From Algoriphagus vanfongensis DSM 17529 (lineage in GTDB: Bacteria; Bacteroidota; Bacteroidia; Cytophagales; Cyclobacteriaceae): a DNA stretch of 64,000 bases. Both the position numbers and the translations under genes were made by a program. The notes beneath the pieces were generated by a model, which was not told the origin of the DNA, did no database searches, and saw only the letters and a list, made by a program, of their open reading frames with translations. Positions 1 through 64,000 of this stretch are shown here, piece by piece. The number at the start of each line of letters is the position of its first letter. The stretch's first letter is position 1. The stretch lies in assembly GCF_000429465.1 (NCBI RefSeq), contig NZ_AUBX01000014.1, positions 124,001-188,000 on the forward strand. Reading direction: 5' to 3'.

Positions 1-981
1 CATCCAAAACAGATAGTTTTTCAATATAAACTGGACAGAAAGTCGCAACTGAGAACGAAAAACAGCTCTAAAATCACCGGTTTGAGGTTTAATCTTTTCG
101 AAGGAAATAATTTGAAAGTCAGCTGAATCATCCTCTTTCTGCTTCACTTTTAGTCTTTCCTTAGCTTCTCTAAATGAGAAAATCCGGTAGCCAACAGCCA
201 AAACACCTAAAGAGAACGTAAGCCAAAGCGCCCTATTCCATGCAAATAAACCAGAAAACTGAATTCCCAAATTATTCTTTTCGTAGCTAGTCCAAAGGTT
301 CGTTTGATGAAAAAATGCCGATATCCCGAAAGGATCTGCTAAGGCTGCCCAGACCAGATTTTCACTCGCTACCGGTGCAGCATTTGCCAACAGCGGAGAG
401 TTAAGAAAGATGGAACAAATAAAATATGCAGCATAGATCCCTACCGCAGTCGCATAGGTTGCGAGAGGATTTTTGGTCAACAATCCAACCGTAAAAAGTA
501 AGGCTATGAGGGTAGATAGCGTAGGAATGAGAAGTTTGAAAGCCACTGAAAGCCCGGCACCCAATTGAAAATCCAAAATCCTACTTGGATCTAGATCTGA
601 GTATGCCACGCCCAGGCAAAAACCAATGATAGAAGGCAGGAATACCAACAAAGTAACGATCCAAGTACCGACCAAACGGCTCATGAAAAATGATCCTTTT
701 GAGACCGGAGTCACAAAAATCAACCCTTCCATGCGGGATTGAGAATCTCTCTGGGTGGCTTTGACCACAAAAAACATAATGGAAAAAACTCCACCCAGAC
801 TCAACAGCCCCAACTTAAAAAAGAATTGGTATTCGGAATTATAAACCGTCTCAAAGGACGCGGCTCCTTGGCCTCCCATCAGGAATGCAAAACCAAAATA
901 GATGACACCAAAAATGGGAGCTGCCCAGGTTTTTAGTTGGATCAGCAATTCAAAGCGGATAAGTTGAAAAAACTGCTTCAC
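1..981 (-). CDS. ABC-2 type exporter permease, N-terminal part (cut by window start)
   Basis: Membrane subunit of an ABC exporter paired with the ATPase just upstream. The frame is open from a GTG at 981 down to base 1 (327 codons) and has no stop in the window, so the 3' end is missing. The start GTGA overlaps the ATPase stop TGA by four bases, a typical translational coupling. The protein begins VKQFFQLIRFELL and then shows about six hydrophobic segments, ending with a soluble stretch and a second basic-hydrophobic segment (FRSQLRLSVQFILKNY). That layout resembles the Bacteroidota permeases that continue into a second permease half and an M1-aminopeptidase-like domain of about 1200 residues in total, but that continuation lies outside the window and is inference. 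The substrate is unknown. Confidence 0.8.
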   Translation of the reverse strand, partial: MKQFFQLIRFELLIQLKTWAAPIFGVIYFGFAFLMGGQGAASFETVYNSEYQFFFKLGLLSLGGVFSIMFFVVKATQRDSQSRMEGLIFVTPVSKGSFFMSRLVGTWIVTLLVFLPSIIGFCLGVAYSDLDPSRILDFQLGAGLSVAFKLLIPTLSTLIALLFTVGLLTKNPLATYATAVGIYAAYFICSIFLNSPLLANAAPVASENLVWAALADPFGISAFFHQTNLWTSYEKNNLGIQFSGLFAWNRALWLTFSLGVLAVGYRIFSFREAKERLKVKQKEDDSADFQIISFEKIKPQTGDFRAVFRSQLRLSVQFILKNYLFWM

Positions 982-1865
982 TTCGGAGAATTTTGTGTTT
1001 GTAAAATGCTGAAATAGTAATCCTCCAAACTGGGACGAACCGGCTCAAAATCAGAGCCCGGTGACTTTTCGCTTGCAATATGGATTTTGGTTTTCCCGGC
1101 GATCAATTTGGAAGAGATCACATTGTATTCTGTCTGGTAGCCTGCCAATTCGGATTTCTCAATCTTCTTGGACCAAATTTTCCCTTCTAGACTTTTTGTT
1201 AAAGCTTGAGGATTTCCTTTTGCCAAAATTTTACCCTGACCCAGTACAGCCATCTGGGTGCAAAGCTCCTGAACATCATCCACTAGGTGTGTAGAAAGAA
1301 TGACAATCACATGCTCCCCTATTTCTGCCAGTAGATTGAGAAAGCGGTTTCGTTCCTCTGGGTCCAAACCAGCGGTCGGTTCATCCACGATGATCAATTT
1401 CGGATTTCCAAGTAGGGCTTGAGCTATTCCAAACCGCTGTTTCATTCCTCCGGAGAAAGATGAAACTGCTTTTTTTCTATGTTGGAAAAGATTGGTTTGA
1501 TGAAGGAGCTGAGTGATTTGGTTCGTCCTGGCAGAGCCATCTGTAATTCCTTTCAAAACTGCCAAATGATGCAATAAATCCCAGGCTGAAATACCGGGAT
1601 AGACTCCAAAATCCTGAGGCAAATAGCCCAAAATAGACCTGATTTTCTCAGGAGTTTTTAGCACTTGCTCCCCATTGAAATTGATAGTTCCAGCATCGGA
1701 GGTTTGGAGCATCGCAATGGTCCTCATCAAACTAGACTTCCCAGCCCCATTGGGGCCAAGTAAACCAAACATCCCATTTTCTATCCGAATGGATATGTCG
1801 TCCAGAGCCTTCACTCCGTTTGAATAGGTTTTGCTGAGATTGTGAATTTCAAGTGAGTTGCTCAT
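978..1865 (-). CDS. ABC transporter ATP-binding protein
   Basis: Cytoplasmic ATPase of an ABC-2 exporter, 295 residues. Walker A GPNGAGKSS is near residues 37-45, the signature SSFSGGMKQRFGIAQ is in the middle, followed by Walker B LIIVDEPTAGLDP and the switch histidine in LSTHLVDD. A C-terminal extension of about 80 residues after the core is common in CcmA/NatA-type ATPases. The ATG at 1865 is the first in frame, and the stop overlaps the GTG of the permease. The operon is divergent from the LytS/LytTR pair at 2067, about 200 bases away, so that pair may control it. Function as an exporter ATPase is secure; the cargo is not identifiable. Confidence 0.93.
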   Translation of the reverse strand: MSNSLEIHNLSKTYSNGVKALDDISIRIENGMFGLLGPNGAGKSSLMRTIAMLQTSDAGTINFNGEQVLKTPEKIRSILGYLPQDFGVYPGISAWDLLHHLAVLKGITDGSARTNQITQLLHQTNLFQHRKKAVSSFSGGMKQRFGIAQALLGNPKLIIVDEPTAGLDPEERNRFLNLLAEIGEHVIVILSTHLVDDVQELCTQMAVLGQGKILAKGNPQALTKSLEGKIWSKKIEKSELAGYQTEYNVISSKLIAGKTKIHIASEKSPGSDFEPVRPSLEDYYFSILQTQNSPK

Positions 1866-2066
1866 AGCTCAAAATTGATGATCAACCAAAGCTTGGGAAT
1901 TCACTTGAATCCATCTAATTAAAATGACCAACTATGGGAATACGAGGATGAACTGGCCTATCAGTGGATTTCTCACAAAAACCCGTAATAAGAAGTGTTC
2001 GTCATGAAAATCAACTCGTTTGTCCTCTTTATTTTTTGGAAAATTTGCATTGGTTAGTTTAGTAGC

Positions 2067-3182
2067 ATGTTTCCAAAAGCAGCATTTTTCAAGGCCTTGG
2101 GCTACGGTTTGGCCGTGACTTTACTGGTCACTTATTTACTCAATCGAATGGGCTTTATTCGAATTGATCCAGAAGAATATCTCGAAAACACCTTGATTCT
2201 TGGATCTTGGTGGATATTAAGCAGCTTGGTGTTTTACTATAGCAAGAAAGTTTGGCTTCGGAGAAAAAGTCTTCTTACCGTACTGTATTTGACCCTTTTT
2301 TTCTGTCTAATATTACTTCTAGATCAGTGGATGTCCATTCCCGACAATCCCGTCTCCATATTTTTACTCATCTTGTTTTGGATGGGAATTGGCAGATTTG
2401 TTTCTCCAGCTTTTTTCAAAAAATATCAAAAGGTAATTTTTGCCGTTTATGGGATCGTTTGGATTCTATTCGCTCTGTTGAGATGGAATGAAAGCCACTT
2501 ACGCGAGCATCATGATTTGGCTATATTCATGCTTCTGATACCCATTCCTTTTTTCATTCTTCTTTGGTTTTTTGAGCAATGGAAAAGAATCAAAGAGCTG
2601 GAAACTCAAAAAAATCAGGCAGAACTTGCCATGTTGAAAAATCAAATCAATCCCCACTTCCTCTTTAACACGCTGAACAATCTTTATGGGCTTTGTGTAG
2701 AAAAATCAGATTTGGCGCCAGAGGTGGTTTTAAAACTTTCGGACATGATGCGCTATTCAATCTATGAGGGAAAAGCTGCGGAAATTTTGCTAAGTAAGGA
2801 AGTGACTTATCTGGAAAATTTTCTTGCCTTGCAGGAATTAAGGCATCGACACCAGCCCAAAATTGATTTGCAAATTCAGATTGATGAGGATCGGATGGTT
2901 TCACCACTTTTATTAATTGTACTTTTGGAAAACGCCTTTAAACATGGTGTAGAAAAGATGACAGAGCTAGCTTATGTCAAGATCGCACTCCACTCAGATA
3001 AGGAAAAGTTGAGTTTCCATGTAGAAAACAACTTCGACTCAAGCTCTGAAAACACAGTGTCGGGCATAGGACTAGAAAACCTAAAAAGAAGATTAGAACT
3101 AGCCTACCCCAATTCTCATCTTTTGCAAATCACCAAGAACAATGGCATTTACCAGGCACTACTAGAAATCGCATGGATTTAA
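2067..3182 (+). CDS. LytS-type sensor histidine kinase
   Basis: Membrane sensor kinase of 371 residues belonging to the His_kinase/LytS family (PF06580). The N-terminal half has about five or six hydrophobic segments (residues 8-170) with no recognisable ligand domain. A short coiled linker precedes the phospho-acceptor motif KNQINPHFLFNTLNNL, with H near residue 197. The N box is LLENAFKHGVEK and the G box GIGLENLKRRLELAYP. It is co-transcribed with its response regulator: the last 10 bases overlap the start of the next gene. The lack of an extracellular domain suggests it senses a membrane-level signal. It lies divergent to an ABC exporter operon, a common arrangement for export-linked sensing, but the link is inferred from position only. 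Confidence 0.93.
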   Translation: MFPKAAFFKALGYGLAVTLLVTYLLNRMGFIRIDPEEYLENTLILGSWWILSSLVFYYSKKVWLRRKSLLTVLYLTLFFCLILLLDQWMSIPDNPVSIFLLILFWMGIGRFVSPAFFKKYQKVIFAVYGIVWILFALLRWNESHLREHHDLAIFMLLIPIPFFILLWFFEQWKRIKELETQKNQAELAMLKNQINPHFLFNTLNNLYGLCVEKSDLAPEVVLKLSDMMRYSIYEGKAAEILLSKEVTYLENFLALQELRHRHQPKIDLQIQIDEDRMVSPLLLIVLLENAFKHGVEKMTELAYVKIALHSDKEKLSFHVENNFDSSSENTVSGIGLENLKRRLELAYPNSHLLQITKNNGIYQALLEIAWI

Positions 3183-3868
3183 TCAAATATGTCATAGTGG
3201 ATGATGAACCTATCGCTCACCGCATCATAGAGGGATATTGTGAGAATTTCCCTTTTTTGAATAAGGTCGGGAATTTCTATAATGCATTTGAGGCAATGGA
3301 GTTTTTTAGAAAAGGGAAAGCCGATTTGATTTTCCTGGACATCAATATGCCCAAATTGACTGGATTTGAGTTGCTTAAGTCTATTTCTGACCCTCCGAAG
3401 GTGATTGTGACCTCAGCACATCAGGAGTTTGCTTTGGAAGGTTATGAATTGAATATCACAGATTATTTATTGAAGCCCTTTGGCCTGGACCGATTCATCA
3501 AGGCAATCCAAAAACTGAGGGCTATTCAGGCACCAGTTCAGAACCAGACATCTCTAGAGTATCCTGATAGAATTTTCCTCAAATCGGACAAAAAGCTGGT
3601 GCAACTTGAAATGCGAGATATTTTTTATGTGGAGGCATTAGGCAACTACACCAAGGTTTTTCATTCAGGCGGAATGCTTGTTTGTCCGGATAAAATTTCA
3701 GATTTAGAAGGAAAGCTTCCTTCACCAAATTTTGTCAGAATCCATAAGTCCTATCTGATCAACCGTGACAAAATAGAGTTCATCGAAGGAAACCAAATCA
3801 GTATTTCTGGCTCAAAACTTCCGATTGGCCAGACTTACAAAGCCTCCCTTCAGGATTTTTTTAATTGA
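3173..3868 (+). CDS. LytTR-family response regulator
   Basis: DNA-binding response regulator of 231 residues. The receiver domain occupies about residues 4-118: acidic pair DDE at 10-12, phospho-acceptor D56 in LIFLDINMP, the conserved T/S at VTSAHQ and the lysine in LLKPF. The C-terminal LytTR domain (about 128-229) contains FYVEALGNYTKV and FVRIHKSYLINRDKI, which are hallmark LytTR segments. The start ATG at 3173 overlaps the kinase gene by 10 bases, so the two are made together. Likely targets are its own operon or the divergent ABC exporter. No paired LytTR direct repeat could be defined with confidence in the 1866-2066 gap. Confidence 0.93.
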   Translation: MDLIKYVIVDDEPIAHRIIEGYCENFPFLNKVGNFYNAFEAMEFFRKGKADLIFLDINMPKLTGFELLKSISDPPKVIVTSAHQEFALEGYELNITDYLLKPFGLDRFIKAIQKLRAIQAPVQNQTSLEYPDRIFLKSDKKLVQLEMRDIFYVEALGNYTKVFHSGGMLVCPDKISDLEGKLPSPNFVRIHKSYLINRDKIEFIEGNQISISGSKLPIGQTYKASLQDFFN

Positions 3869-3997
3869 GCCGTCCGAATCAAGGTTTTTAGTTTTACCCA
3901 AGCCACTTCTAAATGGTAAGGCCTCTATCGCTATCATTTTCAGAATATCTACAAGACAAAGGCAAACAACAAAACACACTAAAAGTCCATAAAATGA

Positions 3998-4030
3998 AAA
4001 AGCCCCAGACTGTTAAAATCTGGGGCTTTT
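3998..4030 (-). terminator. Intrinsic terminator of tRNA-Ser
   Basis: Nine-base-pair stem AGCCCCAGA/TCTGGGGCT with a nine-base loop, followed on the minus strand by a T-run. It lies about 25 bases downstream of the tRNA-Ser 3' end. It could also stop read-through from the response regulator on the plus strand, where TTTT also follows the stem. Confidence 0.75.
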
Positions 4031-4053
4031 CGAAACATTTGACTGTCAAAATG

Positions 4054-4138
4054 CAGAGGAGGAGGGATTCGAACCCCCGGTACCTCGCGGTACAACGGTT
4101 TTCAAGACCGCCGCATTCGACCACTCTGCCACTCCTCT
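4054..4138 (-). tRNA. tRNA-Ser (anticodon TGA)
   Basis: An 85-base class II tRNA. The acceptor stem AGAGGAG/CTCCTCT is perfect, with discriminator G (base 4054). The D arm is TGGCAGAGTGG. The anticodon loop CTTGAAA gives TGA. A long variable arm (ACCGCGAGGT core) and the T arm GGGGG-TTCGAAT-CCCTC follow. The 3' CCA is not encoded, so the CCA-adding enzyme (gene at 30643-32061) is needed. The long variable arm and the anticodon agree on serine. Confidence 0.95.
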
Positions 4139-4177
4139 GTGATCTATACAAGTGAAACATTGATCTGTTTCGGTTTG

Positions 4178-4209
4178 CAAAAGTAGGAGTATTCTCAACT
4201 TTTGCAAAA
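4178..4209 (-). promoter_or_regulatory. Bacteroidota sigma-A promoter for tRNA-Ser
   Basis: On the minus strand TTTTG (4209-4205) is followed after exactly 19 bases by TACTTTTG (4185-4178), matching the TTTG/TAnnTTTG consensus of this phylum. The predicted transcript start is about 40 bases before the mature tRNA. Confidence 0.7.
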
Positions 4210-4264
4210 TACTGATAAGGTTAATTTTCAACCCCCTGAAAATGAAGCATATTTTTTTTTCACC

Positions 4265-5344
4265 TCACTGATGTAAATATGGAAAAATAACCAATGCATG
4301 CTGACTTACCGTCGCAAAATCTCTCCAAACCCGGTTTAGCTCAGTCTCCATCTTTGCCGCATCCAATCCAGCCAAAGGATACACCCCAAAAACAGACTCT
4401 CTACACCCCTGAACAAGCTCTCTGCTACACTTGCTCACAGTTTGTAAGCTTTCAACATTGATTTCACCTACTTGCTCCAACATCCGCCATGATTCACCCA
4501 CAGCTTGGTTAAACCCTACTTCCAACTCTTCCAACACGGCTTGACTATTCCGAAACTTCTCTTCTGCATAAGTGATTTGCTCATTTGAAAAACTCCGGTA
4601 TTCATTTCTCCTCCAAAATGAAGATTCAATAAGTTCATTCAAATGCTGTGAAATACCCAAAATATTTGCTGCTAAAGTAGCTTCCGCCAATTGCAAAAAA
4701 GGATACTGAAAAACCATGTCTGGCAAGGTCGTATGAGCAGGGTCTATCTGAAAACATCTATTCTGAGGCACAGTCAAATCTTTCACTTCAAAAGCATGAG
4801 AACCAGTAGCAATCATCCCCATATAGTTCCATCCATCCAGAATCTCCACTTCTTCTCTTTTCAACAGAAAAGCTTTCACCAAAGCCTTACCATCTTCATC
4901 CAACAGAGGCCTACCTCCCTCCCAAATCTCACAATTCGCCGTGAAATGACTTGCATGCAAGGCACCAGATGCATAAGTCCATGATCCATTGATCCGATAT
5001 TTCCCCTGATGGAGATCGGCTTTTCCTCCTACAAAACCACTTCCGGCAAAACACACTTTTGGATCAGGAAACACTTCACGTCGTAAAGAGTCTTCCAAAA
5101 AACCTACAAACCATAGGGCGCCGGAGCAAAGAGTCACTGTCCATCCCAAGCTGCCGTCTAGCCTTGCCAAATCCCTTTCGACCTGCAATGCTTCTGGCAA
5201 ACTTAATCCTAGCCCTCCTAAAGACTTTGGCACAAAAAGCTGAAAATACTTCCCCCTGTGAATCTCCTGAATCCACTCATCTATGAGACTACCCTGAGAC
5301 TCAGATTTAGCAGCATGTTGTGCGTCAAATAGATTCGAATGCAT
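4265..5344 (-). CDS. Acyl-CoA-dehydrogenase-fold flavoenzyme (group D monooxygenase-like)
   Basis: A 359-residue protein of the acyl-CoA dehydrogenase superfamily. The N-terminal helical part has FVPKSLGGLGLSLPEALQ and the middle beta part has GKYRINGSWTYASGA, both typical. The C-terminal end (CSRELVQGC ... LNRVWRDFATVSQHA) resembles the type 2 C-terminal domain found in DszC/HsaA-like two-component flavin monooxygenases rather than the base-glutamate dehydrogenases. The start at 5344 (MHSNLFDAQ) is preferred; an earlier ATG at 5386 would extend 60 bases into pnuT. Even so it overlaps the pnuT stop by 20 bases, implying translational coupling under the TPP riboswitch. The substrate is unknown; a role in handling a thiamin-related compound is inference. 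No terminator is obvious downstream. Confidence 0.8.
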   Translation of the reverse strand: MHSNLFDAQHAAKSESQGSLIDEWIQEIHRGKYFQLFVPKSLGGLGLSLPEALQVERDLARLDGSLGWTVTLCSGALWFVGFLEDSLRREVFPDPKVCFAGSGFVGGKADLHQGKYRINGSWTYASGALHASHFTANCEIWEGGRPLLDEDGKALVKAFLLKREEVEILDGWNYMGMIATGSHAFEVKDLTVPQNRCFQIDPAHTTLPDMVFQYPFLQLAEATLAANILGISQHLNELIESSFWRRNEYRSFSNEQITYAEEKFRNSQAVLEELEVGFNQAVGESWRMLEQVGEINVESLQTVSKCSRELVQGCRESVFGVYPLAGLDAAKMETELNRVWRDFATVSQHALVIFPYLHQ

Positions 5345-5951
5345 AATCTTGTTTTTTGAGGATTTTTCTCCAGTCCAGATACCCAAGTATCGCTACCACA
5401 AACAAAAAACTGGTCAGCAGGCCAAATAAAAACAGCCCCTTGTAGAACAGTAGCGGAATTGCAATCGCATTAGAAATATTGAGCCATATCCAGTTTTCGA
5501 GTTTTCTACCCGCTAGCAGCCACATACCTGCCCATGCAGTCGATGAAACCAGTGAGTCTATGACAGGAACATCCGAGTCTGTAAACGTCACTAAGAAGAA
5601 ATACAAAACAGCCCAACCTCCAAGAGCAATAGCCCACGTGACTTGCTGATCTTTGATACTGCTCCGGGTGACCTGCGGTGCTCCAAATTCATTTCGGCTT
5701 TTCCACTTGATCCATCCATAAATACTCATGGCCAAATAATACCCATTTAATAGGGTCTCTGCGTAAAGCTTGGCCTGAACCAAGACTATCGCACCACAGC
5801 AAATACTGATGATCCCCGTAGGATAAAGCCAAACCTTGTTTTTTTTGGCCAAAAGCACTTCTGACACGCCAAATGATACGGCAATCCACTCCAGCCAACC
5901 GGTGTTGCGAATCTGCTCCAGTAGCAGATCCAAATCGATAAAATTTTCCAT
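5325..5951 (-). CDS. pnuT: PnuC-family transporter, probable thiamin transporter PnuT
   Basis: Inner-membrane protein of 208 residues with seven hydrophobic segments, of the PnuC family. Family features include the WLYPTGIISICC, YYLAMSIYGWIKWK and WAGMWLLAGRKLENW segments. PnuC proteins move nicotinamide riboside, but in Bacteroidota homologues behind a TPP riboswitch are assigned to thiamin uptake (PnuT). The THI-box about 40 bases upstream therefore decides the call here. The start is taken as ATG 5951 (MENFIDL); a TTG at 5975 would add eight residues. The gene is followed, with a 20-base overlap, by the flavoenzyme gene. Substrate assignment rests on regulation, not on the sequence of the protein. 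Confidence 0.88.
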   Translation of the reverse strand: MENFIDLDLLLEQIRNTGWLEWIAVSFGVSEVLLAKKNKVWLYPTGIISICCGAIVLVQAKLYAETLLNGYYLAMSIYGWIKWKSRNEFGAPQVTRSSIKDQQVTWAIALGGWAVLYFFLVTFTDSDVPVIDSLVSSTAWAGMWLLAGRKLENWIWLNISNAIAIPLLFYKGLFLFGLLTSFLFVVAILGYLDWRKILKKQDYAFESI

Positions 5952-5989
5952 TTGAATAATGATTAGATTATTCAAAAAAGGAGGTATAG

Positions 5990-6085
5990 GATACGTTTCC
6001 CTACGCCGGCATTACCCGGATCAGGTGCTCGGCAAAATTTTGCCGATGGGTATGATCTCAGCCCTATATATTGGGGCACCCCTTA
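5990..6085 (-). promoter_or_regulatory. TPP riboswitch (THI box) upstream of pnuT
   Basis: The minus strand carries the conserved THI-box elements in order: GGGGTGCCCC, then GGGCTGAGA with ACCC, then ACCTGATCCGGGTAATGCC, ending GGCGTAGGGAA. A variable arm, CGGCAAAATTTTGCCG, lies between. It sits in the leader of pnuT and would lower expression of pnuT and the coupled flavoenzyme when thiamin pyrophosphate is abundant. No clear terminator lies between it and the start codon, so control is more likely at translation. Confidence 0.95.
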
Positions 6086-6107
6086 ATTGATAAGACGAAT
6101 TAATAAC

Positions 6108-6115
6108 CAAAACTA
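6108..6115 (-). promoter_or_regulatory. Putative -7 element for the TPP-riboswitch transcript
   Basis: TAGTTTTG on the minus strand is an exact TAnnTTTG match, about 22 bases upstream of the riboswitch. The -33 position holds only CCTG (6138-6135), so the upstream element is weak. Confidence 0.5.
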
Positions 6116-6146
6116 TTGGAATCCAAACTCTATGCAGGTTTTGCAA

Positions 6147-6179
6147 AAGAAAGCCCGGTTCAACAAACCGGGCTTTCTT
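6147..6179. terminator. Perfect 14-bp stem-loop, terminator-like, in a divergent gap
   Basis: AAGAAAGCCCGGTT and its exact complement AACCGGGCTTTCTT are separated by CAACA. The form is that of a bidirectional intrinsic terminator, but both neighbouring genes point away from it. It may end a short unannotated transcript or insulate the two promoters. Confidence 0.6.
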
Positions 6180-6291
6180 CCCAAAATCAAACAAGCTCAA
6201 TAGATATCAATTAAACGTACTCTCAGCCAGAATATTGGCAAGCTTTCAGATTCTTTTAGCGTAAATTCAACTCATACAAAACAGCACAACC

Positions 6292-7167
6292 ATGGATACC
6301 AACTCAAAAACCCAAATCACCATCACAGCCACGATCAAAGCTCCAATCAATCAGGTCTGGGCTATGTACAATGACCCCTATCATATTACAAAATGGAACT
6401 CAGCTTCTGAAGATTGGCATTGCCCTCAGGCCGAATCGGACTTTCGAGAAGGAGGCAAATTCAGTAGCCGAATGGAAGCAAAAGACGGATCGATGGGATT
6501 TGATTTTTGGGGAATCTATCAAAAAATCCAAGTGAACAAACTGCTATCCTATGAAATGGGAGACGGAAGAAAGGCAAGTGTTTTTTTCGAGGAAATAGAA
6601 AATGAATCGAGAGTCACCATACAATTTGAAGCAGAAGGAACTAACTCACTCGAAATGCAGCAAGCTGGATGGCAAGCTATTTTAGACAATTTCAAAAATT
6701 ATGTCGAATTTCTTCAGACTGAATTTTTTCATATGGAAATAGAAATATTGGCCTCCCCTGCCCACGTTTTTGATAAAATGTTTTCTCCCGACAGCTACCG
6801 GGAATGGACTTCTGTTTTTTCGCCAGGCTCTTACTTCGAAGGAACTTTGAATAAAGGTGAAAGAATCTATTTCCTTGTGACCAATGAAAAGGGACAACGC
6901 GAGGGGATGATTGGGACGATTGCCGATCTCGTCCCCGATTATCATTGCTCCTTCAAATTCATCGGCCTTGTCAACGATGGCAAAGAAATCGAGGAGGGTG
7001 AAGAAATAGACAATCTAAAAGGAAGCTTTGAAAATTACACCTTGGTCGATCATACAAACAAAACAATACTGAAAATCGACATGGGTCCTGGAGGTGATTA
7101 CAAAGAATATTTTGAAAAGACCTGGCCAAAGGCCTTGCATAAGCTCAAGACAATCTGCGAATCCTAA
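6292..7167 (+). CDS. Tandem SRPBCC (AHSA1-like) domain protein
   Basis: A 291-residue cytoplasmic protein that appears to be two START/AHSA1-like ligand-binding domains in one chain. The first (about 7-143) begins ITITATIKAPINQVWAMYND and contains HITKWNSASEDW and a GGKFSSRMEAKDGSMGFDFWG segment. The second (about 148-290) begins MEIEILASPAHVFDKMFSPD with YREWTSVFSPGSYFEG and ends in KTWPKALHKLKTICES, a usual C-terminal helix. AHSA1-like domains bind hydrophobic ligands or Hsp90-type clients; no ligand can be named here. Single-domain proteins of about 145 residues are the norm, so this looks like an internal duplication that has diverged strongly. Confidence 0.82.
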   Translation: MDTNSKTQITITATIKAPINQVWAMYNDPYHITKWNSASEDWHCPQAESDFREGGKFSSRMEAKDGSMGFDFWGIYQKIQVNKLLSYEMGDGRKASVFFEEIENESRVTIQFEAEGTNSLEMQQAGWQAILDNFKNYVEFLQTEFFHMEIEILASPAHVFDKMFSPDSYREWTSVFSPGSYFEGTLNKGERIYFLVTNEKGQREGMIGTIADLVPDYHCSFKFIGLVNDGKEIEEGEEIDNLKGSFENYTLVDHTNKTILKIDMGPGGDYKEYFEKTWPKALHKLKTICES

Positions 7168-7172
7168 ATTCC

Positions 7173-7212
7173 AAAAAGATCTGCATAGAGCTATATCCCT
7201 GCAGACCTTTTA
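7173..7212 (+). terminator. Intrinsic terminator after the SRPBCC gene
   Basis: AGATCTGCA pairs with TGCAGACCT (one mismatch), with TTTT after the stem on the plus strand. It lies between two convergent genes. Confidence 0.5.
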
Positions 7213-7243
7213 AAACGTTTTTTCACGATTTGCATCTATCCCC

Positions 7244-8206
7244 TTACCACATAGTCACCGGTCTGTTTTCGGTAGGTTGATTGTCTCTGAACAGGTTGAA
7301 GACAGCCGAAAACTCATGGATCTGGCCCGGAAGCTGGTAGGATCCGCCCATCGGGAACTCATACACATAGCCGATCCGCAGCTTGTTGGTCAGCACGCCC
7401 ACCTGGAGATTGGTCGCAAAGTCGATCCGATGGCCGCCACCTACCCAGATTTTGTTCATCAGCAGTACTTTTAGGTTGAACTCCTTCAGGTCGGGCAGGT
7501 CCTTCTGACTGCGGTAAAACACATTCGTGATCACCGAAAGATTGGGACTGATCGCTTCCCTGAACCCCGCCTGTACCATCGAGGCCGCCGGATAGCCGTC
7601 CATAAACTCATCCCCCGAGCTGATCTTGCCTCCATTCACCCGGTGCATCCCGTAGCTGACATAGTACTTGGCATGGGTCAGGGCGATGCCCAGGTTGAAG
7701 TCCACGATATTCTGATTGGAAAACTGCCCGACATACTGTCCCAGCGTGGGATCGTTCTGCTCCTCGGTGGTCAGCGAATTGCCATCCAGCCGGATACTCT
7801 GATAGCTCACCCCGGCTCCCAGCCTCAGGTTGTGCTTCTCGGTGAGTCGGATCCTGGAAGCATAGTTGAGCATCAGTTCGGTCTCCCGGAAGGCCCCATA
7901 GGTATCATGCAGCAGGTTCAGTGACACCGCATTCTTGCCCGTCAGCTCCGGGTCACTCTCTCCGGAAAGCTCCCCAAAGTCCAGCTCCGTGCTGAAGTAA
8001 TACGTCCGGGGAGCCCCCTCGAAGCCCGACCACTGGTTTCTCACAAAGCCCCGGATCGTGCTTCCCTCATAGCCTGTCAGACCGGGATTGAAGTAGCTCT
8101 GAAAATGGGAAAACTGGGATATGTATTTGGTGGATTGCCCGTAGCTCTCCAGGCTTAATACCATTCCCGCCAGCAGGGCCAATCCTATAAAATAGATTCG
8201 TTTCAT
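7244..8206 (-). CDS. PorP/SprF family outer-membrane protein, T9SS partner
   Basis: A 320-residue beta-barrel-type protein of the PorP/SprF family, which helps export or anchor type IX secretion cargo with type B C-terminal domains. The start at 8206 gives a clear signal peptide (MKRIYFIGLALLAGMVLSLE, then SYGQ); the frame is open much further upstream, but without signal-peptide features. Family marks: ISQFSHFQSYFNPGLTGYEG, FVRNQWSGFEGAPRTYYF, LGAGVSYQSIRL and the final VFNLFRDNQPTENRP. It lies 83 bases downstream of the giant type B cargo gene on the same strand, the usual pairing of SprB-like adhesins with SprF. The coding DNA is much richer in G+C than most of the window (36 of 60 bases at 7921-7980). 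Confidence 0.88.
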   Translation of the reverse strand: MKRIYFIGLALLAGMVLSLESYGQSTKYISQFSHFQSYFNPGLTGYEGSTIRGFVRNQWSGFEGAPRTYYFSTELDFGELSGESDPELTGKNAVSLNLLHDTYGAFRETELMLNYASRIRLTEKHNLRLGAGVSYQSIRLDGNSLTTEEQNDPTLGQYVGQFSNQNIVDFNLGIALTHAKYYVSYGMHRVNGGKISSGDEFMDGYPAASMVQAGFREAISPNLSVITNVFYRSQKDLPDLKEFNLKVLLMNKIWVGGGHRIDFATNLQVGVLTNKLRIGYVYEFPMGGSYQLPGQIHEFSAVFNLFRDNQPTENRPVTMW

Positions 8207-8289
8207 GTCCTTCTTTGAAAAATAAGTGTTCACGCTGATTTCTTTTCGGTGCCGGACAGGAATCTCTCCCTGCCCGGCCTTTTGTATGC

Positions 8290-11200
8290 TCATTGTCTCA
8301 ATAGGTTCAGGATTCCTCTTCTCACCTCTCCGGTCTCCCCGACCTCGATCACCCAGTAGTAAGCTCCGACCGGCATCTCCCTGCCCTCTGATCTTCCGTC
8401 CCATCGGACATCCGCATCTTCGGTATAGAACAGGCGCTGGCCTCCTCTGTCAAACACCTGGATCCTCACTCCTTGGTAGTAGCGCAATGCCGGCACTCCC
8501 CAGCTGTCATTCACTCCATCGGCATTCGGTGTAAAGGTATTGGTCAGCTCCAGCTCATCCAGCGGGGTCCTCAGTCTGGTGATCTGGAAGGTTTTGCTGA
8601 TCACATTGCCGCCCCGGTCTTCTACCTGAAGCACCACTTCAAACTGGGTCTCTCCTGCCCGTTCGTCTTCCGAACTCCAGTATAGGATGTCGTCGATCAC
8701 TTCGAATAGCTCATTATCTCCCTGTCCTTCCGGTAGGCTCAGCGTATGCTGGTCATCCGTAGCATCGATCACTGTGAAGGTGCCGATAGTCTGGAAGGTT
8801 GCATCAGGATCTCCGATGAATTCAGATTCGCTCAGTGTCACGTCTGTCGGTGCCGGCTTGGCCAGTACTTCGATCGTCAGCTCTGCTTTCAGCCCATAGG
8901 TATTGAAGAGTCCCGAGATCGCTGAGATTGTTCCTTCGTAGCTTGCTGTTCCGCTTTGTAGAGGATCATAGCCTGTCAGATTCCAGCTCACCGGCACATT
9001 CACCATTGCTGATTTTCCGGTGAGCGCCACGGCTTCTGCCGGTAGGTTCAGGCTTGCCTCAGGAGTATTCCAGGCTACCTGCATGGATTGGGTGATCAGT
9101 TCAGTGATGGACCGCTCCTGGAGGTAATCCGGCACGCCGTCTTCATCGCTGTCCTGAGCATCATCTGGATTGTCGGGATCCGTACCCTGTTGTTCTTCCA
9201 CATAATCCGGCACTTGGTCCTCATCGGTATCCTGGTAGTCGGTTGGATCTTCGGAGTCGGTCCCTTCCTGTTCTTCGACATAGTCAGGAACTCCGTCCCC
9301 ATCTGTGTCTTTGAAGTCATACGGATCTGTCGGGTCTGTCCCATCTTGCTCTTCCTCTTGATCCGGTACGCCGTCGCCGTCACTGTCATTATCCGGCTTT
9401 TCACTGATCTGGAAGTCTGCTCCGGTAAAGTCAATCGTGTAGTTTGCTCCTGCGCTTAAGGTGCCTTGCGTGATCGCATAGCTTCCGACAGCTTCACCCG
9501 CAGCTCTGCTTAATACTCCAGAGAACACTTCCATGCCGTCTCCATCTGCCAGTCCGCTATAGCTGTAGGTCAGTACAGGATCGGATTCACCCTGTGTCTT
9601 GCCCTGGCCGGAATCTGCCATTACTTGGATCTCTTTGCTTGTGATCGTCAGATTCGCTTTCAAAATCAGTTCCTCGAAGTTGGCTCCTGTCAGAGTGGCC
9701 ACCACTTCATAGACTCCTGCGACTGTCTGGCCGTTGTTGGCAAAGCTGACCGAAACCCCTTCCGGAAGGTTCCCCAGAATACTCAGGAACTTGGCCAGTC
9801 CGTCGTATTCAAAAATTTGGTCTTTCAAGGTGATCTCCTGAACCGATGCCGGTGTGATCGTCAGATCAGCCTTGAGCTCTAAAGTCGTAAAGTTCGAGCC
9901 AGTAATCGTAGCCGTTACTTCCTGGGTTCCTACATCCGTTCTGCTATTGTTTGCATAGCTTACTGAGGTGCCAGCTGGAAGTGTTCCGGTAATGGCAAGG
10001 GACTTGGAGGTTCCATCAAAGACAAAGCTGGCATCATCGAGGGTGATTCCGGTGATCGTTGCAGGAGTGATCGTCAGATCAGCTGTCAGCTCCAAATTCA
10101 TAAAGTTGGATCCTGATATCGTAGCCGTTACTTCCTGAGTTCCGACATCTGTTCTACTGTTGTTCGCATAGCTTACTGAGGTGCCAGCTGGAAGTGTTCC
10201 TGTGATGGCAAGAGACTTGGCTGTACCATCGTATACAAAGCTTGCATCATCGAAGGTGATTCCGGTAATGGTTGCTTTGGTAATGGTGAAGCTTGCTCCG
10301 GTGTAATTGATCGCGTAATTGGCTCCCGCATCCAGCGTTCCCAAGCTGATCGGGTAGCTTCCCACATTTTCTCCTGCTGCTCTTGCCAAAGCTCCTGTGA
10401 GAATGCTTGTATCATCTCCGTTTTCAAAGCCTATCACCTGATAGCTGAGCGTAGGGTCTGCCGTTCCAAAGACTTTGCTCTGTCCTCCATCCGCTGTCAC
10501 ATCCAGTACTTTCTCCGCTATCTCAAAGTCAGCGCTGGTGAAGTTGAGGATGTAATTGGCTCCTGCATCCAGGGTTCCAATTGTGATTGCGTACATACCC
10601 ACATCTTCTCCGGCTACTCTGCTGAGTGCTCCTGTCAGAATAGAAGCATTGTCTCCGTTGCCAAAGTTGGATGCTGAATAGCTCAATATCGGATCAACTG
10701 AGCCATAGACTTTCGCCTGATTCGAATTGGCTGTAATACTCAGCGTTCTTGGTGTGATCGCAAAGTCTGCACTTGTGAAGTTGATCGTATAGTTAGCTCC
10801 GGCATCCAGTGTACCCAGGTTGATCGCATACATGTCTACATCTTCTCCCGCTGCTCTAGCCAAAGCTCCTGTCAGGATAGATTCAGTATCGCCATTTTGA
10901 TAGCCGATCACCTCATAAGTGAATACCGGATCGGTAGAGCCATAAACTTTGGTTTGTCCTGAATCCGCAATGATCGTCAAGGTAGCCGGGGTGATCTCAA
11001 AGTCTGCTCCTGTATAGCTGATCGTATAGTTAGCTCCGGCATCCAGTGTACCCAGATTGATGGCATACATGTCTACATCTTCTCCAGCTACTCTTGCCAA
11101 AGTTCCTGTCAGAATAGATTCAGTATCGCCATTTTTATAGCCGGTCACATCATAAGTGAATACCGGATCGGCAGAGCCATAAACTTTGGACTGTCCTGCA

Positions 11201-14200
11201 TCCGCAATGATCGTCAAAGTTGCAGGGCTGATCTCAAAGTCTGCTCCTGTGTAGCTAATCGTATAGTTAGCTCCGGCATCGAGTGTCCCCCGGTTGATCG
11301 CATACATACCTACATTTTCTCCAGCTGCTCTAGCCAAAGCTCCTGTCAGGATCGTTTCAGTATCGCCATTTTGATAGCCGGTCACCTCATAAGTGAATAC
11401 CGGATCGGTAGAGCCATAAACTTTGGTTTGTCCTGAATCCGCAATGATCGTCAAGGTAGCCGGAGTGATGTTAAAGTCTGCTCCTGTGTAGCTGATGGTA
11501 TAGTTTGCTCCGGCATCTAGCGTACCAATGTTGATCGCATACATACCTACATTTTCTCCCGTTGCTCTAGCCAAAGCTCCTGTCAGGATCGATTCATCAT
11601 CTCCTACTCCGAAACCACTTGCGGTGTAAGTAAAGGCAGGGTCAGCCTCGCCATAAATTTTGCTCTGTCCCGCGTCTGCTGTAATTGAAAGAGTCGCAGG
11701 AGTGATCGTCAGATCAGCTGTCAGTATTAGAGTTGTGAAATTCGAACCTGCAATCGTAGCCGTTACTTCCTGGGTTCCTACATCTGTTCTGCTGTTATTC
11801 GAATAGCTGACACTTGTTCCGGTCGGTAGTGTTCCGGTGATCGCCAGAGACTTAGTCGTGCCGTCAAAGACAAAGCTTGCATCATCAAAGGTGATTCCTG
11901 TAACTGTCGCCGGAGTGATCGTCAGATCAGCGGTTAGTACCAAGGTCGTAAAGTTCGAGCCTGTGATCGTTGCCGTCACCTCTTGGGTACCGACATCGGT
12001 TCTGGTATTATTCGAATAGTTTACACTTGTTCCAGTTGGAAGCGTTCCGGTAATCGCCAAGGACTTGGCGGTGCCGTCAAAGACAAAGCTTGCATCATCA
12101 AAGGTGATTCCTGTAACTGTCGCCGGAGTGATCGTCAGATCAGCTGTCAAGACCAAGGTAGTATAGTTCGAACCGGAGATCGTCGCTGTCACTTCTTGCG
12201 TTCCGACATCGGTTCTGCTGTTATTCGAATAGCTTACACTTGTTCCGGTTGGAAGCGTTCCGGTGATCGCCAAGGACTTGGCGGTGCCGTCAAAGACAAA
12301 ACTTGCATCATCAAAGGTGATTCCTGTAACTGTCGCTGGAGTGATTGCAAAGGTAGCTCCGGTAAAATTGATCGTATAGTTAGCCCCGGCATCCAGTGTA
12401 CCCAGGTTGATCGCGTAGGCACCCACATTCTCTCCTGCTGCTCGAGACAATGCTCCGGTAAGGACAGATTCATTATCTCCGTTTTTAAAACCAGCTGCTT
12501 GATAGGTAAGGACCGGATCGAGACTGCCATAAATTTTGCTTTGTCCAGCATCCGCAGTGATAGCCAGATTTGCAGGCATAATCTCAAAGTCGGTACTAAA
12601 GAAATTAATGGAGTAGTTCGGCCCAGCATCCAAGGTTCCCTGAGAAACTGCATAGGTTCCCACATCTTCTCCTGTCGCTCTTGCAAGGGCTCCTATTAGG
12701 ATAGTCTCATCATCCCCCGCTTCAAATCCTGTCGCTGTATAAGTGAATACCGGATCTGCCGAACCATATACTTTGCTTTGGCCAGCATCGACAGTTACAT
12801 TCAATACTTTTGGTACCACCACTATGGTCACAGCCACATTCACTTGAGAAGGATTGCCGTTCACATCGGTGACTGTATAGGTGATGTTATTGACACCTTC
12901 GTCCGTTCTGTCAAATAAAGTCTGACTTAAAACTTGGGATTGAATTCCACAAGCATCTGTGGATCCTTTGTCTATCATTGCCGGTGTCAAGGTCACTGTA
13001 CCAAAGGCATCCACATTCAAGGTGATTGCTGACTTGGCTAGGATAGTTGGCGGGGTATTATCCTGAACTAGAATCGTGGATGGATAAGAGTTGGTATTAC
13101 CCGCTTGATCAGTAACATAGGTTGTAAGACTTCCCGTACCTACTAATGAACAGTCAAAAGTATCTCTACTTAACTCTACAACAATATCACCCACAGCCGA
13201 ATAGTCATCTACTAGACTCAAAACAACTTCGCTTGGAGCCAAGGTGGAATTCCCATCAGAATCGAGGACAATAATGTAATTATCTCGGATAACAGCTGAA
13301 GGAGCTGAATTATCCAAAACCACGCTCAGGGCAGGCGAGCTCGGGCTTTCATTTCCTGCCAGATCTGTTTGAGTTACCGTAATTGAATGCAATCCGGAAG
13401 TCATTGAACTGACCGGAGTAAATGTCCAATCACCTGATCCATCAGCCGTTGTCTCACCCAAAGCGCCATCAACATCGCTAATTATCTGCACTTTACTTGA
13501 AGCCAAAGCAACTCCGGTAAATGTCGGCATCAAATCATTCGTAATATTATCAGAATCACTTATTCCAGAATCAGATCCTGGAGTCAAGTCAGGAACACTT
13601 GGAGCTGCAGGAGCTTGTGTATCAATTTCGATTTGTAATGCTGAGGACGGAACACTGATGTTTCCTGCTACATCTGTGGCGGTAGCCGTGATTTGGTGAG
13701 TACCTTCTGCCAAAGTAGAAGAGACAATAGCCCAATTACCTCCTGTTGCTGTAGATGTTCCGATAAGGTTTGCTCCGGAATACAGTTTCACCATCGATCC
13801 AGCTTCGGCTGTACCAATGAATGTCGGTGTGGAATTAGAGGAAATATTATCCGAGTCACTTGCACCAGTGTCACTCGAAGCCTCCAAGTCCGGGATACTA
13901 GGAGTGACCGGAGAAGTAGTATCAAAAGTAATTGATACTCCTGCTGATTTTGGACTTGTATTCCCAGCTTCGTCTGTAGCATCTGTTGAAATAACATAAA
14001 CCCCATCTGGAATCACAGGCGAGGTAAAGGTCCAATTTCCTGCACCGTCTACAGTAGTAGATCCCAAAACAGTTATATTATCTCTATAGAGTGTGACAAT
14101 AGAATTAGGTTCTGCTGTACCTGTAATTGTTGGCGTATTATCCGCAGTAATGTTATCCGAACTGCTCAGCCCTGTATCACTGGAAGGAGCAAGGTCAGGA

Positions 14201-17200
14201 GCACTTGGTGCTAGAGGTGCTGTTTGATCCAAAACAGCAGAATTGTCAGATGTAGACACTCCGTTATTTCCACCAGCATCTTGAAGGTAAACTTCTACAG
14301 TGAGTGCTCCATCCACCAAAGTTCTGACATCTGCAGTGACAACTTGGTTGGGATCGACCACTGCTGTACTACCCAAAACATTGGAAGTATTCCCATCCCC
14401 TGCACTTGAAATTGAATAGAATATCGTGGCTCCAACCTCTGCTCCTGAGACGGTAAAGGAAGTATTAGGTGCTTCTATTGCATTGATCAACAAATCATCC
14501 CAGGCTACTGTATATCCTGACGGTGCGGAGTCATCATTCAAAATCGTAACCGTAGCCCCGTCTGAAATATCCACTGTCAGACTGGTGCCTGCTAAATTGG
14601 ATTGAGATACAGAAACTGTTTCATCCGACTCAATCACCAAATCCAGTGTAGGCGTCACTGTAAATGTCTGTGTTTCTCCAGCAGTTCCGACAAAAGTTAA
14701 GGTTTGGCCGATCACCGCCGTGTAGTCATTATCTGCTACAGTGGCCGTTCCGTCAGAAGTGCTGACATCAACTGTAAATCCATCTTGGACAGCTTTGTCC
14801 AATGTGGCCGTTAAGGTTATTACACCATCATCTTCATTCCCGCTCACATCGGAAATGGTGACTGCGGCAGTATCATCATTTTGGATGGTTCCAATACCAT
14901 CAAAGTCTCCTAAGCTGACATTAGTACCTGTAGGATTAGAAAGCGTCAAAGTAAAGGTCTCATCGAGCTCTACCACTTCATCACCGGTAATACTAATATT
15001 AATCGTTTTACTACTTTCCCCTACAGAAAAACTTAGTGTACCACTTGCAGCGATATAATCAGATCCGGCCGTTGCTGTTCCGTTGGAAGTGGCATAGTCA
15101 ACAGTCGCACCTCCAGCTGGTGCTGGTTGCGATAGTGAAACTAAAAATATGAGTTGGGTCGTGCCTGAGTTGCCTTCTGTTACGGTAGGATCGTTGACGG
15201 AAAGTTGAGTTTGAACTGACGTGGTAAAATTCCAAGCTGAAGGATTAACTATTCCTCCAAATGCATTTCCTGCTTCGTCTTGAAATGCGCCATTATCCAA
15301 TATGACATAATACTCAGTCCCTACATTCAGATCAGAAGTATTAGTAAAGGTAACAACTCCTCCAGCTATAGAAACGAGGGCGCCATTGGTCACATCAAAA
15401 TTTCTCACTACTCCGTCATCACTCACTCGATGGACAGTCAAATTACCACTATTAGCCACCACATCTTCATTGAATGTGATGACAAAATCTGAATTCAAAC
15501 TCACATCAGTGGCATTGTCTCCTGGACTAAGTGCAGTTACTGTCGGAGCAGTGTTATCAAGTGTATACTCATTGTTATTAGCTCCTGTCGGAACCGTGTT
15601 GACCAGGGCATTCCCTGCCAAATCTGTAATATTTTGTCCTCCGGCAAAGTTTAAGTCAACTACCCCGTTCAGGATAGCCAAATTCCCTCCAGAAACCGTA
15701 ATGTCATAGACAGCGCCAGATCCGGAAACTCCAATTGATGCTCCAGTAGGGCCTGTGACGCTAAAGTCACCTGAATTTACTGCAAAGGCCTCCTCAGAGA
15801 AAATTACCCTAAATGTTACAACATCTGCATTGGTGATACCGGATAATGGAGTCAGCCGATCGATGGCAAACACCAGAGGGGCCACAGCATCGACCAAAAC
15901 AGCCGTAGTAGATTCCACACTGTTCAAGTTCAATTCTGCATCTATTCCAAAAGAATTCTGGATACTTCCTCCATTCAATGAAATGATACTTCCTACCGAG
16001 ATTCCATTCGGATCCAAATCCCCTAGCTGCACGGTGTATCGGAAAAGCAAAGCAGAAGTTCCCGAACCGGAAACGTATTCGGCTTCATAAACCGTGCTTC
16101 CAACAGTCAATTCAAAACTAGGTGTGCCACTCACTGTTACCGCTTCCGAATAGTTGACTACAAAATCCAGATTCATGCTTGCGGAATAAATGCCATTGGC
16201 AGGTACTGAAACTGATGTCACCGATGGTATTTCCCGAACATCAATATTGATGGAACCGAATGATGCACCTACAGTGCCATCAGAACCAGTCAAAGCGATA
16301 CTTCCTGCATCGTCCCCTACTACTCCTGCACTACTTGTAAACTTGATTGAAGCAGGATCACTTAGATATGAATTTAAGTTTGAAATAGTACCTGAAGTTT
16401 TCCAAGTTCCAGGGATCGGTTGGCTGATTGTAATACCCGCTACAGAATTAAAGGCAAGTGCTCCTCCTGAAACCAAGTACGAAATTTCCAAAACATCATC
16501 TGACGCCGCATCTAGATCTCCAAAGGTGGTGCCTGATAGATCAATATTACTTGCCACGCCCTCTACCACTGAGATATCCGTTGGAAGTCCCGTTAGGAAA
16601 GGCGGGTTACTGGCCAATTTTTCCGCCGTGTCATTGACTGTGGCACCTGTATTATTGAATGAATCTGTCAAATCCACGGAAAGTGTGATGGTACCATCGG
16701 CCATTCCACTCAGGTCTAAAGTTGAAATAGTTTGATTCGTGGAAGAAATAGTTCCAGATCCCGAAACGACAGTTCCCCCAGCAGAACTGGTGAAAAGATA
16801 ATTATAAGTCGTACCTATTTCGGCATCAGTAAAGCTGAAACTGACATTGGAGGAGTTGGTCGGTGTAATCGGATCTTGATCTATCGCTACAGCATATCCT
16901 GTAGGAGCAGACGCATCTTCATCTGTGATAGTCAAGGTCACTTGCTGCGTACCAATTTCAACCGCATTGGTAGGTGTGAGCATATCTATAATCACGGTCT
17001 CATCTCCTTCTTCAATTCCATCGAAAAGTGAGGTCACCCGAATACTATCCATAGTTTCCCCTGGAGAAATAATAATGTTAGTGCCGGTAATGGCATAATC
17101 TGTCCCACCTCCAGTGGCTGTCCCGGAGAAGCTTAAAGGAACTTCCACTCTAACACCTGCAACAGCACCTATTTTCGCTCTGACAAAGGCCTGACCTCCG

Positions 17201-19746
17201 TTTTCAACCATTGGATTATAAATATCCAACAGCTCTAATATGACTGATGGCTGAGGCTCATCATCCTCAATGGTATAAGTCACCTCTTGTGTCCCATCCT
17301 CATCAGCATTGGCCACAGTGGTAATGTCTATATCTACCGTCTCATTTCCTTCATATAGGGCATCTTGGATATTAGTGATAAAAACGCTACCGCTTGTATT
17401 TCCTGGAGCTATGGTAATGGTAGTGCCTGAAACTGAATAATCAACAAATCTTGTTGCAGTACCAGAAAATCCTAGACTTACTAATACGTTTTCGGTAACA
17501 GGTCCAGAAAGTGTCGCTCTTACCTCAGTCGTGGTCGCTACAGACTCACTTCTAGAATCAGGGGTAACAGATAAGGTTACCGTTGGAGGTGTGTAGTCAG
17601 AGCAAAACTGAAGGTTATCCAACGCCATATAGACAAAGCTGCCGCCTATTTCAATTTCTAAGCCATCTACATAGGTATTGGAATTATCAGCCCCACCTTC
17701 TGAAGAGAAATCGATGTAAAAGAAGCCATTATTTGAAGAAAAATCAGTTGGGAAACCTGCAGACTTGGTGATCGTGTAAGATGTTGCTCCATTTCTAATA
17801 CCTCTAATTGTCAAGGCACCATCATTCGTTGGATTTGGACTTGACCCTGATTCCGAGGAAAGGTAGAATGCAATTTGGCTGATTCTAACGGGTTCGCTCA
17901 AATCCATTTCATAGGTTCCAGAACCTGTATTTTCAACATAGACATCAGAACTATTGATTCCATATCCATTCCTTTCATTTACAGACCAGTTTCCTCCCAA
18001 TGTTACATCCACACCATTGGAGGTAAATGCTGTGATACCGTCCAAGAAAGTTTCAAAATTCTCAATATAACAAGCTCCTACCAGATGTAGCTCCCCATTG
18101 ACAAATTCAAAAGGAGGAGTATTATTCAAATCATCAGCTATATCCGTCCCCGCTAAGAGTTTTACCTGAATAGACCCTTCCCCGGTAATACCGGTGACGT
18201 TCAAGGTATACACCGAACCAGACCCACTGATACCAGTGATAGCTCCTGTCGCTGTTCCAGTAAGGACCAATTCAAAATCATCCATGGAAACATTCGAGGC
18301 GTTTTCATCAAAAGTCACCTGAAAATCAACCGAAGATGCTGTAGAAATAGGATTTCCGACTTTTAGAATACTATTGACAGCTGGAGCATCCCCATCTATT
18401 TCCGGTGCTGCTTCGCAGAAATTCATATTGTCAATTGCTAGCTCTGTAAAGCCTCCACTGATTGTAAAAACCAACTCATCCACATTGGTGTCTCTATAGT
18501 TTGCCACACCATCAGTGGCAAAATCAAGGGTAAAGTAGCCGTTGTTGGTAGTAGTAGTCGTAGGAAAGCCTGAGGATTTTGTAATCGTGTATTGATCAAC
18601 ACCACCTTTTTTTCCGGTGATCACAATAGTCCCAGTACCCGTTGGATTATTGCCATTGGTTTGATCTGAAAGAAACAGATCAATGGTCTTCATAGTAAAC
18701 TCTGTCCCACTGGAAAGTGAGAAGGTACCGGCTGTAAAATTATTAGCGATATAGCCATTGGAAGGTCCTGCCCCGAATCCTGCACGCTTTTCTATTTTCA
18801 GACCAGTCCCTAATGTAAAGTTCAATCCGTTTCCGCTGAAAGATGTGGCTTCATCTGTTTCAGTTTCAAAAGTTTCCACAAAACACTCTCCCACATAATG
18901 AAGCTGCCCCAACGTAAACGCTGGAGTTCCCGTGATATCATCATCGTTGGCAATATCTGTCCCAGCTTTTAGGTCAAGCCGAATCGTCCCTTCCCCATCA
19001 ATCCCATTAACGGTGACTGTATATGTATTCCCAGAACCTGAAACTGCACTGACAGTACCAACCGTTCCCGCGGTGGTTACCTGAAAATCATCAGGTGTGA
19101 CATTTTTCGCATTCTTTGAAAAAGTAACTGTATAATCAACAGTGGTGGCGGTGGTTAAAGGGGTACCTACAAGAGCGATGGTGGAAACGACAGGAGGGTC
19201 TCCATCCACGGGAATATAAGATGGCCCAAATGTGAAATTATCAATGTAAACATAGAGGTCAGCTCCCTCTATCCGCACCTCATCGATATCATAAAAGTCA
19301 GGATTCGCCGCAAAATTCTTTACTCCATTAAAATCAACATTTACAGTAGTGCCAACTTGACTCCCATTTTTGTAAGCCTTGACAGTCCCAGATGCAGAGC
19401 ATTCCGGACATCCATTTTGCAACCAAATGCTAAGCAATTGAAAATCGGAACCATCTACTTTAGTGATTTTCCAGCCTGTCACACCTCCACCTATAGTATT
19501 ATTATCGTCTATGGCTTTTGTTCCATTAAAACCATTGTCAGTAGAGCTAACCCAGGCAGTTGAATTTGATCCTGAAAAAATCTGAAACCTTACCCCCGAA
19601 TTATCATAAGTATTTGAACTATTTAAGGACGCTCCTGTCGAACCTGTGATTTCATTAAAAGTCACGGTAGTCTGAGCATACCCATTTCCTAAGCACGCAA
19701 AAAGCAAAACCAATAAATAAAAGTAACAAGAGCGAAAAACGTTCAT
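8290..19746 (-). CDS. Giant secreted multidomain adhesin with T9SS type B sorting domain
   Basis: A 3818-residue surface or secreted protein. A signal peptide (1-25, ending GYAQ) is followed by an N-terminal lectin-like region with two repeats of an Ig-like plus jelly-roll-like unit (about 180-720), Calx-beta domains (DYSVSGTTITIAPGNTSGSV near 790; another near 1500), an SbsA-type Ig domain (GDNATDVSLNSDFVITFNED), and at least three BapA-like Ig domains (TPTITGTAEPNS type, about 1850-2080). Then come an array of 15 MBG/YDG-type repeats (about 2315-3451), four aspartate-rich TSP3-like calcium-binding repeats (3452-3546), and a final domain of about 90 residues. That last domain begins NTFTPNADGVNDSWGVP and ends in a KGRxxP-type signature, as in gliding-motility CTDs (TIGR04131). 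The expected role is adhesion, biofilm formation or gliding, exported by T9SS with the adjacent PorP/SprF protein. The ligand is unknown. Confidence 0.9.
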   Translation of the reverse strand: MNVFRSCYFYLLVLLFACLGNGYAQTTVTFNEITGSTGASLNSSNTYDNSGVRFQIFSGSNSTAWVSSTDNGFNGTKAIDDNNTIGGGVTGWKITKVDGSDFQLLSIWLQNGCPECSASGTVKAYKNGSQVGTTVNVDFNGVKNFAANPDFYDIDEVRIEGADLYVYIDNFTFGPSYIPVDGDPPVVSTIALVGTPLTTATTVDYTVTFSKNAKNVTPDDFQVTTAGTVGTVSAVSGSGNTYTVTVNGIDGEGTIRLDLKAGTDIANDDDITGTPAFTLGQLHYVGECFVETFETETDEATSFSGNGLNFTLGTGLKIEKRAGFGAGPSNGYIANNFTAGTFSLSSGTEFTMKTIDLFLSDQTNGNNPTGTGTIVITGKKGGVDQYTITKSSGFPTTTTTNNGYFTLDFATDGVANYRDTNVDELVFTISGGFTELAIDNMNFCEAAPEIDGDAPAVNSILKVGNPISTASSVDFQVTFDENASNVSMDDFELVLTGTATGAITGISGSGSVYTLNVTGITGEGSIQVKLLAGTDIADDLNNTPPFEFVNGELHLVGACYIENFETFLDGITAFTSNGVDVTLGGNWSVNERNGYGINSSDVYVENTGSGTYEMDLSEPVRISQIAFYLSSESGSSPNPTNDGALTIRGIRNGATSYTITKSAGFPTDFSSNNGFFYIDFSSEGGADNSNTYVDGLEIEIGGSFVYMALDNLQFCSDYTPPTVTLSVTPDSRSESVATTTEVRATLSGPVTENVLVSLGFSGTATRFVDYSVSGTTITIAPGNTSGSVFITNIQDALYEGNETVDIDITTVANADEDGTQEVTYTIEDDEPQPSVILELLDIYNPMVENGGQAFVRAKIGAVAGVRVEVPLSFSGTATGGGTDYAITGTNIIISPGETMDSIRVTSLFDGIEEGDETVIIDMLTPTNAVEIGTQQVTLTITDEDASAPTGYAVAIDQDPITPTNSSNVSFSFTDAEIGTTYNYLFTSSAGGTVVSGSGTISSTNQTISTLDLSGMADGTITLSVDLTDSFNNTGATVNDTAEKLASNPPFLTGLPTDISVVEGVASNIDLSGTTFGDLDAASDDVLEISYLVSGGALAFNSVAGITISQPIPGTWKTSGTISNLNSYLSDPASIKFTSSAGVVGDDAGSIALTGSDGTVGASFGSINIDVREIPSVTSVSVPANGIYSASMNLDFVVNYSEAVTVSGTPSFELTVGSTVYEAEYVSGSGTSALLFRYTVQLGDLDPNGISVGSIISLNGGSIQNSFGIDAELNLNSVESTTAVLVDAVAPLVFAIDRLTPLSGITNADVVTFRVIFSEEAFAVNSGDFSVTGPTGASIGVSGSGAVYDITVSGGNLAILNGVVDLNFAGGQNITDLAGNALVNTVPTGANNNEYTLDNTAPTVTALSPGDNATDVSLNSDFVITFNEDVVANSGNLTVHRVSDDGVVRNFDVTNGALVSIAGGVVTFTNTSDLNVGTEYYVILDNGAFQDEAGNAFGGIVNPSAWNFTTSVQTQLSVNDPTVTEGNSGTTQLIFLVSLSQPAPAGGATVDYATSNGTATAGSDYIAASGTLSFSVGESSKTINISITGDEVVELDETFTLTLSNPTGTNVSLGDFDGIGTIQNDDTAAVTISDVSGNEDDGVITLTATLDKAVQDGFTVDVSTSDGTATVADNDYTAVIGQTLTFVGTAGETQTFTVTPTLDLVIESDETVSVSQSNLAGTSLTVDISDGATVTILNDDSAPSGYTVAWDDLLINAIEAPNTSFTVSGAEVGATIFYSISSAGDGNTSNVLGSTAVVDPNQVVTADVRTLVDGALTVEVYLQDAGGNNGVSTSDNSAVLDQTAPLAPSAPDLAPSSDTGLSSSDNITADNTPTITGTAEPNSIVTLYRDNITVLGSTTVDGAGNWTFTSPVIPDGVYVISTDATDEAGNTSPKSAGVSITFDTTSPVTPSIPDLEASSDTGASDSDNISSNSTPTFIGTAEAGSMVKLYSGANLIGTSTATGGNWAIVSSTLAEGTHQITATATDVAGNISVPSSALQIEIDTQAPAAPSVPDLTPGSDSGISDSDNITNDLMPTFTGVALASSKVQIISDVDGALGETTADGSGDWTFTPVSSMTSGLHSITVTQTDLAGNESPSSPALSVVLDNSAPSAVIRDNYIIVLDSDGNSTLAPSEVVLSLVDDYSAVGDIVVELSRDTFDCSLVGTGSLTTYVTDQAGNTNSYPSTILVQDNTPPTILAKSAITLNVDAFGTVTLTPAMIDKGSTDACGIQSQVLSQTLFDRTDEGVNNITYTVTDVNGNPSQVNVAVTIVVVPKVLNVTVDAGQSKVYGSADPVFTYTATGFEAGDDETILIGALARATGEDVGTYAVSQGTLDAGPNYSINFFSTDFEIMPANLAITADAGQSKIYGSLDPVLTYQAAGFKNGDNESVLTGALSRAAGENVGAYAINLGTLDAGANYTINFTGATFAITPATVTGITFDDASFVFDGTAKSLAITGTLPTGTSVSYSNNSRTDVGTQEVTATISGSNYTTLVLTADLTITPATVTGITFDDASFVFDGTAKSLAITGTLPTGTSVNYSNNTRTDVGTQEVTATITGSNFTTLVLTADLTITPATVTGITFDDASFVFDGTTKSLAITGTLPTGTSVSYSNNSRTDVGTQEVTATIAGSNFTTLILTADLTITPATLSITADAGQSKIYGEADPAFTYTASGFGVGDDESILTGALARATGENVGMYAINIGTLDAGANYTISYTGADFNITPATLTIIADSGQTKVYGSTDPVFTYEVTGYQNGDTETILTGALARAAGENVGMYAINRGTLDAGANYTISYTGADFEISPATLTIIADAGQSKVYGSADPVFTYDVTGYKNGDTESILTGTLARVAGEDVDMYAINLGTLDAGANYTISYTGADFEITPATLTIIADSGQTKVYGSTDPVFTYEVIGYQNGDTESILTGALARAAGEDVDMYAINLGTLDAGANYTINFTSADFAITPRTLSITANSNQAKVYGSVDPILSYSASNFGNGDNASILTGALSRVAGEDVGMYAITIGTLDAGANYILNFTSADFEIAEKVLDVTADGGQSKVFGTADPTLSYQVIGFENGDDTSILTGALARAAGENVGSYPISLGTLDAGANYAINYTGASFTITKATITGITFDDASFVYDGTAKSLAITGTLPAGTSVSYANNSRTDVGTQEVTATISGSNFMNLELTADLTITPATITGITLDDASFVFDGTSKSLAITGTLPAGTSVSYANNSRTDVGTQEVTATITGSNFTTLELKADLTITPASVQEITLKDQIFEYDGLAKFLSILGNLPEGVSVSFANNGQTVAGVYEVVATLTGANFEELILKANLTITSKEIQVMADSGQGKTQGESDPVLTYSYSGLADGDGMEVFSGVLSRAAGEAVGSYAITQGTLSAGANYTIDFTGADFQISEKPDNDSDGDGVPDQEEEQDGTDPTDPYDFKDTDGDGVPDYVEEQEGTDSEDPTDYQDTDEDQVPDYVEEQQGTDPDNPDDAQDSDEDGVPDYLQERSITELITQSMQVAWNTPEASLNLPAEAVALTGKSAMVNVPVSWNLTGYDPLQSGTASYEGTISAISGLFNTYGLKAELTIEVLAKPAPTDVTLSESEFIGDPDATFQTIGTFTVIDATDDQHTLSLPEGQGDNELFEVIDDILYWSSEDERAGETQFEVVLQVEDRGGNVISKTFQITRLRTPLDELELTNTFTPNADGVNDSWGVPALRYYQGVRIQVFDRGGQRLFYTEDADVRWDGRSEGREMPVGAYYWVIEVGETGEVRRGILNLLRQ
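9109..9393 (-). repeat. TSP3-like aspartate-rich calcium-binding repeats inside the giant adhesin
   Basis: Four units of about 24 residues of the form DxDxDGVPDxxEExxGTDPxDP. They resemble thrombospondin type 3 repeats, where alternating aspartates bind calcium and stiffen the stalk. In T9SS proteins such segments commonly sit between the repeat stalk and the sorting domain. Confidence 0.85.
9394..12804 (-). repeat. Array of nine MBG-type and six YDG-like repeats in the giant adhesin
   Basis: On the minus strand, in reading order: two 79-residue units (12804-12331), three 71-residue units (12330-11692), six 79-residue units (11691-10270), three 71-residue units (10269-9631) and one 79-residue unit (9630-9394). 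The 79-residue type has the core ADAGQSKVYGSADPVFTY and GTLDAGANYTISYTGADF; the 71-residue type has GITFDDASFVFDGTAKSLAI. The first three 71-residue units differ at only a few positions. The sum of unit lengths equals the array length, so no gaps or frameshifts are present. Near-identical units can recombine, so copy number may vary between strains and be hard to assemble. Confidence 0.9.
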
Positions 19747-19773
19747 GATGTGGGGGTGTTTTGTTTAAAAATC

Positions 19774-19805
19774 AAAACCCTAGAGCACTTCTACGCTAGG
19801 GTTTT
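19774..19805 (-). terminator. Stem-loop between tail-collar gene and giant adhesin
   Basis: AAAACCCTAG and CTAGGGTTTT form a perfect 10-bp stem with a 12-base loop, followed on the minus strand by TTTTGATTTTT. It begins three bases after the collar gene and ends about 28 bases before the giant gene start, so partial read-through could set the ratio of the two products. Confidence 0.6.
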
Positions 19806-19807
19806 AT

Positions 19808-20356
19808 TTAATTTCTAGAAGGAAAAATTCCAACCAAGGCAATGCAATAGTTCAATGAAAGTGAAGGCTGCATGTTATTGTGAGGCAAACTACCTCCTGC
19901 TTGCCCTATGCTAAACTGATTCATGGATACATTGGCAGAAGAATTGGCAAAGGAATTACCTTCTACCGGACCAGCACCTCTCTCAATAGTGGCATTATTG
20001 ACTGCCAATACATTTTGTGTAGGGATATTGCTTGTCCCATTTCCATTGACTCCTGATAGTCCATGAGTGTGATTGGGAAGTTCAGCCTGCGTCAGAGTGA
20101 CATTTTCAACACCTAGTTTTTGTCCTAGTGTGTAATTTGACAATCCAGGCCCATTTCCCATTCCCACCACAACCCGGCTTCGAAGATCTGGTAAGCCAAA
20201 AGTCGTCCTCCCATCTCCTCCATATACGGTTCCCAATAATGAAAACAAGGCTGTATTTTGTGAAATAGGAAGTAATTGACCTTGACACATAGCCCATCCT
20301 CTTGGCGCAAAATTGCACCCAAAGAGCTCTATTTGACCTATAAATGGTGTATCCAT
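19808..20356 (-). CDS. Phage tail collar domain protein (paralogue B)
   Basis: A 182-residue protein of the phage Tail_Collar (PF07484) / microcystin-dependent-protein (MdpB) type. The N-terminus IGQIELFGCNFAPRGWAMCQ, then GQLLPISQNTALFSLLGTVY and GGDGRTTFGLPDLRSR are the classical collar segment; ELPNHTHG is the usual metal-binding-like HxH motif, and the chain ends LNYCIALVGIFPSRN. No signal peptide is present. It is a close paralogue of the next gene upstream, 27 bases away. Proteins of this kind often occur as two or three tandem copies in Bacteroidota outside prophages. Their function is not established. No other phage genes are nearby. Confidence 0.88.
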   Translation of the reverse strand: MDTPFIGQIELFGCNFAPRGWAMCQGQLLPISQNTALFSLLGTVYGGDGRTTFGLPDLRSRVVVGMGNGPGLSNYTLGQKLGVENVTLTQAELPNHTHGLSGVNGNGTSNIPTQNVLAVNNATIERGAGPVEGNSFANSSANVSMNQFSIGQAGGSLPHNNMQPSLSLNYCIALVGIFPSRN

Positions 20357-20383
20357 CGCTTTAAGTAGTTTAAATGAAAAAGA

Positions 20384-20926
20384 TTAATTACGAGAAGGAA
20401 AAATTCCCTGCAATGCGATAATGTAGTTCATGGCGATAGAGGGCTGCATATTTGTATGAGCCTGACTCCCGCCCGTAGATCCTATGCTTGCACCAAGAGA
20501 CGCATTCGGACTTTCATTGCTATAAATATTGACTGGCAAGGGATTAGCTCCCCTTTCCACAAGCATATTTGCAGCAGCAAGCACATTATTTGTCGGAGAG
20601 TTGCTATTTCCAGCACTGCTACTTGCCAGAAGACCGTGAGTATGCGAGGGAATTTCTTGAGTAGTTAATGTAACGTTCTCAACTCCTAATTTTTGCCCCT
20701 GAGGGCGGTTACTCAACCCAAACCCTTGGTTCATACCAATGGCACATCTACCTCTCAAATCAGGCAATGCAAAAGTGGTACGACCATCTCCTCCATATAT
20801 TGTTCCTAATAAAGAAAATAAGGCTGAGTATTGTGAAATCGGAAGAAGCTGACCTTGACACATCGCCCAGCCGCGTGGAGCAAAATTGAAGCCCACCATC
20901 ATAATCTGTCCTAAAAAAGGTTCCAT
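20384..20926 (-). CDS. Phage tail collar domain protein (paralogue A)
   Basis: A 180-residue Tail_Collar/MdpB-type protein. It shares with its neighbour the segments FNFAPRGWAMCQGQLLPISQ, LFSLLGTIYGGDGRTTFALP, QKLGVENVTLT, PSHTHGL and the ending MNYIIALQGIFPSRN, while the loop region differs. The start at 20926 (MEPFLGQIMM) matches the paralogue's MDTPFIGQIEL, so the ATG at 20977 is rejected. It is the first gene of a collar pair likely transcribed together with paralogue B and ended by the stem-loop at 19774. It could act as a surface fibre or scaffold element; that is inference from the fold. Confidence 0.88.
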   Translation of the reverse strand: MEPFLGQIMMVGFNFAPRGWAMCQGQLLPISQYSALFSLLGTIYGGDGRTTFALPDLRGRCAIGMNQGFGLSNRPQGQKLGVENVTLTTQEIPSHTHGLLASSSAGNSNSPTNNVLAAANMLVERGANPLPVNIYSNESPNASLGASIGSTGGSQAHTNMQPSIAMNYIIALQGIFPSRN

Positions 20927-21026
20927 AGTAAAAACAGTTTTGTTAAAATATATACTAGTAAAGCTCGAAATTCTCAAAAACTAAATCCATACGTGCCACC
21001 ACGTATTTTAGTGCTTTATGTCCTTT

Positions 21027-21788
21027 CTAAACCTTGTGGTAGTCACAAAAAAAGCCTCGCTCAAAAAGCATAAAATCCAGCTCATTAGGCTCCAATCCCT
21101 CCAATTGCAAGAATACTCCCTCCCCTTTTTCATTAGACAGGGAGAAAAGTTTACTTGGCTTGTCATCTCTTTGTGTCGCCAAAAACATGGTAATATCCGC
21201 ACTGCTTTGTGCCAAAGTCTGGAGATCCAGACCCGGATGGAATCGCTTGGGACACTCGGTAAGGCAGAATACTACCTCACATTTTTTTTCGGATTTCAAA
21301 AAACCAGCCCATTCATTCATTTGGGAAATCGTGTCTGAAACCCTCTGTCCAGGCTCACCAAAGCCAACTCCCAGCACACCACATCTTACACCTGCTACTT
21401 CCAGAATTTTAAACTTGGGCACCTTCTCAAATGCCACAGATTTATAAGTGGTATTAATCCCAACTGTCACCTTGTCAAAGGTCGCTATCTCTTCTCCAGC
21501 AAGAAAGTCACTTCCTAGCAGCATTGCATCCGGCCTAATTGACTCAGCCATAAAATCATGCTTTGCTGGTACATGAGTAAGAAAACTAAGTCCTTTTCCG
21601 CTCATTTTACTTTCATAGCCTAGACCAGAATTGCTTGCTTTATCATGACCACCTACTTTCCATTGGCAAACACTCAAAAGTTTTGAGGCATTAGCCTCAT
21701 TGGCCAATATAGAATCAAAAGGGGTGAAGAAATATGCTCCAGATATAAGGGACAATTCCTTGAAAAATTTTCTACGGTAAAAATTCAT
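21027..21788 (-). CDS. Tat-exported protein, degenerate phosphoesterase-like (uncertain)
   Basis: A 253-residue protein with a twin-arginine-like N-terminus (YRRKFFKELSLISGAYFF), so probably exported folded. The rest weakly recalls the N-terminal domain of UshA-type 5'-nucleotidase metallophosphoesterases in its order of elements: MLLGSDFLAGEE, TFDKVTVGINTTYKS, FKILEVAGVRCGVLGVGFGE and CEVVFCLTECPKRF. The metal ligands expected there (DxH, GDxxD, GNHE, GHxH) are not present. If related, it has lost catalysis. It lies 100 bases upstream of the collar pair on the same strand and may belong to the same unit. The family assignment is a guess; export is more secure. Confidence 0.55.
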   Translation of the reverse strand: MNFYRRKFFKELSLISGAYFFTPFDSILANEANASKLLSVCQWKVGGHDKASNSGLGYESKMSGKGLSFLTHVPAKHDFMAESIRPDAMLLGSDFLAGEEIATFDKVTVGINTTYKSVAFEKVPKFKILEVAGVRCGVLGVGFGEPGQRVSDTISQMNEWAGFLKSEKKCEVVFCLTECPKRFHPGLDLQTLAQSSADITMFLATQRDDKPSKLFSLSNEKGEGVFLQLEGLEPNELDFMLFERGFFCDYHKV

Positions 21789-22123
21789 AACATAAAAATA
21801 AAGTATGGGCTACAGTCAAAAGTCAGGAAAAAACAGCCAATACGCAAGAAACTAGAAGAAAAACTAACTATCCGCCCTTCACTTACTGACCTCAAAATGA
21901 GCATTTTCACATCAACGAAGCAGCTTAAAAACAATCAATTACACATTTCAAATCCACTAAAAAGTAATTCATTTTAAAAAAATGAATGCTTTGACTTATA
22001 ACAAATTTTCCTTTCACAATTCTGCCAGATTCATCCACCCAAGCCACTAGACATACTTACCGTTTTGCAGAAAAAAACACAACCCTTCCAATTCTTTCCG
22101 TACTTTGAAAAAAATTTTTGACT
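21789..22123. other. Divergent intergenic region, 335 bases
   Basis: An A+T-rich gap between the Tat protein and the metallopeptidase-like gene. Only an imperfect promoter-like TACTTTGA near 22101-22108 was seen before the plus-strand gene. No ORF, RNA fold or repeat stands out. Confidence 0.6.
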
Positions 22124-22597
22124 ATGAAAGATACTTCTTTGACTTCTTCAATCTTAGCTTTTTTGGATCAAATCGGAATTCCTAACCAACCAAAGATTTT
22201 AGATGAAACTTGCATTTTACCTGGCGTTTTGATTGACAAAGGCATACTTTATTATGATCTCAGTAGACTGGAAAATCCCGGAGATCTTATTCATGAAGCT
22301 GGACATATCGCACTGATGACACAGGACGAAAGAAATAAAATCGTTGGCAATGTAAAAGAATACAGAAGTCCTGCTGAAGATGATGAGTTGGGGGTATTGG
22401 CCTGGTCCTATGCAGCAAGTAAGTACTTGGACCTGAAGCCTGAAGTGATCTTCCATGAAAATGGCTATCACGGCCAGTCCTCACAGTTGGTACATGGATA
22501 TGCTACAGGTCAAAATCTAGGTCTTCCTTTGCTAGTTTGGATGAACCTCTGTGACTACGAAACCTATCCGGCTATGAAAAAGTGGGTTCGAGAATAA
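22124..22597 (+). CDS. Small HExxH-type putative metallopeptidase
   Basis: A 157-residue protein without signal peptide. It contains LIHEAGHIALMTQDER near residues 63-78: HEAGH is an HExxH zinc-binding motif in a helix, as in gluzincin or IrrE-like peptidases. A possible third ligand is the E in EDDELGVLAWSYAA about 30 residues later. The C-terminal half is rich in aromatic residues (HENGYHGQSSQLVHGY). The start is ATG 22124 (MKDTSLTSS); a TTG six bases earlier is less likely. It is convergent with the beta-hydroxylase gene, six bases apart. No named family is recognised, so substrate and role are unknown. Confidence 0.75.
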   Translation: MKDTSLTSSILAFLDQIGIPNQPKILDETCILPGVLIDKGILYYDLSRLENPGDLIHEAGHIALMTQDERNKIVGNVKEYRSPAEDDELGVLAWSYAASKYLDLKPEVIFHENGYHGQSSQLVHGYATGQNLGLPLLVWMNLCDYETYPAMKKWVRE

Positions 22598-22603
22598 ACC
22601 AAT

Positions 22604-23176
22604 TCAGTTGTTTGACTCGCAAATTAACTTTTGCAACCAATCATTCAACCCTAGATCCATCACAAGGTGAATTCTCGGACTTGAGCTCTGATTGACTACT
22701 CGATGAGGCTCCGAAAGTTTCAAATACCAGCACTCTCCCGGCTGCATCAAAACCCGCTCCTGATTGAGATAAAAAAAGACCTGATCATTCGTCAAAATTG
22801 GAATATGAAGCCTTACTTCCTCTAGGTCTAAATCATAGTCCCGATGCTCTTTGATCTCGGACTCTGGTCCCAGTCTCATGAGACGAATGGAAAATTTCGG
22901 GCAATGAAATTGATCCAAAACCCACTGAAAATAGGGGGTTTTCTCTATGAATCTAGTGAGCACAAAATCCTTGTCTCCAGGCACAGCAGATGCCATCAAA
23001 ATGGGGTGCTCCCTCCCCCTTTGTGCAGTCAGCGGCAAGACAGACCAATCTCCCTGGTAATTTTGCTTCACAAAATGAGTGACCCACTCTGCCTCCTCCA
23101 GCAAACTCCAATCTTGAATAAGCTTCTCTTGATCAAATCGAATCGGAAGCTGAACTTTCATAGGCAATTCTAACAT
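22604..23176 (-). CDS. Aspartyl/asparaginyl beta-hydroxylase-like dioxygenase
   Basis: A 190-residue cytoplasmic protein of the Asp/Asn beta-hydroxylase cupin family (PF05118), which uses Fe(II) and 2-oxoglutarate. The iron-binding histidines are in EIKEHRDYDLDLEEVRLHIP (HxD) and SEPHRVVNQS, with the 2-oxoglutarate-binding arginine in SSPRIHLVMDLGLN. The fold order (double-stranded beta helix with RLMRLGPESEI before the HxD) matches the family. The ATG at 23176 is used; another at 23161 (MKVQLPIRF) is equally possible. It is a monocistronic-looking gene. The substrate, protein or small molecule, cannot be told. Confidence 0.85.
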   Translation of the reverse strand: MLELPMKVQLPIRFDQEKLIQDWSLLEEAEWVTHFVKQNYQGDWSVLPLTAQRGREHPILMASAVPGDKDFVLTRFIEKTPYFQWVLDQFHCPKFSIRLMRLGPESEIKEHRDYDLDLEEVRLHIPILTNDQVFFYLNQERVLMQPGECWYLKLSEPHRVVNQSSSPRIHLVMDLGLNDWLQKLICESNN

Positions 23177-23328
23177 AACATTTCCCTTTGTTTACTTTTA
23201 TCGCCCATTTGCGAACGATTTTGATCGAAATTTATGCCTTCTCAAAGCTTGACAAGCCTTTTTTAATCTCTAGAGGCTGATTTGACATGGCATAGTCTTC
23301 GACTATTTTTTTTAAAAAACTTCTGATT

Positions 23329-23610
23329 ATGAGCTACATCGCTATCCCCATCCCGCAAGAACCCGGAAGACAGGACATCCAAATCGATGTCACCGTAAAC
23401 AATCAAAAGCAATCTCTTCACTATAAGGTAGAACTCTTCTACTGGGACGAATGCAAAAATCCTCAAGGACATCGGGCAGATTGTATTTCTGAACTTTTGG
23501 CGAAGCATGATCCTGCCTGGACCGTCTACTATATCGGTGCACCGACAGATGACTTTGTACCGATTACATTCGTCCAAAAGCAGGAAAGACCTACCCTCCG
23601 CTCCCTTTAA
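23329..23610 (+). CDS. Small conserved-looking hypothetical protein
   Basis: A 93-residue protein with balanced composition: MSYIAIPIPQEPGRQDIQID at the start and AWTVYYIGAPTDDFVPITFV near the end. Alternating hydrophobic residues suggest a mainly beta fold. There is no signal peptide or membrane segment, and two cysteines (DECKN, ADCISE) are separated by 10 residues. Its last 20 bases overlap the 3' end of the convergent gene at 23591. The family is not recognised. Codon use looks normal, so it is taken as a real gene. Confidence 0.6.
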   Translation: MSYIAIPIPQEPGRQDIQIDVTVNNQKQSLHYKVELFYWDECKNPQGHRADCISELLAKHDPAWTVYYIGAPTDDFVPITFVQKQERPTLRSL

Positions 23611-24127
23611 ACTGATCTTCCTTGTAAGCAAAAAGCACATTGAAGGTAGTGAGCGACCCATAGCAGCGCGTGATGTACTGTTGTAAATGAACACGATCTT
23701 CATCGTCCAGTTTCGGGTGATTATTGATGTTTTGCTCCAGCACCCGGAGCTTCTCTCTGACCATCACGATCTTATGAAAAAAGGTATCCATCGGTATTTC
23801 TTTGCTTTGCAATGCATCATCACCGGGCTGTATCAATACCGAGCCTCCTATCCACTTGCCTCCTAGCGGTACTATAGGCGCCCTTTCCGAAGTCTGAGTC
23901 AAAGCCTCTCGGATCGCTTTTTCGACATCTTTCATCGTCAACATCGGAAAATCGGGCTTTTTGGCCTCTTCAACCTCAAATCCATCATAATCCCGACCCA
24001 AGGTTTTGATTTCTTCAGAATCATAAAAGTAGATTTTATAATATCTCTCGTCTGCAGACAAGATCATTCCCACACCGAATTTGGGGTGGCGCAGCTTGCT
24101 CCCTGGAGCTAGTTCACTGGTAGACAT
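23591..24127 (-). CDS. Conserved protein with CarD/TRCF-like N-terminal tudor segment
   Basis: A 178-residue cytoplasmic protein. Residues 6-50 (LAPGSKLRHPKFGVGMILSA, then YYKIYFYDSEEIKTL) resemble the small SH3/tudor fold seen in CarD, UvrD C-termini and TRCF RNA-polymerase-interacting domains. The remainder is mostly helical: LTMKDVEKAIREALTQ, then DTFFHKIVMVREKLRVLEQN and a C-terminal helix. Such proteins are widespread in Bacteroidota with no assigned role; an interaction with RNA polymerase or DNA is inference from the N-terminal pattern. It is convergent with, and overlaps by 20 bases, the small plus-strand gene. Confidence 0.7.
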   Translation of the reverse strand: MSTSELAPGSKLRHPKFGVGMILSADERYYKIYFYDSEEIKTLGRDYDGFEVEEAKKPDFPMLTMKDVEKAIREALTQTSERAPIVPLGGKWIGGSVLIQPGDDALQSKEIPMDTFFHKIVMVREKLRVLEQNINNHPKLDDEDRVHLQQYITRCYGSLTTFNVLFAYKEDQFKGSGG

Positions 24128-24191
24128 ATTTTAAAAAGGTTAAATTGACAACCCCAAAATAGTGATATTTTAGAATTGATCTCTCAAAGGC

Positions 24192-24803
24192 ATGAAACTA
24201 TACAGACAACTTTTACTACCTGCAATATCTATATTTCTTGGGTTCACTTTTTTCGGAGCAGGCATGGGCAAATTATTCGCTGCTCATCAGTACATCGGCT
24301 GGATCGGACCGGTCTGGCTGATAGAGCGACTAGAAGAGTATCAACTTGGCTTTTATGCTAAGTTCATAGCATTTTCTCAAGTAGTGATCGGCTATTTACT
24401 CCTCACGCTGAGATTTAGACTAGTGGGAGGCATCATGATGATTCCCTTGATTCTCAACATCCTGATGGTGACTATTTCCCAAAATTGGAAAGGAACGCCC
24501 TTTGTCCTAGGCTTTCTCCTCTTGCTGAATCTCTTGATTTTGCTCCCCTATAGACATTTTCTTGGACCGCTGCTAAACGAAGAAATCACCAGCACCACTC
24601 CAACCAAAGCCATAGCCCGCAGTACGCAAGGACATTGGGTTTGGCTGAGCGGGATGGCTTTACAACTGGCGGCTATTGGTGTTTCCTATCATGAAATAAA
24701 ACTATCCTTTATTCTATCAGCTTTGGGCATTCTACTTTCATTTTTGAGCTTTCGAGTAGACCGCGGTCAGAGTCAAGTGAGACCCAAACCCACCCTTTCT
24801 TGA
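24192..24803 (+). CDS. DoxX-like integral membrane protein
   Basis: A 203-residue inner-membrane protein with about six hydrophobic segments. The N-terminal part, LGFTFFGAGMGKLFAAHQYI, matches the DoxX-like pattern in which a GxGKL turn follows the first helix. Helix two is FIAFSQVVIGYLLLTLRF. A charged loop (NEEITSTTPTKAIARSTQGH) splits the protein into a four-helix and a two-helix half. DoxX-like proteins are linked to redox or quinone chemistry, but a specific role cannot be assigned. The stop is followed by the SRP RNA region. Confidence 0.72.
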   Translation: MKLYRQLLLPAISIFLGFTFFGAGMGKLFAAHQYIGWIGPVWLIERLEEYQLGFYAKFIAFSQVVIGYLLLTLRFRLVGGIMMIPLILNILMVTISQNWKGTPFVLGFLLLLNLLILLPYRHFLGPLLNEEITSTTPTKAIARSTQGHWVWLSGMALQLAAIGVSYHEIKLSFILSALGILLSFLSFRVDRGQSQVRPKPTLS

Positions 24804-24883
24804 TCGACAAGGAACACTTAAAAATAAAAGAAACTAAGTATCAGCCCACTACCTTCAAAAGCATCAAAGAATATCGAGATTCA

Positions 24884-24913
24884 TTGGAAAGAGAGATTTT
24901 TGCTTTACCTTTG
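24884..24913 (+). promoter_or_regulatory. Promoter of the SRP RNA gene
   Basis: TTGG (24884-24887), 18 bases, then TACCTTTG (24906-24913), an excellent match to the phylum consensus. The predicted start falls at about 24920, exactly where the RNA stem begins. Confidence 0.85.
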
Positions 24914-24919
24914 TGGCCT

Positions 24920-25008
24920 AGCGGCACGACCAGCTCCTGCTGAATCCCCCAGGCCCGGAAGGGAGCAAGGGTAGGCGGTTGTAGCGGTGCGATGCCGCTT
25001 CTTTTTTT
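24920..25008 (+). ncRNA. ffs: Signal recognition particle RNA (4.5S type)
   Basis: The small bacterial SRP RNA that with Ffh targets membrane proteins. The universally conserved tip is present: CCCAGGCCCGGAAGGGAGCA around 24947-24966, with the GGAA tetraloop and the asymmetric AGCA/CC internal loop that bind Ffh. The outer stem AGCGGCA (24920-24926) pairs with TGCCGCT (24993-24999), giving a core of about 80 nt. A T-run at 25001-25008 marks termination. The 5' end is set by the promoter; the 3' end is set by the T-run and may vary by a few bases. No Alu domain is present. Confidence 0.93.
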
Positions 25009-25060
25009 GCCTATTTGGCAAACCTCTCTTTTTTTCCATTCCGTATCCTGATTTATCTTT

Positions 25061-25068
25061 TAACTTTG
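25061..25068 (+). promoter_or_regulatory. Putative -7 element for the transaldolase gene
   Basis: TAACTTTG is an exact TAnnTTTG match 62 bases before the transaldolase start. No TTG is seen at the proper -33 distance, so this is tentative. Confidence 0.4.
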
Positions 25069-25129
25069 TCTGCGACAAGTCCTCGTGAGGGCTTTCTCAT
25101 TTAGCAATTCAAATCAAATACCTATTTAC

Positions 25130-25789
25130 ATGAAATTCTTTATTGACACTGCGAATCTCGCTGAGATTCAAGAAGCCTACGACTTGGGAGTACTAGACGG
25201 AGTGACTACCAATCCGTCTTTGATGGCCAAAGAAGGCATCACAGGAGATGAAAATGTGCGAGCGCACTACAAGTCTATCTGCGACATCGTCGACGACAAA
25301 GTCAGCGCAGAAGTGATCTCCACCGATTTTGAAGGCATGATCCGCGAAGGAAAAGAGCTTGCAAAAATCGACGACAAAATCGTCGTGAAAATCCCAATGA
25401 TCAAGGATGGTGTCAAAGCAATCAAGTATTTCCATAGCGAAGGTATCCGTACCAACTGTACCCTGATCTTCTCTTCCGGACAAGCACTTTTGGCCGCCAA
25501 AGCAGGAGCCTCTTATGTGTCTCCATTCATCGGAAGATTGGATGACATTTCTTTTGATGGACTGGAGTTGATCGAGCAGATCGTGCATATCTACCAGACT
25601 TATGGTTTTGCCACGGAAGTACTGGCAGCCTCAGTACGTCATACAATGCATTTGATCAAATGCGCTGAGATCGGTGCAGATGTAGTGACTTGCCCGCTCA
25701 AAGTCATCACCGGATTACTCAAGCATCCATTGACAGATTCAGGACTAGCACAGTTTTTGGCAGATCATGCCAAAGCCGCAGGAAAATAA
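25130..25789 (+). CDS. fsa: Transaldolase, short FSA/TalC type
   Basis: A 219-residue enzyme of the transaldolase/fructose-6-phosphate aldolase family, acting on sugar phosphates in the non-oxidative pentose phosphate route. The start is ATG 25130 ([13 protein letters not shown]), the canonical N-terminus; the longer frame from 25085 is rejected. Motifs: [13 protein letters not shown], the Schiff-base lysine in [10 protein letters not shown] (about residue 87), [20 protein letters not shown], and SPFIGRLDD. The length fits the short subfamily (about 215-220) rather than TalA/B (about 315). Sequence alone does not separate transaldolase from aldolase activity. It is followed by an intrinsic terminator. 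Confidence 0.93.
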
Positions 25790-25798
25790 TCAATCAGG

Positions 25799-25825
25799 AG
25801 GTTGGCCGAAAGGTCAACCTTTTTT
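25799..25825 (+). terminator. Intrinsic terminator after transaldolase
   Basis: AGGTTGGCC, loop GAAA, GGTCAACCT (one G-T pair), then a T-run. Confidence 0.8.
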
Positions 25826-25836
25826 AACCTTCCTCC

Positions 25837-26040
25837 ATGTATATCATCAAAGTAAAAGGGAAAGCTAAAATCCCAGACTACATTCAGATTCGTGACGAAA
25901 ACTTCGTACTCGTGGCCTATTTCAGAGCAGATAGACCTATGAAAAACATTGAAAAATTTGGCTTGGAAGGAAAAGAGAAAGAACTCGAAGCATTGATAGA
26001 ATCCCTTCCTTTCGGAAAATTACAAAAACTAGCTATTTAA
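25837..26040 (+). CDS. Small conserved-type protein upstream of FtsE
   Basis: A 67-residue soluble protein: MYIIKVKGKAKIPDYIQIRD at the start, then VLVAYFRADRPMKNIEKFGL and a C-terminal helix ELEALIESLPFGKLQKLAI. It has no membrane segment. It ends two bases before the ftsE start, so the two are almost certainly co-translated. The name 'fibronectin-binding protein' is sometimes given to such short Bacteroidota proteins, but nothing in the sequence supports it. A regulatory or accessory role for the ATPase is inference from position. Confidence 0.72.
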   Translation: MYIIKVKGKAKIPDYIQIRDENFVLVAYFRADRPMKNIEKFGLEGKEKELEALIESLPFGKLQKLAI

Positions 26041-26042
26041 CT

Positions 26043-26753
26043 ATGGATTTCAGTACTCAACCTGTACTTCAAGTCAACAATGCCACCATCTTTCAGGGAA
26101 TAGATCCCATTCTAGCTGATGTCAGTTTTTCGGTAGAGCAGCACGAATTTGTCTTTCTGATCGGTCAGACAGGCAGTGGTAAGAGTTCCCTTCTCAAAAC
26201 ACTCTATGCCGATCTGGCTCTCAAAAGTGGAAAAGCTGAAATCGCCGGCTTTGATCTGACAGATATCAAAACTTCCGAAATCCCCTTTCTGAGAAGAAAA
26301 TTGGGAATCATATTTCAGGATTTCCAACTTTTCAATGACCGCACGGTCGGAGAGAATCTCGACTTTGTGATGAAAGCCACCGGTTGGAAGGATAAAAACA
26401 AAATAAATGAACGCATGGCTGAAGTGCTTATGCTGGTAGGACTCACCAATGCGTCTTCAAAAATGCCTCACCAACTCTCCGGAGGAGAACAACAGCGTGT
26501 GGTGATTGCCCGAGCTTTGCTCAATGAGCCTTCGATCCTACTAGCCGATGAACCTACCGGAAACTTAGATCCGGATGTAGCAGATGGGATTTTCAAGCTT
26601 TTCCAAGAAATCAACAAAAAAGGAACCGCCATCCTGATGGCAACTCACAACCATGAATTGCTGCGAAAATACCCCTATAGAGTCCTGAAGTGCCAAGACG
26701 GAAAACTGCTTGACAGCCAGACTCATGACGTATCATTTGGAAGCAGTTTTTGA
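26043..26753 (+). CDS. ftsE: FtsE-type cell division ABC ATPase
   Basis: A 236-residue ABC ATPase of the FtsE/LolD group. Walker [10 protein letters not shown] at 41-49, Q-loop in [19 protein letters not shown] (the FQDFxLLxxxTVxEN pattern is typical of FtsE), signature [17 protein letters not shown], Walker [14 protein letters not shown] and H-loop ATHNHELL. FtsE with the membrane protein FtsX activates septal peptidoglycan hydrolases. The partner ftsX is not adjacent in this window, which is common in Bacteroidota. It is translated directly after the 67-residue protein. LolD-like function cannot be fully excluded. Confidence 0.87.
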
Positions 26754-26821
26754 TTTTTTAACTGCGCTACCAAATAACATATGGATTTTTTTACCGTTTA
26801 TTGTTCGACAACTAAACAACT

Positions 26822-28210
26822 ATGAAGCAATCCAAACTATTCACCCTTGCTTTTCTTCTTGGTACCGGATTTCTTTTCTCCTGTGACCCAGACGAAGACC
26901 CAACTCCTCCTGTAGACCCCAGCTCAGAATCCGCTGTCAATGATTGGATTTTTGAAGTGATGAGTCAGGTATATTACTGGCTGGACGATATGAATACTCC
27001 TATTGCGGCAGATTCAGATCCCGAAGATTATTTCGAGTCCTTGCTCAATCGTCCTACAGATAGGTTTTCCGCTATTTATCCGAATTATCAAGATTTGATC
27101 AACGCCCTAAGTGGAGTAACCTTGGAGGCGGGCTATGAATTCACCCTATTCAGAGAAAGCCAAAGCAATGAAAACGTAGTAGCCGAAATCACATACATCA
27201 AAAAGAACAGCCCTGCCGCTTCTGCTGGACTGATGCGCGGAGACATTATCAATGAGATCAATGGTGTCCAAATGACACTCACCAATTATCAACAGGTGTT
27301 GGGCGATATTTCCAGCACCCATACGGTGAATTATTTGCGATTCAATGAAGAACTAAATGGGTACGAAGCAAAAGAAGAAGTGACCATGAATACGATAGAA
27401 CTGGCAGAAAATCCAGTTTTTATCGACACTGTTTACACCATAGACAATTCCAAGATCGGCTATTTGATGTACAACTTTTTCGCTCCAGGGACAGGCGGAT
27501 CCAATACTACTTATGATCAGGAAATAGATGCCGTTTTTGCAAAATTCAAGAATGAAAGCATCCAGCACCTGATAGTGGACCTTCGCTACAATGGAGGTGG
27601 ATATGTGACTTCCGCGGTCAACCTTGCAAGTCTTATTGGGCCTGGGGTAGGTGCTTCGGATATCTTTTCGAAGACTAAATACAATAGCTTCCTCAGTCAA
27701 TATGATGACTTTAAAAACGTACAGACACCATTTAAGGCGAAAGCAGAAAACTTAGGGGCGACTCTCGAAGGCAACAGAGTCTATATTTTGACTTCGGAAA
27801 GAACAGCTTCAGCTTCCGAGCTATTGGTCAATGGCCTCAAACCCTACATGGATGTCTTTTTGATCGGAGATGTCACTTACGGGAAAAACGTGGGTTCTAT
27901 TGCTTTTGAGGATGAAGAGAATGATTCCAACCCTTATGGAATTCTACCAATTGTATCGCAAAGCTTTAATAGCTTGGATCAATCCGATTACACCACTGGA
28001 TTTTCACCAAATATTGAAGTTATAGAATTCACCGAGAGACTACTCCCTCTCGGAGACACCCAAGAGATCATGCTCCGTACGGCTATAGAGCAAATTACAG
28101 GCACGGCTTCCAGCTTAAGAGTTGAAAAGCTAGACAGGCAAGAAATGGGCAGCTCCCTCGATAAGAAAGTTCGGCAGGGAATCATGATCGAAAACAAAAG
28201 ACTTAACTAA
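26822..28210 (+). CDS. S41 family C-terminal processing-type protease, lipoprotein
   Basis: A 462-residue secreted serine protease. The signal peptide ends in the lipobox LLGTGFLFSC (Cys21), so it is a lipoprotein, followed by an acidic, proline-rich linker. An N-terminal helical cap (40-95) precedes a PDZ domain (about 100-185, AASAGLMRGDIINEINGVQ) and the peptidase domain. In the last are VDLRYNGGGYVTSA, then the catalytic serine in SERTASASELLVNG (S330) and lysine in VTYGKNVG (K355), at the 25-residue spacing known for Tsp/CtpA. Targets are unknown; family members degrade or trim surface proteins. A strong terminator follows. Its neighbour is another secreted protease. Confidence 0.92.
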   Translation: MKQSKLFTLAFLLGTGFLFSCDPDEDPTPPVDPSSESAVNDWIFEVMSQVYYWLDDMNTPIAADSDPEDYFESLLNRPTDRFSAIYPNYQDLINALSGVTLEAGYEFTLFRESQSNENVVAEITYIKKNSPAASAGLMRGDIINEINGVQMTLTNYQQVLGDISSTHTVNYLRFNEELNGYEAKEEVTMNTIELAENPVFIDTVYTIDNSKIGYLMYNFFAPGTGGSNTTYDQEIDAVFAKFKNESIQHLIVDLRYNGGGYVTSAVNLASLIGPGVGASDIFSKTKYNSFLSQYDDFKNVQTPFKAKAENLGATLEGNRVYILTSERTASASELLVNGLKPYMDVFLIGDVTYGKNVGSIAFEDEENDSNPYGILPIVSQSFNSLDQSDYTTGFSPNIEVIEFTERLLPLGDTQEIMLRTAIEQITGTASSLRVEKLDRQEMGSSLDKKVRQGIMIENKRLN

Positions 28211-28215
28211 TACCT

Positions 28216-28247
28216 AAAAAAGCCTCATCACAAATGAGGCTTTTTTT
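28216..28247 (+). terminator. Intrinsic terminator after S41 protease
   Basis: AAAAAAGCCTCAT, short loop, ATGAGGCTTTTTTT: near-perfect stem with T-run, six bases after the stop. Confidence 0.88.
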
Positions 28248-28349
28248 ACATCTCTCTTCGGTACTTTGTACTCATTCCAAATACCCTGAGTTTATTTCAC
28301 TATTTCATCAAAAAACTTAACTTGATGAAAACCAATCAACTAAACTCAA

Positions 28350-29567
28350 ATGTTAAAACTTTGGAATCCCCGAGCTTTACTTAGCTTAGCGGCAGTAGGA
28401 GCGATGACTTTTGCTTGCCAACCTCAAGAAGAAAATCCAATACCATCTACTGAATCGGTAGAATTTATTGGCTACGCTCACGGAGAAATCATTCCGGGCA
28501 AATACATCGTCCGATTGAACCCCTCACAAATCAACTTTAGGAAGACGCAGGATTATGCTGCAAATACTGCAAGCATGCGAAAGATCAGTGAAGATCTTCT
28601 TTCTAAGTACAGAATTGACGCTGGAAATATTGAGCATGTCTACGGCAGTTCTATCGAAGGATTTTCTGCAACTCTTTCGCAGGACCAATACCAATCGCTC
28701 CTTGGAGATCCTTCTGTCCAATATATTGAGCAAGACCGAGTAGTGATGCTGGCACCTCCTCCAGGCAAAGGCAAAGGCGGAAATAACGGAGGCAGCAACC
28801 CTCAGGAAATTCCCTGGGGAATCACAAGAGTTGGCGGAGGATCCTATAGTGGAAGTAATAAAGCCTACATCATAGATTCCGGAATAGACTCCAGCCATCC
28901 AGATCTAAATGTCTCTGCGAATCTAGGATACAATGCATTCACCAAAGGCAGAGACTCAGACATTACTTCTGACGGAAACGGCCACGGCACCCACGTAGCT
29001 GGAACAGTGGGAGCGATAGATAATGAAATCGGAGTAATAGGAGTTGCCCCCGGAGTCACACTCGTTCCAATCAAAGTTCTGGATAGCAGAGGAAGCGGCT
29101 CTTATTCTGGAGTGATTGCAGGAGTCAATTTTGTAGCTGACAATGCCTCTCCAGGTGATGTAGCCAACATGAGTCTGGGAGGGCCTACTTCCGCTTCTCT
29201 GGATGCTGCTGTGGTGGCGCTCGCACAGTCTGGAGTCAAAGTAGCCTTGGCCGCTGGAAACGAATCTCAAAATGCTAACAACAGTTCTCCTGCTAGAGTA
29301 GAATATTCTGGCGTCTACACTGTTTCAGCCATTGACTCAGATGACAACTTTGCCTATTTCTCAAATTATGGAAATCCCCCTATCGAATACGCAGCCCCCG
29401 GGGTGAACATATTGTCTACGGTTCCTGGAGGCTACGCAAGCTATAACGGAACCTCGATGGCCTCCCCTCACGTAGCTGGTCTCCTACTTTTGGGCACTAT
29501 CCACTCAGACGGCCAGGTCAATAGTGGTGACCCGGACGGCCAACCTGACGTCATCGCCCATCATTAA
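28350..29567 (+). CDS. S8 subtilisin-like serine protease, lipoprotein
   Basis: A 405-residue secreted protease. The lipobox AAVGAMTFAC places the mature Cys at about 23. An inhibitor I9 propeptide lies at about 45-133 (GKYIVRLNPSQ ... VQYIEQDRVV), then a Gly/Lys/Asn linker, and the subtilase domain at 155-400. Catalytic residues: D176 in AYIIDSGID, H212 in GNGHGTHVAGT and S369 in YNGTSMASPHVAG, with the oxyanion asparagine in AAGNES. The fold is proteinase-K-like and compact with no C-terminal sorting domain, so it is probably anchored by its lipid. It may be released after self-cleavage of the propeptide. It lies beside an S41 protease but has its own terminator. Confidence 0.93.
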   Translation: MLKLWNPRALLSLAAVGAMTFACQPQEENPIPSTESVEFIGYAHGEIIPGKYIVRLNPSQINFRKTQDYAANTASMRKISEDLLSKYRIDAGNIEHVYGSSIEGFSATLSQDQYQSLLGDPSVQYIEQDRVVMLAPPPGKGKGGNNGGSNPQEIPWGITRVGGGSYSGSNKAYIIDSGIDSSHPDLNVSANLGYNAFTKGRDSDITSDGNGHGTHVAGTVGAIDNEIGVIGVAPGVTLVPIKVLDSRGSGSYSGVIAGVNFVADNASPGDVANMSLGGPTSASLDAAVVALAQSGVKVALAAGNESQNANNSSPARVEYSGVYTVSAIDSDDNFAYFSNYGNPPIEYAAPGVNILSTVPGGYASYNGTSMASPHVAGLLLLGTIHSDGQVNSGDPDGQPDVIAHH

Positions 29568-29572
29568 CAAGG

Positions 29573-29601
29573 AAAAAGCGGCTGATATCAGCCGCTTTTT
29601 T
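29573..29601 (+). terminator. Intrinsic terminator after S8 protease
   Basis: AAAAAGCGGCTGA-TATC-like palindrome AAAGCGGCTGATATCAGCC, with T-run after the second arm. Confidence 0.85.
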
Positions 29602-29657
29602 CTCATTATCAAATCGTTAAGTTTTTGATTTAACTCTGATTCCTTTTTGAAATCAAA

Positions 29658-29665
29658 TACTTTTG
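29658..29665 (+). promoter_or_regulatory. Putative -7 element directly before a start codon
   Basis: TACTTTTG is an exact consensus match ending only five bases before the ATG at 29671. The predicted transcript would be leaderless or nearly so. No TTG at -33 spacing was found. Confidence 0.45.
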
Positions 29666-29670
29666 CAGCT

Positions 29671-29883
29671 ATGGAAGCTACAGCCAGTTTTATATTGATT
29701 TTAGGAATTTATTTCATGGGCACCTTGGCAATCATCCAGCAAGTGATCCATCCCAAACGAGAATTGGTACCGGTCAATGGAGGCAAGGGCAAAACGTGGG
29801 TTACCAATTATGCCAAAATAATCGGCTTGAGTTTTTTGCTTTCCGCATTCTGCACTAGCTTGGCATATATTCTTTTTATATAA
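29671..29883 (+). CDS. Small two-helix membrane protein
   Basis: A 70-residue protein with two hydrophobic segments (MEATASFILILGIYFMGTLA and IIGLSFLLSAFCTSLAYILF) separated by a basic loop (HPKRELVPVNGGKGKTWVTN). A TTG eight codons earlier is rejected because it lies upstream of the promoter-like element. No family is recognised; proteins of this shape are often subunits or stress-related peptides. It ends three bases before a bidirectional terminator shared with the convergent TPR gene. Confidence 0.7.
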   Translation: MEATASFILILGIYFMGTLAIIQQVIHPKRELVPVNGGKGKTWVTNYAKIIGLSFLLSAFCTSLAYILFI

Positions 29884-29906
29884 AAAAAACCGGCTTTCGC
29901 CGGTTT
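29884..29906. terminator. Bidirectional terminator between convergent genes
   Basis: AAACCGGC, loop TTTC, GCCGGTTT; the minus-strand side is followed by eight T, so it mainly serves the TPR gene. Confidence 0.82.
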
Positions 29907-29911
29907 CGTTG

Positions 29912-30616
29912 TTATTGCGCTTTTTGCAAATTTTCTTTAGCTAGCTGGAAATTCGGATCCAACTGGATGGCTTCTTCAAAAGCCGTCTTCGCTTCAGTTT
30001 TAGAACCTTGATCCAAATAAATCATCCCTTTGAGATTCGATGCAGCCGCCTTCATCAAGACCTCTTGTGTTTCTGTTTGACTGACAGGAAATCCAATTTT
30101 ATCTTCTGGCTTTGCATTTTTGAGAAGCATATTCGTAGAGTTCAATGCTTCTTCATAGCGCTTCAAATTATACTGGATAAACGCAGACTTGTAAAGGCTA
30201 AAGTTATCACCAGTCAACAAGTATAGGCTCTCAAAATGAGGCAATGCTCGATCCAAAGCACCTACTTGCTCTAGGGAGTAAGCAGCGATTTCCAAAGCTG
30301 CCACATTTTGATCATTAACTTCCAGGATATCCAAAGAGGCCAAAGCTGCAGACATCGCCTGACCTGTCTCAAAATACAAGGAGGCCAATGCCTCTAGATA
30401 GCGTAGATTTTCAGGATTTCTCACGATGAGATCGTACAAGATCGTCTTGGCAGCTGCCGGATCATTGTATCTCAACGCTAATTGATAGGAAGCTTGGTTT
30501 TGGACATTCAATACTGATCGGACCTTTGGATCCAGTCTTGGGATGGAATCATTGGTCTGAGCTTGTAGACCATGTCCCAGCATGGCTACCAGCATAATAA
30601 GGAGTACTCGTTTCAT
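29912..30616 (-). CDS. Exported TPR-repeat protein
   Basis: A 234-residue periplasmic or envelope protein. A signal peptide (MKRVLLIMLVAMLGHGLQAQ) is followed by a helical solenoid of about five tetratricopeptide repeats, for example LRYLEALASLYFETGQAMSA, VAALEIAAYSLEQVGALDRA and the last repeat AKTAFEEAIQLDPNFQLAKE. TPR proteins act as protein-binding scaffolds; no client is indicated. It lies 26 bases downstream of cca on the same strand and is probably in the same transcript, though a functional link to tRNA maturation is not evident. Confidence 0.85.
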   Translation of the reverse strand: MKRVLLIMLVAMLGHGLQAQTNDSIPRLDPKVRSVLNVQNQASYQLALRYNDPAAAKTILYDLIVRNPENLRYLEALASLYFETGQAMSAALASLDILEVNDQNVAALEIAAYSLEQVGALDRALPHFESLYLLTGDNFSLYKSAFIQYNLKRYEEALNSTNMLLKNAKPEDKIGFPVSQTETQEVLMKAAASNLKGMIYLDQGSKTEAKTAFEEAIQLDPNFQLAKENLQKAQ

Positions 30617-30642
30617 TTTGTAATTAGTAATTATTCTTTCAA

Positions 30643-32061
30643 TTAGGATTTGGGCCGGAGACCTTTTGTTGCGGCGATCTCGACCATCAGATTTCTGGCT
30701 TCTTGAGGGTTATTCTGAATTTTGCCCTCCAATATAGCCTCTTTAATTTCTTCTTTTATTTCTCCGACAACTTTTGAAGGTTTCAAATCAAAAATTTCCA
30801 TGATTTCCTCCCCACTGATTGGAGGTTGGAAATTTCTCACTTGATCCTTTTCCTCCACTTCTTGGAGTTTTTGCTCTACTTTATCAAAATTGTCCAGATA
30901 GCGCTTGACCTTCTTGTTGTTTTTGGAAGTGATATCCGCTCTGCATAGCTTCATCAAGTCATCGATCGCATCTCCCGCATCAAAAAGTAACCTTCTCAAT
31001 GCCGAATCTGTCACTTCATCTTTGACCAATGCGATGGGTCTCAGATGAAGACGGACCAGCTTTTGGACAAACTTCATCCGCTCATCCATTGGCAGCTTCA
31101 ATCTCTTGAATATCCCAGGAGTCATCCGAGCTCCCTTGTCCTCATGTCCGTGAAATGTCCACCCAACTTTGGCATTGAACCTCTTGGTAGCTGGTTTTGC
31201 TATGTCATGCAAAATCGCCGCCCATCGAAGCCAGAGATCCTCACTCACCTGAGAGACATTATCCAAAACTTGGAGCGTATGGTAGAAATTATCCTTGTGA
31301 GACTTATCATCCACTGAGTCTACCCCTTGGAGTTCGACCATTTCCGGAAAAAACTCATGAAGCAATTTCCCCGCAAATAGGAGTTTGAATCCATAAGACG
31401 GCTTATCACTCAATACAATTTTATTGAGCTCAGTAATGATTCTTTCTGCAGAAATAATCTGGAGTCTTGAGGCATTCTTTTCGATGGCAAAGAAAGTATC
31501 AGGATCGATGTCAAAACTGAGCTGCGAGGCAAAACGCACCGCTCGCAACATCCTCAAAGGATCGTCCGAAAAAGTCACATCTGGATCAAGCGGTGTTTTG
31601 ATGTTTTTCCGCTTCAGATCTACAAGTCCATCAAAAGGATCCAGTAAATCCCCGTAATTCTCCGGATTCAATGAAATAGCCATTGCATTGATGGTAAAAT
31701 CACGACGCTCCAGATCTTCTTGCAAGGTCCCATCTTCTACGATAGGTTTTCGGCTTTCTGATCGATACGATTCCTTTCTCGCTCCCACAAATTCCAACTC
31801 CGCATCCTCCAACTTGAGCATCGCGGTACCAAAATTTTTAAATACCGAAAGCGGCACATGAAAGTCAAACTGACGCTCGACCTCCTCGGCGAGAGCTATC
31901 CCGCTTCCCACACAGGTAAAATCAAGATCCTTGCTGGACCTCCCCAAAATCAAATCTCTGACATAGCCGCCCACCACGTAGGTTTCCAAGCCTAGATTTT
32001 GAGCGGCTTTTGATACTTTGGCAAAAATGCCATTTTGATCTAGTTGTTCTTTAAAATTCAT
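30643..32061 (-). CDS. cca: CCA-adding tRNA nucleotidyltransferase with HD domain
   Basis: A 472-residue enzyme that adds or repairs the 3' CCA of tRNAs. The polymerase head has VVGGYVRDLILGR with the metal-binding DLDF, and LERRDFTINAMA (base recognition). The neck/body follows, and a C-terminal HD domain (RWAAILHDIAKPATKRF) is typical of Bacteroidota and Gram-negative enzymes with phosphohydrolase activity. The start is ATG 32061, overlapping the previous stop as ATGA; the open frame up to 32220 is non-coding in character. The two tRNAs in this window lack an encoded CCA, so the enzyme is needed. Confidence 0.94.
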   Translation of the reverse strand: MNFKEQLDQNGIFAKVSKAAQNLGLETYVVGGYVRDLILGRSSKDLDFTCVGSGIALAEEVERQFDFHVPLSVFKNFGTAMLKLEDAELEFVGARKESYRSESRKPIVEDGTLQEDLERRDFTINAMAISLNPENYGDLLDPFDGLVDLKRKNIKTPLDPDVTFSDDPLRMLRAVRFASQLSFDIDPDTFFAIEKNASRLQIISAERIITELNKIVLSDKPSYGFKLLFAGKLLHEFFPEMVELQGVDSVDDKSHKDNFYHTLQVLDNVSQVSEDLWLRWAAILHDIAKPATKRFNAKVGWTFHGHEDKGARMTPGIFKRLKLPMDERMKFVQKLVRLHLRPIALVKDEVTDSALRRLLFDAGDAIDDLMKLCRADITSKNNKKVKRYLDNFDKVEQKLQEVEEKDQVRNFQPPISGEEIMEIFDLKPSKVVGEIKEEIKEAILEGKIQNNPQEARNLMVEIAATKGLRPKS

Positions 32062-32549
32062 CCTTTCAGGATCTTCACATCTCCATCCGGCCCGAGATAC
32101 ATCTCTTTGACGGAAGGGCCAAATAATGGAAAATACTTTTTTGTAGTGACATCTACGGACTCTTTCGTGTCGAAGTAAACCAGTACCGGCTGGGATATCT
32201 GAAAAAGCAACTTGTTCCACTCCGTATCTCGGATCAACGCGAATCGAATGGAACCGTTCACTGCCAAGCCCTCTGGGACCAATCGATTGGCCGGACTGGT
32301 GTAGATTGTGGGCTTCGAAGCATACTCGACGATATCGAGAGAGATTTCTGAAAACTGCTCAGAAATGGACCTGATCTGAAATAAATCAAATAACAAATAG
32401 ATCCCATCTTTCCCTTGTTGCTCCTTCCAGTTTTCCGGCTTGGTCAATGTGATGACCTTCCCATTCCCTTCCTTGATAGTGAGGCTTCCTTTGTCTCTGA
32501 ATAGTTTGACGAATTCCGATTGATCCAAAACGATAAAATTTTTGCACAA
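32058..32549 (-). CDS. Hypothetical protein coupled to cca; possible degenerate YrdC/Sua5-like
   Basis: Up to 163 residues, overlapping cca by ATGA. No ATG is available: in frame there is TTG at 32549, preceded closely by a stop, or TTG at 32528 (LDQSEFVK). A TATTTTTG promoter-like sequence directly upstream favours the later start. The order of segments (KDGIYLLFDLFQIRSISEQF, then KPTIYTSPANRLVPEGLAVN, SIRFALIRDTEWNKLLFQIS, QPVLVYF) recalls the second half of YrdC/Sua5 domains, where PGPLT, IRxP and TSAN occur, but the nucleotide-binding residues are missing. Sua5-type genes next to cca would make sense as tRNA genes. The relationship is inference and weak. Confidence 0.6.
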   Translation of the reverse strand: MCKNFIVLDQSEFVKLFRDKGSLTIKEGNGKVITLTKPENWKEQQGKDGIYLLFDLFQIRSISEQFSEISLDIVEYASKPTIYTSPANRLVPEGLAVNGSIRFALIRDTEWNKLLFQISQPVLVYFDTKESVDVTTKKYFPLFGPSVKEMYLGPDGDVKILKG

Positions 32550-32583
32550 AAATAATCAGAATATTGAGAGTAGGACGCACACA

Positions 32584-32614
32584 AAAAAACCTCTCCCAAG
32601 AAGAAGAGGTTTTT
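32584..32614 (-). terminator. Intrinsic terminator after the DUF6249-like gene
   Basis: AACCTCT and AGAGGTT arms around a loop, with seven T on the minus strand; it lies 22 bases beyond the stop. Confidence 0.75.
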
Positions 32615-32635
32615 GGAAAGCCTTTGAAGAAGGGA

Positions 32636-32974
32636 TTATCCTTTTTCGTTCAGTTTTCTATTGACAAAATAACTGACAGTCAAGCCCAATCCTCCAAAAA
32701 TAAAAATACAGGCTGGAAATGAGACATCAGAATCCATCCCTGCCTGACCCAGTAGAGCTCCCACCAATATTCCCACGCCTACACCGATCGCCAGCAGCGC
32801 AAAATTCAAAACAACTTCTCCGAAACTGTACTTCTTACCAGAATTAAACACTTTTGCATCGGCTCCTTTTTCGATCAATGCAAGCCTTTCTTTGTTTCTT
32901 GTAGACAGATACACATAGATGATCCCAAACAAGCAGGAAAAGATAATTAGCGGAATTAAGATTTCAGACATCAT
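32636..32974 (-). CDS. Small membrane protein (DUF6249-like)
   Basis: A 112-residue membrane protein: an N-terminal anchor helix (SEILIPLIIFSCLFGIIYVY), a short basic segment with NKERLALIEKGADAKVF, then two more helices (LLAIGVGVGILVGALLG and CIFIFGGLGLTVSYFV). The RxALIEKGxD segment after a first helix matches small Bacteroidota proteins commonly encoded beside ECF sigma factor genes, as here: the sigma gene starts about 100 bases away on the opposite strand. ATG 32974 or 32971 can serve as start. It may be part of a sigma-factor-controlled envelope response; that is inference. Confidence 0.75.
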   Translation of the reverse strand: MMSEILIPLIIFSCLFGIIYVYLSTRNKERLALIEKGADAKVFNSGKKYSFGEVVLNFALLAIGVGVGILVGALLGQAGMDSDVSFPACIFIFGGLGLTVSYFVNRKLNEKG

Positions 32975-33078
32975 AGTTTTGGTAGTTTTTTCTCCTTGGA
33001 TGAGCCGTATTCAGAAAAGGTTACAAGTCTTTGAAAAAAATTGTAACTTTTTTCTCATCCTTTTCATCTAAGGTGAAA

Positions 33079-33654
33079 ATGAAGTTTAAAGAAGACTCAG
33101 CTTATATAGACTTGATCCTCGCAGGAGACAGGCATGCCTTTGGCCTTTTGGTTCAAAAGCATCAGGCCTTTGCCTTTACCCTGGCGGTGCGGATCACCAA
33201 GAATGAAGAGGACGCTAAGGAAGTTGCACAAGATTCGTTTATCAAAATCTATCATTCCTTAGCTCAATTTGAACGAAAATCAGCATTCAAGACCTGGCTA
33301 TACAAAATTATTTATCATGAAGCCTTGGGAAAATTGCGCAAGAATCAAAGGCAATTTCTCAGAGTAGATGAGCTGGACTCTGAAGGCATGGAATTTGGTG
33401 ATTTCGAAACTGGTCTAGAGGCTATGCAAAGGGCTGAACGCAGCAAAATGATCCAGGAGGCATTGGATAGAATCAAACCTACAGAAGCAGCGATCTTAAC
33501 GCTATATTACCTCGAGGAGCAATCCATCAAGGAGATTCAAGAGATCACCTCCTATTCTGAGTCCAATATCAAAATCCTGCTTCACCGCGGGAGAAAAAAC
33601 TTAATGGTAGAAATTTCCAAAGCCATGGAAAATGAAAAAGTAAATATATCATGA
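33079..33654 (+). CDS. ECF-type RNA polymerase sigma factor
   Basis: A 191-residue sigma-70 family factor. Region 2 (about 8-80) contains FGLLVQKHQAFAFTLAVRIT and EDAKEVAQDSFIKIYHSLAQ, and FKTWLYKIIYHEALGKLRKN is the -10-binding end. Region 4 (about 125-180) contains LTLYYLEEQSIKEIQEITSY and SNIKILLHRGRKNL, the helix-turn-helix. The start ATG 33079 (MKFKEDSAY) is preferred over a TTG at 33031. Its stop overlaps the next gene as ATGA. The following membrane protein is probably its anti-sigma partner. The signal it answers to is unknown. Confidence 0.92.
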   Translation: MKFKEDSAYIDLILAGDRHAFGLLVQKHQAFAFTLAVRITKNEEDAKEVAQDSFIKIYHSLAQFERKSAFKTWLYKIIYHEALGKLRKNQRQFLRVDELDSEGMEFGDFETGLEAMQRAERSKMIQEALDRIKPTEAAILTLYYLEEQSIKEIQEITSYSESNIKILLHRGRKNLMVEISKAMENEKVNIS

Positions 33655-34061
33655 GCAAACAACTGAACAAGGACCAAGATCCACTATTTAAGTGGATTCA
33701 AGAGGCTGGTCATCAGCAACCCAGCCCAGATTTCTTTTTGTCGGTCATGACCAAACTGGACCAAGAAAAACCCATAAAATCCTATGAGCCAGTATTTTCC
33801 AGAATTCACTGGATACTCATTGCTCTTTTTATTGGGAGTATTATAGCCTTCTCTCTTATACCTACTGCCAGTGCTGGCACATGGTCGGAGTATCTGTTAG
33901 ACTATGTTGCATTTGATCTGCCTGCTATATCATTGAAAGCTCCTCACTTGGATATACCTTCTGTATTTACTACCAAAGTTATGTTGCAGTCCATTATATC
34001 ATTTGGATTATTGAGTTTAGCATTACTTGCTATGAGGATAAAAAATCTAAAAACACAATAA
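33651..34061 (+). CDS. Membrane partner of the ECF sigma factor, putative anti-sigma
   Basis: A 136-residue protein coupled to the sigma gene by a 4-base overlap. The N-terminal cytoplasmic part (1-55, PDFFLSVMTKLDQEKPIKSY) is followed by a membrane helix (HWILIALFIGSIIAFSLIP), an extracytoplasmic stretch (SEYLLDYVAFDLPAISLKAP) and a second helix (MLQSIISFGLLSLALLAM). Gene order and topology fit an anti-sigma factor, but no ZAS zinc motif or FecR domain is present, so the function is inferred from position. A clear terminator follows. Confidence 0.75.
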   Translation: MSKQLNKDQDPLFKWIQEAGHQQPSPDFFLSVMTKLDQEKPIKSYEPVFSRIHWILIALFIGSIIAFSLIPTASAGTWSEYLLDYVAFDLPAISLKAPHLDIPSVFTTKVMLQSIISFGLLSLALLAMRIKNLKTQ

Positions 34062-34092
34062 AAAAAGTGCAACTTATTTAGTTGCACTTTTT
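34061..34092 (+). terminator. Intrinsic terminator after sigma/anti-sigma pair
   Basis: AAGTGCAACT, loop TATTT, AGTTGCACTTTTT: perfect 10-bp stem and T-run. Confidence 0.88.
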
Positions 34093-34111
34093 AATTTTCA
34101 TTGAGTAAAGA

Positions 34112-34513
34112 TTATCCTCTCAGCCAATTGATAAATGTCTGATATCCCACTCCAATTTCTCTTGCGAAGGCAGCTTTGGTTTTGTTACCAGCAGCCTCTA
34201 CTTTTTTCCATTCTTCGATGATTTTACTTTTTTCCCCGTCAGAGAAAGATCTTCTTTTAGATGATTTAGCCACAGATCCACCGCTAATTAGAGAAACCAA
34301 TTCATTGAATTCACTAAGGAATTTGCCATCGGTCAGATACAGACCAGCTGCTTCCAATTTTTTAATCACATCATCTTTAGGATTGACTGGAGTGACAGCG
34401 ATTCCTCTTGCCGCTGCTTCATGCAAATCAATTTTTTTTCCTTCGGCAGTTTTGTAAACAAACCCATCGTTTTTTTTCAAATCAGCTATCGCTTCTTTAA
34501 TAAGGTCTCTCAT
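34112..34513 (-). CDS. Small protein with C-terminal transposase-type helix-turn-helix
   Basis: A 133-residue cytoplasmic protein. The N-terminal 70 residues (MRDLIKEAIADLKKNDGFVY ... LEAAGLYLTDGKFLSEFNEL) are of unknown family. The C-terminal 50 residues (RRSFSDGEKSKIIEEWKKVE, then KTKAAFAREIGVGYQTFINW) form a helix-turn-helix like that at the N-terminus of IS3/OrfA-type transposases and some regulators. No transposase catalytic domain or inverted repeats are present, so it is a stand-alone DNA-binding protein, probably a regulator. A basic linker (VAKSSKRR) joins the halves. An exact TACTTTTG element lies 26 bases upstream. Confidence 0.72.
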   Translation of the reverse strand: MRDLIKEAIADLKKNDGFVYKTAEGKKIDLHEAAARGIAVTPVNPKDDVIKKLEAAGLYLTDGKFLSEFNELVSLISGGSVAKSSKRRSFSDGEKSKIIEEWKKVEAAGNKTKAAFAREIGVGYQTFINWLRG

Positions 34514-34538
34514 GATAATTTAATTTAAGTATTGTAAT

Positions 34539-34546
34539 CAAAAGTA
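34539..34546 (-). promoter_or_regulatory. Putative -7 element for the HTH gene
   Basis: TACTTTTG on the minus strand, exact TAnnTTTG match, 26 bases before the ATG. No TTG at the right distance upstream. Confidence 0.45.
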
Positions 34547-34838
34547 GTTTGCAATTTATATAATATTATGATTGACAAAAGCGAACAATAGTTTTTTTTA
34601 AAACACATGTCTTCTTTTATATAAATCCCACAAGACTATCTAACAGTAAGGATTCTGATAACTCATAAATAGTCTCGATTGATTTTCATATTTACAGTGA
34701 AAAATGTACAAATGTCAAGCAAATGAAACGCTATACTAACCTTTTCGTCACTTGGCCGAGTATTTTCTCTTTGCTCTAAAAAATCGATTCAAATCAGAGG
34801 AAAACGAAAAATCTGAATCAGGTATCGGATAATTTTCC

Positions 34839-34846
34839 TAATTTTG
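34839..34846 (+). promoter_or_regulatory. Putative -7 element for pyrG
   Basis: TAATTTTG, exact TAnnTTTG match, 44 bases before the pyrG start. The -33 element is not recognisable. Confidence 0.4.
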
Positions 34847-34889
34847 AGCCCCATAAGAATCCAATCAAATTTCATCTCTCACCATTCTT

Positions 34890-36506
34890 ATGGCCTCATC
34901 CACCAAATACATCTTTATTACAGGAGGAGTTACTTCATCCCTCGGAAAAGGAATCATTGCCGCGTCTTTGGGCAAATTGCTTCAATCCAGAGGATTTTCA
35001 GTGACCATCCAAAAATTTGACCCTTATCTCAACATCGACCCAGGAACACTCAATCCCTATGAGCATGGTGAGTGCTATGTCACAGACGACGGAGCAGAGA
35101 CCGATTTGGACTTGGGACATTACGAGCGTTTTCTCAATATCACCACTTCTCAAGAAAACAACGTCACCACTGGAAGGATCTACAACAATGTCATCACCAA
35201 AGAAAGAAAGGGTGAATTCCTGGGAAAAACAGTTCAGGTCATTCCTCACATCACGGATGAGATCAAATCAAACTTCTATAAACTAGGCCAAGACGGCAAA
35301 TTTGACGTAGTCATCACCGAAATTGGTGGCTGTGTCGGGGACATCGAGTCTCTACCCTTCATCGAGGCAGTACGTCAGGCCCGTTGGGATCTGGGACCGA
35401 ATAATTTCTTGGTAATCCACCTGACATTGATCCCTTACCTGAAGGCGGCCAAAGAACTCAAGACAAAACCAACCCAGCACTCTGTCAAGCAATTGCTGGA
35501 GGCTGGTATCCAGCCGGACATCTTGGTCTGCCGTACCGAGCATCATCTTCCTGCCGATGTCAAGAAGAAACTTGCGCTTTTCTGTAATGTGCAGCTCAAC
35601 TGTGTCATCGAATCCATCGATGCCGACTCTATCTACGATGTACCTCTTTTGATGAAAAAAGAGAAACTAGATGAGCGTGTGATGACCAAGCTCAAGCTAA
35701 GCTCCAAGCAGAATACCGAACTTGAAAACTGGAAGGAATTTCTCGGCAAACTCAAAAATCCTACCCAAGAAGTCAACATAGGACTTATCGGAAAGTATGT
35801 TTCCCTGCCAGATTCCTACAAATCCATCATTGAGGCATTTACTCATGCTGGAGCATCGATCGAGTGCAAAGTCAACCTCAGACTAATATCTTCAGAAGAA
35901 ATCAACCCTGACAATCTACAGACCAAATTAGACGACTTAGATGGTATCCTCGTGGCTCCTGGTTTTGGAGAAAGAGGCTTTGAAGGAAAAATAGAAACAG
36001 TCAAATATGCCCGAGAAAACCAAATTCCATTTTTCGGAATCTGCTTGGGAATGCAAGTAGCCGTCATCGAATTCGCCAGAAATGTGCTGAATTTTGAAAA
36101 GGCTAACAGTACTGAAATGGATCCAGAAACTCCCTATCCGGTAATAGCCCTCATGGAGGAGCAGAAAAAAATCGACCAAATGGGCGGTACTATGAGATTA
36201 GGGGCTTATTCTTGCGATCTGAAAAAATCCAGCAAGGCCTATAGCGCCTATGGAAAAACCAAAATACAGGAGAGACACAGACATCGCTACGAGTTCAACA
36301 ATGAATTCATCAAAGAAATCGAAAGCGCTGGCATGATCGCCACTGGCAAAAACCCCGATACAGGACTAGTCGAAATCGTCGAGATCAAAAACCATCCTTA
36401 CTTTGTCGGCGTCCAGTTTCATCCGGAATACAAGAGTACTGTTTTGAGTCCTCAGCCGCTGTTTGTGAAGTTTATCCAAGCAGCCATCGATAAGAAAATC
36501 AAGTAA
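34890..36506 (+). CDS. pyrG: CTP synthase
   Basis: A 538-residue cytosolic enzyme making CTP from UTP, ATP and glutamine. The N-terminal synthase domain has the P-loop [11 protein letters not shown] (about 12-22), [20 protein letters not shown] and [11 protein letters not shown]. The C-terminal class I glutamine amidotransferase domain has the nucleophile C385 in FFGICLGMQ and H511/E513 in VQFHPEYKS. Length and motifs match the family fully. yidC follows 30 bases later on the same strand, so the two are probably co-transcribed. Confidence 0.97.
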
Positions 36507-36536
36507 AAGAAATCCCCATCAGGGAACCAACAAATT

Positions 36537-38336
36537 ATGGATAGAAATCAAGCGACAGGATTAATCCTATTTGCAGCAGTGATTTTGGTGTATTCCATCT
36601 TCTTTGCAAGTAGTCCAGAAACTCCCCCAGTGCTAGAGGAGTCCCCTGTCCAAACTGAATCAGCTACTTCCGCTGCAGCAGACTTTAGTCCTGCTGCGCC
36701 ACTAGAAAACGATAGTACCATCGATGCCAATCGAGTTGCAAAATATGGTGCACTAGCTACCTTGACCCAAGGAGAAGAGGAAACAATCACCTTGGAAAAT
36801 GATAAAATCCAAGTAGCAATCTCCACTAAAGGTGGAGCTATCAAAGAGGTAAACCTAAAGGAATTTAAAACCTGGGAACAAGAGCCCTTGCTTTTGATCG
36901 ATGAGCAATCCTCTCAAATGGATTTCTCTATTGAGACGAGCAAAGGACCGGTGTCTCTTTCTGAGTTTTATTTCACGCCTGAGCTTTCTAACAGTCAAAA
37001 TGAAGAAGGACTGGCCATCTCCACCTTGACCTTGACTGCGGGAACCGAAAACGGTACTATTTCGCAAGTTTTCTCCATTACAGATGGTAGCTATGTAGTC
37101 GACAAAAGTTTCTCTGTGGACCGCTTCAATGGGGTATTGACTTCTCAATCTCTTGCTTTGAACTGGGAAGACCAAGTCAAAGCCGTGGAAAGAGACCTTG
37201 CCGAGTCCAGAAGAAAAACACAACTTAACTATTATACTAGCTCTGGATCCTATGAAAACCTAGGAGTGGGCGAAGATGCAGAAACCGAAACAGTCTCTGA
37301 ACCGGTAAAATGGATTGGTTTTAGCCAACGATTTTTCACTTCCGGGATTATTTCAGAGACAGGTTTCCAGCAGGTAAGCCTTAATCAAAGCACTCCAGCT
37401 GATAGTGCCGTCGTTAGGACCATGGCCACGAGTCTACAAGTGCCGATGGAAAATGGCTCAGCAAATCTTCAGTTCTACTTCGGACCAGATCAATACAAAA
37501 CCCTGAAAAAAGTCACCGATGGCTTTGAGAAGAATGTGGACATGGGCTACTTCTTTGTAAGCTGGGTCAACAAGTATATCATCGTCAACCTTTTCTACTT
37601 CTTAGAAAAGTTCTTTGACAACTACGGTGTCATCATCATTTTGATCGTACTGATCATCAAGCTTGCCCTATCTCCTTTGACATACAAGTCTTACATCGGG
37701 ATGGCAAAGATGCGGGTCATCAAGCCTGAGATAGACGAGCTCAAAGAGAAATATGGCGAGGATCAGACCAAAATGCAGCAGGAGCAAATGAAGCTGTTTT
37801 CCAAGCTGGGCGTATCTCCTATTTCTGGATGTTTGCCGCTTTTGCTTCAGATGCCATTCTTGTTTGCGATGTTCTTCTTCTTCCCTAATTCAGTAGAACT
37901 CAGACAGGAATCCTTCCTTTGGGCCAATGACCTTTCGACTTACGATGAATTCATCAAACTGCCATTTACCATTCCATTCTATGGATCCCATGTCAGTTTG
38001 TTCACCTTGTTGATGACCGTATCACAGATCGTGTACACACACTTCAATAACCAACTCACCACTGCCACGGGACCGATGAAAAACATAGGGTACATCATGC
38101 CAGTGATGTTTATGTTTATCCTAAACTCCTATCCAGCAGGTTTGAGTTTCTACTACTTCGTATCCAATATGGTGACATTTGGACAGCAGGCTTTGATCAA
38201 GCTATTTGTGGATGATGACAAAATCCGTCTGAAAGTAGAAGAAAACAAAGTGAAGAATGCGAATAAGAAAAAATCCAAATTCCAGCAAAGACTTGAGGAT
38301 GCGATGAAGGCAGCTGATGCCAATCGCAAGAAATAA
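36537..38336 (+). CDS. yidC: Membrane protein insertase YidC
   Basis: A 599-residue inner-membrane insertase that works alone or with SecYEG. An N-terminal helix (LILFAAVILVYSIFFASS) is followed by a long acidic linker and a periplasmic beta domain (about 75-340). The conserved five-helix insertase core (about 345-570) contains YGVIIILIVLIIKLALSPLT, MQQEQMKLFSKLGVSPISGC and YYFVSNMVTFGQQALIK. A basic C-terminal tail (KNANKKKSKFQQRLEDAMKA) may contact ribosomes. The size and large periplasmic domain are those of Gram-negative YidC. It follows pyrG and ends with a strong terminator. Confidence 0.97.
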   Translation: MDRNQATGLILFAAVILVYSIFFASSPETPPVLEESPVQTESATSAAADFSPAAPLENDSTIDANRVAKYGALATLTQGEEETITLENDKIQVAISTKGGAIKEVNLKEFKTWEQEPLLLIDEQSSQMDFSIETSKGPVSLSEFYFTPELSNSQNEEGLAISTLTLTAGTENGTISQVFSITDGSYVVDKSFSVDRFNGVLTSQSLALNWEDQVKAVERDLAESRRKTQLNYYTSSGSYENLGVGEDAETETVSEPVKWIGFSQRFFTSGIISETGFQQVSLNQSTPADSAVVRTMATSLQVPMENGSANLQFYFGPDQYKTLKKVTDGFEKNVDMGYFFVSWVNKYIIVNLFYFLEKFFDNYGVIIILIVLIIKLALSPLTYKSYIGMAKMRVIKPEIDELKEKYGEDQTKMQQEQMKLFSKLGVSPISGCLPLLLQMPFLFAMFFFFPNSVELRQESFLWANDLSTYDEFIKLPFTIPFYGSHVSLFTLLMTVSQIVYTHFNNQLTTATGPMKNIGYIMPVMFMFILNSYPAGLSFYYFVSNMVTFGQQALIKLFVDDDKIRLKVEENKVKNANKKKSKFQQRLEDAMKAADANRKK

Positions 38337-38338
38337 TC

Positions 38339-38361
38339 AAAAGGCCTTCGGGCCTTTTTTT
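38339..38361 (+). terminator. Intrinsic terminator after yidC
   Basis: AAAAGGCC, loop TTCG, GGCCTTTTTTT, three bases after the stop. Confidence 0.9.
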
Positions 38362-38626
38362 ATTGCTGCCGTCAATAAATCAAAAAGTAGGGCTAACCGG
38401 AAGGATCACAAGTCCAAATTAAGAATCAAGAAAATTTAACATCTTCCATCTACTCCCGTAGAAGTGGAATAAAAGACTGATCCAAGCCTGATTAGAAAGA
38501 CTCACAGCAAGGTTTTCTGCTTTTTCAGACAAAAACTGACAGATCTATCGGGATAAAAAAAGGAAGCTCCGAAGTCGAAAAAGACTGGAATTTGCTTAAT
38601 ATTGAGACTAAATTTCAAAAAGAACC
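38362..38626. other. Intergenic region before parA, 265 bases
   Basis: Only a weak promoter-like TAATATTG (38597-38604) was seen. No ParB-binding parS palindrome was recognised here or elsewhere in the window. Confidence 0.5.
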
Positions 38627-39409
38627 ATGGGAAAAATCATTGCTATAGCCAATCAAAAAGGAGGAGTTGGAAAAACCACCACCGCGATGAATTTGGCAGC
38701 CAGTCTAGCTGTGCTGGAGCATAAGACCCTGGTCATCGATGCCGACCCTCAGGCCAATACTACCTCTGGCCTAGGACATGATCCCAAAAATATAAGCACC
38801 AGCGTATACGAATGCATGGTGGATGGGATAGATGTCAGGGAAATCATCCTTCAGACTGAAATAGAACATTTGGATCTCGTGCCCTCTCACATCGACCTAG
38901 TCGGCGCTGAGGTGGAGATGATCAATATGGACAATCGGGAAGAGAAGATGAAAGAGGTGATTTTGCCTCTGAAAGATGAATATGACTTCATCATCATCGA
39001 CTGCTCTCCCTCTCTTGGCTTGATCACCATCAATGCATTGACAGCAGCACATTCGGTAATTATCCCGGTGCAGTGCGAGTATTTTGCATTGGAAGGCTTG
39101 GGCAAGCTACTCAACACCATCAAAATCATCCAGACCAGACTCAATCCTGATCTAGAAATAGAAGGCATTCTACTGACCATGTACGATGTCAGACTGCGAC
39201 TATCCAATCAGGTCGTAGAAGAAGTCAAAGTTCATTTCAAAAACATGGTATTCGATACCATTATTCCGCGAAATGTCCGATTGTCAGAGGCACCAAGTTT
39301 CGGCATGCCAGCAATTGCATTTGACGCAGATGGCAAAGGAGCCGTCGCCTACCTTAATTTGGCCAGCGAAATCGCGCAGAAAAACGGCCTTCAAAAAGTA
39401 AATTCATAA
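38627..39409 (+). CDS. parA: Chromosome-partitioning ATPase ParA/Soj
   Basis: A 260-residue ParA-type ATPase that drives origin segregation with ParB. The deviant Walker A is [14 protein letters not shown] at the N-terminus, with Walker A' [13 protein letters not shown] and Walker [14 protein letters not shown]. No N-terminal HTH is present, as in chromosomal Soj. The stop is one base from the parB start, so the pair is co-translated. The order parA-parB-DUF5683-dapB-lepB is conserved in Bacteroidota and is typically chromosomal, often but not always close to the origin. Confidence 0.95.
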
Positions 39410-39410
39410 T

Positions 39411-40322
39411 ATGGCTGATCAAAAACCCAATAGAAAGAAAACTGCATTAGGAAGAGGATTGGGAGCCCTGTTGGAAGACAGCCCGGCCAAAAGCAAATCA
39501 GAAGACATCCTACCCGAGGTAGCGAAAACCGGAATTTTTGAAATTTCACTTTCCGATATACAAGTCAATCCTTTTCAGCCACGAACTCATTTTGACAAGG
39601 AAGCCCTTCAGGAGCTTTCCGAATCCATCAAGGTACAAGGGATCATTCAGCCGATCACTGTTCGCAAACTGGATCAAAACGAATACCAGTTAATCTCTGG
39701 TGAAAGGAGATTTCAGGCTTCCAAACTGGCAGGTCTGGAGAAGATCCCCGCCTATGTCCGTACTGCGAATGATCAGCAGATGCTGGAAATGGCTCTGATC
39801 GAAAACATCCAACGGGAAAACCTCAACGCACTGGAAATCGCCCAGTCTTACCAGAGACTACTCGCAGAATGTGACCTCAAGCAAGAGCAACTGGGAGATC
39901 GCGTTGGCAAAAACAGAACGACAGTCAACAATTACCTGAGACTACTCAAACTTCCTCCCACGATCCAAGCGGCTATTCGAGATCAGCAATTATCTATGGG
40001 ACATGCGCGAGCCCTGATCAATATCGAAGATGTGGACAAGCAACTCGCCATTTTCAAAAAGGCTGTAGAGGAAGAACTAAGTGTGCGCAAAGTCGAGGCT
40101 TTGGTCAAAGCTCTGAACGAAGGAAAACCAGAGAAAAAATCTGAACCAAGCCTAGATCCGGTCAGAAAATATGAGCTCAACAAAATCCAACAGCGACTCG
40201 CTTCTCATTTTGGAACCAAAGTAGCTCTGAAAGCCAACGAAAAAAACAAGGGAGAAATCAAAATCCCATTTACCTCTACCTCCGATCTCAATAGGATATT
40301 GGAGCTTTTGGAAATCATCTAA
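39411..40322 (+). CDS. parB: Chromosome-partitioning protein ParB
   Basis: A 303-residue ParB clamp protein that binds parS. The N-terminal CTPase domain has QVNPFQPRTHFDKEALQELS and the box II sequence ISGERRFQASKLAGL; ALIENIQRENLNALEIAQSY follows. The central HTH (LGDRVGKNRTTVNNYLRLLK) recognises parS, and a C-terminal dimerisation part ends IPFTSTSDLNRILELLEII. Length and domain order are those of Spo0J/ParB. It is directly after parA, with two bases before the next gene. Confidence 0.95.
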   Translation: MADQKPNRKKTALGRGLGALLEDSPAKSKSEDILPEVAKTGIFEISLSDIQVNPFQPRTHFDKEALQELSESIKVQGIIQPITVRKLDQNEYQLISGERRFQASKLAGLEKIPAYVRTANDQQMLEMALIENIQRENLNALEIAQSYQRLLAECDLKQEQLGDRVGKNRTTVNNYLRLLKLPPTIQAAIRDQQLSMGHARALINIEDVDKQLAIFKKAVEEELSVRKVEALVKALNEGKPEKKSEPSLDPVRKYELNKIQQRLASHFGTKVALKANEKNKGEIKIPFTSTSDLNRILELLEII

Positions 40323-40324
40323 TT

Positions 40325-40948
40325 TTGGAAAAAATAAGCCGACATTTCTCTTTATCGACCAAAGCCCCTTGGATCTCCTTGGGTCTTTTGTTTTTGTGCT
40401 TGATGCATGCGTCTCCTGTCCAGGCACAAGAGGTAGAGGAAGCTGTAGCTATAGAGAACATAGAGACTCCTTCACAAAAATCAGAGAAACCAGACTATTC
40501 CTCCTTGCCAAAGAATCCCAGAAAAGCGACCTTGCTTTCTGCCATTTTGCCGGGAGCAGGCCAAGTCTACAACGGCAAGGCCTGGAAGGTCCCGATTCTC
40601 TATGCCGGCTTTATCACCGACATCTATTTCATAGGGTTTAACAACAAGCGGTATCAGGTTTTTCGGGAGGCTTTGTTTGCCTTTGATGACGGTGAAGTCA
40701 ATGATTTCCCCAGTCTCAACCGGGATGCGCTAGTCAGAAACGTGGAATATTGGCGAAAAAACAGAGATTTGACGATCTTGCTCCTCGCTGGTATCTATGC
40801 ATTGAATATCATCGACGCCAATGTAGACGCCCACCTCTCAGGCTTTGACATATCCGATGACTTAGCTTTGGGATTCGAACCTAATTTTGAAACACTATCT
40901 GCCCGGAATCAACAATACGGGTTTACAATAAAACTAAGATTTCAATAA
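40325..40948 (+). CDS. DUF5683 family membrane-associated protein
   Basis: A 207-residue protein of the DUF5683 type found after parAB in Bacteroidota. A signal-like N-terminus (SLGLLFLCLMHASPVQAQ) is followed by an acidic linker, the conserved PRKATLLSAILPGAGQVYNG segment with KAWKVPILYAGF, two hydrophobic segments and TILLLAGIYALNIIDANVDA. The start is TTG at 40325, two bases after the parB stop, because no ATG precedes the signal peptide. The last base of the stop overlaps the dapB start (TAATG). Function is unknown. Confidence 0.85.
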   Translation: MEKISRHFSLSTKAPWISLGLLFLCLMHASPVQAQEVEEAVAIENIETPSQKSEKPDYSSLPKNPRKATLLSAILPGAGQVYNGKAWKVPILYAGFITDIYFIGFNNKRYQVFREALFAFDDGEVNDFPSLNRDALVRNVEYWRKNRDLTILLLAGIYALNIIDANVDAHLSGFDISDDLALGFEPNFETLSARNQQYGFTIKLRFQ

Positions 40949-41670
40949 TGAATATTTTGCTCTTAGGCTATGGTAAAATGGGACAATTGATCGGGCAAAT
41001 CGCCGAATCGAGAGGTCATACCCTAGCCGGAAAAATAAGCATAGACAATCGTGAAGATCTACAGCAGATTGATCCATCGACGGTAGATGCTGCTATAGAA
41101 TTTAGCCAACCAGAAGCAGCGGTAGAAAATATCACCTGGTGCCTCGAAAATAACATTCCAGTTTTGTCCGGAACGACCGGTTGGTTGAATGAAAAGCCTC
41201 GGCTCGACTCTTTGACAAAGGAGAAAAACGGTGCTTTTTTCTATGCCTCTAATTACAGCATAGGAGTGAATATTTTCTTCAAAGTCAATGAGTTTCTAGC
41301 CAAACTCATGAATGAAACCACGGGCTATCAATCCAGCATAGAAGAAATCCATCATACCGCCAAACTGGACGCTCCATCAGGTACGGCCATCACGCTGGCA
41401 GAGGGGATCATCAATGAAAGCAGCCAATTCAAGGATTGGCACTTGACCGGTGAATCGAACGGAAACGAACAGTCTTTGCCTATTACTTCCAAGCGGATCG
41501 ACCCTGCCCCTGGCACACATATTATCCGCTATCAATCAGAAATAGACGATATTGAAATCAGCCACACCGCTCACAGCAGACAAGGCTTTGCTCTTGGCGC
41601 AGTTTTGGTAGCAGAATGGATCCAAGGCAAAAAAGGAGTCCTTTCTATGAACGATTTCCTATCTTTTTGA
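40948..41670 (+). CDS. dapB: 4-hydroxy-tetrahydrodipicolinate reductase
   Basis: A 240-residue cytosolic NAD(P)H-dependent enzyme of the lysine/diaminopimelate pathway. The N-terminal Rossmann motif is LLGYGKMGQLIGQIAESRGH, then VLSGTTGWL, FYASNYSIGVNIFFKVNE and the catalytic IEEIHHTAKLDAPSGTA (His and Lys of the family). The end, ISHTAHSRQGFALGAVLVAEW, is also characteristic. The start overlaps the previous stop by one base, so it is coupled to the parAB operon. Confidence 0.95.
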   Translation: MNILLLGYGKMGQLIGQIAESRGHTLAGKISIDNREDLQQIDPSTVDAAIEFSQPEAAVENITWCLENNIPVLSGTTGWLNEKPRLDSLTKEKNGAFFYASNYSIGVNIFFKVNEFLAKLMNETTGYQSSIEEIHHTAKLDAPSGTAITLAEGIINESSQFKDWHLTGESNGNEQSLPITSKRIDPAPGTHIIRYQSEIDDIEISHTAHSRQGFALGAVLVAEWIQGKKGVLSMNDFLSF

Positions 41671-41681
41671 CCATCTAACTC

Positions 41682-42755
41682 ATGAGCAAATCAAAACAAA
41701 AAAAATCAGCGGCCAGAGAATGGATTGACGCATTGGTATTTGCCGTAGTGGCTGCCAGTTTGATCAGATGGCTTCTCTTGGAACCATTCACGATCCCTAC
41801 TGCCTCAATGGAAAGGTCCTTATTGGTAGGTGACTTTCTTTTCGTCAGCAAGATGCACTATGGCACCCGGATCCCAAAAACTCCGATTCAAATGCCTCTG
41901 ACGCATCAAAAAATCTGGGGAACAGAAATCCCCTCCTACTCTGATGCTATTCAGCTCCCCTATTATAGACTTCCTGGATTTGCGGATGTAGAGAGAAACG
42001 ACGTGGTTGTATTCAATTTCCCAACTGAGTTTCAATACCCCAACGACCTCAAGACCAACTACATCAAACGAGCAGTGGGAACTCCAGGAGACGTAGTTGA
42101 AATCAAAAACGGCGATCTTTTCATCAATAGCGAGCCTGCTTTGAAGCCTGAAGAGATGCAATATTCCTACGATGTGATCACCAATAGACCGTTGAATCAC
42201 GAGTTTTTTAAAGACTACGACATTTCGCAAGGTAGCTATTCGCCTTTTATGGATGGCTCAGGTTATTGGGTATTCACAACAGATGAGATCATCGAGCGGC
42301 TCAAGTCCTCGCCGGTAGTCACGGAGGTCATCAAGAGAATTCAAAATCCCGGAGGAGAAAAAGGAATTTTCCCAGAGGGCTTAAGCACCCAGTGGAATAG
42401 AGATCAATATGGTCCTCTGACCGTTCCTGGCCAAGGATGGACCATAGAGATGACGCCTGATCATGTGATGCGCTACGGATTCACAATCGAGCATTATGAA
42501 GGACACGAGCAGGTAGAAATCAAAGGAAATGAACTATTCATCGATGGACAGAAAGTAGATTCTTACACTTTCAAGCAAGACTACTACTTCATGATGGGTG
42601 ACAATAGACATGATTCTCTAGATTCCAGGTATTGGGGTTTTGTACCGGAAGACCATGTAGTAGGCAAGGCGTGGTTCTTATGGTTGTCATTAGACAAGTA
42701 TGAGTCCATGTTTAGCAAAATCAGATGGAGTAGAATCTTCAAAGGAATCAATTAA
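41682..42755 (+). CDS. lepB: Signal peptidase I
   Basis: A 357-residue inner-membrane protease that removes signal peptides. One N-terminal helix (WIDALVFAVVAASLIRWLLL) is followed by box B with the catalytic serine (PTASMERSLLVGDFLFVSK), box D with the lysine (YIKRAVGTPGDVVEIKNGDL) and box E (YYFMMGDNRHDSLDSRYWG). A large insertion between boxes D and E (about 155-290) makes it longer than typical 250-320-residue enzymes and is common in Bacteroidota. It lies 11 bases after dapB and ends at a strong shared terminator. Confidence 0.95.
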   Translation: MSKSKQKKSAAREWIDALVFAVVAASLIRWLLLEPFTIPTASMERSLLVGDFLFVSKMHYGTRIPKTPIQMPLTHQKIWGTEIPSYSDAIQLPYYRLPGFADVERNDVVVFNFPTEFQYPNDLKTNYIKRAVGTPGDVVEIKNGDLFINSEPALKPEEMQYSYDVITNRPLNHEFFKDYDISQGSYSPFMDGSGYWVFTTDEIIERLKSSPVVTEVIKRIQNPGGEKGIFPEGLSTQWNRDQYGPLTVPGQGWTIEMTPDHVMRYGFTIEHYEGHEQVEIKGNELFIDGQKVDSYTFKQDYYFMMGDNRHDSLDSRYWGFVPEDHVVGKAWFLWLSLDKYESMFSKIRWSRIFKGIN

Positions 42756-42775
42756 GTACAGTTTCTATCTGGTAG

Positions 42776-42811
42776 AAAAGGCTAGCTCATTTTGTTGAGC
42801 TAGCCTTTTCT
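42776..42811. terminator. Bidirectional terminator between lepB and ung
   Basis: AAAAGGCTAGCTCA and TGAGCTAGCCTTTT arms with a short loop, T-runs on both strands. Confidence 0.9.
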
Positions 42812-42812
42812 T

Positions 42813-43475
42813 TTACCAATTGATCGGCTCTAACCCCTGAGACTCAAGGTAAGTGTTAGCTTTAGAAAAATGCCTACATCCAAAAAAGCCCCGATGGGCC
42901 GAGAGTGGACTTGGATGGGGCGCCTTTAAAATCATGTGCTTGCTAGAATCTATCAAACTGGATTTTTTTTGAGCATATGCACCCCAAAGCAAAAAAACCA
43001 CATGTTCTTTCTTGTCGCTAATAGCCTGGATAACAGAATCTGTAAACTCTTCCCATCCTCTTTTCTGGTGAGAACCAGCCTGATGTGCCCTGACAGTAAG
43101 AGTGGCATTGAGCAAAAACACACCCTGCTGAGCCCAGCGGCTCAAATCTCCATGAGGAGGCATATCTTTACCCAAATCTGCCTTAATCTCCTTGAAAATA
43201 TTCAGCAAACTGGGAGGAAATGATTGTCCCTCCTTGACAGAAAAAGACAAACCGTGGGCTTGGCCCGGCCCATGATAAGGATCCTGCCCCAAGATGACCA
43301 CTTTGACTTGATCCAAGGGACAAAAATCAAACGCATTGAATATTTCCTTCCCCGGCGGAAAAACAAGTCCTTTGGAATACTCGTCTTTGACAAAGTCTAC
43401 TAAATCCTGAAAATATTCTTGTTGGAAAGTCGGAGCCAAAACTTCTTTCCACCCACTTTCAATTCTCACTTCCAT
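42813..43475 (-). CDS. ung: Uracil-DNA glycosylase
   Basis: A 220-residue family 1 UDG that removes uracil from DNA. Active-site motif GQDPYHGPGQAHGLSFSV with D65, the uracil-binding LLNATLTVRAHQAGSH, and HPSPLSAHRGFFG with H187, the same positions as the E. coli enzyme within one residue. The start ATG 43475 gives a normal-length N-terminus. It is divergent from apaG (62 bases). Confidence 0.97.
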   Translation of the reverse strand: MEVRIESGWKEVLAPTFQQEYFQDLVDFVKDEYSKGLVFPPGKEIFNAFDFCPLDQVKVVILGQDPYHGPGQAHGLSFSVKEGQSFPPSLLNIFKEIKADLGKDMPPHGDLSRWAQQGVFLLNATLTVRAHQAGSHQKRGWEEFTDSVIQAISDKKEHVVFLLWGAYAQKKSSLIDSSKHMILKAPHPSPLSAHRGFFGCRHFSKANTYLESQGLEPINW

Positions 43476-43508
43476 ACAGTATAATTAAGGTTTCTAGCTG
43501 AAAAACAG

Positions 43509-43516
43509 TATATTTG
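43509..43516 (+). promoter_or_regulatory. Putative -7 element for apaG
   Basis: TATATTTG, an exact TAnnTTTG match, 22 bases before the apaG ATG. No TTG at -33. Confidence 0.45.
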
Positions 43517-43537
43517 CTAGCTTTTAAGGACAAGATC

Positions 43538-43924
43538 ATGGTAACAGCAACCACAAACGGAATAGAAGTAAGTGTGGAAGTCACCTATCAGGCTGAGTTT
43601 TCCAGCCCCATGCAGCATCATTATGTTTTCACCTACAAAGTAACCATCCAAAACAAAAGTAGCCAAACCGTCCAGCTATTACGTAGAAAATGGGAAATCG
43701 CTGATGCCGCAGAAACCACCAAAACTGTAGAAGGAGAAGGTGTGGTAGGACAGCAGCCCATTTTGGAACCAGGACAGAGCCATAGTTATGTATCTGGCTG
43801 CAATCTTAAATCAGGCTTGGGCAAAATGGTCGGAACATACTATATGCAAAAGCTCTTTGACGGAAAAATCATGGAAGTAAAAGTCCCTGAATTTCAGCTG
43901 ATCGCTAATTTTTTCCAAAATTAA
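43538..43924 (+). CDS. apaG: ApaG (CoCD family) protein
   Basis: A 128-residue protein with the ApaG fibronectin-like fold. Segments: VTATTNGIEVSVEVTYQAEF, HHYVFTYKVTIQNKSSQTVQ, LLRRKWEIADA, GEGVVGQQPILEPGQSHSYV and the ending GTYYMQKLFDGKIMEVKVPE are all family hallmarks. The start ATG 43538 (MVTATTNG) is chosen; an upstream TTG overlaps the promoter-like element. ApaG proteins bind pyrophosphate or divalent cations and are poorly understood physiologically. The methyltransferase gene follows after one base. Confidence 0.94.
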   Translation: MVTATTNGIEVSVEVTYQAEFSSPMQHHYVFTYKVTIQNKSSQTVQLLRRKWEIADAAETTKTVEGEGVVGQQPILEPGQSHSYVSGCNLKSGLGKMVGTYYMQKLFDGKIMEVKVPEFQLIANFFQN

Positions 43925-43925
43925 T

Positions 43926-44705
43926 TTGGGTTCCAAAATCCACCCACTTCTTGCTTACCTCCACTATTGGCTTCTGAAACAGGATCGCCATGCTATCCAA
44001 AGCCCCAAAGTCTATGAACTCTACACTGGCTTATTAGACTTCCGTAAGCATTCTCATGACATGCATCTTGAAATCGAAGTAATTCGAAAATCCTTGCTTG
44101 CAGATTCATCTTTGATCGAAGTATTGGATTTAGGTGCAGGGTCCAAAAAAGTACCCGACCAACGTAGAAAAGTATCTGATATCACTCGATATTCGACAAG
44201 CGGCAGAAAATTCAACTTGCTTTACCAATACTTTGCTTCAATCAGCCCTGCCAAAACCATCGTCGAACTAGGCACCTGCATGGGTATCAATGCCAGATTT
44301 CTTTCCAAGATTTCTGGAAGCACCGTTTTCACCTTCGAAGGTTCCCCAGAGATACTCCAGCGTGCATTTAAAAATGGTCTACCGCCATCCATATCCCCTC
44401 AATTAGGCGACATCTCAGAGACTCTCCCTCCCTTCTTGGCTAGCCACCAGAAAATCGATTTTGCTCTGATCGACGCCACCCATACTTATGAGGGAACTAT
44501 GCTTTACTTTAACCTTCTATTACAGTCCATCACGCCTCAGAGCATCATCTGTATCGGTGACATCCATTGGTCTCATGAAATGGAAAAAGCCTGGAAAGAA
44601 ATTCAAGTCCATCCTAGGGTTCAGCTCAGTTTGGATTTCTATGAATGTGGAGTGTTATTTTTTGACTTCGGTGCCGAAAAATCTCACTATGTCTTGAATT
44701 ATTAA
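43926..44705 (+). CDS. Class I SAM-dependent methyltransferase-like protein
   Basis: A 259-residue protein. The central Rossmann part has VELGTCMGINARFLSKI (motif I), VFTFEGSPEILQRAF (acidic loop), FALIDATHTYEGTMLYFNLL and IICIGDIHWSHEMEKAW, a pattern of O-methyltransferase-type enzymes acting on small molecules. The N-terminal 90 residues are helical with an odd basic stretch (GSKKVPDQRRKVSDITRYST). The start is TTG at 43926, right after the apaG stop; the only ATGs are internal. Its last four bases overlap the convergent methyltransferase gene. The substrate is unknown. Confidence 0.82.
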   Translation: MGSKIHPLLAYLHYWLLKQDRHAIQSPKVYELYTGLLDFRKHSHDMHLEIEVIRKSLLADSSLIEVLDLGAGSKKVPDQRRKVSDITRYSTSGRKFNLLYQYFASISPAKTIVELGTCMGINARFLSKISGSTVFTFEGSPEILQRAFKNGLPPSISPQLGDISETLPPFLASHQKIDFALIDATHTYEGTMLYFNLLLQSITPQSIICIGDIHWSHEMEKAWKEIQVHPRVQLSLDFYECGVLFFDFGAEKSHYVLNY

Positions 44706-45286
44706 TGAGCTAAAGAAACAAACACTTCTGTTCCCTGCCTCGCTGGAATAGAATTGACACAGGGCTCCAATGTTTCAATAGTAAAATAGTTCGAAAACAA
44801 ATCCTGGTAGTTTTCAATCGACCCACCAAAGGGAGGCCCAGGCCTATCAAACTCTACCCCGAATAATACACCGACCAATCGTCCTTCTGGACTCAACAGA
44901 TCTTGCATCTTTTTACAATAATCCACTCTTTTCTGGGGAGGCAATGCGCAAAAGAAGGTTTGCTCCAAAATCAAATCGTAACTCCCCGAATGCTCAAAAA
45001 AATCGCCTTTCAAGATTTTTTCCCGATCAAAGTCCGGAAAGTTGCTCTTGAAGTTCTCTAAAGGAATGGATGAAATATCAAGAATATGCGTGTTTTTCAA
45101 TCCAGAATTGAAGGCATATGCTGCTTCATGGGCATTTCCTGCTCCAGGAATCAGGATTGACAGATTCTTGTTTTGAATTTGGTCTAAATATTGCACTATC
45201 GGCGTAGATGGATAGCCAATGTCCCAGCCGGTATAGCCTTTTTGATAGCGGTCGGTCCAGTAATTTTCATCAAAATCAAACATCAT
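44702..45286 (-). CDS. TPMT-family SAM-dependent methyltransferase
   Basis: A 194-residue protein of the thiopurine S-methyltransferase-like family. N-terminus FDENYWTDRYQKGYTGWDIG, then SILIPGAGNAHEAAYAFNSG (SAM motif I), THILDISSIPLENF, GDFFEHSGSYDLILEQTFFC and LVGVLFGVEFDRPGPPFGGS are all typical of the bacterial branch. Such enzymes methylate thiols, selenols, tellurite or halides; which applies cannot be told. The start ATG at 45286 or 45283 is used instead of a TTG at 45289. It is divergent from the coiled-coil gene, 21 bases apart. Confidence 0.9.
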   Translation of the reverse strand: MMFDFDENYWTDRYQKGYTGWDIGYPSTPIVQYLDQIQNKNLSILIPGAGNAHEAAYAFNSGLKNTHILDISSIPLENFKSNFPDFDREKILKGDFFEHSGSYDLILEQTFFCALPPQKRVDYCKKMQDLLSPEGRLVGVLFGVEFDRPGPPFGGSIENYQDLFSNYFTIETLEPCVNSIPARQGTEVFVSLAH

Positions 45287-45307
45287 CAAGCCCTTTTGGA
45301 TTTAGAA

Positions 45308-46237
45308 ATGAACTCTAATTTTGAAAAAGATCCCGGACCAAAAAAAGATCAGGGAAAAAATATCATCATCATAGTTCTGGTTTTGCTGGTCATCATCAGC
45401 GGAATCAAACTTTATACGGACTATGTAGATCGATCTAAGAAAACTGAAGAAATTTTGCTCCTTTCGACAGAAAACAACGAGTTAAACCAACGCTTGGATT
45501 CTGTCACCTACCAACTGAACCTCCGAATCCAGGAAATCGACAAACTCGGTGGTGATATAGCTTCCTTGGAGCAAGTCAGAGACCAGCTCATTGCAGAAAG
45601 AAATACTTCCAAGCAGAGAAGCTCTTCCGAAATCGCAGCCTTGAATGAGAAGCTCAGAAGCTATTCAGGCCTCTTGGAAGAAAAAGATCAGGAAATTCTA
45701 GAGCTACGCGCCATGAACCAACAGCTCTATGCCGAAAATCAAGACCTCAAATCTACGCAAGCACAAATCGAGGAAGAAGTGGCCCAACTCAACTTGCAGA
45801 AAGAAGACCTTCAGGCCAAAGTCAATGTAGCTTCCATGCTCAAGGCTGAAAATATTCAAATCGCAGCAGTCAACTCCAGAGGTAAGGAGCGGGTAGAAAC
45901 GACCAAGGACTTCAAAAACAGGCAAATAGAACGGATCAAAGTGAGCTTTAATCTCGCAGACAATAAAGTAGCCGAAAAGGGTCCAAGAAATGTATATGTT
46001 CAGATCATGGCACCGAATACCCAGCCGATCTTCGACGTAGCTAAAGGGTCAGGTACCTTCATGGTAGATGGAGCAGAGTTGTTTTACACAGTTAGACAAG
46101 ACATTATATTTGACAATTCTGGTGAGACGCTGACCTTTTACTATGAAAAAGGTTCAGACTACAGTTCTGGAGATCACGAAGTCCGCATCTTTGTAGACAA
46201 TTACCAAGTAGGCTCGCAGACATTTAGTGTGAAATAA
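45308..46237 (+). CDS. Membrane-anchored coiled-coil protein
   Basis: A 309-residue protein: a short cytoplasmic N-terminus, one membrane helix (NIIIIVLVLLVIISGIKLYT), a long periplasmic coiled coil (about 45-190, rich in E, L, Q and K: LLLSTENNELNQRLDSVTYQ and following heptads) and a C-terminal globular beta domain (RIKVSFNLADNKVAEKGPRN ... GDHEVRIFVDNYQVG). The ATG 45308 is chosen; the frame runs further upstream but through the neighbouring gene. The shape fits an envelope tether or scaffold. A strong terminator separates it from rpsF. No family name is recognised. Confidence 0.82.
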   Translation: MNSNFEKDPGPKKDQGKNIIIIVLVLLVIISGIKLYTDYVDRSKKTEEILLLSTENNELNQRLDSVTYQLNLRIQEIDKLGGDIASLEQVRDQLIAERNTSKQRSSSEIAALNEKLRSYSGLLEEKDQEILELRAMNQQLYAENQDLKSTQAQIEEEVAQLNLQKEDLQAKVNVASMLKAENIQIAAVNSRGKERVETTKDFKNRQIERIKVSFNLADNKVAEKGPRNVYVQIMAPNTQPIFDVAKGSGTFMVDGAELFYTVRQDIIFDNSGETLTFYYEKGSDYSSGDHEVRIFVDNYQVGSQTFSVK

Positions 46238-46258
46238 AAGACTTGACATTTCAAGGAG

Positions 46259-46288
46259 AAGCCTCTTCAGTTTTGGAGAGGCTTTTTT
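46259..46288 (+). terminator. Intrinsic terminator after the coiled-coil gene
   Basis: AAGCCTCT and AGAGGCTT arms around a 10-base loop, then TTTTTT. Confidence 0.82.
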
Positions 46289-46322
46289 GTTGTGCTCACC
46301 TGTCTATCATTTCTGAAAGTGT

Positions 46323-46353
46323 TTGGATTACAGAAGATTTTGCTCTACTTTTG
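46323..46353 (+). promoter_or_regulatory. Promoter of the rpsF-rpsR-rplI operon
   Basis: TTGG (46323-46326), 19 bases, TACTTTTG (46346-46353): full match to the Bacteroidota consensus. It leaves a leader of about 30 bases before rpsF. Confidence 0.8.
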
Positions 46354-46390
46354 CGGTCTGTTTATTCAAATTCCTTAAACACATTAAAAA

Positions 46391-46759
46391 ATGTTCCAAA
46401 GAAATTACGAGACGGTATTCATTTTAACTCCCGTTTTGTCTGATGTTCAGATGAAGGATACTGTCGACAAGTTTGTGAACTTGTTAAAAGAAGAGGGGGC
46501 AGATGTAATCAATGTGGAAAACTGGGGTCTGAAGAAAATGGCTTATGCTATTGACAAGAAGACGACAGGTTTCTATGTATTGGTTGAGTTCAAGGCTGAT
46601 CCGACCATCATCCGTAAGTTTGAACTAGAGTTCAGACGTGACGAGAAGGTGATGAGATTCTTGACTACTGTACTAGACAAGCATGCAATTGCTTACGGAG
46701 ACAGAAGAAGAAAAGGAGAGTTTAACAAAAAAGCTGAAGCTAAGGAGGAGCAAGCCTAA
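46391..46759 (+). CDS. rpsF: 30S ribosomal protein S6
   Basis: A 122-residue S6 protein of the small subunit platform. [39 protein letters not shown] and [20 protein letters not shown] are conserved S6 segments; a lysine/glutamate-rich tail ([15 protein letters not shown]) follows, as in many homologues. The stop overlaps the rpsR start by one base. In the ribosome S6 forms a dimer with S18, which fits the gene order. The short leader could carry S6:S18 autoregulation, but no clear binding fold was seen. Confidence 0.96.
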
Positions 46760-47010
46760 TGACACTATTCAACGAACCAATCAACAGAGGCGAAATCAAG
46801 AAGAAATATTGCCGATTCAAGAAGCATGGTATCAAGTACATCGACTACAAGGATCCTAACTTCTTGTTGAAATTTGTCAACGAGCAAGGAAAAATCCTTC
46901 CAAGAAGATTGACTGGAAACTCTGCGAAATATCAGCGTAAAGTCGCTCAGGCAGTGAAGAAAGCAAGACACTTGGCTTTGTTGCCATTCGTAACTGACGG
47001 TTTGAAATAA
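46759..47010 (+). CDS. rpsR: 30S ribosomal protein S18
   Basis: An 83-residue S18 protein. [20 protein letters not shown], then [20 protein letters not shown] and [13 protein letters not shown] are diagnostic. The single cysteine in KKYCRF is not a zinc ribbon. It is translated directly after rpsF and 40 bases before rplI. It pairs with S6 on the platform of the 30S subunit. Confidence 0.97.
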
Positions 47011-47050
47011 TTCAACCTTCTATCGTCCCATCCTATAAAGATTATTACAA

Positions 47051-47494
47051 ATGGAAATCATACTAAAAACAGACATCAAAGGTCTTGGCTATAAAAATGA
47101 TTTGGTAGAAGTAAAACCAGGTTACGGAAGAAACTACCTTATCCCTCAAGGCTACGCAGTACTTGCTACTAGCTCCAACAAAAAGATTCTTGCTGAGAAC
47201 ATCAAGCAAGCAGCTCACAAAGCTGAAAAAATCAAAACTGAAGCTGAAACTACTGCATCTCAACTTGCTGATGTGACTTTGGAGATCAAAGCAAAAATCG
47301 GTGAGTCCGGAAAAATCTTCGGAAAAGTCACTACTCTTCAGATCGCTGATGCGCTTGCAGCCAAAGGCTTTGAAATTGACAGAAAGAAAATCTCTATCAA
47401 CACTCCAGTAGACGGAGCAGGAGAATTTGCTGCTGAAGTAGATCTTCACAGAGAAGTGAAAACTGACGTTAAATTCGTAGTAGTAGCTGAGTAA
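47051..47494 (+). CDS. rplI: 50S ribosomal protein L9
   Basis: A 147-residue L9 protein. The N-terminal RNA-binding domain (MEIILKTDIKGLGYKNDLVE, then VKPGYGRNYLIPQGYAVLAT) is followed by the long connecting helix (about 50-80) and the C-terminal domain (KIGESGKIFGKVTTLQIADA, DRKKISINTPVDGAGEFAAE). The third gene of the S6-S18-L9 operon, with a terminator 21 bases downstream. Confidence 0.97.
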   Translation: MEIILKTDIKGLGYKNDLVEVKPGYGRNYLIPQGYAVLATSSNKKILAENIKQAAHKAEKIKTEAETTASQLADVTLEIKAKIGESGKIFGKVTTLQIADALAAKGFEIDRKKISINTPVDGAGEFAAEVDLHREVKTDVKFVVVAE

Positions 47495-47514
47495 GCCTAC
47501 CCGGATCTAAAAAT

Positions 47515-47542
47515 AAAAGCTCGCCTTTGGCGAGCTTTTTTC
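47515..47542 (+). terminator. Intrinsic terminator after rplI
   Basis: AAAAGCTCGCC, loop TTT, GGCGAGCTTTTTT. Confidence 0.9.
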
Positions 47543-47545
47543 ATT

Positions 47546-47803
47546 TTAGGCACTGGCTACTGCTTTCTCCAGATCTTCTAGCAGCTTCTTGGAAACGGCA
47601 CGGCTATTTTGCTCACGAACCGACTTAAATAATGCGAGCGCTTCTTGCCCTTTTTGTACAAAACCTACTGGGTTTTGATCATTTTTGTAGCTATACCAGC
47701 ACCAAGTAAGTTCCCCTGCCAAGGAATCTCCCACTTTCAATTTCTCCAGTTTTGCAACTGCCTCTGAAACAGTCTTCTCAATTTTTTCTACTTGCATAGT
47801 CAT
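47546..47803 (-). CDS. Small soluble helical hypothetical protein
   Basis: An 85-residue protein of mostly helical make-up: VEKIEKTVSEAVAKLEKLKV at the start, a Trp-rich middle (GELTWCWYSYKNDQNPVGFV) and a second helical pair (GQEALALFKSVREQNSRAVS, KKLLEDLEKAVASA). It looks like a helical hairpin. There is no signal peptide. ATG 47803 or 47797 can start it. The family is not named; it is convergent with the ribosomal operon and stands alone. Confidence 0.68.
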   Translation of the reverse strand: MTMQVEKIEKTVSEAVAKLEKLKVGDSLAGELTWCWYSYKNDQNPVGFVQKGQEALALFKSVREQNSRAVSKKLLEDLEKAVASA

Positions 47804-48031
47804 TATGGTTTAAATCTTCTAAATTCTTAACAAATCAGGCGATTTATTTTCAAAATACCAATAGGATTAACACAACAGTAACAGATTAGCAATATGAACA
47901 CAAATACCTAATCAAATTCATAAAATGAAATTGACTGTATAATAAAGAGCGTTCCTCTTTTCCGCACCAAAAACTTTTCTTACTGACATTCAAGGTATTT
48001 GACACAATATCAAAAAACTTCAAAGTGCTAT

Positions 48032-48062
48032 TTGGAAAAAATGGAGAGGATTTCTACCTTTG
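48032..48062 (+). promoter_or_regulatory. Promoter of tRNA-Gln
   Basis: TTGG (48032-48035), 19 bases, TACCTTTG (48055-48062): the same consensus as the SRP RNA and rpsF promoters. The start is expected near 48069, giving a short 5' leader to be trimmed. The preceding 230 bases (47804-48031) show nothing else. Confidence 0.82.
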
Positions 48063-48102
48063 TGTCACTTTAAGAGAAACCAAAAGGGAATCTCATCCAA
48101 AC

Positions 48103-48175
48103 TGGTCTATGGTGTAACTGGCAACACGTCTGATTTTGGTTCAGAAGAGTCTAGGTTCGAGCCCTAGTAGACCAA
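48103..48175 (+). tRNA. tRNA-Gln (anticodon TTG)
   Basis: A 73-base tRNA. Acceptor stem TGGTCTA/TAGACCA is perfect, with discriminator A (48175). The anticodon arm TCTGA-TTTTGGT-TCAGA gives TTG. The T arm is CTAGG-TTCGAGC-CCTAG. The T1-A72 end and the anticodon fit glutamine. CCA is not encoded. Confidence 0.95.
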
Positions 48176-48214
48176 CAAAAAGCCCTAATTCGCAAGATTT
48201 AGGGCTTTTCTCTT
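48176..48214 (+). terminator. Intrinsic terminator of tRNA-Gln
   Basis: AAAAAGCCCTAA, nine-base loop, TTTAGGGCTTTTT. Imperfect only at the loop edge; T-run on the plus strand. Confidence 0.85.
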
Positions 48215-48247
48215 TTTAAGAGTCTCTAGTCTTCACATCCCCTTACA

Positions 48248-48655
48248 CTAGAGCAATCTTCTATTTTTTAAAAAGAACTCGTTGACAGACTTTTGATCAC
48301 TTGGAAAATTAAAGACCTCTTTGATCTTTCCTTCTTCAATCCTCCAGAGCAAGCAGGACATAGTCTCAAAGCGCTCTCCATTAAAATCCGTCCAGTTTCG
48401 ATGGCAGTCCACCACATATCCGTCATCTACTCCCATTACGATGGCGGAAGCTTGGAATTGGTAATATTCCATCTCCTTAAAATATTCCAAAACCCCTCCG
48501 ACTCCCTTTTTCAATCCGCTCAAAGGATGTTCTCCCGGAATAAACCAATTGATCTCTGGGTCCAAAATACTTTCCAAAGCCTTCATATTTTTTTGATTAT
48601 AGGCCAAAAAGAAGGAATGAATCAATTCAATGTTTTGATGCTGACGCTTTTCCAT
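48248..48655 (-). CDS. SnoaL/NTF2-like protein
   Basis: A 135-residue protein with the NTF2-like cone fold of the SnoaL family: HQNIELIHSFFLAYNQKNMK, LDPEINWFIPGEHPLSGLKK, GVLEYFKEMEYYQFQ and WRIEEGKIKEVFNFPSDQKS are typical. Members are enzymes (polyketide cyclases, isomerases) or binding proteins; nothing here points to one. ATG 48655 (MEKRQHQN) is used instead of a GTG at 48679. It lies 53 bases downstream of the Crp-like gene and may share its transcript. Confidence 0.86.
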   Translation of the reverse strand: MEKRQHQNIELIHSFFLAYNQKNMKALESILDPEINWFIPGEHPLSGLKKGVGGVLEYFKEMEYYQFQASAIVMGVDDGYVVDCHRNWTDFNGERFETMSCLLWRIEEGKIKEVFNFPSDQKSVNEFFLKNRRLL

Positions 48656-48708
48656 TAGAAATGTGTTTGTTTGAAACACAATCCTAAATGATTTAAATCT
48701 CCAAAATA

Positions 48709-49332
48709 TTAAGATTGGTCAATGGATGGTAAATCTTTTCTGGTATTCAACACTTTACTTAAATGCTCCTGACTCACCCCTAAAAAACTCGCAATCTTCT
48801 TTTGCGACAGCCTTGACACAAGATCCAAATTGTTTTGGTAAAAGACTCTAACTTTTTGTTCCAAAGTAGAGGACATATCAGTCAGCAGCCTTTCTTGCAT
48901 TTTTAGGCTGTTGTTTTCGCTAAGCTTGCCGATGTACCGCTCGAAAACTCTTGAATTCTCAAGCAGTTGCAAAAAATCAGATCTTGAAATCTTCAACAGC
49001 ATTGTTGATTCCAATGAAACCAAAGATTTGTCAGTTGGGATTTCATTTTTGAAGCTTTTAAAATCGCCTGCCCACCAGTTTTCTCGAGGAAAAGAAACAG
49101 TAAACTCTCTCCCGGACTCATCCAAATAGGAGTGCTGTAAGAGGCCCTTCGCGACAAAGTATTCGTATTTGCAAAAACCTCCAGCTACCTGAAGTAGCGT
49201 CTTTGGTTTGACCTCTTCAGAAATGAAGTGATCTATTATATACTGAAATTCACTTTGACTTACTGCTACATGCGCATGGATATGTGAATAGAACTGTTTT
49301 TTGCAATACTCTTCAATAGACTTGTCTTTCAT
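48709..49332 (-). CDS. Crp/Fnr family transcriptional regulator
   Basis: A 207-residue regulator. The N-terminal cyclic-nucleotide-binding-like barrel (about 15-125) contains KTLLQVAGGFCKYEYFVAKG and LLQHSYLDESGREFTVSFPR, but the phosphate-binding RxA(S) of true cAMP sites is not clear, so it may bind another ligand or none. A helix-turn-helix is at the C-terminus: QKKIASFLGVSQEHLSKVLN. This layout is common in Bacteroidota Crp-like proteins. It starts at ATG 49332. It is likely to control the SnoaL-like gene behind it, by position only. Confidence 0.88.
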   Translation of the reverse strand: MKDKSIEEYCKKQFYSHIHAHVAVSQSEFQYIIDHFISEEVKPKTLLQVAGGFCKYEYFVAKGLLQHSYLDESGREFTVSFPRENWWAGDFKSFKNEIPTDKSLVSLESTMLLKISRSDFLQLLENSRVFERYIGKLSENNSLKMQERLLTDMSSTLEQKVRVFYQNNLDLVSRLSQKKIASFLGVSQEHLSKVLNTRKDLPSIDQS

Positions 49333-49352
49333 AAGCAACTCCTCTTTTTAAA

Positions 49353-50069
49353 CTAGTGCAACAAGCGCAATCGATAAGCATTCATTGCATTTCTACCCAA
49401 TTGCTCCGTCAGCTTATAATTGGCGATCGCCCCGACTCCAGCTCCAACTACGGGCAGCAACTGGGCGAGTTTTGCCAGATCCAAATAGTCCCGGTAATCC
49501 AACTGAAAAGTCTTCCAATCAAATTCATCCATGGTCTTCGGCAGCGTATCCTTGTAAACATCCCAATTTTCCAGAAGCCCAATCAGATCATTTCTTCGTC
49601 TTTGACTGGAAAAGCTCAGCTGAAACACATAAAGCAAAAACAGCCTTTCCTGATAGTTTTTCGTATCCACGCCGTAAAGAGCTGCGATATCGAAGAGTAA
49701 CTTCATCTTGATCGTCAAGAAAGCAGGAAAGTCAGCCAGCCCCAATAAAATTCCTCCAAAGCCTGTCACAGCACCTTCTACAGAGGCAGTATTGCGATAC
49801 CACTTGATGCGATTCCGAATTTTAAATTCCCGCACTTTCAAAGGCATTGTTTCATCAGGTCTAGGCACTATCCAAGAAGAACCTGTCAACACGGCTTTTA
49901 CCAGGTTTTCGATTGCCAATGTGATTGTTTTATGAACTTTCTCAGGAATCCACTGATTGATTTTGCTCTGGACTCCATGACTCAGTTTACTCCCAAGAGA
50001 AGGAGGCTTTTTCATTTGATAAAGCCAAGAACTGAGTTCTGCATGTACGTAGTGCTGATAGTTATCCAT
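49353..50069 (-). CDS. EcsC family protein
   Basis: A 238-residue protein of the EcsC family. A helical N-terminus (KINQWIPEKVHKTITLAIEN) is followed by the Gly-rich hydrophobic part ASVEGAVTGFGGILLGLADF, KMKLLFDIAALYGVD and the C-terminal LAQLLPVVGAGVGAIANYKL, all EcsC hallmarks. The glycine-rich segments probably associate with membranes. EcsC was first found next to an ABC transporter in Bacillus but has no settled function. It lies 20 bases upstream of the Crp-like gene on the same strand. Confidence 0.88.
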   Translation of the reverse strand: MDNYQHYVHAELSSWLYQMKKPPSLGSKLSHGVQSKINQWIPEKVHKTITLAIENLVKAVLTGSSWIVPRPDETMPLKVREFKIRNRIKWYRNTASVEGAVTGFGGILLGLADFPAFLTIKMKLLFDIAALYGVDTKNYQERLFLLYVFQLSFSSQRRRNDLIGLLENWDVYKDTLPKTMDEFDWKTFQLDYRDYLDLAKLAQLLPVVGAGVGAIANYKLTEQLGRNAMNAYRLRLLH

Positions 50070-50130
50070 GAAAGCGCATATTTTACTAAAGTTTACTTTT
50101 TTCAGGCTTAAGAGTTAGGATTTTGGCAAA

Positions 50131-50161
50131 AAAAATCCTGCCCCATTTGGAGCAGGATTTC
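50131..50161 (-). terminator. Intrinsic terminator after M14 peptidase
   Basis: AAATCCTGC and GCAGGATTT arms, followed by eight T on the minus strand; 18 bases beyond the stop. Confidence 0.85.
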
Positions 50162-50179
50162 TCATTGGATGAATTTCAA

Positions 50180-52888
50180 TTATTTATAAAGCCCATTGAA
50201 AAGCATTTTGAATGTCCCATGAGATTGAGCACGAAAAGTAATTTCCGGTCCAAAACCATAGAATTTCCCTTCGCCAACTTGCGCTTCAAAAGCAGTCACA
50301 CCATTTTTCAAATAGCTCTGACCCCAAGCCCATCCGCTTCGGAGTGGCTCTTCTTCACCAAACCACGCAATAGCTTTTACGCCTTTGCCAGCAGCATCTG
50401 GTCCCAATCTAAAGACAGGAGAGCGATTGAACATGATATAAGAGGTCTCTCCCATACCATAATTGATTGGCTGAGTATTGTCGACATTCATTTCCAAAAC
50501 AGAACCTGGGATGTAGTATTTTTCGCCACTTAATGATACTTCTTTTCCGTTTGCACCCATTTCTACCAAGGCATCCGAGACAGGAAGGCCCAAGTGGAAA
50601 GCAAGATCAGTAGCAGAGCCCACCGTGATGACTTCTCCTCCATTATTCAAAAATTCTTCGATCTGAGGCACAGACTTGTCTCCAGTGAAATTGCCAAGCA
50701 TATGGTGGTACTGCTCATCGATCTCTGAAGCATCTGGTTGAGATCGTCCAAAGCCTCTGCTTCCCACAGAAGGAATTCCAGATCCTATGAAGAGCAACAC
50801 ATCATAGTCATCATTGAGATCGCCGGCATCAATTTTCTGAGGAAATACCAATTCATAGTCAAAGTGGAATTGCTCCAGCATCCATCTCACCCAACCCGAA
50901 GGCATAGAGCCACCATAGTAATCATACAAGCCGATTCTTGCAGGCTTGATTTCAGTAGCGCCTTTAGGCATGGAAGCAGCAATAGGATATACCCCATACT
51001 CTTGGGCCGCTTTTTCCAAAATCGCCTTACCAGCACTTCCCACATAGAAAGAGCCTGCAGGAAGATCATTCACTTCTTCAGAAGTTCGGTAAACTTTCAC
51101 CTTTTCTTTCAAAAGATCATTGACTGCCATGAAAGAGTTATTTCCACGGGCATCAAGCAAATATCCAGATCCTTTTACCAATGATTTAGCAGGAGGAGAC
51201 TGAACTTCTCCATAAGGAACTGCCTCAAAAGGCCCTTCGAAATCTTCCATGATGCGGTCGATCTCGGATCCCATCTGGAATGCTAGAGTCCAACCCGCAG
51301 CATCATAAGGACGGATTGGAGGACCTCCTGGGTACAAGAAATCATTCGGGTGATCCTGCGGCTCAAACATGTCCAAAACGTGCGGACGGAAAGCCTGGTC
51401 TGTCTTCACTATATAAGAACCTGCCGGATAGGACTTGCCATTGACACTGAAATCTGCCGTGGCTTTTTCTACTTTAATCCCTGACTTGATCAAGGCATTC
51501 AAGAACTTGATAGCAGTTGGGAAATCCGCCTGATCTGACGGAAGAATGAAGCCATAAGGATCTTTATTGGCTTCGTCTGTATACACTTCTTCAAAAAACT
51601 CTACAGGCAAGCCGGATCTCCAGCCAGATGGACGCTCCGCATCACCAGCTTTCCTGGCTTTTTCAAAAGCATCCTCTACAGCTTGTGCATACTTAGGATA
51701 AAATGTCCAGGTATCTTTTTGCCCTTTCTCGATGGATCTACGTCCCATCAGGTAGATGTTTCTCAACAATTCATCTCCATGTCTTACGGCATGATTCAAA
51801 ATCGCATAGTTGAGTGAAACAGAATAATCGATAGAAGTCTTAAAATGCCACTCTCTAGGGGTAATCGGATAAGGAGTTCCATTGTTGGGGATCAATCTTT
51901 CAGGCACTAAAGGAACTTCAGATGGAGTTGGGTTGCCGATGATTTCAGTCAAAATACCGATTTGATTGTGATAATAAGGAGTGGTTCTTAAGCCTCCATT
52001 CCACCAAGTAGAAAATACTGATCCATCCAAGCGGGTATATCCTGGCCGATCTTCCTGATGCATACGATTGATCATAGCGGCTCCTACAGCGTCCAGACTC
52101 GTGATGATCAATGGATCGAACACATGATTGAATGGATCTCTATAGGGAGGACCTGCCACCACTGTCCCCGCCGGGCCGGACTGATGGTGATTGTAGATGA
52201 TTTGCGGAATCCATTCCACGTATTGCTGCAGGGACATATTTGTCGCCTCAGCCATATTGTTCATATAAAAATCCCGATTGTTGTCATGACCAACATATTT
52301 TTGGTACAAAATCGGAATGTTTTGATCTCTTTGAGTAGGATCATCCTTTCTCATGTACCACTCAGACATGATTTCCATCCCGTCTGGATTGGCGTGTACA
52401 ATCAAAATAATAACATCCTCTAGTATCTGCAAAGTCTCTTCATCTTCTCTAGAGGCCAATTCGTACAAGGTCTGAATCAATTGATGAGGACCTACTACCT
52501 CGTTGGCATGAAGCCCTCCATCTATCCAGATTACTGGTTTTCCTTCAGAAATCAGTGTTTCTGCTTCTTCCTTGCTGATTTCAGCATGAGCTAATTTCTG
52601 AGAGATCTCTTTGTACCGATCCAGATTTTGGAAATTCTCAGGAGCCGTCACGATCATCATCGGCTGCTCTCTGCCATACTCTGTCTTGCCGATACTGGTC
52701 ATCACTACGCGATCAGATGCATCTGCGACCTTCTTGAAATAAGCCTCAGTTTGGGTAAAAGTAGCGAGCTGATAGTCATCGCCTATATCAAACCCAAAGT
52801 GGGATTTTGGAGTTGGGACACTTTGTGCATGCGCCGCAAAGATGCAGATCCACAAAACGATCCCTGTCAGGGTAAAACGTCTTCTCAT
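50180..52888 (-). CDS. M14 family zinc carboxypeptidase-type metalloprotease, secreted
   Basis: A 902-residue exported enzyme. The signal peptide ends around AAHAQS (about 22). The M14 domain spans about 35-350: zinc ligands H127 and E130 in IDGGLHANEVVG and the histidine in QIIYNHHQSGPAG (about 234-235), with DNNRDFYMNNMAE in between. The catalytic glutamate is probably that in IGILTEIIGNP. The remaining 550 residues include a Rossmann/flavodoxin-like region (VLLFIGSGIPSVGSRGFGRS and DKSVPQIEEFLNNGGEVITV), typical of long Bacteroidota M14 proteins with glutamine-amidotransferase-like C-termini. It probably releases amino acids from peptides in the periplasm or outside. No T9SS domain is seen. 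Confidence 0.92.
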   Translation of the reverse strand: MRRRFTLTGIVLWICIFAAHAQSVPTPKSHFGFDIGDDYQLATFTQTEAYFKKVADASDRVVMTSIGKTEYGREQPMMIVTAPENFQNLDRYKEISQKLAHAEISKEEAETLISEGKPVIWIDGGLHANEVVGPHQLIQTLYELASREDEETLQILEDVIILIVHANPDGMEIMSEWYMRKDDPTQRDQNIPILYQKYVGHDNNRDFYMNNMAEATNMSLQQYVEWIPQIIYNHHQSGPAGTVVAGPPYRDPFNHVFDPLIITSLDAVGAAMINRMHQEDRPGYTRLDGSVFSTWWNGGLRTTPYYHNQIGILTEIIGNPTPSEVPLVPERLIPNNGTPYPITPREWHFKTSIDYSVSLNYAILNHAVRHGDELLRNIYLMGRRSIEKGQKDTWTFYPKYAQAVEDAFEKARKAGDAERPSGWRSGLPVEFFEEVYTDEANKDPYGFILPSDQADFPTAIKFLNALIKSGIKVEKATADFSVNGKSYPAGSYIVKTDQAFRPHVLDMFEPQDHPNDFLYPGGPPIRPYDAAGWTLAFQMGSEIDRIMEDFEGPFEAVPYGEVQSPPAKSLVKGSGYLLDARGNNSFMAVNDLLKEKVKVYRTSEEVNDLPAGSFYVGSAGKAILEKAAQEYGVYPIAASMPKGATEIKPARIGLYDYYGGSMPSGWVRWMLEQFHFDYELVFPQKIDAGDLNDDYDVLLFIGSGIPSVGSRGFGRSQPDASEIDEQYHHMLGNFTGDKSVPQIEEFLNNGGEVITVGSATDLAFHLGLPVSDALVEMGANGKEVSLSGEKYYIPGSVLEMNVDNTQPINYGMGETSYIMFNRSPVFRLGPDAAGKGVKAIAWFGEEEPLRSGWAWGQSYLKNGVTAFEAQVGEGKFYGFGPEITFRAQSHGTFKMLFNGLYK

Positions 52889-53219
52889 AAGGAGTTGAAT
52901 TGGTGGTTTTGTTTCTTTTGCCCTAAAATAAGGGTAAAAAAAGGAGGCCTTGAATAATAGATGTATAATCGCAAAATTTTTACAGGATCGGGAAAAATCG
53001 GGTATACTTTTTCAGATTCACCACGATTTTTCCTACTGATTTGACACAGGAGGGTCAAAAAAACCTAATAATCCAACTTGAGGCTATCTGTATATTGTTG
53101 GATTCGCCCTTTCAAAATAATATTCGGATAAAGGCTACGTGTACTTCCCTTGCCACTAAAAATTATTACTTTTGTATCAGTATCTAGTATGATTCTTTCT
53201 TCAAAAAAACCATTCCTAC
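52889..53219. other. Divergent intergenic region before prs, 331 bases
   Basis: It contains an 8-base inverted repeat AATCCAAC (53070-53077) and GTTGGATT (53097-53104) with 19 bases between, and the prs promoter-like element. No ORF or riboswitch pattern was found. Confidence 0.6.
53167..53174 (+). promoter_or_regulatory. Putative -7 element for prs
   Basis: TACTTTTG, exact consensus, with TTCC 18 bases upstream (53145-53148) as a weak -33. The leader would be about 40 bases. Confidence 0.5.
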
Positions 53220-54146
53220 ATGTCTGAGGTAAAAATATTTGCCGGCTCCAACAGCACCCATCTTGCAGAGAAAATCGCCAAAAACTATGGCAAAAAACTG
53301 GGAGTACTTACCCTGTCCAAATTCAGTGATGGAGAGATGTCTCCAAGCTTCGACGAATCCATCCGAGGCTGTACGGTTTTCATCATCCAGAGTACCAATC
53401 AGCCCAGTGACAACATTTTGGAACTTTGCCTGATGATCGATGCTGCCAAAAGAGCCAGTGCCTATAAAGTCTGCGCCGTCATTCCGTATTTCGGATATGC
53501 TCGCCAAGACCGAAAAGACAGACCTCGGGTATCGATAGCAGCAAAGCTGATCGCCAACATGATCACTTCCGCAGGTGCTGACCGAATCATGACCTGCGAC
53601 TTGCATGCCGGTCAGATTCAGGGATTTTTCGACATACCGTTGGATCATTTGAATGGATCAGCTATCTTTGCACCCTATTTGAGCCAGCTCAACCTGAAGG
53701 ATCTGATTTTTGCAGCTCCAGATGTAGGGGGAGTTGCACGTGCAAGGGCTTATGCCAAGCACTTTGAAGTAGAAATGGTCGTCTGTGATAAGCACAGAAA
53801 AAGAGCCAACGAAATTGCATCAATGCAATTGATCGGAGATGTAGAAGGAAGGGATGTAGTCCTAGTAGATGACTTGGTAGATACAGCAGGTACGCTTTGC
53901 AAAGCTGCAGAAATCATCATGGAAAAAGGAGCCAATTCAGTCAGAGCTATCGTCACTCATGGAGTGCTTTCGGGCAAGGCCTATGAGAATATCGAAAACT
54001 CAGTCTTGGAAGAATTAGTCATCACCGACACAATTCCACTTTCTCAAAAATCTTCAAAAATAAGAGTTCTGTCGGTTGCAGACTTGTTTGCCAAAGCTAT
54101 CCATGCGGTAACGGGTCACACATCCATCAGTTCTCTCTTTATCTAA
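53220..54146 (+). CDS. prs: Ribose-phosphate pyrophosphokinase
   Basis: A 308-residue cytosolic enzyme making PRPP for purine, pyrimidine, NAD and His/Trp synthesis. N-terminus VKIFAGSNSTHLAEKIAKNY, catalytic flexible loop FGYARQDRKDRPRVSIAAKL, TCDLHAGQIQGFFDIPLDHL, and the PRPP-binding loop VVLVDDLVDTAGTL. The length is typical. rplY follows 27 bases later and is probably in the same transcript, an order common in bacteria. Confidence 0.97.
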   Translation: MSEVKIFAGSNSTHLAEKIAKNYGKKLGVLTLSKFSDGEMSPSFDESIRGCTVFIIQSTNQPSDNILELCLMIDAAKRASAYKVCAVIPYFGYARQDRKDRPRVSIAAKLIANMITSAGADRIMTCDLHAGQIQGFFDIPLDHLNGSAIFAPYLSQLNLKDLIFAAPDVGGVARARAYAKHFEVEMVVCDKHRKRANEIASMQLIGDVEGRDVVLVDDLVDTAGTLCKAAEIIMEKGANSVRAIVTHGVLSGKAYENIENSVLEELVITDTIPLSQKSSKIRVLSVADLFAKAIHAVTGHTSISSLFI

Positions 54147-54173
54147 AAGAACCAATTTTAAATACAAATACAT

Positions 54174-54758
54174 ATGAAAACGCTTGAGATTATAGGGTTT
54201 AAAAGAGCAAATCTCGATAGCCAAAGCTTGAATGAGATCAGAGACAACGGAAGCGTACCATGCGTGGTTTACGGTCCTGGTATCCCTGAGCAAATTCATT
54301 TCTCCAGTCCAGCTATCCTTTTCCGCGACTTGATCTACACTCCGGAAGTTCACTTGGTAGAGTTGAACATCGAAGGTACCATCGTCAAAGCTGTATTGAA
54401 GGATGCACAATTTCACCCAGTAAGTGAAGCTTTGATGCACGTAGACTTCATGGCTTACACCGAAGATCGTCCGATCAAATTCGAAATCCCTGTGAAGGTA
54501 ACTGGTAACTCTCCAGGTATTGCTAAAGGTGGTAAATTGGAATTGAAAACAAGATCTTTGAAAGTGAAAGGACTTGCGAAAGACTTCCCTGATTTTGTAG
54601 AAGTAAACATCTCCAAATTGGATTTGGGTAAATCTTTCAAAGTAGGTGAATTGAAGTCTGATAGCTTCGAAATCCTTACCAGCCCTAATGTATCTGTGGT
54701 GACCATCGGTATCCCAAGAGCATTGAGAGGTAAGAAAACTGAAGATTCTGAAGCTTAA
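54174..54758 (+). CDS. rplY: 50S ribosomal protein L25/Ctc (TL5 type)
   Basis: A 194-residue 5S-rRNA-binding protein. The N-terminal L25 domain (IIGFKRANLDSQSLNEIRDN, VPCVVYGPG, HLVELNIEGTIVKAVLKDAQ, FHPVSEALMHVDFMAY) is followed by the C-terminal TL5 beta domain (PVKVTGNSPGIAKGGKLELK). The short charged tail KKTEDSEA is usual. The order prs-rplY-pth is widespread among bacteria. A terminator lies 19 bases after the stop. Confidence 0.95.
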   Translation: MKTLEIIGFKRANLDSQSLNEIRDNGSVPCVVYGPGIPEQIHFSSPAILFRDLIYTPEVHLVELNIEGTIVKAVLKDAQFHPVSEALMHVDFMAYTEDRPIKFEIPVKVTGNSPGIAKGGKLELKTRSLKVKGLAKDFPDFVEVNISKLDLGKSFKVGELKSDSFEILTSPNVSVVTIGIPRALRGKKTEDSEA

Positions 54759-54777
54759 GATCATTCTTATCCCATTT

Positions 54778-54808
54778 AAAATCCTGCCCCAAAGGCAGGA
54801 TTTTTTTA
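54778..54808 (+). terminator. Intrinsic terminator after rplY
   Basis: AAAATCCTGCC, loop CCAAA, GGCAGGATTTTTTT. Confidence 0.9.
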
Positions 54809-54832
54809 TTTTGAACCCAAAACATCATTTCC

Positions 54833-55393
54833 ATGAAATATCTGATCATCGGCCTGGGAAATATCGGACCCGAATACGAACTGACCAGACACAATATAGG
54901 CTTCCTGACGGCAGACAGACTGGCAGACAAGTTTGATGCGACCTGGAAAAGTGACCGACTGGCTTTCAAAACTGAATTGAAACACAAGGGAAGAAACATT
55001 CATCTCATCAAGCCTACCACCTACATGAACCTAAGCGGCAAGGCAGTAAACTACTGGATGAAAGAGCTGAATATCCCCAAAGAAAACATCCTGGTCTTGG
55101 TAGACGAAGTAGCGATCCCATTTGGCAAACTCCGAATGAGAGCCAAAGGAAGCGCCGCAGGACACAATGGACTGAAAAACATCGAAGCTCTCACAGGAGG
55201 TCAAGACTATCCTAGGCTGCGAATGGGTATAGGAGATGACTTCCCCAAAGGCAGACAAGTGGACTTTGTACTTGGCAAATTCACGGAAGGAGAATTTGCA
55301 GAATTGCCACTTATCATGGACAAAGCTATAGATATGGTGCTTGGGTTTTGCACTATCGGCATCGCACAGACGATGACCCAATACAATGATTGA
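54833..55393 (+). CDS. pth: Peptidyl-tRNA hydrolase
   Basis: A 186-residue enzyme that recycles peptidyl-tRNA dropped from ribosomes. Motifs: IIGLGNIGPEYELTRHNIGF with the catalytic histidine, KPTTYMNLSGKAVNYW, LVDEVAIPFGKLRMRAKGSA, AGHNGLKNIEALTGG and RLRMGIGDDFPKGRQVDFVL. All family positions are kept. It comes just before the SAM-riboswitch-controlled metZ, but that gene has its own leader, so pth probably ends its transcript around 55400. Confidence 0.97.
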   Translation: MKYLIIGLGNIGPEYELTRHNIGFLTADRLADKFDATWKSDRLAFKTELKHKGRNIHLIKPTTYMNLSGKAVNYWMKELNIPKENILVLVDEVAIPFGKLRMRAKGSAAGHNGLKNIEALTGGQDYPRLRMGIGDDFPKGRQVDFVLGKFTEGEFAELPLIMDKAIDMVLGFCTIGIAQTMTQYND

Positions 55394-55402
55394 TACATTT
55401 TC

Positions 55403-55433
55403 TTGCAAATAAGGATCGCAAGAACTTTATTTG
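55403..55433 (+). promoter_or_regulatory. Putative promoter of the SAM-riboswitch/metZ transcript
   Basis: TTGC (55403-55406), 19 bases, TTTATTTG (55426-55433), one mismatch to TAnnTTTG. The start would fall near 55440, just before the riboswitch stem P1. Confidence 0.5.
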
Positions 55434-55452
55434 CATCACTTCAGGCAACTGA

Positions 55453-55556
55453 TTTATAAAGAAGAGGCGAGAGAATAGGCTCAAAGACCCTCTGGCAACC
55501 ATTCACTGCGGCGAAAAGGTGCCAAATCCTACCCGGTTTTGGGAACTATAAATTGG
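55453..55556 (+). promoter_or_regulatory. SAM-I riboswitch (S box) before metZ
   Basis: Conserved S-box order: a P1 arm TTTATAAAG, AAGAGGCGAGAG, GGCTC, CTCTGGCAACC, then AAGGTGCCAAATCCTACC, ending CTATAAA that pairs with P1. It would sense S-adenosylmethionine and lower metZ expression when SAM is high. About 90 bases separate it from the start codon; a TCCTTATCCTCTTTTTGG stretch there could be part of the expression platform, but no firm terminator fold was found. Confidence 0.9.
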
Positions 55557-55648
55557 CATTAACTCATCCTTATCCTCTTTTTGGTTCTACAATTCGGGTC
55601 TGATTTTCCAGATAGGCCTGTATATTTTATTTAGAAAAAGAAGGAACC

Positions 55649-56821
55649 ATGAGTCAACATTTCGAAACCAATTCCATTCGGATCAACAAATCCAAATCCA
55701 ATCAAAAGGAGCATTCTGCCCCGATCTATTTAACATCAAGCTTCACATTTGACTCGGCCGAGGAGGCCAGAGCTACATTTGCGGATGAGATCGAAGGAAA
55801 TATCTATTCCAGGTATGCCAACCCCAACTCCACCGATTTGATCGAAAAAATATGCGTTGCAGAAGGTACTGAAGATGGCATTGCCACTGCCTCAGGGATG
55901 GCCGCAATGTTTGGGAGCATTGCTTCTCTTTTGGAGCAAGGAGATCATGTATTGGCAGCCCGATCGCTTTTTGGATCCACCCATCAGCTACTCACTAGAG
56001 TATTTCCCAAATGGGGAATCACCTCTACATACGGCGATATTTCAGATTTTGAAAACTGGGACAATCTCGTCCAAAGCAATACCAAAATGCTCTTCATCGA
56101 AACCCCATCCAATCCCGGCTTGGAAATCATCGATCTGGAATGGGCTGGTAAATTTGCCTCTGCGCATAACTTGATTTTGGTTGTAGACAATTGCTTTGCG
56201 TCCCCATACCTACAGCAACCCGCCAAATGGGGAGCTCACATCGTCACCCACTCTGCTACAAAATATATCGATGGACAGGGCCGTGTATTGGGAGGCTTGA
56301 TTTTGGGCAAAAAAGACTTGATCAAAGATGTCCAATTTTTCACCAGACATACAGGACCGGCTATCTCTCCATTCAATGCGTGGATCCTTTCCAAAAGCAT
56401 GGAAACACTCGGAGTGAGAATGGACCGTCACTGCTCCAATGCTCTGAAAGTCGCAGAATATTTCGAAGGAAATCAACAGATCAATTCAGTCAAATACCCA
56501 TTTCTTAAATCCCATCCACAGCATCATCTTGCTCTCAAGCAAATGAGTCAGGGAGGCGGAATCGTCACCTTGGATCTATTGGGAGGCGTGGCCAGAGCTC
56601 AGCGGTTTATTGACAACTTGCAGATGGTATCTGTCACTGCCAATCTCGGTGATAGCAGGAGTATCGTGACTCATCCAGCATCTACGACTCATAGTAAGCT
56701 TTCCGAAGAGGAACGTCAGCAAGTGGGGATCAGTGATGGATTGGTACGATTGTCAGTAGGCCTTGAGCATGCAGACGACATCATTCAGGATGTAGAGAGA
56801 GCTTTGGAACTTTCGAAATAA
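55649..56821 (+). CDS. metZ: O-succinylhomoserine sulfhydrylase
   Basis: A 390-residue PLP enzyme of the Cys/Met metabolism family that makes homocysteine from an activated homoserine and sulfide. Features: SAPIYLTSSFTFDSAEEARA, NIYSRYANPNSTDLIEKI, the PLP lysine K205 in THSATKYIDGQGRVLGG, and LVRLSVGLEHADDIIQDVER. The sequence context (IYSRYANPN, RVLGG) fits the MetZ branch, though MetB/MetY-like specificity cannot be ruled out. The SAM-I riboswitch upstream places it in methionine synthesis. A terminator lies immediately after the gene. Confidence 0.93.
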   Translation: MSQHFETNSIRINKSKSNQKEHSAPIYLTSSFTFDSAEEARATFADEIEGNIYSRYANPNSTDLIEKICVAEGTEDGIATASGMAAMFGSIASLLEQGDHVLAARSLFGSTHQLLTRVFPKWGITSTYGDISDFENWDNLVQSNTKMLFIETPSNPGLEIIDLEWAGKFASAHNLILVVDNCFASPYLQQPAKWGAHIVTHSATKYIDGQGRVLGGLILGKKDLIKDVQFFTRHTGPAISPFNAWILSKSMETLGVRMDRHCSNALKVAEYFEGNQQINSVKYPFLKSHPQHHLALKQMSQGGGIVTLDLLGGVARAQRFIDNLQMVSVTANLGDSRSIVTHPASTTHSKLSEEERQQVGISDGLVRLSVGLEHADDIIQDVERALELSK

Positions 56822-56827
56822 CACAAC

Positions 56828-56857
56828 AAAGGCAGCCAGTGGCTGCCTTTTCTTTTA
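56828..56857 (+). terminator. Intrinsic terminator after metZ
   Basis: AAAGGCAGCCA and TGGCTGCCTTT form a perfect stem, with TTTTCTTTT following. It overlaps the 3' end of the convergent CBS gene by a few bases. Confidence 0.82.
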
Positions 56858-57316
56858 CCAAGTGGTATGCTTGAGCTTCGGAAATGCCCGAATTACATCT
56901 GACAAACTTAATTGTCCAACTAACCTTCCATCTTTCAAAACTGGAAGTCTTCTAATTTTCAAATCCAAAAAGATCCCAGCCGCATCAAAAAGTGATACAT
57001 CCGGAGAGATTGTATGCAGGTCAGTAGACATGTATTCTTTCACCTTTGCAGGAAAGGTCGGGGTATTGGTATACTTGCCCTTGATGATTTCCTTAAGGCA
57101 ATCCACTTCTGATATAATCCCTATCAATGCGCCTGACTCATCCAAGACCGGACCACCGGATATTTTTCTCTTTGTCAATATTTCCAAAACCTGATCTATC
57201 GTGTCATCAGCACGAAATGTCACCAAGTTAATACTCATGTGATCTCTTACTAAGATTGGATTGGATAGGGGCTTTTTGGGTTCTACCATTCTGACTCCCT
57301 GAAAACTTTTTACCAT
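56855..57316 (-). CDS. CBS-domain pair protein
   Basis: A 153-residue protein that is essentially two CBS domains. The first (about 25-85): VRDHMSINLVTFRADDTIDQ, GPVLDESGALIGIISEVDCL. The second (about 92-150): VKEYMSTDLHTISPDVSLFD, RRLPVLKDGRLVGQLSLSDV. CBS pairs bind adenine nucleotides and act as regulatory modules; a stand-alone pair may sense energy state or modulate a partner. The start is ATG 57316; a TTG two codons earlier is less likely. No partner gene is adjacent. Confidence 0.92.
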   Translation of the reverse strand: MVKSFQGVRMVEPKKPLSNPILVRDHMSINLVTFRADDTIDQVLEILTKRKISGGPVLDESGALIGIISEVDCLKEIIKGKYTNTPTFPAKVKEYMSTDLHTISPDVSLFDAAGIFLDLKIRRLPVLKDGRLVGQLSLSDVIRAFPKLKHTTW

Positions 57317-57426
57317 AGTCAAAAGGATGTTAAGTGAACTTATAATATACTGAATTATTACAAGTTTAAAAAATCAAAATCTTCAATTTAAAGAATAATT
57401 AATCTATAATTTTGAAAAATATAATT

Positions 57427-58959
57427 TTACAAACTATTATTTCTAAGTAAAACAATAGGCTTCCAAGCTCTCTCTGTACTTTTAAACAAGTCCTCAAACT
57501 CAAAAAGTCCGATCAATACGTCCTGATCTCCATCCTGATCCACATCTCCTTTTTTGATCAGCATGGCATTGAGTCCAAGGTCCACATCCGGTACAAAAGG
57601 CTTGAAAGACATAGTCCCTCTTCCTTGAAAATAGATCAAACTCTCCTCTGGCGTCTGAGTTTTGTCAGGAAAAAACGAAATCACTACTATATCCTGATCC
57701 CCATCTCCATCAAAGTCATCCACTTCGAGCCCACTCGCACCATACATCGGATAAAACCAACTCTCTACAAATCCTTCGTCTTTGTTAAGAAAAATCCGGA
57801 CTCCATGGTAGTTTTTTAGCACTTGGGATAAATCAGCATTATCTCCATTTACCAAAATCAGATCAAGCTCACCATCCTGATCCATATCTTTCAGCTGGAA
57901 ATCACTAGCACCAAAAGCTGGATGAAATTCAAGCAAGGGGTTTTCTACAAAATTCTCATTCCCTTTATTTTCCCATAGAAAAACTCCCTCTCTTGCCTGA
58001 GTCATTAGACCTATTAAGTCCAAATCTCCATCACCGTCAAAATCCAACACCTCCACTTTTCTAGCTCCTGGCAAAGCTTTGATCACTTGTTCCCGATGAC
58101 TACCATCCTTCGCAGCATAGTGAACACTTAATTTCCCCACATGATCTCCAAATTGAGACACAATGAGATCTTCCAGCCCATCTCCATTTAGGTCAGCAGC
58201 AGCCCAATCAACCGGTCGAATCAAACCTTCAAGAATATCTTCGCCCACCCAGTCCTCATCCTTTCTGTGATAGGACTGCAAAGTCCCCACGCTATCATTG
58301 GCGGGATCCATCAAACCCATCGAAAGCAGTTCAAATTGATCCCCGGCCCGCCAATTCATTTTCACCGGAGCTACAGGTGTATGTACAGAATCCTTCACTC
58401 GAAAACCATGCTGAACATCTAGTTGAAACAATTTATGATGACGATGCCCAATCCAAATAGTCCCAGAACTGTCCACATCCAACAAGGTGGTCAAGCTGGG
58501 GTAAGAAAAACCAAATGAAGGCACTTCTATATTAAACCCGGGGATACCTTGGGCTGGCACCATCTTTCTATCTTGGGGATTAGGTGTAGCGGGAGCATTT
58601 TGGATGTAATATTCTTTCAGCTTTTCCCAATCACCCTCTTTTATCAAGGGGACTTCTGAATATATTCCTTCAGGAACTCCTTTATCCTCAGGCATGACTC
58701 TTCCCAAATCCTCCGCCAATATCAGCCCCATCCTGAGACGCATATCCGGTAGCACATGATTCTCCCAAGTAGCGAGATCCAAAATTTCAGGCTTGGGCTG
58801 AAGATGACAGTTTCCACAGTATACCTCCGCCAATTGCTTTCCATTCAATTTCAGGTCCATTTGTGCCAGTCTTTGCAAAGACGGAATGGGCTGCTTCCGA
58901 TCAGATATCGGATTGCAGCCCATTATAAAAAGAACCGCTAGGAAAGCGAAATTTCTCAT
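57427..58959 (-). CDS. FG-GAP/VCBS beta-propeller lipoprotein with haem c motif
   Basis: A 510-residue exported protein. The lipobox AVLFIMGC puts the lipidated Cys at 15. A small cytochrome c-like segment follows (about 38-125) with the haem-attachment motif YCGNCH (C48, C51, H52) and possible axial Met in HVLPDMRLRMG. The rest is a beta-propeller of FG-GAP/VCBS repeats with calcium-type DxDGDGD loops: AADLNGDGLEDLIVSQFGDH, DFDGDGDLDLIGLM, MDQDGELDLILVNGD, DFDGDGDQDIVVISF and DVDQDGDQDVLIGLF. Its start overlaps the cutC stop by four bases, so the two are coupled. A role in electron transfer or substrate binding at the surface is inference. Confidence 0.88.
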   Translation of the reverse strand: MRNFAFLAVLFIMGCNPISDRKQPIPSLQRLAQMDLKLNGKQLAEVYCGNCHLQPKPEILDLATWENHVLPDMRLRMGLILAEDLGRVMPEDKGVPEGIYSEVPLIKEGDWEKLKEYYIQNAPATPNPQDRKMVPAQGIPGFNIEVPSFGFSYPSLTTLLDVDSSGTIWIGHRHHKLFQLDVQHGFRVKDSVHTPVAPVKMNWRAGDQFELLSMGLMDPANDSVGTLQSYHRKDEDWVGEDILEGLIRPVDWAAADLNGDGLEDLIVSQFGDHVGKLSVHYAAKDGSHREQVIKALPGARKVEVLDFDGDGDLDLIGLMTQAREGVFLWENKGNENFVENPLLEFHPAFGASDFQLKDMDQDGELDLILVNGDNADLSQVLKNYHGVRIFLNKDEGFVESWFYPMYGASGLEVDDFDGDGDQDIVVISFFPDKTQTPEESLIYFQGRGTMSFKPFVPDVDLGLNAMLIKKGDVDQDGDQDVLIGLFEFEDLFKSTERAWKPIVLLRNNSL

Positions 58960-59699
58960 TCAGCGAAGGCTTTCAAAAACTGTTTCACCACATGATCATC
59001 GATTGCCAAGTGATGGGTAAAAAACTCTGGGTCATCCGAAAACTGAACATCTGGATTGATAAATTGATTGCCTGACACCGCTTTCGTTTTGCAAGAAGCA
59101 TGTATTTCCCGAAAGTCCGAAAGTGGCTTCAACCGCTCCACATGATCAGGTCGAGATCCTCCTCCAGGCATAATAATAATCCGATCACCAGCTGTTTTGA
59201 TTAGCTGCTCGATCAGTTCCATTCCATCAGTTACTGTGTTTTTAGCTCCTGATGTCAATATTCTATCAAAACCCAAAGCAATGATTTCTTCCAGAGCTTT
59301 CAGAGGCGCTGCACATACATCAAAGGCCCTGTGAAACGTACAAGGCTTGCCATTCGCCGCTTTGATGAGCACTGAATTTGCCTCTTGATTGACTTGCCCC
59401 GACTCATCCAACACTCCAAAAACAAATCCGTCTGCACCCAAATCCCCTAAGAGCTCGATGTCTTTCTTCATGACTGACACTTCTTCAGGAGAGTAGCAAA
59501 AATCACCTCCTCTTGGTCGTATCATTACAAAAACAGGAATTTCAATCGTTGACTTGAGGTAAGACAACATTCCTCCGCTAGGAGTATCTCCTCCTTCGGG
59601 AAAGTTTGCACAGAGCTCCAATCGGTTCACCCCAAATTTGGCTGCATCCAATGCTGATTGCAGATTGAAAACAGGGGACTCCAATACAAATTTTCTCAT
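58956..59699 (-). CDS. cutC: CutC family protein
   Basis: A 247-residue TIM-barrel protein of the CutC family. Family segments: AAKFGVNRLELCANFPEGGD, TPSGGMLSY, VMIRPRGGDFCYSPEEV, DGFVFGVLDESG, CTFHRAFDVC and ILTSGA. The name 'copper homeostasis' comes from E. coli and is doubtful for most members, which look like enzymes. Its start and stop both overlap neighbours by four bases (glycosylasparaginase upstream, FG-GAP lipoprotein downstream). Context suggests a metabolic role in sugar or glycoconjugate breakdown rather than copper, but that is inference. Confidence 0.93.
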   Translation of the reverse strand: MRKFVLESPVFNLQSALDAAKFGVNRLELCANFPEGGDTPSGGMLSYLKSTIEIPVFVMIRPRGGDFCYSPEEVSVMKKDIELLGDLGADGFVFGVLDESGQVNQEANSVLIKAANGKPCTFHRAFDVCAAPLKALEEIIALGFDRILTSGAKNTVTDGMELIEQLIKTAGDRIIIMPGGGSRPDHVERLKPLSDFREIHASCKTKAVSGNQFINPDVQFSDDPEFFTHHLAIDDHVVKQFLKAFAE

Positions 59700-60682
59700 T
59701 TCTTAAAATAACTATTGGAATCAATCATTGTGTTTCCCTGAAGTCCACCTTGGGCAAAATTGAACCCTGGATGCACTGCATACGCTCCCACTTCCCCATC
59801 CTTATTGATGGCAAGAAATCCTGCTTGAAGATCTTTGATGTTTTTTTCATTCTTAGCGACCAATCTTCGGACGGTCTCTTCACAAGCCTCCTGAGGTGTT
59901 CGCCCTTGTCTCATGAGCTCCACGATCAAGAAACTACCACAAATCCTGATAATAGACTCTCCCAAACCAGTGGCTGTAGCAGCCCCTACTTCATCATCCA
60001 CATAGAGTCCAGCTCCAATGATAGGGCTATCACCTACTCTTCCGTGCATTTTGTACGCCAATCCACTTGTGGTACAGCTGCCTGCTAGTTTCCCATTGGC
60101 ATCGACCCCAATCATCCCAATCGTATCATGATTTTCGATATTGATCACTGGTTTATACTGACTTGTTTCTTTCCATTTGAGATAGGCCGCTTCAGCTTTC
60201 GGACTTAATTTCTCCTCTTCGATCGGAAAGCCCTCCGCTATTGCCAATTGTCGCGCACCTTCTCCTACGATCATCACATGAGGTGTTTTTTCCATGACCA
60301 CTCTTGCTAGACTGATCGGGTGCTTCACTTGTCTGACGAAAGCTACTGAACCGCAAGAGCCATCACCAGTCATGATAGAAGCATCCAGCGTAGTAATGCC
60401 TTCACGGTCAGGAAGACCTTGAAGTCCGACGGACAGATTGCTTAAATCCAACTCCGTATCCATCACACCAGCCTCTACTGCATCCAAGACACTGTTGGTT
60501 TCAGCATATTTTTTCAAAGCTGCAGCATTCGCAGGAAGCCCGTGATTCCAAGTAGACAGAAACAAAGGCTTTTCACCGGCTTTTTGTATTGGTGTATTCT
60601 CTGCAAAACTTTGACCTACTCCAGGAATAAACAGAGCAGAACTCATCAGCGTTTGCTTTATAAATTTTCTTCTTTGAGACAT
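59696..60682 (-). CDS. N4-(beta-N-acetylglucosaminyl)-L-asparaginase, exported
   Basis: A 328-residue Ntn hydrolase that cleaves the GlcNAc-Asn bond of N-glycans. A Tat-type signal (SQRRKFIKQTLMSSALFIPG) directs export. Autocleavage makes the nucleophile T187 in the N-terminal HDTIGMIGVDANG of the beta chain; substrate-site segments TTSGLAYKMHGRVGDSPIIG, AGLYVDDEVGAATATGLGE and the arginine in GRVGDS are kept, as in the Elizabethkingia enzyme. The alpha chain begins PLFLSTWNHGLPANAAALKK. It heads a coupled operon with cutC and the FG-GAP lipoprotein and is divergent, 84 bases, from the creatininase-family gene. Confidence 0.95.
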   Translation of the reverse strand: MSQRRKFIKQTLMSSALFIPGVGQSFAENTPIQKAGEKPLFLSTWNHGLPANAAALKKYAETNSVLDAVEAGVMDTELDLSNLSVGLQGLPDREGITTLDASIMTGDGSCGSVAFVRQVKHPISLARVVMEKTPHVMIVGEGARQLAIAEGFPIEEEKLSPKAEAAYLKWKETSQYKPVINIENHDTIGMIGVDANGKLAGSCTTSGLAYKMHGRVGDSPIIGAGLYVDDEVGAATATGLGESIIRICGSFLIVELMRQGRTPQEACEETVRRLVAKNEKNIKDLQAGFLAINKDGEVGAYAVHPGFNFAQGGLQGNTMIDSNSYFKK

Positions 60683-60766
60683 TAGACTTATTTTAGATTC
60701 GAGCGTTCAAATTATCAATTTCAGCCCTAAATAAGCCATTTTTCAATCAAATCCCTCAAAAATTAC

Positions 60767-61528
60767 ATGAGACCTTACATCCTCAAAGAAGCCAATTGGA
60801 AAGATTTACAAAACCACCGCTTTGAATTGGCAGTATTGCCTTGGGGAGCCACAGAGGCGCACAATTACCACCTGCCTTATGGGACAGATGTTTATGAAGC
60901 AGACGCTGTAGCTGAGGAAGCTGGACGGAAAGCCTGGGAAAACGGAGCAAATGTCACCATCCTCCCCACAGTACCTTTTGGTGTCAATACGGGACAATCG
61001 GATATCTATCTCGATATGAACCTCAACCCCAGCACTCAGCTTGCCATCCTTTCAGACTTGATTGAGGTCTTGGACAGACAAGGGCTCAAAAAACTTCTGA
61101 TCGTAAACAGTCACGGAGGCAATGACTTCAAAACAGCTCTCAGAGAACTTGGATTGAAATTCCCAGATATGCTTCTTTTCACCTGCAATTGGTTTCAAGC
61201 ACTGGATAAGGCGACTTATTTTGAAGAAGGTGGCGACCATGCAGATGAATTGGAGACTTCTCTTATCATGCACCTACATCCTCAGCTGGTTCTTCCTCTA
61301 GAAGAGGCCGGCATGGGCAAAGAAAAAAAGTCCGTCATAGCAGGAGTACGGGAAAAATGGGCCTGGACGGAGCGTAAATGGTCCCAAGTCACAGAAGACA
61401 CAGGAATAGGAAATCCAAAAAAAGCCTCCCCAGAAAAGGGAAGGCGTTATTTTGAAGATGTCACAGACAAGGTCGCAGACCTGATTCTCGACATTTGCTC
61501 CGTACATCCCGGAGAATTGTACCGCTAA
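60767..61528 (+). CDS. Creatininase family amidohydrolase
   Basis: A 253-residue cytosolic metal-dependent amidohydrolase. Metal ligands: E30 and H32/H35 in PWGATEAHNYHLPYGTD with D41, the histidine in VNSHGGNDF and the glutamate in GGDHADELETSLIM, all family hallmarks. Substrates in the family are cyclic amides or N-formyl and similar compounds, including creatinine; creatinine itself is unlikely in this context. The stop abuts the convergent FG-GAP gene with no gap. Its place beside a glycosylasparaginase suggests a linked degradation route (inference). Confidence 0.92.
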   Translation: MRPYILKEANWKDLQNHRFELAVLPWGATEAHNYHLPYGTDVYEADAVAEEAGRKAWENGANVTILPTVPFGVNTGQSDIYLDMNLNPSTQLAILSDLIEVLDRQGLKKLLIVNSHGGNDFKTALRELGLKFPDMLLFTCNWFQALDKATYFEEGGDHADELETSLIMHLHPQLVLPLEEAGMGKEKKSVIAGVREKWAWTERKWSQVTEDTGIGNPKKASPEKGRRYFEDVTDKVADLILDICSVHPGELYR

Positions 61529-64000
61529 TCAATTCAACACATTTAAATCAAAGTCTCTCACCTTTCCCTTTGTGTCAATTACCTGAAGAGACTTGACACC
61601 AGATGGCAGGGTGAGCTCTCTGGAAGACTGCGAAAGGAACCCAGCACCGTAAGTCACTTCTATCCTTTGAGTCTTCCCATTCTCTAACTCTACCAGTAAA
61701 GCAGCGACGTCAGAGCCTGGTACGATTGTCTGATTGGGATTATTTTGCCCCTGAAAGACTTTCAATTCTCCACGATTTTGGGAGGCGATGTAAAGCGGTG
61801 CGCCACTTGCTGAAGTGAGCTTGACTAAAGCTTTGGCATCGCCAGGCACCACAAATCCACTGCGAGAAGGGCTCATCTCGACAAATCCTCCTGCTCCATC
61901 TCCGAGTAGCACCAAGCCTATCAAAGCATCCAGCTTCCCGATGAAAATCTCATTACCGTAATCATTGCCTGTGAGCAAAATATCCAAAAACCCATCGCCA
62001 TTGACATCCTCTGACAGTAAGCCATTGACGGGACCTAACTGAGCCATTGCCGGCAAAGGATGCACTTGAAATTTCCCTCCACCTATATTTTCCACATACA
62101 CAGATCGATCGTAATTACCCGTAAGCACGAGTGCATCTTTTTTTTCTTCCTCGGTCAGCAGAGACTCTTCTGTACTTAACGCATAGGTTTTATACCTCTC
62201 AAACTTTTTCCTAAAAAGTGTGCTTTGCCCATATAAGTCTGCCCAAAAATGACTTGGGAAAGACTGATATTCTCCAGTTCTATTCTTATACCAAGAGAAT
62301 GTAATCGGGTCCACACTTCCATTTTTATCAAAGTCCTTTGCATATATTTTGACCGGCCTTTCCTTAGTCGGGTGATGATGGTTATTCATCCCTAGATTCC
62401 CGACCACAAAGTCTACATCTCCATCCTGATCAAAATCACCTGAAGTGATCGAATTCCACCACCCAAGGTACTCGCCCAGCCCAGCATCAATCTTTTGTAA
62501 CTTTTCACCATCATTCCTGAAGACTGTAATTGGCATCAATTCACCAACCATGACCAAATCCATCCTGCCATCCAAGTCTACATCTGACCAAACCGCATCA
62601 GTCACCATTCCTACATTTCTAAGATCTGGAGCCAACTGATCAGTCACATCTTCCAGTACACCATTTCTATTTTTGAGGAGAAAGCTATTCTCAGCAAATG
62701 GATAATTGGCAACAGGCGTCCTCCCTCCAACAAAAAGATCCAGATATCCATCTTGATCAAAATCCATCGCTCTCACCGTGCTTCCACTTGCTTTGACAGA
62801 TGAGAAGTTTTGATCCAATGTGAAATTTCCCTGTCCATCATTGAGATAAATCCTATCCTGATATTCATGCGCATTCTGAGCAAACTCATTACTCCCACTG
62901 ACCAGATAAAGGTCCAAATCACCGTCATTTTCCAGATCAAACAGAAGAATCCCCATTTCCTCATACGTTGTATTTTCACCGGGAAGCAATTCACTTTGGG
63001 AAAAAGTCCCATCCGAACTCTGCTCAAAAAGCATGGGATGAAAACCAGATGATGAGCCTACGATCAAATCTTCCAACCCATCTCCATTGACATCTCCTAC
63101 TGCCATTGCAGGTCCGTACTGAGTCAGCTTATGGGGAAGTATCCTCTGAATGTAAAAATCAATCTTATCCTCTTCCTGATGAGTATAGGACAAGCCTAAA
63201 TCCTGAGACACTTCTTTCAAAAGCGGTGTGGATTCATCCTCATCCACAAGAGCAAGTCTACTTTGGCTAGATTGAGCATCTGTGTAGTTGATTTCTATGA
63301 CAGAGTTCAATGAAGGAGAAGTTATTTCTTGCCGTCTGCCATCAGACCAAATTGCTAAGACAGAAGCGACTTTCTCCCCTTTTGAAATCCCAAAATGCAA
63401 GACCTCCTCTATCGAAGACATGTACCCTCGGACAATCTGCTGCTCTTGATATAGTTTTTGTCCATTCTCAAGAGTCAGTAGAAGTTTAGTCCCAAGACCA
63501 AACGGATTCTGCGCAGTACCCTTAAGTTTGATCCGAAGATAGGATCCTGAATCTTCTTTTTGATCGAGCAGATTTTCAAAGACGAAAGCCGGATCATTGA
63601 TATTGTTGACCACATAATCTAGGTCACCATCGAGATCCAAATCCACAAAAGCAGCTCCATTGGAGAAAGACGGAACACTTAGACCCCAATCTACTCCCAG
63701 ATCCTGAAATGTCAGATCCCCTTGATTCCGAAAAGCATAATTGGGAATCTTCACGATAGGGATCGAGTCCAGAAGCTGTCTCACTGTAGCCACATTTCCT
63801 ACGTCAGCCCGATAATTTGCAAAATCCTTATCTGTGATATCTCTGGGAAATCCATTGGTCACGAGTAAATCCCGCAAGCCATCATTGTCCACATCTCCAA
63901 AAAGTGGTGACCAAGACCAATCCGTCTGATACATCCCAGCATACATTCCTATTTCGCTAAAGGGAAGGTCTTTCCCGTTATTCATATGGAGCATATTGCG
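61529..64000 (-). CDS. Large FG-GAP/VCBS and ASPIC/UnbV repeat protein (cut by window end)
   Basis: At least 823 codons, open at the 5' edge of the window, so the start and any signal peptide are missing. The propeller repeats carry DxDxDGxxDLxxx calcium loops (DVDNDGLRDLLVTNGF, DLDLDGDLDYVVNN, DVNGDGLEDLIVGSSS, DFDQDGYLDLFVGG, DVDLDGRMDLVMVG, DVNGDGFLDILLTGND). An ASPIC/UnbV-type domain appears as SVLAIWSDGRRQEITSPSLN near 230. The closing part (KTQRIEVTYGAGFLSQSSRE) is again UnbV-like. Such proteins of about 1100 residues are common next to SusC/SusD sets in Bacteroidota and bind or handle glycans at the surface; SusC/D would lie outside this window. Confidence 0.88.
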   Translation of the reverse strand, partial: RNMLHMNNGKDLPFSEIGMYAGMYQTDWSWSPLFGDVDNDGLRDLLVTNGFPRDITDKDFANYRADVGNVATVRQLLDSIPIVKIPNYAFRNQGDLTFQDLGVDWGLSVPSFSNGAAFVDLDLDGDLDYVVNNINDPAFVFENLLDQKEDSGSYLRIKLKGTAQNPFGLGTKLLLTLENGQKLYQEQQIVRGYMSSIEEVLHFGISKGEKVASVLAIWSDGRRQEITSPSLNSVIEINYTDAQSSQSRLALVDEDESTPLLKEVSQDLGLSYTHQEEDKIDFYIQRILPHKLTQYGPAMAVGDVNGDGLEDLIVGSSSGFHPMLFEQSSDGTFSQSELLPGENTTYEEMGILLFDLENDGDLDLYLVSGSNEFAQNAHEYQDRIYLNDGQGNFTLDQNFSSVKASGSTVRAMDFDQDGYLDLFVGGRTPVANYPFAENSFLLKNRNGVLEDVTDQLAPDLRNVGMVTDAVWSDVDLDGRMDLVMVGELMPITVFRNDGEKLQKIDAGLGEYLGWWNSITSGDFDQDGDVDFVVGNLGMNNHHHPTKERPVKIYAKDFDKNGSVDPITFSWYKNRTGEYQSFPSHFWADLYGQSTLFRKKFERYKTYALSTEESLLTEEEKKDALVLTGNYDRSVYVENIGGGKFQVHPLPAMAQLGPVNGLLSEDVNGDGFLDILLTGNDYGNEIFIGKLDALIGLVLLGDGAGGFVEMSPSRSGFVVPGDAKALVKLTSASGAPLYIASQNRGELKVFQGQNNPNQTIVPGSDVAALLVELENGKTQRIEVTYGAGFLSQSSRELTLPSGVKSLQVIDTKGKVRDFDLNVLN

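Follow-up and report, generated by a model that had tools for sequence, protein, structure and literature searches.

The usual operon of this kind in Bacteroidetes, as described in the consulted part of PMC5613172, places tnr3, called thiamine pyrophosphorylase, behind the transporter gene pnuT. On the enzyme side, Rv3094c oxygenates ethionamide at sulfur, and its H351 supports the hydroperoxyflavin (PMC9904262, in the part consulted). For the riboswitch, an optional stem, P3a, has been described, which stacks on P2 beside P3 and does not lie in J2-4 (Barrick and Breaker; PMC2258182, likewise in part). The literature searched, the founding PnuT and THI-regulon comparisons and the supplements aside, yielded no oxygenase partner of PnuT, and neither did the consulted parts of the regulon papers PMC5613172 and PMC3766115. 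This agrees with the initial annotation, which had noted that such an enzyme is not among the usual partners of PnuT.

The DNA analysed here (the window) is a stretch of 64,000 nucleotides from Algoriphagus vanfongensis DSM 17529. It carries the following features, the last of which is a gene that we call mono:

5981 to 6093, minus strand: THI box (TPP riboswitch), leader of pnuT-mono, RF00059 score 43.5 bits
6029 to 6046, minus strand: extra hairpin in J2-4 of the THI box, read from the sequence, between the 3' strand of P2 (ACCC) and CACCTGATCC
5325 to 5951, minus strand: pnuT, inner-membrane transporter of the PnuC/PnuT family (PF04973), 208 aa from ATG
4265 to 5344, minus strand: mono, predicted HsaA/Rv3094c-type flavin-dependent monooxygenase, oxygenase component, 359 aa

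The mono gene runs from its ATG at 5344 to a stop at 4265 and, as first annotated, begins 20 bases within the end of pnuT (shared bases 5325-5344). In relatives, this overlap is mostly 23 bases; it is 8 to 17 bases in three, and one locus (L013) has a 16-base gap instead. The pnuT product matches Pfam NMN_transporter (PF04973) with an E-value of 4.3e-49. A pseudogene or frameshift is ruled out for mono in the window by the open frame of 359 aa. Single stops inside the mono matches of G082, G240 and G158 most likely mark the regular ends of these genes, for the listed open frames measure 359 to 360 aa (a 357-aa frame in G082). Adjoining genes, scanned with Pfam, encode a sensor kinase, a response regulator and an AHSA1-domain protein. 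Elsewhere, the window holds a SAM riboswitch (55451-55554, 69.5 bits) and, a few kb from the operon, a 3818-aa open frame with many repeated segments (8290-19746, minus strand).

The THI box previously placed ahead of pnuT was recovered at E 1.6e-7 in a 301-base search and again, as the same element, in a whole-genome RF00059 search (E 5.7e-7). Its score is nevertheless under the Rfam gathering score of 54.3, and hence a default Rfam scan of the window lists no THI box. Two further TPP riboswitches in the genome score above the cut-off (68.8 and 68.6 bits), one before a TonB receptor gene (OMthi) and one before genes for a methyltransferase, an AIRS/ThiL-like and a ThiE-like protein; a fourth match, at 14.2 bits, is at chance level.

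The THI-pnuT-mono unit is real and kept in several families, as seen in three overlapping samples: a scan of named genomes, a family draw (245 genomes) and a phylum draw (395 genomes). The named-genome scan gave 25 mono loci, with pnuT directly upstream in 21 and a THI box (by pattern or Rfam) upstream in 19 of these, only L011 scoring above the Rfam cut-off. The two exceptions are L014, where the sequence begins inside pnuT, and L022, where, as in L118, no THI box accompanies the pair at E ≤ 0.1. In the family draw, mono was found in 31/245 genomes (E ≤ 1e-20) and adjoins pnuT in 14, all 14 with a THI box upstream, of which 13 score under the Rfam cut-off and one above it. The phylum draw found mono in 31/395 genomes, five of them already in the family draw. 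Loci were obtained for 25 of the 26 new genomes; pnuT adjoins mono in 12, which represent three families outside the window's order, and a THI box match lies upstream in 11 of the 12 (one above the cut-off, the weakest at 32.0 bits), with no THI box near the linked pair of G627. Four of these 11 loci have the 3' part of OMthi before pnuT, and the full order THI-OMthi-pnuT-mono was read in one locus (L160). The pair thus stands behind THI boxes among relatives, where the initial annotation had proposed to look for it, in 19/21, 14/14 and 11/12 linked loci. Chance pairing is excluded by this conservation across families. In four genomes (G178, G241, G118 and G171), a search at E ≤ 0.01 found THI boxes before OMthi and pnuT-mono and nowhere else, so that no more than two TPP-controlled units were found in each, pnuT-mono being one of them; none of the four has a match to ThiC, TPK, ThiG or ThiD.

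The riboswitch core (P2, P3 and CTGAGA) is the same in all 16 distinct relatives compared, the window's box among them, and the extra J2-4 hairpin is absent from the genome's two other TPP riboswitches. We aligned the hairpin in 17 THI boxes (16 distinct, a subset of all boxes found): five of its seven pairs have changes on both sides among the 16 distinct boxes, and 90.7% of hairpin cells are paired, with the misaligned L010 and L018 both counting against pairing. When columns were shuffled, the covariation score, the percentage paired and the number of double-change cells were each matched in 0/500 shuffles, further pair types in 7/500 and the number of double-change pairs in 61/500. RNA folding gave the hairpin in 32 of the 33 readable pnuT-mono boxes (38 looked at); it is missing in L112 and weak, at about -3.6 kcal/mol, in L040 and L123. 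Of 37 other THI boxes looked at, 26 were readable, and two of these (L154 and L155, each ahead of OMthi) have it. Many of the boxes in this comparison belong to close relatives. As the RF00059 alignment of the window's box has its mismatches and insertion mainly at the hairpin, and as the hairpin-free box of L112 (G507) scores 64.6 bits, the extra hairpin is probably the cause of the low Rfam scores of pnuT-mono boxes. These boxes would represent a riboswitch variant, a class of THI boxes hidden by Rfam cut-offs. Two other sub-threshold TPP riboswitch matches, L146 (G015, 48.1 bits) and L147 (G093, 45.8 bits), lie upstream of what looks by eye like a gene for a small heat-shock protein, followed by an alcohol-dehydrogenase-like gene.

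The 46 mono-linked transporters form one clade, apart from ten PnuC-NadR transporters, in a tree for which the program flags long branches and which omits matches shorter than about 150 residues as well as L004, L024, L094, L095, L098, L100 and L104. Identity of PnuT with PnuC was rejected, given this separate clade and a separate PnuC-NadR pair in the window's genome. The window's transporter fits the description of PnuT as a Pnu-family protein behind a THI box, and from that box and the separation from PnuC-NadR we infer that it carries thiamin. As a separate observation, a PnuC-NadR pair lies directly upstream of THI-OMthi in L064, L065, L078, L080, L082, L087, L096 and L105 (eight genomes, four genera), which might point to a connection of thiamin with a NadR-like kinase.

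The mono protein scores 95.4 bits against NCBIfam HsaA (NF045629), for which the equivalog cut-off is 450, and 32.7 against DszC. Its Pfam matches to acyl-CoA dehydrogenase domains are under their cut-offs (PF02771, 21.8 of 22.9; PF08028, 21.9 of 22.7). Its solved relatives are HsaA (3afe, E 2.8e-21) and Rv3094c, which a profile search puts first (1.7e-29). An AlphaFold2 model (mean pLDDT 86.4, pTM 0.86, poor at residues 172-181 and 356-359) matches Rv3094c with a Z of 39.4, HsaA with 38.4 and the C2 hydroxylase with 35.9, in agreement with Foldseek, against about 31 or less for acyl-CoA dehydrogenases and 30.6 for DszC. H349, equivalent to H351 of Rv3094c, is present in all 79 homologues of the tree described below (58/58 members of the main clade and 21/21 others), and 7 of the 12 Rv3094c flavin contacts are identical in mono when the alignment with Rv3094c is compared with the residues named in the consulted part of PMC9904262. 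Judged by its modelled fold, mono is a predicted HsaA-type (group D, two-component) flavin monooxygenase with most of the flavin site. Visual inspection of the loci that were read revealed no flavin reductase next to mono. In the earlier assignment to the acyl-CoA dehydrogenase superfamily, with a C-terminus of the DszC/HsaA type, the mention of DszC is only loosely right, as DszC is more distant.

Our preferred reading, which we hold about as firmly as we doubt it, is that pnuT-mono is a TPP-repressed thiamin-acquisition operon, in which mono oxygenates the B1 compound imported by PnuT, or a close product of it, as a salvage step at low TPP. It builds on the operon structure, its conservation, the fold, the flavin site and the absence of recognisable known B1 genes, as seen in sequences and models, and its mechanism is partly supported. 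At low TPP, the THI box would permit expression of pnuT-mono; a B1 compound would be taken up through the outer-membrane receptor OMthi, whose gene has a separate THI box in this genome, and admitted by PnuT. We infer that TPP represses the operon, that PnuT carries a B1 compound, and that mono uses reduced flavin as co-substrate and the cargo of PnuT as substrate. The enzyme would receive reduced flavin from a general flavin reductase, form a C4a-hydroperoxyflavin supported by His349, and put one oxygen atom on the imported compound or a close product. Our guess, as to both the place of oxidation and the fate of the product, is that the oxygenation might make the compound usable for TPP supply, or else trap it in the cell. 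Pnu transporters are facilitators, and a following enzyme traps what they let in; the trapping idea comes from this and from the position of mono, which follows pnuT where tnr3 stands in Bacteroides. The thiamin link proposed for mono at the outset is supported by the conserved THI-pnuT-mono unit.

In a tree of 79 mono homologues (long branches flagged by the program), all 46 pnuT-linked enzymes fall in one clade of 58 with support 99/94. That every linked enzyme lies in this clade, with a THI box upstream of most, argues for the acquisition reading; the 12 clade members whose mono has no pnuT and no THI box next to it argue against it. Linkage was called at 42% pnuT identity, with L054 counted as linked (adjoining pnuT at 41.6%); L024 and L031 are the same protein, L030 was left out as partial, and G464, G237 and the second G134 match, having no locus, are not included. 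The unlinked members comprise ten Algoriphagus enzymes and those of G571 and G537, where THI boxes are on other contigs. Six of the same-genus genomes, from the family draw (G082, G130, G158, G198, G214 and G240), each have a single THI box, which precedes OMthi, no THI remnant at mono (E ≤ 0.01), and one Pnu-family gene, not at mono; L015, L019, L021 and L028 have neither pnuT nor a THI box (E ≤ 0.1) in the stretch read. All 21 homologues outside the clade are unlinked to pnuT; one of them, L130 (G402), lies directly upstream of a THI-OMthi operon. Residues C73 and N227, chosen as the most distinctive of all positions and not beforehand, occur in 58/58 clade members, including the 12 unlinked ones, and in 0/21 others, while T71 occurs in 58/58 and 2/21. 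Given C73 and N227 throughout the clade, one function seems to be kept even where pnuT does not adjoin. The unlinked members count against a strict dependence of mono on PnuT, and the description of the enzyme as locked into the operon was too strong, with 12/58 clade members and 21/21 outside homologues away from pnuT. Homologues away from thiamin genes had been named at the outset as evidence against a thiamin role; by that test, the 12 unlinked members and the 21 outside homologues, the latter including L130 with its neighbouring THI-OMthi operon, count against the proposal.

The unlinked members of the clade and the outside homologues away from pnuT would also fit an enzyme with no action on thiamin compounds that, in times of TPP shortage, spares a TPP-dependent enzyme or bypasses it. 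This metabolic stand-in is unlikely in view of the overlap with pnuT, the linkage in 46/58 and the tie of C73 and N227 to the clade.

Enzymes of the HsaA/Rv3094c type take varied small aromatic molecules, which would suit a role in clean-up and not supply, in which mono clears away antivitamins or damaged thiamin admitted by PnuT. The best structural match also points this way, Rv3094c being an enzyme that oxygenates a drug at sulfur (PMC9904262, consulted in part). However, the THI box would be expected to shut the gene off when TPP or a TPP-like analogue is plentiful, and we consider clean-up improbable as well.

Returning to the acquisition reading, we searched for B1 genes in 47 of the 57 mono genomes (all but G296, G464, G591 and seven genomes outside the class). 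ThiC was found in 7 of the 47, ThiG in 7, thiamin pyrophosphokinase (TPK) in 2, and the ThiD family in 16, at full length in 9; ThiC, ThiG and ThiD were sought within mono genomes, so that we claim no association with mono for these three, and common ancestry confounds the counts. The 26 linked genomes among the 47 include two with ThiC and ThiG (G246 and G448), one with TPK (G448) and four with full-length ThiD (G222, G246, G448 and G595). No ThiC, ThiG, TPK or ThiD was recognisable in the window's genome. All four are present in G571, an unlinked clade member, so that mono, found alongside ThiC and ThiG in G246 and G448 as well, is not confined to auxotrophs; these co-occurrences also argue against the acquisition reading. 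In the phylum draw, TPK is present in 194/395 genomes, 9/31 mono genomes and 1/14 pnuT-mono genomes (G448); we claim no TPK loss as the cause of mono, since related families share the lack. Seven pnuT-mono genomes (G161, G057, G222, G322, G379, G118 and G171) have a TPK homologue behind OMthi that lacks the GDFD and DKTD stretches, which we take to be catalytic, and the four of these proteins that were scanned (L096, L105, L150 and L158) match no Pfam family. The TPK of G571 keeps both stretches and matches Pfam TPK. The motif-less homologues keep an MSSHHIV start (L096:8077-8700 and L105:5603-6250, with homologues in L149, L150, L151, L158 and L159). The four gene families sought leave the step from thiamin to TPP unexplained, and, from sequence comparison, the place of mono in the pathway is not fixed.

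The window's genome also has a TPP-riboswitch operon (L089:2661-5305) encoding a class I methyltransferase, an AIRS/ThiL/HypE-like protein, a ThiE-like protein and a Trm112-like stretch, which recurs in L097, L101, L106, L107 and L144; the methyltransferase is odd in a TPP regulon. QLRxK is the usual ThiE motif. We rejected the ThiE-like protein as a normal ThiE, as it scores 103.2 of the required 145.1 and carries QIWNHW at the site of QLREK in the ThiE of G222 (L148).

These gene contents bear on a third possibility, that the substrate of mono is a pyrimidine or thiazole precursor (e.g. aminomethyl-pyrimidine) brought in by PnuT, from which it makes HMP for ThiD and ThiE. The 40 of 47 mono genomes without ThiC are consistent with it, as is G222, which keeps a THI-thiM-thiE-tenA-thiD operon besides pnuT-mono. 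Yet the ThiD family is found in so few of the 47, with no match in the window's genome, where the ThiE-like protein has the low score and altered motif given above. The pyrimidine precursor suggested in the initial annotation is thus weakened, with no ThiD, ThiC or ThiG detectable in the window's genome, and we regard this substrate as quite unlikely. Despite its weak Pfam matches and a shared fold (Z about 31), an ordinary acyl-CoA dehydrogenase that sits in the operon by chance is very improbable, given Pfam scores below both cut-offs, a Z of 38-39 to HsaA-type enzymes, the hydroperoxide-supporting histidine in 58/58 and the conserved linkage.

A further extension of the acquisition reading, doubtful as a whole, is that aerobic Bacteroidota auxotrophs without TPK might have an oxygen-dependent route to TPP, with mono converting the cargo of PnuT and, in some, the TPP-regulated methyltransferase, AIRS/ThiL-like and ThiE-like proteins completing it. 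More generally, in many Bacteroidota seemingly unable to make B1, the inner-membrane importer shares its riboswitch with a flavin oxygenase that probably acts on the import. B1 supply shapes bacterial communities, and here the TPP regulon of widespread bacteria holds an oxygenase while the known thiamin-activating kinase is not recognisable or motif-less.

Compared with the TPP riboswitch family RF00059, the pnuT-mono boxes share the P2, P3 and CTGAGA core and add a covarying helix in J2-4. With HsaA of Mycobacterium tuberculosis (3afe) and the C2 p-hydroxyphenylacetate hydroxylase (2jbr), mono has the fold and the catalytic histidine in common, at about 20-24% identity over the structural alignments; its scanned neighbours are not steroid or phenol genes. 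The best structural match is the ethionamide S-oxygenase Rv3094c of M. tuberculosis (7f72). Going by the consulted part of its description (PMC9904262), W80, G113, S138, W174, S184, T347 and H351 of Rv3094c correspond to W68, G101, S126, W172, S182, T345 and H349 of mono, while the flavin contacts V114, W115, F136, L179 and F352 differ; the place of W115, a residue that lines the drug pocket as well, is taken by G103 in mono. Measured against the THI-pnuT-tnr3 and OMthi operons of Bacteroides thetaiotaomicron, as set out in the consulted part of PMC5613172, the enzyme is a flavin monooxygenase and not Tnr3, and 45/47 mono genomes have no TPK match. The THI box, PnuT and a TonB receptor with its own THI box are common to both systems, and in both a gene for a cytosolic enzyme follows pnuT, with mono taking the place of tnr3.
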